Source: an uncultured Acidimicrobiales bacterium
GTDB taxonomy: Bacteria; Actinomycetota; Acidimicrobiia; Acidimicrobiales; SZUA-35
DNA length: 36,260 nt
Reading direction: 5' to 3'
Assembly (NCBI GenBank): GCA_937930655.1
Contig: CALHBU010000049.1
Location: 1 to 36,260, forward strand
The notes below the pieces were generated by a model. That model was not told where the DNA came from and searched no databases. It was given only the letters and a program-made list of their open reading frames with translations. The position numbers and the translations under genes were made by a program. This document shows positions 1 through 36,260 of this stretch, in pieces; the stretch's first letter is position 1, and each line of letters starts with the position of its first letter.

Positions 1-1
1 T

Positions 2-475
2 TTCGAGAAGGATGTTCGGGCCATGCGGTTCAGCCCCGATGGCCAGTATCTCGTCACCATCAATTCCGAGGGGGTGTTTACCCTAAGAGATCCTGAAAGC
101 TACGAGGCCAGAAGAGACCTTCTTGGCGCTCGAACCGAGGTCCTCGACAACGACATATGGTTCTCATCCGACGGCCGCTACCTACTCTCCGGCGGCCTTT
201 CGGCCCTACGCATGTGGGATCTTGAAACTGGCGAACAGATCGGTGGCACGTTCCCCAACGCTTCAGGATTTCACTTTGGTGGCAACGATGGGCCTCACCT
301 GGTAACTGCTGCCGACGACAACTTCCTCGCCGTTTGGAACCTCAACGTCGACGAATGGTTCGACATCGCCTGTCAGGCCGCCGGCCGCAACATGACCCGG
401 GACGAATGGGAACAGTTCGGGCCCCAGGACGAGGACTACCGGGCAACATGTCCGCAATGGCCCATCGAATCCTGA
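2..475 (+). CDS. WD40-repeat protein, C-terminal part (5' truncated by window edge); tail resembles nSTAND/BTAD-type WD40 proteins
   Basis: Frame is open to the window edge (FEKDVRAMRFSPDGQYL). WD40-like blades (RFSPDGQYLVTI, WFSSDGRYLLSGG..LRMWDLETG, LVTAADDNFLAVWNL) and a C-terminal 'W.DIACQAAGRNMTRDEWEQFG..YRATCP' motif. Confidence 0.85.
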   Translation, partial: FEKDVRAMRFSPDGQYLVTINSEGVFTLRDPESYEARRDLLGARTEVLDNDIWFSSDGRYLLSGGLSALRMWDLETGEQIGGTFPNASGFHFGGNDGPHLVTAADDNFLAVWNLNVDEWFDIACQAAGRNMTRDEWEQFGPQDEDYRATCPQWPIES

Positions 476-580
476 CGGCATCCGAGACGCCTCCCGTGTG
501 TATTGGGCAACCTCACCTGCGGAGGTCGGAGTCTGGCTTGGCCTCGGCAAGAATCAGGCCGACTAAGGAGAGGGGGCGAT

Positions 581-1399
581 ATGCGGCGCTATACGCGATT
601 CCAACTGACGGGTTCGGAGTTCCAACTGGCCTGCCTGAGCTTCTGCGTCCTCCTCAGCTTTGTGGCCATTGGCGCCAGTTCTCTGCTGTCCGGCACACCG
701 ACCGATAGGGCCGCAAGCGATAGCGCTACAACCGACAGGGACGCCCGAACCCGGGGTTCTGAGTCCCCAACCCGAGCAGTCGAGGGCGTCGAGACCGACC
801 GGACCGACCGTCTTGCCGACCCTGGTGGCGGGCAGACCAGCGTCGGCGTTCACGAGCATTGGTGCCACTCCACCTACGACGCGGCCTACGGCCGAAACCT
901 GACTGACGAAGTCGAGTCGTGCGATGCAGAGCTACAGGAGCCAGCGTCGATTCAAACGATCTCAAACCCCTCTCCTCCGGCCGACGCACCAACCACTCCG
1001 ACCTCACGCCAGCCCGAACCCGATGGGCTCGACACCAGCGACGAGCCAGTCGCCGCTCCGGTTCCACCGACACTGCCCTCGACCCCTGGTTCCACCCCGA
1101 CCGAACCCGCTCAAGAGCAACCCGAGCAGAGTGACGACCAAACAACGACGACCTCCAGCAGACCCGGATCGACCGACCAGGCCACAACCACCTCTCAGCC
1201 CGACGACCCAACAGCAACCACTGAGCCCACCGTCGAGAATGAGGAGGAGGAGGAATCTGACCCCGAAACTGGCGAAGATCAACCGGATGCTCGTGAGCCA
1301 GACGAGGTCGAGCCAGACGACCTTGAGCCCGACGAACGGCCGGAGCGAGATACTCCCGACCGGGACGACAACGACGAAGACCAAGACGAAGACGACTAG
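581..1399 (+). CDS. Membrane-anchored or secreted low-complexity protein: N-terminal TM segment, Thr/Pro/Ser-rich middle, Asp/Glu-rich tail
   Basis: ATG at 581 after an AAGGAGAGGGGG RBS-like stretch; hydrophobic segment LACLSFCVLLSFVAIGASSLL; tail EEEEESDPETGEDQ...DDNDEDQDEDD. The upstream start at 503 is less likely. Confidence 0.6.
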   Translation: MRRYTRFQLTGSEFQLACLSFCVLLSFVAIGASSLLSGTPTDRAASDSATTDRDARTRGSESPTRAVEGVETDRTDRLADPGGGQTSVGVHEHWCHSTYDAAYGRNLTDEVESCDAELQEPASIQTISNPSPPADAPTTPTSRQPEPDGLDTSDEPVAAPVPPTLPSTPGSTPTEPAQEQPEQSDDQTTTTSSRPGSTDQATTTSQPDDPTATTEPTVENEEEEESDPETGEDQPDAREPDEVEPDDLEPDERPERDTPDRDDNDEDQDEDD

Positions 1400-1473
1400 C
1401 TGACCAGCCAGATCGGCACTGACCCGCCACACCTGCTTTCATCTAACTGTCCCACCAACAACAGGAGGACGGT

Positions 1474-1572
1474 ATGGCTGTCGTCGACTACGAGGTGTCC
1501 AACGGGGTAGCGCTGGTCACCCTCCCGAAATCGTTCCTTCAAAAGCGAACCCCGGAGTTCGAGGGCCGGTAG
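1474..1572 (+). pseudogene. Enoyl-CoA hydratase remnant (N- and C-terminal ends joined in frame)
   Basis: Translation MAVVDYEVSNGVALVTLPKSFLQKRTPEFEGR*, preceded by AGGAGGA (1463-1469). The first ~17 aa resemble an ECH N-terminus and the last ~14 aa an ECH C-terminus (FL.KR.P.F.GR). Confidence 0.5.
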
Positions 1573-1582
1573 GCCGCGCCCG

Positions 1583-2032
1583 GTGATCGAAGTCCAATCC
1601 TCGATAGACGTCGACCGAACACCGGTGGAGGTGTTCGACTTTTTGGCCGACTTTTCGAACAACGCCGCCTGGCAGGCCGGGGTGACGCGATGCACCGAGA
1701 CAAGCCCACCGCCCGTCGGCCAGGGTTCGACGTTCCTTCAGGAAGGGTTCGTTCTTGGTCGGAGAAGTACGACCCCCGTCGAGGTGATCGAGTTCGAGCC
1801 CGACTACCGGATCAGGACCAAGGCAGCCGGTGGTTCGATAGCGATTGAGGTGATCCGCGAAGTCAGCCGACGAGCCGACGGCAAGGCAAAAGTCCGCTCG
1901 ACCGTGAGGGCTGAGCCCCAGGGCTGGTTCATGGTTCTGGCGTTCGCCGTCCGTTGGGGTCTGCGATCCGTCGTTCGGGGCGACTGTCGCCGGCTGGCAC
2001 GGTTACTGGCCCAGGACAATCCAACCCTCTGA
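1583..2032 (+). CDS. SRPBCC family protein (polyketide cyclase/dehydrase-like)
   Basis: GTG start; IEVQSSIDVDRTPVEVFDFLADFSNNAAWQAGV...EVIEFEPDYRIRTKA is typical of SRPBCC/START-like small proteins. Confidence 0.8.
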   Translation: MIEVQSSIDVDRTPVEVFDFLADFSNNAAWQAGVTRCTETSPPPVGQGSTFLQEGFVLGRRSTTPVEVIEFEPDYRIRTKAAGGSIAIEVIREVSRRADGKAKVRSTVRAEPQGWFMVLAFAVRWGLRSVVRGDCRRLARLLAQDNPTL

Positions 2033-2881
2033 TCAACGAGCGTCGGGAAAGACCTCACCCGGCAGTGAGTCGTCCCACAGCGACAGGACACCCCGCTGCT
2101 CGAGTAAGGCACGGCCTTCGTCGGTCAGGCGCCCGTTCTCGCCACCATGGACGTAGCCGACGGGCGGTTGAGCATCCCACACCGCCACCCGAACCTCACC
2201 GCCGTCACCGTTGGCCGCCTTCATTTTGGACGACAGCGCGTTAGAGACCAACACCTCCTGTTCCAACGGGTTCTCCACCCGCAACGTGACCGCCAACCGG
2301 GTGGCGTCCAACAAGAAGCGAGTTCGGAAGATGGAGCAGTGATGGCTGAGGGCATAGCGATTCGGGCCAAACCACCGAAAGGCTTCGTCACCGGGAAGCA
2401 GTTCCGTCGACGAGTCAATCTTGTCCCGGTCATCGGGCCAGAACGAACCCCATCCCAGCTTCAGACAATCAAGGCGATGACGGTCCATGGTCTCGACAAA
2501 ACCATCAAGGGTTGACCGATCCACCGCCTCGGTCAGCCACATGTCCTCCTGGAGGTAGAAGACGTACTCGAACTCCGACACCAATGCTTCCAGACCAGTC
2601 AGCAAACGGGAGCCGAAACCTCCGGAGCCGGTCCGCACAATCCGCCCCTCCGGCACCATCGGGATGGTCTCGGTCATGTAGACAACGGGAATCGACGAAC
2701 CGAACGCCTGGGCGGTGAAGAAGACCATCGGTGGCCAGAACCGCTTGTAGCCGTCGAACGAATGCACCACGACCGCCATCTTCTCCGGCCCAGCGGGCGG
2801 TGGATAACTCCGCCCGGTCGCGTGCTTCCACGCCAATCTCTGGGCTGGTCCAAGCAACCTTCCTTTGAAGTCCCCCACCAT
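2033..2881 (-). CDS. Probable glycosyltransferase-like protein (GT-A-like)
   Basis: 282-aa ORF; VVVHSFDGYKRFWPPMVFF..., EFEYVFYLQEDMWLTEAVD (DxD-like acidic motif); lies at the edge of the polysaccharide locus. Confidence 0.55.
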   Translation of the reverse strand: MVGDFKGRLLGPAQRLAWKHATGRSYPPPAGPEKMAVVVHSFDGYKRFWPPMVFFTAQAFGSSIPVVYMTETIPMVPEGRIVRTGSGGFGSRLLTGLEALVSEFEYVFYLQEDMWLTEAVDRSTLDGFVETMDRHRLDCLKLGWGSFWPDDRDKIDSSTELLPGDEAFRWFGPNRYALSHHCSIFRTRFLLDATRLAVTLRVENPLEQEVLVSNALSSKMKAANGDGGEVRVAVWDAQPPVGYVHGGENGRLTDEGRALLEQRGVLSLWDDSLPGEVFPDAR

Positions 2882-2929
2882 GTGCCTCCGATCCTCCAGC
2901 CCACGAAGCCGATCACTAGGTTACGTTTT

Positions 2930-3799
2930 GTGAAGAACAGCAGTGCAGTTACGGGCATCGCCGCCAGCTTCATCATCGGGTTGTTGATTGCCCTGGCGGG
3001 AAGTCAGGGCAGCGTCGACGTCGGCCCGCTCCCCCTCTTTGCTCTCTGTGGCGTTATCGCCTTCGTCATCAATTGGGCAGCATTTATCCCGTCTTACCTG
3101 AAGCAAACCGAGCACTACTACGACCTCACCGGGAGCGTCACCTACCTCACGCTGACCGCAACAGCCTTGGCCTTCTCAGAACTGGACGGCCGGGCCTTTC
3201 TGGTGGCTGCCCTGGTCATCGTGTGGGCGACTCGGCTCGGCACTTTCCTTTTTCGCCGAGTCCGCAGGGACGGCGGCGACGGACGGTTCGACGAGCTCAA
3301 GACCAACCCACTCCACTTCTCGATGATGTGGTCGGTCCAGGCGCTCTGGGTGTTCCTCACCCTGGCCTGTTCGCTGGCCGCCATCAGCGGAAGCGAACGA
3401 AAGCCGCTCGGCATCGTGGCCGCCCTCGGGGTGTTGGTCTGGGTTGTCGGCTTTGCCATCGAAGTAACCGCCGACCGCCAGAAGAGCGCATTCAAAGCTG
3501 ACCCGGCCAACAATGGGCGCTACATCACCACCGGATTGTGGGCCTGGTCTCGGCACCCCAACTACTTCGGCGAAATCGTCCTGTGGGTAGGGATAGCCAT
3601 CATCGCCCTACCCGTCCTCTCCGGGTGGCGCCTGGTCACGCTGATCTCTCCGCTGTTCGTCTACACCCTGCTCACCAGGTTCAGCGGAATCCCGCTGCTC
3701 GAACGCCGGGCCAAGAAACGATGGGGTGACGAGCCGGCGTTCCAGCAGTACAAGAAGAGCACCCCGGCCCTTGTCCTTCGGCCACCTCGCACCGCCTGA
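2930..3799 (+). CDS. DUF1295 / steroid 5-alpha-reductase-like membrane protein
   Basis: GTG at 2930 (MKNSSAVTGI...); multiple TM segments; WAWSRHPNYFGEIVLWVGIAI motif typical of DUF1295/isoprenylcysteine methyltransferase-like proteins. Confidence 0.85.
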   Translation: MKNSSAVTGIAASFIIGLLIALAGSQGSVDVGPLPLFALCGVIAFVINWAAFIPSYLKQTEHYYDLTGSVTYLTLTATALAFSELDGRAFLVAALVIVWATRLGTFLFRRVRRDGGDGRFDELKTNPLHFSMMWSVQALWVFLTLACSLAAISGSERKPLGIVAALGVLVWVVGFAIEVTADRQKSAFKADPANNGRYITTGLWAWSRHPNYFGEIVLWVGIAIIALPVLSGWRLVTLISPLFVYTLLTRFSGIPLLERRAKKRWGDEPAFQQYKKSTPALVLRPPRTA

Positions 3800-3800
3800 A

Positions 3801-4718
3801 TCAAATGCCCTTGCCGAAACGGTGAAGGGTCTTCAGCACGAACCCGGCCGGCACTCCGGCGGCAACAATCGCCGCGACGGGAACGCGCTTCTCGAGGGGG
3901 TGAAGCCGGAAGGTCTCCCACGCCGTCTGTAGCGCTGCGCCTCGCTGCTTCATGGCTCCCTTGGCCACCGCCTGCTGCCCCCTGATACGGGCCAGACCGG
4001 CCGGACAATCATGAAACTCAGGGTGCTTCTCGACCAAGTAGTCGAGAGCTTCGTCGATGGTCTTCCAACGTTCAAAGAAGAAGGACGCGCCATGCCAGTA
4101 GATGCGTACCAAGGGTTGAGCGGCGACAGCGATAGGCGAAACCTTGGAAGCTCGGAGCAACCAGTCGTAGTCCTCGGCATACCCGCCGGGAATGGCCTCG
4201 TCGACATCGCCGATCTCGTCAATGGCCGACCGGGCGACCAACGTCGCTGACGGATGGACTTCGGTCATCCGATCCAACAGAAACCCGTCGAACGTGAGCT
4301 TGGACGGATCGGGAATCCTCGGCGTGTCTTCGTCCTGGAAGTTGATGAAGACCCCGGTTGTTGCCACCCGGGCATTAGGTGTCCGGTCGATAGCGTCGAA
4401 CTGGGCAGCCAACTTGCCAGGCAGCCACTCATCATCATCGTCGCAGAACGCAATCCATTGGTGGGAGGCGATGGCCACGCCGCTGTTGCGAGCTCCGGCC
4501 AAACCTGGCTTTCGGACGTTGGTGGTGACGACCACTCGTCGATCTCCGTCGTGAACGGCGAGTGTCTCATCAGGTTCGGAGTGGTCGAAAACGAGCACGA
4601 TCTCGATCGGGTGAGGATGCTTCTGGCGCAGAACTGCGTCGATTGCCCGGCGAACCAGTTCCGGTCGATCCCTGGTGGCGATCACTGTTGATACGGCGCG
4701 TGACCCGGGCTCAACCAT
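3801..4718 (-). CDS. Family 2 glycosyltransferase
   Basis: VSTVIATRDRPELVRRAIDAVLRQ..., GLAGARNSGVAIASHQWIAFCDDDDEWLPGKL: classical GT2 motifs. Confidence 0.92.
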   Translation of the reverse strand: MVEPGSRAVSTVIATRDRPELVRRAIDAVLRQKHPHPIEIVLVFDHSEPDETLAVHDGDRRVVVTTNVRKPGLAGARNSGVAIASHQWIAFCDDDDEWLPGKLAAQFDAIDRTPNARVATTGVFINFQDEDTPRIPDPSKLTFDGFLLDRMTEVHPSATLVARSAIDEIGDVDEAIPGGYAEDYDWLLRASKVSPIAVAAQPLVRIYWHGASFFFERWKTIDEALDYLVEKHPEFHDCPAGLARIRGQQAVAKGAMKQRGAALQTAWETFRLHPLEKRVPVAAIVAAGVPAGFVLKTLHRFGKGI

Positions 4719-5367
4719 TATTCTTGTCCTGTTCCCGTCGACGTTCTCCAGCCCGACGTTCGGCTTCGCGCTGCTCGATTCCGTCCAGCTCAGAGAGTCG
4801 GATCTTGGTGGTGATCCCCAGGAGATCGTCCACTACTTCTCCAAAGCGGATGACGCCCGCAGTCGCAGTGGTGTCCTGGCGGGGAATGGTGAAGAGCGAG
4901 GGATTGTCCAAACCGGCATCAAGAGCAGCTCGGAACTCGTCCTCGGTTGAAGCCAGGCGGGCCAGCTCGTGTTTAGCCAGGTGGTGAGCAAAGCGCATCT
5001 GGTGTTCATCGACGTGCTCACCCCGGGCCGGGTCGCGAGGAACGACAACCGGATACTTGCCGGCCATCCGAGCATCCATCACGGTCGAAGGTCCGCCGTG
5101 GCTCACCACGACGGTGGCCGAGCTGAACAACTCTCGGAGCTCGTCGTGAGGAATGAGCTCGTGGGTGTCCATGCTCTTCGGGGCCTTGGCCGTCCCTCGC
5201 TGAATGACCATCTTCACACTTCGATGATCCTCAGCCCACCGAACCGTCCAGTCGATCAGGCGGTCGAACGGATGATGGTCGGTGCCAACAGACACCACCA
5301 CCATCTCCGGCATCGCCGAGGGGAGATGGCCGTCGTCGTGGGGAAAGGGATCCGGCACTGTCGTCAT
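4711..5367 (-). CDS. Glycosyltransferase, Alg13/EpsE-like (GT28 C-terminal domain)
   Basis: VVSVGTDHHPFDRLIDWTVRWAE..., VVSHGGPSTVMDARMAGKYPVVVPRDPARGEHVDEHQ: GT28 C-terminal signature. Confidence 0.88.
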   Translation of the reverse strand: MTTVPDPFPHDDGHLPSAMPEMVVVSVGTDHHPFDRLIDWTVRWAEDHRSVKMVIQRGTAKAPKSMDTHELIPHDELRELFSSATVVVSHGGPSTVMDARMAGKYPVVVPRDPARGEHVDEHQMRFAHHLAKHELARLASTEDEFRAALDAGLDNPSLFTIPRQDTTATAGVIRFGEVVDDLLGITTKIRLSELDGIEQREAERRAGERRREQDKNNG

Positions 5368-5382
5368 GGAATGTCCTGTTGC

Positions 5383-5895
5383 CTAGTAGAGCGGTCCGAC
5401 GAGGACACTGCCCGGGTTGAGCCGCTGCTGCTCCGGCCACTGCACGCAGAAGCGGGTAGTGAATGGTTTCACCAGGTTGCCGGTGAGGGTCTTGGAGTCA
5501 ATGCGGTCATAGACCTCGAGATACACGGTGGGAATCCCTTTGGACTTGGCCAGCAAAAAGAACGGCACAGCAACACCGGCCCCGTTCGAGATCACGACGT
5601 CGGGCCGCCAGTCGTTCAGGACCGTGTTGGCCAACCGCAGATTCTTGGCCGCATTGAGGAGGTTGCGGGTGGTCGGATAGTGGGCCGGAATCAGCGTTTC
5701 GCCTTCCAGCTTGGACTGCGCATCAGGGAGGTCGAAGGTAACCCAGCGACGGTTGTGGGCTTCCCACCACGGCCGCAGCTGAAGAAGCTGCGACAGGTGT
5801 CCGCCGGCCGAGGACACGAAAAGGACTTTCGTCTGGTCTTGCTCCTGGCCAACTGACTGTTCACCAGCCTGTTCGAACTCCATGTCACCCTGCAT
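5383..5895 (-). CDS. Alg14/EpsF-like glycosyltransferase partner subunit
   Basis: TKVLFVSSAGGHLSQLLQLRPWW..., DVVISNGAGVAVPFFLLAKSKGIPTVYLEVYDRID; start assigned to ATG at 5895, not the longer ORF start at 6096. Confidence 0.88.
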   Translation of the reverse strand: MQGDMEFEQAGEQSVGQEQDQTKVLFVSSAGGHLSQLLQLRPWWEAHNRRWVTFDLPDAQSKLEGETLIPAHYPTTRNLLNAAKNLRLANTVLNDWRPDVVISNGAGVAVPFFLLAKSKGIPTVYLEVYDRIDSKTLTGNLVKPFTTRFCVQWPEQQRLNPGSVLVGPLY

Positions 5896-5927
5896 AGCCA
5901 CTACCGTCGGCACCGACGGCCTACTGT

Positions 5928-7139
5928 TTGAGCATTCCAAGCCCACAGACCCCCGATTCGGGAACAACGACCCAGACAGAGAACCCGGGCGATGAACTGA
6001 CGTGGGCCCGCGCCTCCCTGGGAGGGGTGGGCACCGGTCGTCCCCGACGTTACCTGGTTCGACCGGGACGGTCAGACCCTCAGCTGCTGCTGCCACTCTC
6101 GCCGACGGCCGTCACGAGTGCGTCGCTGCGCCGCTACCACGATGACCGCTCCCTTCCGGAACGGCTTACCGGGCTCGGCGGTCAGATCCTGGCCCGCAGC
6201 GGTCTCGTCAAGAGAACCGGCGGCGATGTGATGTCGCTGGAACCCTTCGGGCTGGTCGAGACCATCGCGGCCAAGCTCGGTGAACCGGAGTTGGTTGCCA
6301 CTGTCTCTCTGGGGCCACGACGAAGGAACCGCAAACCAGTCGTCCAACTGCTGCGACCCGACGGGACCACGGTTGGTTTCGCAAAAATCGGCTGGTCGCC
6401 GTTCACCAGAGAACTGGTCAGCAACGAGGCCCGGTGGCTTCGCGCCGTGGACGGCCGCATGCCGGCTGGGCTGGTGGCTCCAGCCGTCCTTCACCAGGCA
6501 ACGGTCCAACCCGATAGTGCGGTCGACCCAGTCGATGTCGTGGTCACTGCCCCCATTCGGACCTCCTTCTTCAGCCATCGACGGGACCCGATTCCTATCG
6601 AGACCATTGTCGCGCTGTCCCGGCTCGAGTCGGGCGGCCACCGTGAGTTGGCCGGCCTCCCTTTGGTCGCCGACTGGCGGCGCACTGCGCTGGCCGAGCT
6701 CGTCGACCTCGACGCGCTGGTCCAACGACATGGCGGCACCACCGTGGAGACCGGCCTCTGGCACGGCGACCTGACCCCGTGGAACTCCGCTACCAGCGCC
6801 GGGGTTAGCTCCGTTTGGGATTGGGAGTTCGCGGGCGACGGACGACCTGTCGGATTCGATGCCATGCACCTCGCCTTCGAACAGGTTCGCAGGGCACAAC
6901 CGAACAACGAAGCAGCGGCTATCAAGGCAGTCATCGAGAAAACCCCGGACATCCTCCGCTCGATCCCCGGCCCACAGGTGACCTCATCTGTCGATGCTGT
7001 TATCGACCTGTATCTCGCTGAGCTACTGGCCAGGGAGACCAGACTGGCGGGCGAAGGTTGGCGCCCCGAGCATCTGGGACCGTTGGATCAGAGGTTGCGA
7101 GACACCTTGGCCGATCGCCTTATGAGACCTGGGCCGTGA
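5928..7139 (+). CDS. Phosphotransferase with APH/choline-kinase fold
   Basis: GLWHGDLTPWNSATSAGVSSVWDWEFAGDGRPVGFDAMHLAFE: HGDxxxxN catalytic loop and DWE. Start codon uncertain (TTG at 5928). Confidence 0.7.
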   Translation: MSIPSPQTPDSGTTTQTENPGDELTWARASLGGVGTGRPRRYLVRPGRSDPQLLLPLSPTAVTSASLRRYHDDRSLPERLTGLGGQILARSGLVKRTGGDVMSLEPFGLVETIAAKLGEPELVATVSLGPRRRNRKPVVQLLRPDGTTVGFAKIGWSPFTRELVSNEARWLRAVDGRMPAGLVAPAVLHQATVQPDSAVDPVDVVVTAPIRTSFFSHRRDPIPIETIVALSRLESGGHRELAGLPLVADWRRTALAELVDLDALVQRHGGTTVETGLWHGDLTPWNSATSAGVSSVWDWEFAGDGRPVGFDAMHLAFEQVRRAQPNNEAAAIKAVIEKTPDILRSIPGPQVTSSVDAVIDLYLAELLARETRLAGEGWRPEHLGPLDQRLRDTLADRLMRPGP

Positions 7140-7187
7140 CAGGATGATCCATCCGGTAAGAAAGCACGGTGTGCTGCCGATGGTTGT

Positions 7188-7940
7188 GTGATGACGACTG
7201 ATTCTTCGAGCAACGATGCTCTTCAGGAACGGGCGCGCGGCTACGGCGCGGTCGAAGGCAGCGCCCGCGGACCTCGCAATATTGGGCGTCGACTTGAACT
7301 GATTGACAAATTGGCACCACTCGCAGGTGACCGCCTGCTCGACATTGGATGCGGCAATGGTGCATACACCGTCGAAATGGCCAGCCGATTCGAACGAGTC
7401 GACGCCATCGACATCGAGCCGGAGCGCCTCGACCAATTTCGTGCCGCCGCACCCCCCGACAACGTGGTCATCGATCAATTGTCGGCCGACGACCTTCCCT
7501 TCGACGACGGCACCTTTGACCGAATCACCGCCATCGAGGTCATGGAACACGTCATCGACGTGCCAGCCGTCCTCACCGAGGTTTGCCGAGTCCTCAAACC
7601 AGGTGGCTACTTCGCGCTGACCACCCCGAATCGGCTGTGGCCGTTCGAACAGCACGGCTACCGATTGGCCGGCAAGCGGCGTCCTGGCTGGTCACTGCCC
7701 GGACTCACCTGGGTACCGCCCCTGCATCGCAAGCTAAGCAACGCAGATGCGTTCACCCAGGGCCGACTCGAGAACCTGTTGAGCGATGCCGGACTGACTC
7801 CTCACGGTGCGGACACCATGTTCCCGCCACTTGACCGTTTCGAGAACGGCCATCCACTGCATCGCTTCACTGATCGGCTGGAAGAAACGCCCCTCGGCGC
7901 CATGGCCCAGACCCTCGTGCTGGTAGCCAGACGTCCGTGA
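7188..7940 (+). CDS. Class I SAM-dependent methyltransferase
   Basis: GDRLLDIGCGNGAYTVEMASRFERVDAIDIEPERL..., FDRITAIEVMEHVIDVPAVLTEVCRVLKPGGYFALTTPNR. Confidence 0.92.
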   Translation: MMTTDSSSNDALQERARGYGAVEGSARGPRNIGRRLELIDKLAPLAGDRLLDIGCGNGAYTVEMASRFERVDAIDIEPERLDQFRAAAPPDNVVIDQLSADDLPFDDGTFDRITAIEVMEHVIDVPAVLTEVCRVLKPGGYFALTTPNRLWPFEQHGYRLAGKRRPGWSLPGLTWVPPLHRKLSNADAFTQGRLENLLSDAGLTPHGADTMFPPLDRFENGHPLHRFTDRLEETPLGAMAQTLVLVARRP

Positions 7941-9442
7941 CCAACACCGCCGCCGGCACCCCGCCTGCGCAACAGGGATCGGCGGCTGCTTCTGGCCTTG
8001 CCGTCATCGGCGCCATCGTCACGACAGCCGCCAACTTTCTGGTGGCCTGGCTGGTTTCTCGTACCGGCTCGGAACTGGCCGGCGTCTTCTTCGTGGCGAC
8101 CGCCGTGATAACCATCGCCGGCAATGGCAGCTGCCTCGGGACCATGACCGGCATGGTCTATTTCCTCCCCACCGCGCTGGCTGGCGATGCTCCCAATCCC
8201 CGCTCGCTGCTGTTCATCGCCATCAAACCGGTCATAGCAGTAGCCACGGCGGTGAGTGGCCTGGTCTTCTTTGGCGCGTCAAGCCTGGCTGGCCTCATCG
8301 CTGGTGACGAGGCTGACGACATCGCCATGATGCTCAAGGTCTTGGCTCTGGCCATCCTGCCCTGGGCACTCACCGTCACCCTCCTCGGAGCCACCCGGGG
8401 GTTGGGAACCATGACTCCGACCGTCGCTATCGGCCAGGTTCTTCGACCTGGTCTGCAAATCGCTCTGCTCGGATTGGTCTTCATGACCGCCGATGAGCCA
8501 ACACCTTCCGCCGTCGCTGCGGCCTGGGGCCTACCGGTGCTATTGGGTTTCCTCGCTGCAGTCATCGCCGTCGCCCGATTGGGCGGCCTTCGCTCCGGCG
8601 CCGCCAGCCTGGTCTCCAGCCACGACTTCTGGTCCTACACCCGTCCACGGGCTGTTTCGACGGCACTTCAGATTGCTCTCGAACGGCTGGACGTGATCCT
8701 GGTCAGCGCCTTCGTCGGGGTGCCAGCGGCCGGTGTGTACGGCGCGCTCACCCGCTACATATCAGCGGGCAACTTCCTCATTTTCTCGGTCGGTCAGGCA
8801 GTCTCGGCCCACCTCCGACGGGCGGTGGCAGAGACCGATTGGACATCGGCCCGGCGACTCCTTCAGCGCGCAACCGGCTGGCTGGTCCTGATCGCCTGGC
8901 CGTACTTTCTGCTGGTCGGGTTGAAGCCCGCACCATTGGCCGACCTTCTCAACCCGGAGTACGTCGACGATGCCCGCATCCTGTCGGTTCTAGCTCTTGG
9001 CATGCTCGTCAGCGCAGCTGCCGGGCCCATCGATCTCACCCTGCTGATGTTGGGACGGAGCACGGCGTCGTTGGTCGGTGTGGCGGTGGCCATCGTCACC
9101 GATTTGGTGCTCCTTGTTCTGCTTACGCCCTCGTTTGGACTCATGGGGGCGGCCATGGCCTGGGCTGCGAGCGTCGCTATCCAAAACGGATTGGCCAGCT
9201 GGTTCGTCTTCTCCCAGAGCGGTCTCCGAGCGCAGGCCCGTCCTGCCCTCGTGGCTGCCGCACTGGCTCTGGTTGCCGTCGTGCCCATCGCTCTGCTCAC
9301 ACCGAACAGCCTGATCGGACTTCTCGCAGCAGCGGCAATCATCGCCGTGGTTCTGATCGGCGGGGCCCTCAGGTTGAACCGGGCGTTGGGGCTGGACGAA
9401 CTTCTCCCGGCCCGGCTGCTCAGCCGTCTTCCAGGGTCCTGA
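7937..9442 (+). CDS. Oligosaccharide/polysaccharide flippase (Wzx-like, MOP superfamily)
   Basis: 501 aa polytopic membrane protein with MOP-type pattern; GTGA overlap with the methyltransferase; locus context. Confidence 0.82.
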   Translation: MTNTAAGTPPAQQGSAAASGLAVIGAIVTTAANFLVAWLVSRTGSELAGVFFVATAVITIAGNGSCLGTMTGMVYFLPTALAGDAPNPRSLLFIAIKPVIAVATAVSGLVFFGASSLAGLIAGDEADDIAMMLKVLALAILPWALTVTLLGATRGLGTMTPTVAIGQVLRPGLQIALLGLVFMTADEPTPSAVAAAWGLPVLLGFLAAVIAVARLGGLRSGAASLVSSHDFWSYTRPRAVSTALQIALERLDVILVSAFVGVPAAGVYGALTRYISAGNFLIFSVGQAVSAHLRRAVAETDWTSARRLLQRATGWLVLIAWPYFLLVGLKPAPLADLLNPEYVDDARILSVLALGMLVSAAAGPIDLTLLMLGRSTASLVGVAVAIVTDLVLLVLLTPSFGLMGAAMAWAASVAIQNGLASWFVFSQSGLRAQARPALVAAALALVAVVPIALLTPNSLIGLLAAAAIIAVVLIGGALRLNRALGLDELLPARLLSRLPGS

Positions 9443-10454
9443 CCAACCGGCCGAAGGCTTCGGCCGAGGACGGAGACGAGTCGTAGTCCCAAACACAGTC
9501 GGGGAAGACGCCTCCGGGGGCAGTGACGTCGAACCAGGCCACAAACGCAACATCGTCGACCAAGTCGGGGCTGGTCAGTGTTTCGGTTGCCTCGTCAAGC
9601 CACTCACCCTTGCGACCTTCGACCCCGGGATCTTCGACCGAAGCCACTTCGGGGAGAGCAAGCGGTTTGCCGTGGTCACGAGCAAACGCCAATGGTGCTT
9701 CGATCAGCGTCTCCAGGCTTCGCCATTCTCGATTGGTGCCCTGACAGGTGAACCAGTTGTAGGTGTCGGCCCCGATCACGTCGACCACGTCATCACCCGG
9801 GTACCACTGATCGGCTCTCCCGCTTCGAAAACTGCCACCGGTGAGCACCCACGCCAGGTCAAGATGCTGGCCCCCACTCTCGTCGAGCAACTCAGCCACC
9901 CGGCGCCACATCACGACAAAATCCTCTGCCGTCCCATTGGCTTCGCTATCGCTGGTCTCCGGCTCATGGTTGATGGTCACATAGGTGCCAGCCGGCAGCT
10001 TCACCAGTCGATCAATCCACTCTTGGAGCTGGCCATAGATGGCACTACCCGGTTCGGCCGCGGCCAAGTCGGCCCACAAGATCGGCACCCCCTGATTGGT
10101 CCTGGGCCTAATCGACAGATGCACCCGGTAGCCCGCCGCCACGAACGTGTCGAGATCGAAGTCGTCGGGATCGTCGTCCCACCGGGCAAAAAGTCGAACC
10201 AACTCGAACTCGCTGCCAATTGCCGACTCGATCGCCTCGACCTCATCGGCCTTGCTCCTCGGCACCGCAACGCCAAAGGCCAGCCCTTCACCGCGTTCCG
10301 ATGACCTGGTTATCGGCGCCGCCCCATCATCAACACCGGATACCCCCACACCGGTGCCGCGATTGGTCACCGGCTCCTGCTGAGTGCAGGCGGCGACGGC
10401 CAGGAGCAATCCCACCACCAACGGCCCCAGTTGAAACGCTTGTGGCCGCCTCAT
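9420..10454 (-). CDS. GH26-like glycoside hydrolase lipoprotein
   Basis: Signal peptide with lipobox (LLLAVAAC); TYVTINHEPE, DQWYPGDDVVDVIGADTYNWF and KPLALPEVASVEDPG resemble GH26 active-site segments. Confidence 0.72.
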   Translation of the reverse strand: MRRPQAFQLGPLVVGLLLAVAACTQQEPVTNRGTGVGVSGVDDGAAPITRSSERGEGLAFGVAVPRSKADEVEAIESAIGSEFELVRLFARWDDDPDDFDLDTFVAAGYRVHLSIRPRTNQGVPILWADLAAAEPGSAIYGQLQEWIDRLVKLPAGTYVTINHEPETSDSEANGTAEDFVVMWRRVAELLDESGGQHLDLAWVLTGGSFRSGRADQWYPGDDVVDVIGADTYNWFTCQGTNREWRSLETLIEAPLAFARDHGKPLALPEVASVEDPGVEGRKGEWLDEATETLTSPDLVDDVAFVAWFDVTAPGGVFPDCVWDYDSSPSSAEAFGRLVRTLEDG

Positions 10455-11833
10455 CCGGACGCTTCAACCGGAGCGGCTAGATCGATGACCGCCGGTGACA
10501 TCGGCGCGGCGTCGCCGTCGATCTCGGTGCCGTCTTCCAGGCGTTTCAGCCGGATCGCAACAGCCACCGCAGCGAGCATCACGAAAATCTGGTGAGGAAC
10601 GTGGAGGTAGTAAGGCACCTGGGCCAACCCAATGATGATCACGACATGGGCCCACATGCCGGACACCGATTGCGGTCGTCGGGTGTTCCACGCCATGACG
10701 AGGAAAGCACCGAAATAGCCGACGACTCCAACGAAGCCGTAGCTGAACATGATGAACCAGAGCTGACCGTGGGTGCCGACCGACGGCAGATTGCGATCGT
10801 TGGGCCGAGGGGCACCCCAGCCAAACACCGGTCGCTCCATTGTTCCGTCGACGGCATCAAAGATCAGTTCAAAGCGGTCGGCGTTGGAATGAGCGGTATC
10901 GATTCGGGCCGACGCCACGCCGCCAAGAGGAGTAACGACCAGTGCCACGAACAAGAGCAGGACAGCGATGAAGGCGTTGCGCAATGCCTTGGCTTCGCCC
11001 GCCACACCCAACCGCAGTGCTGCGTAGACAAGACCGAATCCGAGGCTGAGCCAGAGTCCGCGGTTGAGCGACAACACGCCCGGCACAAGCGACGCCACCA
11101 GACCAAATTTCACCAATCGAGACGACAACCCGACCCTTGGCTCCCGCAATGCGATCAGCGCGAAGGGGGTAAGAAGCGCCAGCAACGAACCCCAGGTATT
11201 GGTGTAGGGATAGGGCGCCTTGGGCCGGGGCACAGGGAAACCGATGATGTCCTGAAGGTCGGCAAAGCTCGGCGTGACCATGGTTCGGATCAGGTCATTT
11301 TCAAGGAGGGGGCCGGGAATCAAATAGGCGGTCGGCGAGCGGAAGCCGAGATCGCCGAGCAGGAAGGCCAGGTAGCCGCCGGCCACCGTCGTCAGCCAAA
11401 GCACGGTGAACGAACGGATGATGGTCCAGACGTTCAGGCCACGTCGACCGTTGAGCAGATACAGCAGGAAGACGGTGGCCGCCACGTAGTAGCCCGAACG
11501 AAGGGTCCAACCGGCGAGTCGAGCAACCGAGTCGATGCTGAAAACCGACCCGCCAACGGCCAGGAGGAACACCACCCACCAACCCATTCCCTTCGGCGCC
11601 ACCAACTGACGGCGCCGAAGCAAGGAGGCTGCCATAGGGGCCGCGAAAATGATCCAGGTGAAACCACTGAGACCCAGCACGAACCAGAGCGGCAGCCAGC
11701 TGATCATGAGCGTCAGCGGCCAAGCCGGTAGCGGAGCCTCGGCCTCTGGCCGATAGATCGGAGGCCGCGTCCCGGCCTTTTCTTCCTTACTGGGAGAGTG
11801 GTTGGGAGAAGAGGCGGTGGCCGGAGAGGTCAT
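10451..11833 (-). CDS. O-antigen polymerase/ligase-like membrane protein (Wzy/WaaL superfamily)
   Basis: 460 aa polytopic protein; RPVFGWGAPRPNDRNLPSVGTHGQLWFIMFSYGFVGVVGYFGAF is typical of the Wzy_C/O-antigen ligase region. Confidence 0.8.
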   Translation of the reverse strand: MTSPATASSPNHSPSKEEKAGTRPPIYRPEAEAPLPAWPLTLMISWLPLWFVLGLSGFTWIIFAAPMAASLLRRRQLVAPKGMGWWVVFLLAVGGSVFSIDSVARLAGWTLRSGYYVAATVFLLYLLNGRRGLNVWTIIRSFTVLWLTTVAGGYLAFLLGDLGFRSPTAYLIPGPLLENDLIRTMVTPSFADLQDIIGFPVPRPKAPYPYTNTWGSLLALLTPFALIALREPRVGLSSRLVKFGLVASLVPGVLSLNRGLWLSLGFGLVYAALRLGVAGEAKALRNAFIAVLLLFVALVVTPLGGVASARIDTAHSNADRFELIFDAVDGTMERPVFGWGAPRPNDRNLPSVGTHGQLWFIMFSYGFVGVVGYFGAFLVMAWNTRRPQSVSGMWAHVVIIIGLAQVPYYLHVPHQIFVMLAAVAVAIRLKRLEDGTEIDGDAAPMSPAVIDLAAPVEASG

Positions 11834-11866
11834 GGCGTCAGGAAGTAGAGCGGTGAACCTCGGGGC

Positions 11867-13474
11867 TCACGACTCGGAACCCGAGGCAGCAACAATGGTG
11901 CCGATGACATCGGCACCAACCAAACGGAGCTGTTCCACAGAGTCTGCCACGCCAGAACGGGTTGCCCGATTCGGCTCAACGACCAGAACTGCCCCCTCGA
12001 TGAGTCGAGCGAGATCGACGGCGTCGGCCACCTGAAGCACCGGAGGTGCTTCGAACACAACAAGATCGAACTCGGCTCGGGCGGCCGAAATCATGCGACC
12101 CAGTCCATCGCCCTGGAGCAATCGAGAGGGTGCGTCGACGGGCGAGCCAGCAGGGAGAATCTGCAGCTTCGGGACATCGGGGAGCGTTTGAATGGCCTGA
12201 CTTATGGGTACCCGGCCACTGAGCACATCGCTCAGTCCAACAGAGTTGTCGAGGGCAAACCGCTCGTGAAGACTCGGGCGACGAAGGTCGGCGCCGACCA
12301 GCAGCGTCCGACGGCCAGCTCGGGCAGCGGCTGCGGCCAGGTTGGCGGCCACCGTGCTCGACGAGTGCGGGTTGTTCGGTCCTGCGACAAGCACGGTCGA
12401 CTTGTCGAGCTGATCGAGGTTGAAGGTGAGGGAGCCCTGTACCCGGCGGTAGGCCTCGCCGGCGGGACTGTTGAGGCTGGCAATGGCCGATTCCCGTCCA
12501 GGCTTGAAACGGCCAACTCCGACGGGAACGGTACCGAGAACCTGCATACCCATCCCGGCCAGCTCCACTGACGGTGAACGAAGTCGATCGTCCCGGCGGT
12601 CGAGGAGGAACACTCCTGCGAGCCCGGCGATCAGGCCGAGGAGACCACCCAGGATGGGTCCGGCCAGACCGGGAACGCCACTGGTTCCAGTGGGCAGACC
12701 AGCGTCGTTGAGGACCTCACCGGGGTCGATGCTGATGGAGTCGATATTGGCCAGCTTGGCCCCGATGCCCGCCAACTCTTCCCGCTTCGAGATCTCCCGG
12801 TAGGAGAGCGATCGGGTCCTGGTTTCGTTGTCGCCAGCTGCGCCGAATTCGCTGGCCAGCTCATCAAGTTCGGCTAGCAGCTCGATCTCACGGTTGATCA
12901 GCTGGTCTCGAGCGATGTTGGTGGCCGAGAGGCCTTCGTCCCGTCGAAAGTCGAGGTATGCGTGCGCTGTGGCCTGGGCCAACTGCTGGGCTCGTTCTGC
13001 CCTGGCGCCGCTCACGGTGATCACCAGAATCTGAGAATCGTTGGGGGAGGTGATCTCGATCTGTTCGATGATCTGACGGGCCTGGTCAGGATCGGCGGGG
13101 CGGGAGGCCGCTTCCAGTTCGATGTCGGGGTTGTCGAGATCAACTCCCAACGGGTTGCCAGGAGAGAGTTCTTCAGCCACCTCCAAGAGGGCGAGGGCTC
13201 GTTCGACCACCCGCTGGGAGGACGCGATGATTTGTTCGGTCTCGAGGTCGACCTGACGACTGGCGTCCAGATTTGGGTCATCGCCGGCAATTACCAGGGG
13301 ACGAACTTCAACCTGAGCTTCGGCCTCGTACTCGCTTGACTGGAGCGACAGCACAAAGAAGCCAACGACAGCACCCACGACGGTTGCCACAACGATGATT
13401 GGCCACCACCGCTTGAGCGGAGCCAGGTACTCAGCTAGGTCAAGGACAGCATCGCTGTCGGCCATAGTGGACAA
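11867..13474 (-). CDS. Wzz-type chain-length regulator fused to BY-kinase-like (CpsD/CapB) domain with degenerate Walker motifs
   Basis: N-terminal YLAPLKRWWPIIVVATVVGAVVGFFVLSLQSSEYEAEAQVEV (Wzz); C-terminal TVLVAGPNNPHSSSTVAANLAAAAARAGRRTLLVGADLRRPSLHERF (BY-kinase-like). Confidence 0.88.
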   Translation of the reverse strand: MSTMADSDAVLDLAEYLAPLKRWWPIIVVATVVGAVVGFFVLSLQSSEYEAEAQVEVRPLVIAGDDPNLDASRQVDLETEQIIASSQRVVERALALLEVAEELSPGNPLGVDLDNPDIELEAASRPADPDQARQIIEQIEITSPNDSQILVITVSGARAERAQQLAQATAHAYLDFRRDEGLSATNIARDQLINREIELLAELDELASEFGAAGDNETRTRSLSYREISKREELAGIGAKLANIDSISIDPGEVLNDAGLPTGTSGVPGLAGPILGGLLGLIAGLAGVFLLDRRDDRLRSPSVELAGMGMQVLGTVPVGVGRFKPGRESAIASLNSPAGEAYRRVQGSLTFNLDQLDKSTVLVAGPNNPHSSSTVAANLAAAAARAGRRTLLVGADLRRPSLHERFALDNSVGLSDVLSGRVPISQAIQTLPDVPKLQILPAGSPVDAPSRLLQGDGLGRMISAARAEFDLVVFEAPPVLQVADAVDLARLIEGAVLVVEPNRATRSGVADSVEQLRLVGADVIGTIVAASGSES

Positions 13475-13567
13475 CTTTCGGGTGGAGGACCGAGTTCGGT
13501 TCTCTCCTCTTTCGGTTCAAGACGTCAGAGGTTGAGGAGTAGACGCCCGAAATCAGGACCCCGGAAA

Positions 13568-15082
13568 TTACTCGCAGAGGGTCCCGACTGGCGTCGCTGG
13601 AACGACACCGGGGGCGCTCGACGTCGGGCCCGCCGGGGTCGTCGTCGGCGAGGTCGTCGCTGTGCCTTCGTCGGCCGGCGCCGTCGTCGACGGGGTCGGG
13701 AGTTGGTAGTTCTCCCGTGGCGATGGGCGAAGACCCTCGAAGTCGGTGCCGGTCACCAAAACGACAGCCTCGAGAGTCGGATCGACCTCGAAGCCGGGAC
13801 CGGCCACCAGGTAGGCGGCCAGTCGGGCGGCGCCCGCTTCACTACCGGGGGCATAGCGGATGACCGTTCGCTCGGTGGTTTCGCCATTGCTGATGTTCTC
13901 GACGTTGATTCCGACCTCGGCCAATGCGGTTGCGATCTCACTGGCCTGACCGGCAACCCGATTGCCGTTGATCACCTCGTACACCTGCGGCACCACCGTT
14001 TCGGCAGCTGGAGGTGGCTCTTCTCCTCGGAAAATGGCGAGTACTCCAGCCGCGGCTTCACGATCGAGTCCGAGGACAGCGGCACCTGTCGAGGTTCGGA
14101 AGTCGTAAATCGGAAGCGAATGACCGATGATCTGCTCGTCACTCACGTTGGCGAAGATTCGAGCCAGGCCCAGTAGGTCGTCCGGACCAATGGTCTGATC
14201 CTTGGTGAAATTGTCACCACCCGCATCGAGTACGCCGTTAATGGTCCCGATGTCGGCGATGTCCAGCCTGCTCACCGCGGTAGCGGCAACCCGGCGGAGG
14301 AAGTACTGCTGTCGACTGGTGCGACCAAGATCGCCGGTGCCGTCCAGACGCCAGGAACCATCCTGGAAGTACTCGAGATTGCGGCCTCGAGCGAAGGCCA
14401 GCGCCTGATCGCCCGTCAGCCGGTGACACCCGGCACTACTTACGTCGAGACCAGAACCGGCGTCGCGCATCGGGCGATCGAACCAGATCGGTACGCCGCC
14501 AATGTTGTCGACGATGTCCCGAAAGCCGACAAAGTTGATTTCGGCGTAGTGGTGAATCTCGATACCGAGGCTCTGTTCCACTGTTTCGAGCAGACGCTGC
14601 TCGCCACCGTCACCATTGAACGCGGCGTTGATGCGGCCATCGCCACCGTCGGAGTAGCTGACGAAGAGATCTCGGGGAACCGAGAGCAGGTGGACCTCGG
14701 CCAGCTCGGGGTTGACCCTGGCCACGATGATTGTGTCGGTTCGTTTGCCGTCGGGCACGCCGGCGCCGACCAACACCCCGGCGTTGACGTCGTCTTCGGA
14801 GATCCCTTCACGGCTGTCGCTCCCCACCAACAGCCAGTTGGTTGTCTCTCCTTCGGCTGCCTCACCAACTCCCTCTAGCTCGACGGTATCGATGGCATTC
14901 CACTTGTCGAGGCCCCAGGCCAGGACCCCCACCGACAAAATGGCGATCGCAGTGCCAATGACCCCAAGGCTCAAAACAAAACGCTCAAAACCAGACCGTC
15001 GTTGAACAGGTCGGCGTCGACGGGCAGCCGGTGTGGGGTTCGCCTCTGGTGTTCCCTCAGATGATGAAGCGGGCGCGGACAT
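13568..15082 (-). CDS. LytR-CpsA-Psr (LCP) family protein with C-terminal LytR_C domain
   Basis: NWLLVGSDSRE...KRTDTIIVARVNPELAEVHLLSVPRDLFV...RINAAFNGDGGEQRLLETVEQSLGIEIHHYAEINFVGF...LTGDQALAFARGR; C-terminal VYEVINGNRVAGQASEIATAL...VLVTGTDF. Confidence 0.93.
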   Translation of the reverse strand: MSAPASSSEGTPEANPTPAARRRRPVQRRSGFERFVLSLGVIGTAIAILSVGVLAWGLDKWNAIDTVELEGVGEAAEGETTNWLLVGSDSREGISEDDVNAGVLVGAGVPDGKRTDTIIVARVNPELAEVHLLSVPRDLFVSYSDGGDGRINAAFNGDGGEQRLLETVEQSLGIEIHHYAEINFVGFRDIVDNIGGVPIWFDRPMRDAGSGLDVSSAGCHRLTGDQALAFARGRNLEYFQDGSWRLDGTGDLGRTSRQQYFLRRVAATAVSRLDIADIGTINGVLDAGGDNFTKDQTIGPDDLLGLARIFANVSDEQIIGHSLPIYDFRTSTGAAVLGLDREAAAGVLAIFRGEEPPPAAETVVPQVYEVINGNRVAGQASEIATALAEVGINVENISNGETTERTVIRYAPGSEAGAARLAAYLVAGPGFEVDPTLEAVVLVTGTDFEGLRPSPRENYQLPTPSTTAPADEGTATTSPTTTPAGPTSSAPGVVPATPVGTLCE

Positions 15083-15176
15083 TCGAGCAGCAACCGTAGC
15101 GCTCCCTCAGCCTGTCGGTGTTGCACCAGGCAACCGCTCACGAGAAGACCGCCTCGTCGATTGAAGCCATCCGGTT

Positions 15177-15542
15177 ATGGTTGCACTCGTGTCCGACGAC
15201 CTGCGGTGCCCGTCCTGCGGTGAAGACGACGATCTTCGAGGCGAACCGGTCGAGCAAGAAGCCGACAACGAATCGGTAGGGATACGGGTTACCTGCGGTG
15301 CCTGTGGAGCGGTATGGGAACGGACCGGCCGGGCGACGTGCCCCCGCTGCGAAGGCGACAACATGTACTTGGCACCGGTGGCCATCATCGAGAAGAGCAG
15401 GGGCAGCCAATTGTCGATCCTCGGTACCAGAACCACTCCCCTGTGCTGGGTGTGCGATCGCGATCTCATCGATGCCCAGCGACAAAGCGGTACCGCTCTC
15501 ATGCCCGATGAGCTCCCGACCCTCGACCGCGAGACTGAATGA
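15177..15542 (+). CDS. Small protein with multiple CxxC zinc-ribbon motifs
   Basis: CPSC, CGAC, CPRC and CWVC pairs in 121 aa; overlaps tag by ATGA. Confidence 0.65.
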   Translation: MVALVSDDLRCPSCGEDDDLRGEPVEQEADNESVGIRVTCGACGAVWERTGRATCPRCEGDNMYLAPVAIIEKSRGSQLSILGTRTTPLCWVCDRDLIDAQRQSGTALMPDELPTLDRETE

Positions 15543-16177
15543 CCGACGACTCCACGTCGGAAGATCTTGTGGTCGGCGACGACGGGCGGCCGCGATGTAG
15601 CTGGGCCACCTCAGCTGCTGACTACATCCGGTACCACGACGACGAATGGGGACGACCGGTTACCGACGATCGAACGCTCTTCGAGAAGATGTGCCTCGAG
15701 GGCTTTCAGTCAGGCTTGTCGTGGATCACGATTCTCCGTAAGAGAGAAGCGTTTCGAGAAGTCTTCGCTTCGTTCGACGCAGACACGGTCGCCAACTTTG
15801 ACGAGCCGGAGGTCCTTCGTCTTCTCGACGATGCCCGCATTATCCGGCACCGGGGCAAAATCGAGGCAACGATCAACAACGCCCGCTCCCTTTTGGAGTT
15901 ACAGAACCAGGGCGAGTCGTTGGCCGGTCTTATCTGGTCCTTTCGGCCGGCAGAACACCGTCGCCCAACAGCCATGGTCGAGGTGCCCGCCACCACCGAG
16001 GAATCAGCAGCACTGGCCAAGGAACTGAAGCGGCGGGGATTTCGCTTTGTCGGACCCACGACCGCCTACGCCGCCATGCAGGCCATGGGTGTGGTCAACG
16101 ATCATCTGGAACATTGCTGGGTGGGCGAAGAGTGCGAGCAAGCGCAGAAACAAGCGGTTATCTCGCTCTCTGGATGA
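15539..16177 (+). CDS. tag: DNA-3-methyladenine glycosylase I
   Basis: RCSWATSAADYIRYHDDEWGRPVTDDRTLFEKMCLEGFQSGLSWITILRKREAFREVF...FRFVGPTTAYAAMQAMGVVNDH. Confidence 0.95.
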   Translation: MTDDSTSEDLVVGDDGRPRCSWATSAADYIRYHDDEWGRPVTDDRTLFEKMCLEGFQSGLSWITILRKREAFREVFASFDADTVANFDEPEVLRLLDDARIIRHRGKIEATINNARSLLELQNQGESLAGLIWSFRPAEHRRPTAMVEVPATTEESAALAKELKRRGFRFVGPTTAYAAMQAMGVVNDHLEHCWVGEECEQAQKQAVISLSG

Positions 16178-16243
16178 ACTATGTCGAAGCATGTCGATGA
16201 AGTGCGACTAGGCAACACCTAAGTACATGCTGATTTCTGTCCG

Positions 16244-17518
16244 ATGGGAATCGGAATGGACTCGGTATTCCCACCCACCGTCCTCCAGAGATTGCAGAGT
16301 GAAGTCATTGATCCAACGGGGGTCGCCGGCGGCATCGTCGGTCCTGTCGGCTTCGAACTCAGACACATCTCGGGGCTGAACGCCGGCGCTGCGCATCCCA
16401 TCGCGGCCGGTGGCATCTCATTCTCTGCGGCCGACGGGGAGCCTGGTTTCCGGCTTGACGCCGATGCCGACGGAGCCATTGTCGTCACACCGCTGGCTCT
16501 GCCGGTCCGACTCGACAACCGGCCCATCGATGGTCCCCGCCAGGTCGGCGACGCTGTACTGGACGTTGGTTTCGCTGCATTTACTGTTGCCTCCCGCCGG
16601 TCCACGCCGCCTCGATCGCCCGGCACACCTGCGGACCCAGAACGGACCTTGAACCGCAGACCGGCCACAACAGGCCAGGTGTCCATACCCGTGAACGGCA
16701 TCGAAGAACGAGAGCTCATCCGTTTGGTTCAGCTCGAGTATCAGTCAGCTCTCTTCCATGCCCGCGAGATGTGGCCCGACCCTGAGGAGATCATGTTTCA
16801 GATCTTCGAGCAGGGAAGTCGAGTCTGGTCCGAGCCAGTCAGCGACCCCGCGTTCGGCCACGCAGCTGTTGCACTCGGAACCTTGCCATGGCAACCCGAA
16901 CTGAGCAGACCGCTAGATCTGAGTCCTGACACTTTTTCGAAGCTCAAGGGTTATCAAGCTCTGCCATCGGTACCGGTGGTTGCCGATTTCAGCCTGGGCC
17001 CCGTTGGCCTCGTCGGACCACGAGAGATGACACTGGCCGTTGCCCGTCAATTGGTTCTCAACCGAGCAGTGCTGAGTTCCCCTCACGACCTTGCGGTCGG
17101 GATCATCGCCAACAGCCAGTCCATCGCTGACTGGGCGTGGATCGAGCCACTGCCCCACCTGGCTCGACAGTCGGGCCCTCGCCGTCCGCTACGGGTGCTG
17201 GACGACCCAGATCGACCGACCGAGTCAGCCGAGGTGATCATTTCCACCGACATGGACCTGCTCCCCGAACGGTGCGCACTGTCGGTTGAAATCAACCCCG
17301 ACGGAACCTGCACCGTCATCGACAACGGCACGGGCAGCGTGACCATGGCCGCCATGCCGCTCGGTCTACACCCCGATCTGGCGCTAGCCGCCACCGGGAT
17401 GCTCTCCCGACTCGTTGACGCGGTGCCGACACGCGTTCCGTCCATCCCCAAAATTCGCAGCCGGTCGCCGATCGGATCAGCGCCACTGGCTATGGGGTAC
17501 GAAAGCTCGTTCTTCTAA
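16244..17518 (+). CDS. EssC/EccC (FtsK/SpoIIIE)-type N-terminal module: degenerate FHA-like plus stalk/pseudo-ATPase-like region, no FtsK motor domains
   Basis: FHAREMWPDPEEIMFQIFEQGSRVWSEPVSDPAFGHAAVALGTLPWQ, VPVVADFSLGPVGLVGPREMTLAVARQLVLNRAVLSSPHDLAVGII...DWAWIEPLPHL and STDMDLLPERCALSVEINPDGTCTVI match the pre-motor region of actinobacterial FtsK/SpoIIIE/EccC proteins; stop at 17518. Confidence 0.7.
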   Translation: MGIGMDSVFPPTVLQRLQSEVIDPTGVAGGIVGPVGFELRHISGLNAGAAHPIAAGGISFSAADGEPGFRLDADADGAIVVTPLALPVRLDNRPIDGPRQVGDAVLDVGFAAFTVASRRSTPPRSPGTPADPERTLNRRPATTGQVSIPVNGIEERELIRLVQLEYQSALFHAREMWPDPEEIMFQIFEQGSRVWSEPVSDPAFGHAAVALGTLPWQPELSRPLDLSPDTFSKLKGYQALPSVPVVADFSLGPVGLVGPREMTLAVARQLVLNRAVLSSPHDLAVGIIANSQSIADWAWIEPLPHLARQSGPRRPLRVLDDPDRPTESAEVIISTDMDLLPERCALSVEINPDGTCTVIDNGTGSVTMAAMPLGLHPDLALAATGMLSRLVDAVPTRVPSIPKIRSRSPIGSAPLAMGYESSFF

Positions 17519-17527
17519 CCGGGACAG

Positions 17528-18715
17528 CTACTTCTTGGTACCAATACCGAGCAGCGGCTCGGCATTGGCCCAGTCCGGCCACCGCTTCCTGCTCTTCTCC
17601 GCCAGCTTGTGCATGAGGGCGATAGCGGCCGGGTCATCGTCGCCCGGCCGGGTCTCGATGACACCGTCCTTGATCATGGCGTCCATGATGGCTCGACCCA
17701 GATCGGTACGGACGATGGTGAGGGTCCAGTCAGTCTCGTTGCCGATGCCACCGGTCGAAATGTCGGCATGCTCGGCTGCGAAATCGGGGCAGTGATTGCA
17801 GCCCTCTCGCGTCCAGGCGTGACACTCCTTGAGATTGATCTCGTGGTAGTCACCGTTCTTCATCCACACCTGGAAGACACCCTTGATGTTCATCTTGACG
17901 ATGTCTTCTCGGGCCAGGCCGTACTTAACCTCGAACAGTTCCTCGAACATCGAGTCGTCGAAGCTCTTCGAACAGAGCAGGCCGATGTTGAGCTTGATGG
18001 GTTTGGAGACCTTGCCCACCTTCCGATGCCACATAACAGGGGCGATGGAGGTCTGGCAGCTCATGCCAACCAGGGCCAGGTTCTCCAGGCCCTTCTCTCG
18101 AGCCTCGTCGTAGGCCATGGTGTTGGCCGAGTAGGTGTAGCGGCTACCGGCGCCGGCCAGAACTTCCTCGGCATTGGTGGCCACCCCGGGGGTGGCCTTC
18201 CAACCGCTGCCACCTTCCAGCATTGAAACAAGCGCCCCATCGATGATCTTGTTTTCGAGGCACCAGATGAGGATGGCCGATACCAGGCCGCCGTCCTGAC
18301 CCTTGTCGTACACACCGTCGTCCTTGGCCCTGACAAGAAGAATGTCCTTGAAGATGCCAGAGACTTCATCGTCATTGCGGGTGCGACCGAAGAGATGCTC
18401 GTCGGCCTCGGTCTCCCAGCTTCGGAATCGGGGGCAAGCCCTGGTGCAGGAGGTACAGCCCTTCTCGCCGTGGATGCAGTTGTCGATGCCGAGTTCTTCC
18501 TCGAGATGGAAGGGCTTGTAGGCGCCTGGCTCGTGTTTGTAGCCAATGACATCGTGGGGGCAGGAAATCACACAGCCTGCGCATCCGGTGCAGAGCCCGG
18601 ACGTGATGACCTCGGAGTGAAGCTCCTTCCACTGGAAGGTCCAACGCTCCTTCTTTGGCTTGGCTGCTGGAACCGCGGTGTCCGTCACCCGGACAATGCT
18701 AGAGCTCGACCTCAT
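17528..18715 (-). CDS. Coenzyme F420 hydrogenase/dehydrogenase beta-subunit family (FrhB-like) Fe-S protein
   Basis: SGLCTGCAGCVISCPHDVIGY and CIHGEKGCTSCTRACPRF cluster-binding motifs, then DGVYDKGQDGGLVSAILIWCLENKIIDGALV... and CNHCPDFAAEHADISTGGIG. Confidence 0.88.
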   Translation of the reverse strand: MRSSSSIVRVTDTAVPAAKPKKERWTFQWKELHSEVITSGLCTGCAGCVISCPHDVIGYKHEPGAYKPFHLEEELGIDNCIHGEKGCTSCTRACPRFRSWETEADEHLFGRTRNDDEVSGIFKDILLVRAKDDGVYDKGQDGGLVSAILIWCLENKIIDGALVSMLEGGSGWKATPGVATNAEEVLAGAGSRYTYSANTMAYDEAREKGLENLALVGMSCQTSIAPVMWHRKVGKVSKPIKLNIGLLCSKSFDDSMFEELFEVKYGLAREDIVKMNIKGVFQVWMKNGDYHEINLKECHAWTREGCNHCPDFAAEHADISTGGIGNETDWTLTIVRTDLGRAIMDAMIKDGVIETRPGDDDPAAIALMHKLAEKSRKRWPDWANAEPLLGIGTKK

Positions 18716-19016
18716 CGACGATGCAATCGGCCACTATCTGGGCTACTTCCTCCGGTAGCGGCGCGGTGTCAGGATTGTCGGCCAACAGCTTCTCTATTTC
18801 GGCCAGCCGGGCAAATGCCACCTCTTGTTGGAGGCGGTCAAATGTGCACTGACAGAGTCGGAAGGTCAAAAGCTCATCGGCCACCGGATCGACGCAGGCG
18901 GTGAGGAAGGCGTCCCGAGTGTCCTGGGAATAGTCGAGCGGTGGTTCGTCGCTACAGCCGGCAAGGAACAGCACGCTTGCCAGCAGAATTGCCAGCATGT
19001 TTGACCGGGAAACCAC
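18699..19016 (-). CDS. Small lipoprotein
   Basis: MVSRSNMLAILLASVLFLAGCSDEPP: signal peptide and lipobox; 17-bp overlap with the downstream FrhB-like gene. Confidence 0.6.
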   Translation of the reverse strand: MVSRSNMLAILLASVLFLAGCSDEPPLDYSQDTRDAFLTACVDPVADELLTFRLCQCTFDRLQQEVAFARLAEIEKLLADNPDTAPLPEEVAQIVADCIVDEVEL

Positions 19017-19110
19017 GGGTACGACGCTAGCCCGGCCCGCATCGACTCTTTCGTTCTACCGCCAGAGGCCTACCGTCAGAGGCCTGGCAATGCTGGCCTC
19101 GCCGGCTCTC

Positions 19111-19374
19111 CTAGTCGTCGGCGACGGGGGTCTCGACATTCAGCAGCTCAGCCAGGTCCGCACCGTCGGCAAGCTCCTGTTCGAGTTTGCCGAACGCCTC
19201 ATCGGTGGCGGCAGCTGCGGTCAGCGTCGACCACAGATCACGCTTCGGTACAGGAGCTGCGCTGGATTCACCCTTGAGGAGCCCAGCCAGCGTTGGTAGC
19301 CAGACAAACTCACCGTCAACCACCGCCGGACGGGATCCTGAGTCGCCTTCATCGAACGCATAGCCATTGAGCAT
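19111..19374 (-). CDS. Hypothetical small protein
   Basis: MLNGYAFDEGDSGSRPAVVDGEFVWLPTLAGLLKGESS...; internal start at 19374 chosen because the upstream part of the ORF overlaps the UDG gene and is arginine-rich noise. Confidence 0.4.
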   Translation of the reverse strand: MLNGYAFDEGDSGSRPAVVDGEFVWLPTLAGLLKGESSAAPVPKRDLWSTLTAAAATDEAFGKLEQELADGADLAELLNVETPVADD

Positions 19375-19460
19375 GCTTGTGGATCGGCTGACTTCGGGGG
19401 TCACAACAGGGCCAAAAGACCCATTTGCCCGGTCCGACCCAGCTCTGCGGGCCCGATCTG

Positions 19461-20123
19461 CTATCGGACGACTAGTTCGGCTGCTCGAGAGAAGACGGCA
19501 TCGAGCATCTCCTCGGTCAACCGACCGGTAAAGGTGTTCTGTTGACTCACGTGGTAGCTGCACAAAATGGTCGCTGGGCCATTGACGGTGTCGATCTCGA
19601 CCTCTACCCCATGACCGAAGGTCGGTCGGGGCCGCACACCGAAGTAGGAACACAGGCCCTGATAGGCGAAACCGCCGAGAGCCACAAAGACTCGTCCGTT
19701 CAGCACTTCAAGTTCCCGATCGAGAAACGGGCGGCACGCATCGCGTTCGGTTGTGGTCGGCTTGTTGGCCGGAGGCGCACACTTCACCGGTGATGTCACA
19801 AAGGCATCGTTGAGCTCGAGGCCGTCATCGATCGTCACGCTCTCCGGCTGATTCGCGAAACCGGCTCGGTACAGACCTCGGTACAGCCAGTCGCCCGAGC
19901 GGTCGCCAGTGAACATGCGGCCCGTTCGATTTGCGCCGTGGGCGGCGGGAGCAAGACCGATGACAATGAGCCGGGCCGATGGGTCGCCAAAACCGGGGAC
20001 TCCTCGGCCCCAATAGTCCCAATCGGCGTAGGCCGCTCGTTTCTCTTCCGCCACCTGTTCTCGCCACTCGACCAGGCGGGGACAAATCCGGCACTCGGCG
20101 ACATCGGAGGCGATTGCCAGCAT
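19461..20123 (-). CDS. Uracil-DNA glycosylase, family 5 (UdgB-like)
   Basis: CRICPRLVEWREQVAEEKRAAYADWDYWGRGVPGFGDPSARLIVIGLAPAAHGANRTGRMFTGDRSGDWLYRGLYRAGFANQPES...TSPVKCAPPANKPTTTER. Cys pattern and GLAPAAHGANRTGR are typical. A start slightly upstream (GTG) is possible. Confidence 0.9.
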   Translation of the reverse strand: MLAIASDVAECRICPRLVEWREQVAEEKRAAYADWDYWGRGVPGFGDPSARLIVIGLAPAAHGANRTGRMFTGDRSGDWLYRGLYRAGFANQPESVTIDDGLELNDAFVTSPVKCAPPANKPTTTERDACRPFLDRELEVLNGRVFVALGGFAYQGLCSYFGVRPRPTFGHGVEVEIDTVNGPATILCSYHVSQQNTFTGRLTEEMLDAVFSRAAELVVR

Positions 20124-20203
20124 CGCTGCCTTCGTGCCTCTCTTGCTACCTCTCTTGCCGCCGGGAGTTCCCACCGGCCCGACGGTAGATACGGTGAACC
20201 CCA

Positions 20204-20863
20204 ATGGCACGCTCCAGTTCACAAAAGACGCCCAAACCAACCACCGTTTTGTTGGTTCGTCACGGCCGGACACCCACGACCGGCCAGGTTCTTCCCGGTC
20301 GGGCCAAGGGTCTTCATCTCGGCGACGAAGGCAAAGCCCAGGCCCAACGGGCGGCGGACCGCATCGGCGCCATTGGCCAGAAGAAGATCGCCGCCGTCTA
20401 CTCGTCGCCAATGGAACGGGCCAGAGAGACAGCGGCGCCAATCGCCAAGGCGGTCGGGGTCCGGGTCAGGCAGAAGAAGGGGCTGATCGAGGCCGACTTC
20501 GGTGACTGGACCGGCCGCAAACTCACCGAACTGAACAAGTTGAAGGAATGGGAGCAGGTCCAGAAGTACCCGAGCGGATTTCGCTTTCCCGGCGGCGAAT
20601 CATTTACCGAGATGCAGGCCAGGATGACCGGCACAATCCACGAACTGGTCAAAGAACATCCAGGCGAGACCATCGTGTGTGCCTCTCACGCCGACACCAT
20701 CAAGGCGGCAGTCGCCGACGCCATGGGCACCCATCTCGACCTGTTCCAACGAATCGTCATCGGACCATGCTCCATCACCGCCATCACCTACACCTCGGGC
20801 GGCCCCATTGTGTTGGCCGTCAACTCGATGGGCGACGACCTCAAAGCACTCGTTCCGAGCTAG
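20204..20863 (+). CDS. Histidine phosphatase family protein (MSMEG_4193-type)
   Basis: TVLLVRHGRTPTTGQVLPGRAKGLHLGDEGKAQAQRAADRI...VYSSPMERARETAAPIA; followed by DUF3090 and SCO1664-family genes. Confidence 0.92.
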   Translation: MARSSSQKTPKPTTVLLVRHGRTPTTGQVLPGRAKGLHLGDEGKAQAQRAADRIGAIGQKKIAAVYSSPMERARETAAPIAKAVGVRVRQKKGLIEADFGDWTGRKLTELNKLKEWEQVQKYPSGFRFPGGESFTEMQARMTGTIHELVKEHPGETIVCASHADTIKAAVADAMGTHLDLFQRIVIGPCSITAITYTSGGPIVLAVNSMGDDLKALVPS

Positions 20864-20883
20864 TCACTCGCTGACCCATCGCC

Positions 20884-21405
20884 ATGCAGAACCGTTCATA
20901 CGAATTCCAGGACCCCACCCACTTCGGCACCGGCGCCATTGGCGACCCCGGCGAGCGGGTCTTCTATCTTCAGGCTGGCGATGCGACCGGATACATCTCG
21001 CTGAAGCTCGAGAAGCAACAGGTCGTGGCGTTGGCGCAGTTTCTCCGTGGTGTGCTTGACGATCTTCCCGCTGCCCCCGCCAATTCGCCGTCGGCCGATC
21101 TCCGTTCGCCAGTCGAGCCCGAGTGGGTGGTGGGTCAGATCGCGGTTGGTGTCGATGAGGCCGATGCCGAGATCGTGGTGATGATCGAAGAAATGGTGCC
21201 GTTCGATGAGGAAGACGACGGTGACGATGTCGAGCTTCTTGACGATGTCAACACCGGAGCCACCATGCGAGTGCAGATCAACTCCGCCCAGGCCGCAGCA
21301 TTCGTCGCCCAGGCCGATGTGCTCGTATCGAAGGGTCGCCCGCCGTGCCGACTGTGCGGTCAGCCGGAGGACCCCGGGGGCCATGCCTGCCCCCGACTCA
21401 ACTGA
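20884..21405 (+). CDS. DUF3090 family protein
   Basis: YEFQDPTHFGTGAIGDPGERVFYLQAGDATGYISLKLEKQQVVALAQFL...; C-terminal CRLCGQPEDPGGHACPRLN zinc-like motif; conserved neighbourhood. Confidence 0.9.
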   Translation: MQNRSYEFQDPTHFGTGAIGDPGERVFYLQAGDATGYISLKLEKQQVVALAQFLRGVLDDLPAAPANSPSADLRSPVEPEWVVGQIAVGVDEADAEIVVMIEEMVPFDEEDDGDDVELLDDVNTGATMRVQINSAQAAAFVAQADVLVSKGRPPCRLCGQPEDPGGHACPRLN

Positions 21406-21421
21406 CCATGGCTCCGCCGAA

Positions 21422-22213
21422 ATGACAGAGACGAGCGGACCCCACGGTGGTTCTGAGGGAATCGGCGACGCCACCAGCAACAAAGCCTTTGATCTCCCCG
21501 CCCCTGTGCTTGTCGAACTCTTCGAGTCGGGCGAGGTCGAGATCGAAGGCCGCATGCCGTACAGCTCCAACACAACATTGCTGGTGACAGTGAAGGGCGA
21601 CGGCCCCGGCGGTGAGCCGATAGAACACAAGGCGATCTACAAGCCGGGCGACGGCGAGCGCCCGCTGTGGGACTTTCCCCCCGATCTGTACAAACGAGAG
21701 GTCGCCATGTTCCGGCTGGCCGATGCTCTCGGATTTCCGGTCATCCCAGCGACGACGGTGGGGAATGGACCCTTCGGCGAGGGCTCCTTTCAGACCTTCG
21801 TCAATGCCGACTTCTCAGAGCACTACTTCACGATGTTCGAAGCCGGCACCGCTATCGACGACCTCAAGCAGCTCTGCCTCCTCGACCTCATTGCCAACAA
21901 CACCGACCGGAAGTCGGGCCATTGCCTGCTCGGTCGTGACGGTCGGGCCTACGGCATCGACCACGGGCTGGCGTTCCACCATCAATGGAAACTCCGCACC
22001 GTCATCTGGGACTTCATCGGCGAACCGATCCCCGACGCCGATCTCCAAGCCGTACAGGCCTTCATCGACGCCGGCCCTCCAATCGAGCTGGTTTGTCTGC
22101 TTGACCAACTCGAAGTCGATGCCATGCTCACCAGAGCCCAAGCCGTACTCGATGAAGGACTGTTCCCCGAGGACGATTCAGACGGCCATCGTTGGCCTTG
22201 GCCCCTGGTGTAG
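21422..22213 (+). CDS. SCO1664 family protein (PI3/4-kinase-like fold)
   Basis: SSNTTLLVTVKGD...HKAIYKPGDGERPLWDFPPDLYKREVAMFRLADALGFPVIPATTVGNGPFGEGSFQ...LIANNTDRKSGHCLLGRDGRAYGIDHGLAFH. Confidence 0.9.
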   Translation: MTETSGPHGGSEGIGDATSNKAFDLPAPVLVELFESGEVEIEGRMPYSSNTTLLVTVKGDGPGGEPIEHKAIYKPGDGERPLWDFPPDLYKREVAMFRLADALGFPVIPATTVGNGPFGEGSFQTFVNADFSEHYFTMFEAGTAIDDLKQLCLLDLIANNTDRKSGHCLLGRDGRAYGIDHGLAFHHQWKLRTVIWDFIGEPIPDADLQAVQAFIDAGPPIELVCLLDQLEVDAMLTRAQAVLDEGLFPEDDSDGHRWPWPLV

Positions 22214-22239
22214 GGCTCGACCCTGGTGTAGAGCTCGAC

Positions 22240-22473
22240 TCAGTGGCACGTCGGCCCTAGCTCGCTCAACGATCGCTTGGTCACGTGGTACGTCTCGGTC
22301 GCCTTTGGGGCCGGGCGTCGACGATCACCCGCTGACTGTTCGGCCGACACTTCGACTCCAAACGGTCGCCGGCATCGCTCGAACCCACGAGCGAGATGAG
22401 AACCACCTCGCAGCACGGCACCAACGCCGAAGTACGCGGCAGTACCAACAAGAACGCCCAGGACTGTCGTCAT
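22240..22473 (-). CDS. Possible small membrane protein
   Basis: MTTVLGVLVGTAAYFGVGAVLRGGSHLARGFERC... with an N-terminal hydrophobic segment; AAAGGCAATG upstream; sits in an otherwise empty gap. Confidence 0.4.
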   Translation of the reverse strand: MTTVLGVLVGTAAYFGVGAVLRGGSHLARGFERCRRPFGVEVSAEQSAGDRRRPAPKATETYHVTKRSLSELGPTCH

Positions 22474-22561
22474 TGCCTTTCAGAATGGCGGGAATGCTGG
22501 TGCTGGTCATGAGCAAAGCCGACGACAAGTCGTGAGCCCACCGGCTTAGGGTCGCTGGGTA

Positions 22562-23368
22562 CTACTTGCCGTCCCGGGCGCCGAAGGCCGCCTTGAGCTG
22601 CTCGCTCGTCATCCTTTGTTCGGCGAAACCCAGCGTCCCTGGCGCAAGCAGTTCCTCCCCCGCTTTCACCAGCGCGCCGTGGACGGACTGCAACAGCGAA
22701 CTGCCAGTCGAGACTCGCCGCACACCGACGGCAGCCAGTTCGGGAACAGTTGGACCGTTGGGGAAGACCAGCACGTTGATCGGCCGCGACACCGCCTCGA
22801 CCACCCGCCGGATCAGCTCGGTATCCACCAAGCCGGGGGCATAGAGCACGTCGGCTCCGACCTCGGCGAACGCGGTCAGCCGCCCAATGGTGTCGTCCAG
22901 GTCATCGATGCCGTAGAGATGGTTCTCGGTTCGGGCCGTCACCATCATCCCGCTGGCCTTTGCCCCCTGGACGGCGGCCGCTACTCGCTCGACGGTCTGA
23001 CTCAGAGAGTCGATGCTTCCCGTCTCCGGGTTGTAGTCCTCGATCGAACAGCCGGCAGCCCCGGTCTCACCCATTCGGGTCACATTGGCTTCCACCCCGG
23101 CAGGATCGTCGGCAAAGCAACGCTCGCTGTCGAGGTTGAGCGGTACCTGGATGGCAGCCACCAGTTCCTCGGCGTGGGTCAGCAGTTCATCGAAGGTAAT
23201 GCTCTGGTCGTAGCGCCCCTTGGTCGCGGCCTGGCCTGCGCTGGTCGTGGCCAACGCCTGAAACCCCAGCGATTCAAGGATGCGGGCAGACCCGGCATCC
23301 CAGGGGTTGGGCATCACGAACGTGCCGTCCTCGTGTAGCGCCCGGAATCGGTCTGTCATCTCGGTCAT
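22562..23368 (-). CDS. Isocitrate lyase/PEP mutase superfamily protein
   Basis: MTDRFRALHEDGTFVMPNPWDAGSARILESLGFQALATTSAG...TFDELLTHAEELVAAIQVPLNLDSERCFADD...GAAGCSIEDYNPETGSI; ATG at 23368. Confidence 0.92.
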   Translation of the reverse strand: MTEMTDRFRALHEDGTFVMPNPWDAGSARILESLGFQALATTSAGQAATKGRYDQSITFDELLTHAEELVAAIQVPLNLDSERCFADDPAGVEANVTRMGETGAAGCSIEDYNPETGSIDSLSQTVERVAAAVQGAKASGMMVTARTENHLYGIDDLDDTIGRLTAFAEVGADVLYAPGLVDTELIRRVVEAVSRPINVLVFPNGPTVPELAAVGVRRVSTGSSLLQSVHGALVKAGEELLAPGTLGFAEQRMTSEQLKAAFGARDGK

Positions 23369-23399
23369 GCCCCATCCTGTCGCGAAATGGTCAGGGTCG

Positions 23400-23549
23400 A
23401 TGGCAGACTTCGCCGTGGGCCAAGACACCGTGGGTCAAGACAAGGACACCGACACGACCACATGGGGTCGGGCACTCTTGCCGCTGGGAGTGATACTGGC
23501 CGCCTCCATCGTGATGGTGGCCGTGGCTCTCGTTATTCGCTCGCTCTAG
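23400..23549 (+). CDS. Small single-pass membrane protein (49 aa)
   Basis: MADFAVGQDTVGQDKDTDTTTWGRALLPLGVILAASIVMVAVALVIRSL; clear C-terminal TM helix. Confidence 0.4.
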   Translation: MADFAVGQDTVGQDKDTDTTTWGRALLPLGVILAASIVMVAVALVIRSL

Positions 23550-23644
23550 CGCCATTCACACAAACCATCACCGCCTGACTCGTCCTTCTTTCGTAGCGTT
23601 GAGCAATCGCCGAGGTCGCCCGAACCCGGCAGTGGGGGAACATC

Positions 23645-24640
23645 ATGCGCAGAACTCTTCTTGCTCTCGCCGTTCTGGCTGCAACTGCCTTGACCGGCGT
23701 TGCACCGGCGGCCGCCGCGGTGCCCGACGCGTCGTATACCGAGACCGGCTGCGATGGACACTCCGACGCTGTCGCTCGACTCTACGTCGCTGCCTTTGGC
23801 CGCACCCCAGAGATCAACGGTTTCAACTTCTGGGTCGATGCGTACGCCACCGCCCAATGGAGCCTTCCCGATATGGCGGACTTCTTCATCGACAGCGCCG
23901 AGTTCGAGCAGCGCTTCGGAGCCGTCGACAACACCGACTTTGTTACCCAGCTGTATGCCAACGTCTTGGACCGTGCCCCCGACGCCGGCGGCCTGGCTCA
24001 CTGGGTCGGTGAACTAGCCGACGGTCTGGAACGATGGGAACTGTTGCTGCGCTTCTCGGAGTCTCCCGAGAACATCGAACGTTCCGGCACTACTCCGCCG
24101 ATCTTGGGACCGTTCAACATCGGCACCACCCAGCCATTCCAATGCGACAACCCTGATGTCATCGAGCTCTGCAACGCCTACCTCGTCTTCCTCTCGGTCT
24201 TCGACCTCACCGATCTGATCGCCGCGCTTGGAACCGATGCTCCCTCCGGTGTGCTGGCTGCCCTCGACACCATGCAGGACCCGGACGCCTTCTTCGAAGA
24301 TATTCTCGCTGCCGGCCAGACCGTTCAGGACTACGTCGCTCCGGTGTGTCGTGTTCGTTGGGACCGGGGTTTGGAGCCAGGGGGCATCAATGCCGATGTC
24401 GTTGACCTCTTCTTCACCGCCCTGGTCGCTGGGGAGGAGGTCGAGGTCACCACTATCGCCCCTGACGACGTGAGGGCCCTCTTCTCCCCCTGGACGCCGA
24501 TCGAAGACGACCCCGACCTCGGACCACCTTCGTATACCTATGACGGTGGCGACACCTTCTTCATGCTGTTGGGCCCGACGATCTCCGTGGCCTGCAGCAT
24601 CGACGACGGCATCGTGACCAGTTGTGGGTTCGGTGAGTAG
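23645..24640 (+). CDS. Secreted DUF4214-domain protein
   Basis: Signal peptide MRRTLLALAVLAATALTGVAPAAAA; VARLYVAAFGRTPEINGFNFWVDAY...FVTQLYANVLDRAPDAGGLAHWVGEL (two DUF4214-type repeats). Confidence 0.9.
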   Translation: MRRTLLALAVLAATALTGVAPAAAAVPDASYTETGCDGHSDAVARLYVAAFGRTPEINGFNFWVDAYATAQWSLPDMADFFIDSAEFEQRFGAVDNTDFVTQLYANVLDRAPDAGGLAHWVGELADGLERWELLLRFSESPENIERSGTTPPILGPFNIGTTQPFQCDNPDVIELCNAYLVFLSVFDLTDLIAALGTDAPSGVLAALDTMQDPDAFFEDILAAGQTVQDYVAPVCRVRWDRGLEPGGINADVVDLFFTALVAGEEVEVTTIAPDDVRALFSPWTPIEDDPDLGPPSYTYDGGDTFFMLLGPTISVACSIDDGIVTSCGFGE

Positions 24641-24649
24641 CGCCAGGCC

Positions 24650-25141
24650 CTAGCCTTCGGCAGTCGAGGGCCGTATCGATGGGTCGTGCCACACAAAGTT
24701 CACGCCAGCTTGGCTAAGCCGTCCGATGCTTTCGGCAAAGATGGGGTGGTTCGAGAAGCCATCGCTCATTTGCGGCTCCAGGGTTAGCTTCACCCCTCGA
24801 GCGATCGCTTCACAGGCAAGGCCACTGACCATGTCATCGGCCAAGCCGAGTGCAATCTTGTTGATGGTGTTGAACGACGCCGGAGCCACCACCATCTCCG
24901 TCCCAAGAGGCTCGAAGAGCGGCTCGCCGTAGATCCTCATCCGACTCTGAATGGCATGGCCGGTGAGTGCCTCGGCAGCCGCGCCATCAAACCAATGCAG
25001 CGACCGCTCAGTGGCAAGCAGGCAGACCTCCCAGCCATCGGCCTGCTCAGTTCGGATTCGGTCCAGGGTGCGCTCGGCCCCTGGAACAGCACAAACGCCG
25101 AGGTACAGCACCCTGTCTGCCAACGAACCAAAGCTGGTCAT
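24650..25141 (-). CDS. Flavoprotein domain protein (phosphopantothenoylcysteine decarboxylase-like)
   Basis: LYLGVCAVPGAERTLDRIRTEQADGWEVCLLATERSLHWFD...MVVAPASFNTINKIALGLADDMVSGLACEAI. Confidence 0.82.
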   Translation of the reverse strand: MTSFGSLADRVLYLGVCAVPGAERTLDRIRTEQADGWEVCLLATERSLHWFDGAAAEALTGHAIQSRMRIYGEPLFEPLGTEMVVAPASFNTINKIALGLADDMVSGLACEAIARGVKLTLEPQMSDGFSNHPIFAESIGRLSQAGVNFVWHDPSIRPSTAEG

Positions 25142-25193
25142 GCCCCAGTATTACCCTCCCGCTCGTTGCGTACCCATCATCGTTCGACGCTGT

Positions 25194-25259
25194 TCAACCA
25201 CGGCCTCCCAGCCGCTCAACCACCGCCTCCCAGCGGCTCAACCACCGCCTCCCAGCGGC
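25194..25259. repeat. Tandem repeat, 3 x 22 bp (TCAACCACCGCCTCCCAGCGGC)
   Basis: Copies at 25194-25215 (two mismatches), 25216-25237 and 25238-25259 (identical), read directly. Confidence 0.9.
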
Positions 25260-25263
25260 ATTC

Positions 25264-25340
25264 TGGCGGACCCAGCAGCCGCCCGGCTCGCCTTGGCGGG
25301 CCCAGCGACCGCCCGCGGTCGCAAGCCCGGACAAAGGGCT
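25264..25340. other. Two imperfect 30-bp-period repeats followed by two adjacent hairpins (possible terminator or structured RNA)
   Basis: GGCGGACCCAGCAGCCGCCCG vs GGCGGGCCCAGCGACCGCCCG; hairpin GCGACCGC-CC-GCGGTCGC (25305-25322) and AGCCC-ggacaaa-GGGCT (25324-25340). Confidence 0.55.
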
Positions 25341-25405
25341 GGAACCGGTCGCCCGGGCCGCCAAAAGTTCGGAACGGTAGGGCGAGCCGGCATCGGGCTC
25401 AGGGC

Positions 25406-26071
25406 TCAGACAGTGAAGGTGGCCCCGTCGAAGGTGTCGACCGTCGTGAAGTCTTCGACCGGAAGTCGCTTGAGCTTGGTCAGCTGCTTGACCGGATGGC
25501 CAATGGGAACCATGGCGGCCACTGCATGATGGGACGGCACGCCAAGCACCTTCTGGACCTCTGGTTCCTTGCCTGCCAGGTAGGTGGTGAGCACGCCGCC
25601 GAGACCCTCATTGCGGGCGGCCAACAGGATGTTCCACACGAATGGGTAGATCGATGCCCCGCTGATGACGCCCACCCGGTCGAGGTCTTTGTCGAAGCTG
25701 GCCACCACACTGAGATCGACGGTCACCACGAGCACGGCTGGGGCCTCGACCATTTCTTCCAGGCCGGGGAAGTCCGGATCGGCCGCGACCGCAGCCTCGA
25801 GGTCGACAGAGGTTGGATTGATCGAGTTCCACGGAGCCTCACCGGCCGCAACCTGGGCCAGATAGACCGACGTCGTCGGCTTGACGAGAGGCACCAGGGC
25901 CGACCTGACCGCCTTGTCCTTCACCACGATCACCTTCCACCCCTGCCGATTGCCGCCGTTGGGGGCGAAGCGAGCGACGTCGAGAATCCGATGGATGGTG
26001 TCGTCGCTGACAGCCTCGTCGGTCCACTCCCGGCAGGAGAAGGTCGTGCGCATGACATCGTGGAGTTCCAT
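25406..26071 (-). CDS. Nitroreductase family protein
   Basis: MELHDVMRTTFSCREWTDEAVSDDTIHRILDVARFAPNGGNRQGWKVIVVKD...PFVWNILLAARNEGLGGVLTTYL. Confidence 0.93.
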   Translation of the reverse strand: MELHDVMRTTFSCREWTDEAVSDDTIHRILDVARFAPNGGNRQGWKVIVVKDKAVRSALVPLVKPTTSVYLAQVAAGEAPWNSINPTSVDLEAAVAADPDFPGLEEMVEAPAVLVVTVDLSVVASFDKDLDRVGVISGASIYPFVWNILLAARNEGLGGVLTTYLAGKEPEVQKVLGVPSHHAVAAMVPIGHPVKQLTKLKRLPVEDFTTVDTFDGATFTV

Positions 26072-26157
26072 CCGCAGCAACGTACGCGTTCTGGCACCGG
26101 CTAGCTACCGCTCTGTGGCATCTTCCCGGTGCCAGAAGGGGTGGTGGTAGGGGACCC

Positions 26158-26601
26158 TCAGGGCGTGAGGCCTCGGCGGGGTGATGCCTCGGCCAGGACG
26201 ACAACAACAAACGGTTCCGCTGGTCGGAACAAGCCCAACAAGGTCAGCGGAACTTCTCCCCGGACCTCGACCACAACGACCTCGACTGATGCGTCTACCT
26301 GGACGGCGGTGAGTGAGCCCACGTCGGTCTGGGTCGCCACGTTGTCGAGAGCCAAGCGGGTGGCCAGGCTTTGGTCGAGCTGAAGCGTGCCATCGAGCCG
26401 ATAGGCCGCAGTGTCGACACCATTGGCTCCGGCCGCGGCCGCTGCGTCGGCCACCTCGGCGAGTGCCCGGCGCTCGCTGAACACCCGCCAGAGGTCCAGG
26501 CTGACACCGCCAACAAAGAGAAGGAGCACCACGACACCGATACCCAGCAAGGTGATCTGCCCTGATTGACGACAACCTGGCGATCTCACCGGGACGGTCA
26601 T
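26158..26601 (-). CDS. TadE/G-like Flp pilus-assembly protein
   Basis: SGQITLLGIGVVVLLLFVGGVSLDLWRVFSERRALAEVADAAAAAGANGVDTAAY: TadG-like N-terminal pattern; last gene of the tad operon. Confidence 0.85.
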   Translation of the reverse strand: MTVPVRSPGCRQSGQITLLGIGVVVLLLFVGGVSLDLWRVFSERRALAEVADAAAAAGANGVDTAAYRLDGTLQLDQSLATRLALDNVATQTDVGSLTAVQVDASVEVVVVEVRGEVPLTLLGLFRPAEPFVVVVLAEASPRRGLTP

Positions 26602-27032
26602 TCGGCGAAGACTGCATAGTCAGGAGCCCGTTCGGTATGTTCAGCAGTCCAAGACCGCCGTCCCAACGAACCAAAGACGGGTAGCCGAGGGCCGGGCAAA
26701 ACCACGGTGACTCGTACGGTGACGGCCTCGCCGGCGGCAATCGTGGGCGGTGAGTCCAAGCGAAGCGAACCGGGTGCCAGTTGATAGCCAGCTTCGATCT
26801 CCCGAAGCAGACTGTCGAGGCTCCCGGGCCCGGCGGCAAGCCCGTCACTGGCCGTGCTGACAACAAGGGATCGGGCCACCTCGGCTGCTGCATCCCGGGC
26901 TGCGGTCTGACGCTCGACCCAGGTCGGCAAAGACAAAATCAGGAGGCCGAACGGAAGCACAAGCAACCCGAGTACCAACGGCAACTCGACCACGGCCGAG
27001 CCTCGTTCGTCCTGCCACCGATCACCCATCAC
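26598..27032 (-). CDS. TadE-like pseudopilin
   Basis: DERGSAVVELPLVLGLLVLPFGLLILSLPTWVERQTAARDAAAEVARSLV; class III-like signal (G|SAVVE); ATGA overlaps. Confidence 0.82.
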   Translation of the reverse strand: MMGDRWQDERGSAVVELPLVLGLLVLPFGLLILSLPTWVERQTAARDAAAEVARSLVVSTASDGLAAGPGSLDSLLREIEAGYQLAPGSLRLDSPPTIAAGEAVTVRVTVVLPGPRLPVFGSLGRRSWTAEHTERAPDYAVFAE

Positions 27033-27433
27033 TCCGGTGCCATTTCTCGCACCGCGATTGCGGTGACGGTGAAGGACCAGTCAGGCGAAAGGGGCAGCCA
27101 TCGCTCGAACCGGGCATCGACCGTGACGATGACGACCTCAGCGGTCACCTCGCACCGAGCGGTCCCGACGTCGTCGCCCAACCGACCGGCCAGCAAGGCG
27201 GACCGGACGGACTCGAATCGTCGCTCGCACGCGCCGACCGGTGCGTCAAGAACCGCGCCTGCCCTCGCCGCCTCCATCGCGGCCGAGCGCAGCACTCCCC
27301 GGCCGTACTGCCAGATCGAGAATTGCAGCAGCAGGACGACGAACGTGAGGAGCACCCCGAGTGCTCCGATGGTCGACAGAGTGGCCGAACCCCGCTGCGC
27401 CCCGAGTCCAGACAGAGGACGTTGGCTACACAC
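27029..27433 (-). CDS. TadE-like pilus-assembly protein
   Basis: QRGSATLSTIGALGVLLTFVVLLLQFSIWQYGRGVLRSAAMEAARAGAVLDA; operon context. Confidence 0.75.
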   Translation of the reverse strand: MCSQRPLSGLGAQRGSATLSTIGALGVLLTFVVLLLQFSIWQYGRGVLRSAAMEAARAGAVLDAPVGACERRFESVRSALLAGRLGDDVGTARCEVTAEVVIVTVDARFERWLPLSPDWSFTVTAIAVREMAPE

Positions 27434-27617
27434 CGAGCTGAGCTCGAATGGCTGCGATGAGATCCAGGCCCAGACCTTCGAGGGCGGCGAACAGAGCCAC
27501 CAGAACCCCGATCGAGAGAGCGCTGATCCCCAGCCACTCGACGACGCCCGAGCCCCGCTCAGACCACCGACCTTCCCGATCCCACCGGTACGAAAACAAC
27601 ACCCAACACATCTCCAT
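27426..27617 (-). CDS. Flp/pilin-like small protein
   Basis: SERGSGVVEWLGISALSIGVLVALFAALEGLGLDLIAAIRAQLGV: prepilin-like G|SGVVEW followed by one hydrophobic helix. Confidence 0.65.
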   Translation of the reverse strand: MEMCWVLFSYRWDREGRWSERGSGVVEWLGISALSIGVLVALFAALEGLGLDLIAAIRAQLGV

Positions 27618-27668
27618 GGAAACGCTCCCGCTCTTTCTCGCTTGCTTTCAGGAAGTGGACGGCCGCTC

Positions 27669-28616
27669 TCACCGGACCGGCCCTAGGACAAGGGATGGCA
27701 ACGCCGCCCCAACGAACAGCACCATCACCGGTGCAATCAACAACAACAGCGGCACCAACATGGCGGTGCGTCGCTTCACCGCCAGTCGAGCCACTTCATC
27801 CCGTCGTTCAGCCCGAAGGTCGTCGCCGACCGCAAGCAACGCGCCAGCGATGTCGCCTCCCGACCGGGCCGAGGCGGCCAACAGGCGGTAGAAGCGGGCG
27901 GCCGAGGGCTCGGGCGTCGTGGCGGCCAGGCGCTCGTACGATTCTTGAGGCAACGCACCACCGCTCATCCAGTTCAGCGCCTCTCGCAGCTCCTCCACCA
28001 CCGGCCCGCGACCGAGACGACACACCGATCGGATGGCCTCAACCGGTCCGTGTCCTGTCCGCAGATGGACTGCGACCAGCTGGCTCACGGTGTAGACCTC
28101 GGTTCGCATCCTGGCTCGTCGAAGATCGATCGCCCGCTGCACTCGATTGCGTTGAACGGTGGCGGCCGGAAAACCAAAGGCCACCATCAGCAACAGCACA
28201 CCGCCGGGCGATCCGAGAAGCGTCAGGCCGAGGAACGCCCCCAGGGTCACGCCGCCAACGCCGGTCGCCAACTGGCGCATCCGATACTGCAACGGGTCGA
28301 GCTGAGTCATACCAGCCTGGCGAAGGCGTACTTCGAGCTCGGCGTAATCGGCGATGTCGAACCGCCGTGCCAGAAATCGGAAACCCTGCTCTATCGACGG
28401 TCCGAGAACCCGCCACAGCACCGATTGGTCGGCTGTCGACACCAGTGACACAACCGATACGTCGGCGTAGCCGGTGCCGAGGCGGGACCGACCGAGCGCG
28501 GCGTATGGTCGGAGGCGCCCGGCCAACCGATGCCGAGGTGGCACCAAGATCCGAACCACAGCCGCCGCGCTAACGGCCGCCATTACGGCGGCAAGCACTG
28601 GTGATTCCACGGTCAA
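27669..28616 (-). CDS. TadC-like type II secretion F-family protein
   Basis: GTEVYTVSQLVAVHLRTGHGPVEAIRSVCRLGRGPVVEELREAL...ASARSGGDIAGALLAVGDDLRAERRDEVARLAVKRRTAMLVPLLLLIAPVMVLFVGAALPSL. Confidence 0.88.
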   Translation of the reverse strand: MTVESPVLAAVMAAVSAAAVVRILVPPRHRLAGRLRPYAALGRSRLGTGYADVSVVSLVSTADQSVLWRVLGPSIEQGFRFLARRFDIADYAELEVRLRQAGMTQLDPLQYRMRQLATGVGGVTLGAFLGLTLLGSPGGVLLLMVAFGFPAATVQRNRVQRAIDLRRARMRTEVYTVSQLVAVHLRTGHGPVEAIRSVCRLGRGPVVEELREALNWMSGGALPQESYERLAATTPEPSAARFYRLLAASARSGGDIAGALLAVGDDLRAERRDEVARLAVKRRTAMLVPLLLLIAPVMVLFVGAALPSLVLGPVR

Positions 28617-29491
28617 ACCCCTCCCCCGGCCAACGTTCGTTCCTCTCTTGGACGTCGTCCGAGCCTCGAAATAGCTACCAGGCCAGCACCAGACAGCAAC
28701 CCGCCGAGGAGCACAACCAACCCCCCGGTCGGAGACTGGTAGAAGGCCCGGTAGTCGTCCGATGTTGCACAGAGGAGGGCCAACACCACGAAGGGCAGGA
28801 CGGTGGCCGCCCTGGCCTCCAGCTTGGTTTCGAGCTGCGCTGTCTCGACTTCCTCGCTGAGACGGAGGTCGCCGACGGTGGCGGTAGCGAGGTCTTCGAG
28901 AATGTCGATAACCACCGACGGGCCCTGCTCGAAGGCGACCAGGACCACCTCGATAACCCGGTCCGACAACGGATCGGCCAGTTCCTCCCGCACGACCTCA
29001 AGGGCCGCTCGTTGGTCGAGCGCGCCGGCCAGCGTGCGATAGCGATCGAAGTAGGGCCGAAGAGGATCCGGCCCAGTCTCTGCTAGCTGGACAAGACCTC
29101 GATGGATCGAGAGATTGGCCCGCAGGTGGGTGATGAGATCCCGCAGGGCGTCGGGCCAGGCATCGGTTCGGGCGGCAGTCAGACGGCGACGTCGCTGACT
29201 CAAAACAGCCAAGGGGATAGCCGCACCGCCGAGACCGGCCAGGAACGACAGCATCGGGACCCCAACAAGCAACAGCGTGAGACCTCCCGCCGCCGTTGCG
29301 GTGGACAACGATGCCACCCCAACCTGTCGCACCGACACCTCGACACCCGCCTGATTCAGCCAGTCCTGCGCGCCTGCTCCTCGACGCCGAGTGACAGGAC
29401 GCTGGTCGAGCCATGACGGGGTGACGCCAAACAGCGACCCGAGCGTCAGGTACACCAACACTGCGGCTCCAAGTCCGGCCAGCAATCTCAT
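28613..29491 (-). CDS. TadB-like type II secretion F-family protein
   Basis: WPDALRDLITHLRANLSIHRGLVQLAETGPDPLRPYFDRY...EVVREELADPLSDRVIEVVLVAFEQG; start at 29491 gives a 4-bp overlap with tadA. Confidence 0.85.
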   Translation of the reverse strand: MRLLAGLGAAVLVYLTLGSLFGVTPSWLDQRPVTRRRGAGAQDWLNQAGVEVSVRQVGVASLSTATAAGGLTLLLVGVPMLSFLAGLGGAAIPLAVLSQRRRRLTAARTDAWPDALRDLITHLRANLSIHRGLVQLAETGPDPLRPYFDRYRTLAGALDQRAALEVVREELADPLSDRVIEVVLVAFEQGPSVVIDILEDLATATVGDLRLSEEVETAQLETKLEARAATVLPFVVLALLCATSDDYRAFYQSPTGGLVVLLGGLLSGAGLVAISRLGRRPREERTLAGGGV

Positions 29492-30780
29492 GCCAGCACC
29501 GCCCGGCCCTCCAGCAGATCGGAAACGGTACGCCCGACGGGTCGCAACACACGGTTGACTCGAACCTCGAGCTCCGACGGCAACTGGGTGCCGGTCCATC
29601 GGAGCGGAGAGCCAAACTCGTCCCGAACGAAAATCGGTTCGACGGTGAAGTCGACCTCGCTCCCCTGCAACGGCGGAACAGCAACGATCTCCATGACCTG
29701 GCGCCGCCCGCCGGTTCCGTCGCCCGACGCGGCGGCGGGCTCTTTGGCGACGTGAACGACAAGGTCGACGATCGAGCTGAACACGTGCCGTACCTGATCG
29801 ACTGCCACGTTGTTACCAGCCATTACCGCGGTCGACACCAGAGCCTGGAGACCCTGGCGGGCCCCATTGGCGTGAACCGTGGTGAGCATCCCGCAACCGG
29901 CGTTGCCAGCCCTCGTGATCTCATACGCCTCGGCCCCACGGGTCTCACCCAGCACAAGGAGGTCGGGCCGCATCCCCAGTGACATCCGCACCAGGTCCCG
30001 CAACGAAATCTCACCGTTGCCATCGGGTCCGGGCGGCCTGGTCCTCCACCGGGCAGCATGAAGATGCTCCACCGAGAGCTCCGGAGTTTCTTCGCACGCA
30101 ATTGTCCGCAACGAAGGGGGCGCGGCCCGCAGCATTGCGTTCAGCAAGGTGGTCTTGCCTGCGCCCGGCTGGCCCGTCACCAGAACCCCGGTCGGCGTTC
30201 GAAGCATGGCAACCAACAACGATGCCCCAGCCGGATCGATGGCGTCCCATCCGATCAGCTCAGCGAAGGTCTCCCTCCTCGTCAGGTACCGCCGCAGGGT
30301 TACGTCGATTCGGTCGGCCACCGGCGGCATCACGACACCAAGGCGAGCTCGACCATCCAACACCTGGGTTTGAACAACTGGCCTGCTTTCATCAACCGAG
30401 GCACCGACCGTCGCCAGCAACTTGCTGACCACATGGGTGACCTCGGCCTCGCTGACTGGCTCGGGATGAGCAATCAACCGACCCGAAGGATCGATGTAGC
30501 TCACCTGATCGCCGTGAACGATCAGCTCCTCGTACCGGAGCGAATCATCCATGAAGGGGGTCAGCGGGCCATAAGCCAGGATCGACCGGGCGAGTCGGGC
30601 CACCATGGCCGACGGATCATGCAGCGGCGGGCTCCCCGCTCCCGACGTTGACTCGATCTGATAGCCGTCGACGAGACGACGGACGAGTTCCAGCACACCG
30701 TCGGCGTCGGTGGGGTCAAGCTCGATCCGTTGCAGATGATCAAGTGCCTGACGTCTTAGCTCCTCATAGACGTCAGGCAT
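29488..30780 (-). CDS. tadA: TadA/CpaF-type secretion ATPase
   Basis: GVLVTGQPGAGKTTLLNAMLRAAPPSLRTIACEETPEL...LGMRPDLLVLGETRGAEAYEITRAGNAGCGMLTTVHANGARQGLQAL: intact Walker A, His box and Walker B. Confidence 0.95.
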   Translation of the reverse strand: MPDVYEELRRQALDHLQRIELDPTDADGVLELVRRLVDGYQIESTSGAGSPPLHDPSAMVARLARSILAYGPLTPFMDDSLRYEELIVHGDQVSYIDPSGRLIAHPEPVSEAEVTHVVSKLLATVGASVDESRPVVQTQVLDGRARLGVVMPPVADRIDVTLRRYLTRRETFAELIGWDAIDPAGASLLVAMLRTPTGVLVTGQPGAGKTTLLNAMLRAAPPSLRTIACEETPELSVEHLHAARWRTRPPGPDGNGEISLRDLVRMSLGMRPDLLVLGETRGAEAYEITRAGNAGCGMLTTVHANGARQGLQALVSTAVMAGNNVAVDQVRHVFSSIVDLVVHVAKEPAAASGDGTGGRRQVMEIVAVPPLQGSEVDFTVEPIFVRDEFGSPLRWTGTQLPSELEVRVNRVLRPVGRTVSDLLEGRAVLA

Positions 30781-31993
30781 CGGCTAGCTCCCGCATGGAT
30801 TCGGTCAGACGACTGATTGACCGGAGGAACGGGCCGCTGAGGACAAGGGAGGCGTCCCATGCCGCACGCTCGACCCGCCGATCTCGCGGTACGACGGCGA
30901 TCTGACCCAATCGGTCCCCGGCGATCTCTCTCAGCTGATCAACCAACTGCTGGGTGGCCGAAGCACTGGGCGAGGAGCGATTGAGCACAACGTCAATCGG
31001 CGCATCACCGATCAACGACAACGCATCCACCAACCAGTCGACGAACCGAAGAAGACCGGTTGGTGAGCCATCACACACTGCCACTACCCGGTCTGCCCGG
31101 GCGGCTGCCACCCGACTCACTTCGAAACGGTCGACATACCGGGAAAGGTCCTCGAGTTGTGGGCCCAACCGGGTCACCACTACTGGCCAGTTGGCCGAAA
31201 GCTCGGTCAGCAACTCCCCGACATCATCGGCCCGGACCAGCGACCAGTCGTCCCTCGTCGCCAACCCGGCGATGACGTCGAAGGGCAGGCCCGATCGACC
31301 AAGGGCTGAACGAGCCAGGCAGGCATCGAACGACAACTGCTGGCTGGGCTCGCTCGGGAGCCCTTCTGCCGACGAGAGTTCCCCTCGGACCACATCGACC
31401 GCAGTGAGCAGATGAGGGTGAAGGCCAAGACCCAGGCGGCGGGCCAAGGACGGATGGGTCTCGTCGACGTCCACGAGTACAGGTGGTCGACCACCTCGGG
31501 CCAGCGACTGGGCCAACGCCACCGCAACCTCGGTGGCACCGGCCCCGGCTGGTCCGCCGACGGCGATGATGCTTCGCTCGGCCACCGGCCGGCGTTGCGA
31601 AAGCTCGGCGGTCATGGCTTCGAAGCGACCAGCGGTACTCGGGTCGGGCCGTTGGAGTCGAACCAGATCGACCAGTTCTTCGACCACCAGTTCGGCGCTG
31701 ACCTGGCAGCTCACACCCAACCGCTGGAGATGCTGGCGACCATGCCCATCGGCCTCGGCTGGATCGAAGAGTCCCACCAGCGACACCCCGACGTCTCGGG
31801 CCTGGTTGACGAAGGGCGCTGAGAGCCAGCTTGTGTCGTCGTCGAAGAGAACGACGTCGAGGCCGATGTCGAACGCATCTCGGCCTTCATGCAGGAGATG
31901 CACAACAAGGTCAGCTTCGTGATCCCGGCAATACCGTTGCAGACTGCCCCGCCAGTCCCGGGGGCTTAGTGCGACGCCAACGTTGATGGTCAT
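30773..31993 (-). CDS. CpaE/TadZ-like ParA/MinD-superfamily protein with degenerate Walker A
   Basis: RSIIAVGGPAGAGATEVAVALAQSLARGGRPPVLVDVDETHPSLARRLGL; N-terminal receiver-like region; tad operon position. Confidence 0.85.
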   Translation of the reverse strand: MTINVGVALSPRDWRGSLQRYCRDHEADLVVHLLHEGRDAFDIGLDVVLFDDDTSWLSAPFVNQARDVGVSLVGLFDPAEADGHGRQHLQRLGVSCQVSAELVVEELVDLVRLQRPDPSTAGRFEAMTAELSQRRPVAERSIIAVGGPAGAGATEVAVALAQSLARGGRPPVLVDVDETHPSLARRLGLGLHPHLLTAVDVVRGELSSAEGLPSEPSQQLSFDACLARSALGRSGLPFDVIAGLATRDDWSLVRADDVGELLTELSANWPVVVTRLGPQLEDLSRYVDRFEVSRVAAARADRVVAVCDGSPTGLLRFVDWLVDALSLIGDAPIDVVLNRSSPSASATQQLVDQLREIAGDRLGQIAVVPRDRRVERAAWDASLVLSGPFLRSISRLTESMRELADA

Positions 31994-32694
31994 GAGTTCT
32001 CCTCTTGCCCCTGGACAGCGACGGTCGGCAGTGGTGGAGCAAGCGAGGGGGCACCGGTGGACCGGACGATCTCAACCTGCTCGACCCGAAGGGCCGCTAT
32101 CAGGTTGATGACTTGGGCCGGCGTCACTTCCACCGTGACGAACGAACCACCGAGCGATCCGGTCAACCCACCGGCAGTCCCGGTGTCTGGAAGTCGGGTG
32201 ACTTCCAGATCCGAAGCCACCACGTCGACCTGGCCGTTGCCGTTGACTCCCACCACGTCTACCCGGTCGCCCGGCCGGAGCGCTAGACCGTCGATCACCC
32301 GGTCGTCGACCGGGACGGTGAAGGTTCGACCGCCGGCTTCGGCGCCGACCGCCAGCACATCGGATCGTAGAACCGGCTCTCCGGCTGCGATGGGCCTCCG
32401 AGCAAGACCTTCGTCGAACGCCAGGATCGGGGTCAGTTGGTCGAGCAGAGGGTGTCCGACTGCGATGGGGACAGCGGTGAGGTCGTCGACCCGGACGGGT
32501 GCTCCATCCTCGATGGATTCGCGAGCAACCAGGACGTCGACGGTCGCCGATCGATCCTCCAGAACTGAGCTGACAGCCAAGAACGTGAGCAACCCACTGA
32601 TCACCATCAACCCGTGTGTGAGCGTGAGGCCCGTCGGAGCAATCCGGGAAACGGGGCGAGGCAAACGATGGACGGCCGTCGGTCGGCGAAGCAT
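31990..32694 (-). CDS. CpaB/RcpC-like SAF-domain protein
   Basis: DVLVARESIEDGAPVRVDDLTAVPIAVG...EGLARRPIAAGEPVLRSDVL...DRVIDGLALRPGDRVDVVGV; TM segment near the N-terminus; start chosen at 32694 (MLRRPTAVHRL). Confidence 0.85.
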   Translation of the reverse strand: MLRRPTAVHRLPRPVSRIAPTGLTLTHGLMVISGLLTFLAVSSVLEDRSATVDVLVARESIEDGAPVRVDDLTAVPIAVGHPLLDQLTPILAFDEGLARRPIAAGEPVLRSDVLAVGAEAGGRTFTVPVDDRVIDGLALRPGDRVDVVGVNGNGQVDVVASDLEVTRLPDTGTAGGLTGSLGGSFVTVEVTPAQVINLIAALRVEQVEIVRSTGAPSLAPPLPTVAVQGQEENS

Positions 32695-32727
32695 GTCTGC
32701 AACGTAGAGACAACCGGAAAAGCCAGG

Positions 32728-32747
32728 AAGGGGACCGGTACCCCCTT
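32728..32747. promoter_or_regulatory. Imperfect dyad AAGGGGACCGGTACCCCCTT in the divergent tad/regulator intergenic region (operator candidate)
   Basis: AAGGGG...CCCCTT arms around an ACCGGT core; a second ACCGGT lies at 32763-32768. Confidence 0.35.
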
Positions 32748-32824
32748 GACAGGGCACCGCCAACCGGTCGCAATGGCGCGTAACAAGTGCAGACAGGCGC
32801 AGTTCTTCGCTATTCTGTGTGCTT

Positions 32825-33085
32825 ATGGTGAAGATCCAGGATCAGCTGAGCGATGGATGGGATGGGGTCAGGAAGGCCTACCCACCCATCTTGAATACGG
32901 CTCAGGTGGCTGAGATGTTGGATCTCAACGTCCGCACGGTCTTGTCCATGGCCAACGATGGCCGGCTGCCGGCCAGCCGGCTAGCCGACTCCCGCAAGTA
33001 CCACTTCCTCCTCGAGGACGTCATCAAGACCCTTCAGGCCAACAAAGTGACCAGCGAGACCGCTGACCTTCTCGACGCCGAGTAG
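32825..33085 (+). CDS. Excisionase/BldC-like (MerR-type) helix-turn-helix DNA-binding protein
   Basis: PPILNTAQVAEMLDLNVRTVLSMANDGRLPASRLADSRKYHFLLEDVIKTLQ: HTH_17/excisionase-type pattern. Confidence 0.85.
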   Translation: MVKIQDQLSDGWDGVRKAYPPILNTAQVAEMLDLNVRTVLSMANDGRLPASRLADSRKYHFLLEDVIKTLQANKVTSETADLLDAE

Positions 33086-33088
33086 CGG

Positions 33089-33114
33089 GCTGCCGTTCGG
33101 TTGAACGGCGCAGC
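33089..33114. terminator. Hairpin between convergent genes (possible bidirectional terminator, no T-tract)
   Basis: GCCGTTC-GGTT-GAACGGC perfect 7-bp stem (33092-33109), extendable across a bulge with GC(T)GC/GCAGC. Confidence 0.5.
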
Positions 33115-33770
33115 TAGATGGCCGTTACCCAGGTCACCATGCCAATGGGAAGAAACCAGTAACTACCGTTGTGGTCCACCCCTTGGACATGGCCTTCGCT
33201 AACACCCTGCAGCGTCCCGCCCATCGGGTTACCGAACTGCCGCGAGATGGAAACAGCTTCGCCGGTGGCCAGCGCTTCCCGGAGTCGGGCCGTCACCGTG
33301 TTCGGATGACCGGTTGACACTGCGCCGGGCCTGGCCTCTCCTCGCGTTGCCCGGAGGCCGGTAATGGCGCTGACGGCGACGTCGTACCGTTCGCCACCAA
33401 TACTTTCGACCACGATCAAGTCCGAGCCGACGTGGACGATTTTGCCGACCAGTTGTCGATCCTGCATCTCGACCATCAGATCTATGCCCTGCGAACCAAG
33501 GCCAAAGAGCAACGATCCAAAGTCCTGACCCGATGCCTCCCGCTCGGCGACCGTTGACTCAACCATCCGCTGTTCGTCACGTCGTTCGACCCTGGCCTCC
33601 CGGACCGCGCGCTCCTGAGGCGGCATGGCGCCGGTGGACGCGCCAACCGGGCCTCCACCGTCGGCGCCAGTCGCTGGCTGGCCCTGCAACATCCGCTGCA
33701 GCACCTGGTCGCGCATGGTGCCTTCGTGCATCGTCTCCGGTGTGTACCGGGCATCGGTCGGTTCGTACAT
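33114..33770 (-). CDS. Hypothetical protein; C-terminal half with possible Sm-like beta-barrel(s)
   Basis: IDLMVEMQDRQLVGKIVHVGSDLIVVESIGGERYDVAVSAITGLR reads like an Sm-type strand pattern; N-terminal region charged and Gln/Arg-rich. Confidence 0.6.
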   Translation of the reverse strand: MYEPTDARYTPETMHEGTMRDQVLQRMLQGQPATGADGGGPVGASTGAMPPQERAVREARVERRDEQRMVESTVAEREASGQDFGSLLFGLGSQGIDLMVEMQDRQLVGKIVHVGSDLIVVESIGGERYDVAVSAITGLRATRGEARPGAVSTGHPNTVTARLREALATGEAVSISRQFGNPMGGTLQGVSEGHVQGVDHNGSYWFLPIGMVTWVTAI

Positions 33771-33821
33771 GGTGTGTGGATCGACACGATCCGGCCACCA
33801 CTTTACTTGATTCCGGTCTCC

Positions 33822-33850
33822 TTGACAGCGTTACTTTACTTTTGTTTACT
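33822..33850 (+). promoter_or_regulatory. Sigma70-like promoter TTGACA-17 bp-TTTACT for a probable leaderless mRNA
   Basis: TTGACA at 33822-33827, 17-bp spacer, TTTACT at 33845-33850, ATG at 33858. Confidence 0.55.
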
Positions 33851-33857
33851 GTTAAGT

Positions 33858-34508
33858 ATGTGGAATGCCTCGGCGGGGGACGCCGATCAAATGGTAGTAA
33901 CCATCGTTGCGGCGGTGGCACTGATCGCCGCTGCGTGGTGGGTGATCAGCGTGGTGGCGTGGGTCTGGACACTGCGAGGCAACGGACAAAGCCAACAACT
34001 TCGCTGGGCCATGCCCGGTGCTCAGCGGCTGGCCCGAGCGTTGCTGGCACCGAGTCTCCTGGTCAGTGGCGTCGCAACTGCCTGCACCAGCAGCCCGGCG
34101 ACCGACGTCCCGACCCTCGTGTGGGTCGACGAATCGCCGAACCCCTCAACGACCGCTCCCTCAACGACCGCTCCCTCAACAACCACTCCCTCAACAACCA
34201 CTGCCCCCTCTACGACCGATTTACCCTCGACGACACAGCCCACCGACGTCGTCGAACCGCCACCTCACGAAGCTCTTGATTCGAGCCAGCCAGGGCTCAC
34301 CGAACCTCCTGCTCCAAGCCACGTCGTGGCCGAGGGCGAGCATCTCTGGTCGATCGCGGCCAATCACCTCGTACGACGCAACGGCTTCGAACCAACCAAC
34401 CAACAGGTCGCCTCCTACTGGCGCCAACTCATCGATCGGAACCGAGCCAACCTCTTCTCCGGCCAGCCTGACCTCATCCACCCGGGGGAGATTCTCATCC
34501 TGCCCTGA
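33858..34508 (+). CDS. Membrane-anchored protein with Thr/Pro/Ser linker and C-terminal LysM-like domain
   Basis: N-terminal TM segments; STTAPSTTAPSTTTPSTTTAP linker; SHVVAEGEHLWSIAANHL...YWRQLIDRNRANLFSGQPDLIHPGEILILP. Confidence 0.8.
   Translation: MWNASAGDADQMVVTIVAAVALIAAAWWVISVVAWVWTLRGNGQSQQLRWAMPGAQRLARALLAPSLLVSGVATACTSSPATDVPTLVWVDESPNPSTTAPSTTAPSTTTPSTTTAPSTTDLPSTTQPTDVVEPPPHEALDSSQPGLTEPPAPSHVVAEGEHLWSIAANHLVRRNGFEPTNQQVASYWRQLIDRNRANLFSGQPDLIHPGEILILP
34143..34202 (+). repeat. Coding tandem repeat, 4 x 15 bp (CCCTCAACGACCGCT and variants)
   Basis: Four consecutive 15-bp units at 34143, 34158, 34173 and 34188 encoding PSTT(A/T) units. Confidence 0.85.
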
Positions 34509-34546
34509 GGTGGAATCAGTGCGACGACGGCGGGGTTTCCCTCCAC

Positions 34547-34975
34547 ATGGCATCCATCACCGCTGAGCTCAAAGAGAAGTTCCAGGTCGAGATCACCAAC
34601 GGCACCCATACCTGGCGGGCCGACGAGCCAGCCTCGCTCGGGGGTGACGACACCGGCCCGAATCCCTACGACCTTCTGCTGGGTTCGCTGGCCGCGTGCA
34701 CAACCATCACCGTCTCGATGTACGCGCAACGGAAGAACATTCCGATGACCTCGCTGTCGGTCGAGTACAGCTTCGACAAGGTGCACGCCGACGATTGCGA
34801 ACAGTGCGAAGACGACGCAACTGGCATGATCGACCGCATCACGTCCCGCATTTTCATCGATGGCGACTTCGATGAAGCCACGAGGAACCGCCTCATCCAG
34901 ATCGCCCAGCGCTGCCCGGTACACAAGACGCTCGAGGCAGGCATCCACTTTGAAGAGACGGTCTACGCCGGCTAG
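34547..34975 (+). CDS. OsmC family protein
   Basis: HTWRADEPASLGGDDTGPNPYDLLLGSLAACTTITVSMYAQRKNIPMTSLSVEYSFDKVHADDCEQCE...RCPVHKTLEAGIHFEE. Confidence 0.93.
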   Translation: MASITAELKEKFQVEITNGTHTWRADEPASLGGDDTGPNPYDLLLGSLAACTTITVSMYAQRKNIPMTSLSVEYSFDKVHADDCEQCEDDATGMIDRITSRIFIDGDFDEATRNRLIQIAQRCPVHKTLEAGIHFEETVYAG

Positions 34976-35029
34976 TTCTTCCCGCCGTTTCACTTACCCG
35001 AGCACGGCACCAAGCGGTAGCGTCCCGGC

Positions 35030-36260
35030 GTGCGAACGGTGGTAAGGGCCCAGTCGGCCTCAGGTGAGAAGGAGCCCCAAGCGCTCCCTTCACGGCGACC
35101 GCTGGCGCTGAGCGTTCTACCTCGACGGGTCCACTACGGCTGGTGGATCACCATCGGCGCCGCCATGCTCATGTTCGTCGGAGTCGGCGTCGGCTATTAC
35201 GCCCTGGCCGTCTTCCTCCGGCCCCTTCAGGAAGAAAACGGCTGGTCCAACTCTGTCGTCTCGGGAGCGACCGGCATGTACTTCTCGGTGGCTGGCCTCA
35301 CTGCCGCCATTGTCGGCCCTCGGATCGACCGCCGCGGCCCGATGGGTTTCATGCTGACCGGGGTGTGTCTCATGGCCGGTGCCGTCGCTGCCGTCGGCTA
35401 TCTCGAAACAGTTTGGCAGCTGTATCTGACATACATCGTGCTCGCCGTGGCCTTCGGACTCAGCACCGGCACCAGTGTCCAGAGCATCCTGAACCGTTGG
35501 TTCGTAACTCGCCGAGCCCAGGCCATGAGCATCGCTTTCACCGGGGTCTCGGTCGGCGGCATGGTGCTGGTCCCGCTCGGCACTCTGCTGATCGACAAGG
35601 GAGGTCTGCGGCTGGCGGCTCCTGTCATGGGAGTACTCGTCCTGGCCGTCGGCCTACCAATGGTCCTGGGTGTCCTGGTCTGGGATCCTCGCCAAGTTGG
35701 CACGACGCTCGACTACGGCAAGCCACTCGAACTCACCAACGAACTGCTCGACGACTCCGTCCAGCAACGCATCTGGACCAGGGCAGAAGCCACTCGATCA
35801 CTCCCCTTCTGGTCGATCCTGGTCAGCTTCTTCCTGGTGTTGGCAGCCCAGACCGGGTTTCTTCTCCATCAACTGTCGTTTCTGGAGGACCGCTTCGGTT
35901 CCCGCAACGTGGCGTCATTCACGCTCACTGTCACCGCCTTCGGTTCCATCGTCGCTCGACTGGTTGTCGGCCAGTTCGCCGACCGCCTATCGAAACGAAA
36001 TCTGTCCGTCGCCCTGTTCGTAATACAGGCGGTGTCGGTCCTGATCGTGGTGTTCGTCGACAACACGATCGTGACCTGGATCCTGGTGCTGATCATCGGC
36101 TTCACCATCGGCAATATCTACATGATGCAGTCACTGCTGGTGAGCGAAATTTTCGGCTTCGCCTCGTTTGCCACCGTGATGGGGCTGGTTTCTGTCGCCA
36201 CCCAGTCGGGCAGTGGCCTGGGCCCGTTCGGTGTTGGCTGGCTGGAGGAACGAACCGGCA
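35030..36260 (+). CDS. MFS transporter (3' truncated by window end)
   Basis: GTG at 35030; VHYGWWITIGAAMLMFVGVGVGYYALAVFLRPLQEENGWSNSVVSGATGMYFSVAGLTAAIVGPRIDRRGP; frame open to the edge. Confidence 0.88.
   Translation, partial: MRTVVRAQSASGEKEPQALPSRRPLALSVLPRRVHYGWWITIGAAMLMFVGVGVGYYALAVFLRPLQEENGWSNSVVSGATGMYFSVAGLTAAIVGPRIDRRGPMGFMLTGVCLMAGAVAAVGYLETVWQLYLTYIVLAVAFGLSTGTSVQSILNRWFVTRRAQAMSIAFTGVSVGGMVLVPLGTLLIDKGGLRLAAPVMGVLVLAVGLPMVLGVLVWDPRQVGTTLDYGKPLELTNELLDDSVQQRIWTRAEATRSLPFWSILVSFFLVLAAQTGFLLHQLSFLEDRFGSRNVASFTLTVTAFGSIVARLVVGQFADRLSKRNLSVALFVIQAVSVLIVVFVDNTIVTWILVLIIGFTIGNIYMMQSLLVSEIFGFASFATVMGLVSVATQSGSGLGPFGVGWLEERTG

Follow-up and report, generated by a model that had tools for sequence, protein, structure and literature searches.

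Inspection of a 36,260-nt stretch of DNA from an uncultured Acidimicrobiales bacterium (hereafter, the window) showed a gene, named X1, to be flanked by two genes that are also its usual neighbours in related genomes: tag on the upstream side and a gene for an FrhB/FdhB-like Fe-S protein on the downstream side (Table 1). The X1 reading frame runs over 424 codons with zero internal stops, and the convergent FrhB-like gene ends at position 17528, 9 bp away; a sequence-only reading of this DNA had described both features, and the coordinates of the two genes agree with it. A small zinc-ribbon-like frame that overlaps tag possibly opens a transcription unit comprising tag and X1. In relatives, the order around X1 was typically tag, X1, the convergent frhB, a small lipoprotein-like gene, a UDG gene, a histidine phosphatase gene, DUF3090 and a PI3/PI4-kinase-like gene. 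In several of them a gene for a protein with OmpA and BON domains lies between X1 and frhB, including the same-genus relative G002; it is absent from the window locus, where frhB follows directly. As the earlier reading had noted, no WXG100, EccB or EccD gene was recognised within the window, although for EccB the search was blank in control genomes as well.

Table 1. Features of the X1 locus, and the X2-motif fusions found in two related genomes
Feature	Residues	Position	Strand	Remark
X1, motorless EccC/EssC-derived protein, 424 aa		16244..17518	+	FHA-like, stalk, DUF pseudo-ATPase
N-terminal segment of X1	1-27	16244..16324	+	Site of the family LGxDLDxxL-type motif
FHA-like domain of X1	28-117	16325..16594	+	
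Stalk and first half of EccC DUF domain	156-309	16709..17170	+	
Degenerate Walker A-equivalent, GPREMTL	258-264	17015..17035	+	GEREQVL in EccC5 DUF
DUF domain, second half	310-393	17171..17422	+	Ends where the D1 linker starts in full-length EccC
Degenerate Walker B, RVLDD	317-321	17192..17206	+	
tag (DNA-3-methyladenine glycosylase)		15539..16177	+	Conserved upstream neighbour, 66 bp from X1
Small zinc-ribbon-like ORF		15177..15542	+	Overlaps tag; weak Pfam matches only
FrhB/FdhB-like Fe-S protein		17528..18688	-	Conserved convergent neighbour
X2-motif BON-OmpA fusion, G023:C49		L107:5567-6412		
X2-motif BON-OmpA fusion, G029:C545		L108:4410-5234		

Searches with the X1 protein placed it securely among the derivatives of EccC/EssC. 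It matched the NCBIfam models TIGR03928 (E=1.8e-12) and TIGR03924 (E=3.5e-10), in both cases over residues 172-309, with scores of 39-46 bits that lie below the curated EccCa/EssC family cut-offs of 509 and 778; in the PDB it matched YukB (9qks, E=6e-7). A profile made from 33 motorless homologues matched EccC5, YukB, EccC3 and the EccC5 DUF crystal structure with E-values of 1e-11 to 2e-7. The homology is confined to the pre-motor region: the chain ends after the DUF domain and before D1, PF01580 was not matched, and the Pfam search of X1 returned zero matches, hence no FtsK_SpoIIIE. The ATPase domains D1-D3 are thus absent, as proposed earlier for an orphan protein of the EccC/EssC pre-motor type, and since the motors are absent X1 stands outside the EccC/EssC ATPase family by that family's defining features. 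No hydrophobic segment of X1 rose above the threshold for a predicted membrane helix, whereas EccC/EssC carry two such helices before the stalk. Both nucleotide-binding motifs of the DUF domain are degenerate; D320 of the Walker B was invariant across the 33 motorless proteins, and the window X1 has lost additional residues near this motif. An AlphaFold model from the single sequence (pLDDT 31) was set aside.

The N-terminal part of X1 had been read as an FHA-like segment. The match was not significant for X1 alone, but a family profile lends it support: this profile matched the FHA-type domain 3gqs (E=1e-4) and, more weakly, the FHA domains of TB39.8 and YscD, while Pfam Yop-YscD_cpl was matched in 6 of 20 family members (best, 8.5e-6). 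The phosphothreonine-site residues Arg, Ser and Asn are not conserved in the family alignment, in which the only invariant columns were G17, G21, G29, F42 and F86. The LGxDL-type motif that precedes this domain is degenerate in the window copy.

Matches to X1 were found in 43 of 61 relative genomes. In the bacterial family to which the window belongs, most strong matches were motorless open frames roughly 400-600 aa long, and a scan of 33 motorless homologues matched EccCa in 32 and PF01580 in none. Motorless X1 orthologues were present in most members of this family, usually between tag and the frhB-like gene. In a survey of 149 genomes from the order, short frames that match the motorless profile over nearly its full length were confined to this bacterial family; the matches outside it were mostly EccC-type proteins of 1100-1700 aa, plus a few shorter frames. 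Among 298 genomes across the phylum, E-values of 1e-38 or below were obtained only in the window genome, in a sample that apparently held few or no other genomes of the family. A scan of genome contigs returned only L021, which reads as DNA gyrase B with the stretch DGTCTVIDNG in common and was rejected as a homologue; scanning viral contigs with the family alignment gave no usable pattern.

Two further readings of X1 were weighed against this distribution. A recent truncation is disfavoured, given that the relatives across the family, when checked for continuation into motors, proved to be motorless too, and in conserved synteny. It is also very improbable that X1 is a decaying, functionless remnant of EccC. 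The window copy has indeed lost residues near Walker B, the N-terminal motif and the OmpA neighbour; however, its frame is intact, and dN/dS was below 0.5 in all pairs tested (0.06-0.45, approximate values, since synonymous sites were near-saturated in several pairs). These ratios, together with retention across the bacterial family, count against the decayed secretion ATPase considered in the sequence-only reading: the motorless family is under purifying selection.

A tree was built from 57 FHA-DUF regions; it is unrooted, and contig ends truncate some of the EccC rows. A single branch (support 99/96) separated all 39 motorless proteins from all 18 that are motor-bearing or EccC-type. The window protein lay inside the motorless side, closest to L022_14 (100/97). 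This topology speaks for a single loss of the motors without proving it. Three motorless subtypes could be distinguished: X1, to which the window gene belongs, and X2 (403-425 aa), both made of the FHA-like domain, stalk and DUF only, and X3 (620-750 aa), mostly with two membrane helices. The C-terminal domain of X3 matched D2 of EccC, with D1 skipped, and amounts to a second dead ATPase domain. In several genomes X3 adjoins a gene that reads as lysyl-tRNA-synthetase-like. The window genome holds all three subtypes, with X1 on contig C49, X2 next to an OmpA gene on C253 and X3 on C441. In one genus (G017 and G007; L057, L058), in which no motorless gene was found, the full-length EccC was the motor-bearing protein closest to the motorless family; this genus also encodes, at an unlinked site, an OmpA protein bearing a PAWAGR-type motif (L095:5696-6673).

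Split forms of EccC exist: in ESX-1, EccCa is the N-terminal part of EccC made as a separate chain, and it retains the membrane helices and D1 together with the DUF. X1 resembles EccCa in being an N-terminal EccC part as a chain of its own, and differs from it in lacking both the membrane helices and D1. In genome G059 (L105:2140-4733, on C25), an EccC-like gene is apparently split into a 581-aa X-like frame and a separate 252-aa FtsK-type frame, a split that could be natural or a frameshift. The ESX-1 precedent and this arrangement are what an X1 paired with separately encoded motor domains, in the manner of EccCa and EccCb, could draw upon. However, EccCa keeps D1 with the DUF and X1 does not, and two genomes with X1, G006 (94% complete) and G015 (92%), showed no FtsK-type protein other than canonical FtsK. 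There is little chance that X1 works in this way.

A full-length EccC, sought elsewhere in the window genome as had been proposed, was found on contig C280 with a WXG100 gene directly upstream of it (1437 aa for the EccC-like product; L075:295-4923). No YukD/EccD match was obtained in this genome, so C280 holds a very small type VII locus. In trans with such an EccC, which would supply the motors, X1 might join the type VII secretion ring as a subunit with a regulatory or dominant-negative effect, its DUF co-assembling with that of the motor protein; the presence of WXG100 and EccC in the same genome fits this, as does the proposal that the DUF is an inter-protomer surface of EccC (PMC11154593). 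Nevertheless, X1 was near EccC in no locus examined and is not linked to WXG100, and in G006 and G015 the searches found no EccC motor, WXG100 or YukD. A partnership of X1 with an EccC motor is therefore improbable, and action in trans is decidedly unlikely. A missing piece of assembly could account for the pattern in one of these two genomes, less easily in both. The same genomes tell against the earlier suggestion that X1 pairs with a motor encoded elsewhere, and of the three readings then offered the standalone scaffold fits best.

The motorless family shows a link to BON-OmpA genes. For 13 of 36 motorless genes, a BON-OmpA gene lay directly downstream on the same strand, often with a 4-bp overlap, compared with none of 12 motor-bearing genes (Fisher p=0.02, for rows that are related rather than independent). 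The enrichment was far stronger relative to the background rate of such genes in the loci, which had been chosen around X genes. The adjacent copies were distributed as four with X1, six with X2, two with X3 and one with a divergent member. The partner, judged from those of relatives and from the protein on C253, is a single-pass protein in which one membrane helix is followed by BON and OmpA domains, the BON matches being below the Pfam cut-off. D282 and R297 were invariant in the OmpA domain, an Asp-Arg pair 15 residues apart, a spacing that matches the diaminopimelate-binding pair of OmpA. Near the N-terminus, on the cytosolic side, many X1 and X3 partners have an LPxW-type motif, and X2 partners a GWVxEK...LPDL motif. 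On C280, about 14 kb from the EccC gene, another protein with an OmpA domain is encoded, which has a cytosolic IPEWS segment (L075:18997-19998).

In two genomes in which no X2 gene was found, G023 and G029, the OmpA protein starts with the X2 N-terminal motif LGDDLGGVL (Table 1), and the two proteins matched an X2-only profile with E-values of 5e-7 and 3e-8, respectively. Their arrangement looks like the outcome of an X2 deletion that joined the first codons of X2 to the OmpA gene. The presence of an X2 motif on the OmpA protein provides a gene-fusion argument for joint action of X2 and OmpA.

For X1 of the window the OmpA link is at its weakest, because the OmpA gene is missing from the locus, even though G002 has it. 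The role of X1 might instead be tied to its own neighbourhood, for example to the tag glycosylase, with the OmpA link holding for X2 and X3 only. In most X1 loci tag is immediately upstream whereas OmpA is adjacent in only four, and three genomes of one genus (G006, G016 and G022) have X1 with no close OmpA relative found. Yet the X1-adjacent OmpA proteins carry the same type of cytosolic motif and are encoded between X1 and frhB, several other X1 loci have an OmpA gene 7-9 kb away on the same contig, and the tag neighbourhood also includes unrelated housekeeping genes. A role confined to this neighbourhood is thus considered unlikely.

The reading we prefer, to which we would give slightly less than an even chance, sees X1 as a soluble scaffold without catalytic activity that descends from the N-terminal half of an FHA-bearing EccC/EssC, acts independently of ATP and is anchored through OmpA. 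The FHA-like domain would dock on the cytosolic tail of the single-pass BON-OmpA protein, at its conserved LPxW motif, as FHA2 of EssC does in S. aureus when recruiting EssB (PMC9436818). The analogy is imperfect, since EssC lacking D1-D3 was stable but no longer co-purified with EssB in that organism (PMC9436818). The DUF domain might self-assemble; that of EccC5, whose Walker A is degenerate (GEREQVL), fails to bind ATP and may form hexamers (PMC11154593). The product would be a cytoplasmic adaptor with no need for ATP, kept at the membrane and attached to peptidoglycan via BON-OmpA, which may recruit a client through the N-terminal LGxDL-type motif. With no OmpA gene beside the window X1, its partner would be encoded at another locus of the genome, a candidate being the OmpA protein linked to X2 on C253. 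For the family as a whole we likewise infer a role as a cytoplasmic scaffold that works without ATP and is linked to the cell wall. The broader proposal, that one motor loss in the ancestor of a single actinobacterial family left FHA-DUF paralogues which together with peptidoglycan-binding BON-OmpA proteins form an envelope scaffold free of secretion, is more tentative still.

No described equivalent of the motorless family was found in the libraries and open-access papers searched. X1 shares with EccC/EssC (TsxC) the stalk and a DUF with degenerate Walker A and B, and with EssC the FHA-like domain, which some full-length homologues in the same bacterial family have as well; it differs in lacking TM helices, D1, D2, D3 and any linkage to WXG100, and in being present where no EccC was detected. 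The type VII accessory proteins TseJ/TsfJ likewise have an FHA domain and no motor, but carry DUF6382 in place of the EccC stalk-DUF and are located in T7SS loci (PMC11217815). Rv0899 (ArfA/OmpATb), one of the two nearest solved relatives of the partner (2l26, E=4.6e-29), likewise has an N-terminal membrane anchor followed by BON and OmpA-like domains; the partner differs in its conserved cytosolic LPxW-type motif and in adjoining motorless EccC-like genes. The only PADLOC matches were of the OmpA-type partner to ZorB; with Zorya ZorB and MotB it shares an OmpA-like peptidoglycan-binding domain, but its best match falls in that domain region, and no ZorA-like gene was noticed in passing beside it. 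In the open-access literature no paper linked EccC, FHA and an OmpA-family protein to one another, none dealt with a motorless EccC or with type VII secretion in Acidimicrobiia, and the single match that combined type VII secretion, OmpA and BON was a broad review of NMR work on M. tuberculosis proteins.

The DUF of EccC appears to be catalytically dead, yet a Walker B mutation in it abolishes ESX-3 secretion (PMC11154593). The retention under selection of an FHA-stalk-DUF block after loss of all the motors shows that this block can function apart from ATP hydrolysis, and the motorless family offers small soluble proteins with which to study how this block assembles. If the preferred reading is right, part of a secretion machine has been reused in a cell-envelope role.

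Two other regions of the window, both on the reverse strand, contain genes for surface structures. Positions 10451-15082 form an exopolysaccharide-type region with a Wzz chain-length protein, a LytR-CpsA-Psr protein and an O-antigen-ligase-like protein, the last with a score below the cut-off. Positions 27672-32607 hold Flp/Tad-type pilus genes (RcpC/CpaB, a ParA-like protein, a T2SSE ATPase and two T2SSF proteins), and smaller frames reaching down to 26158 are pseudopilin-like.
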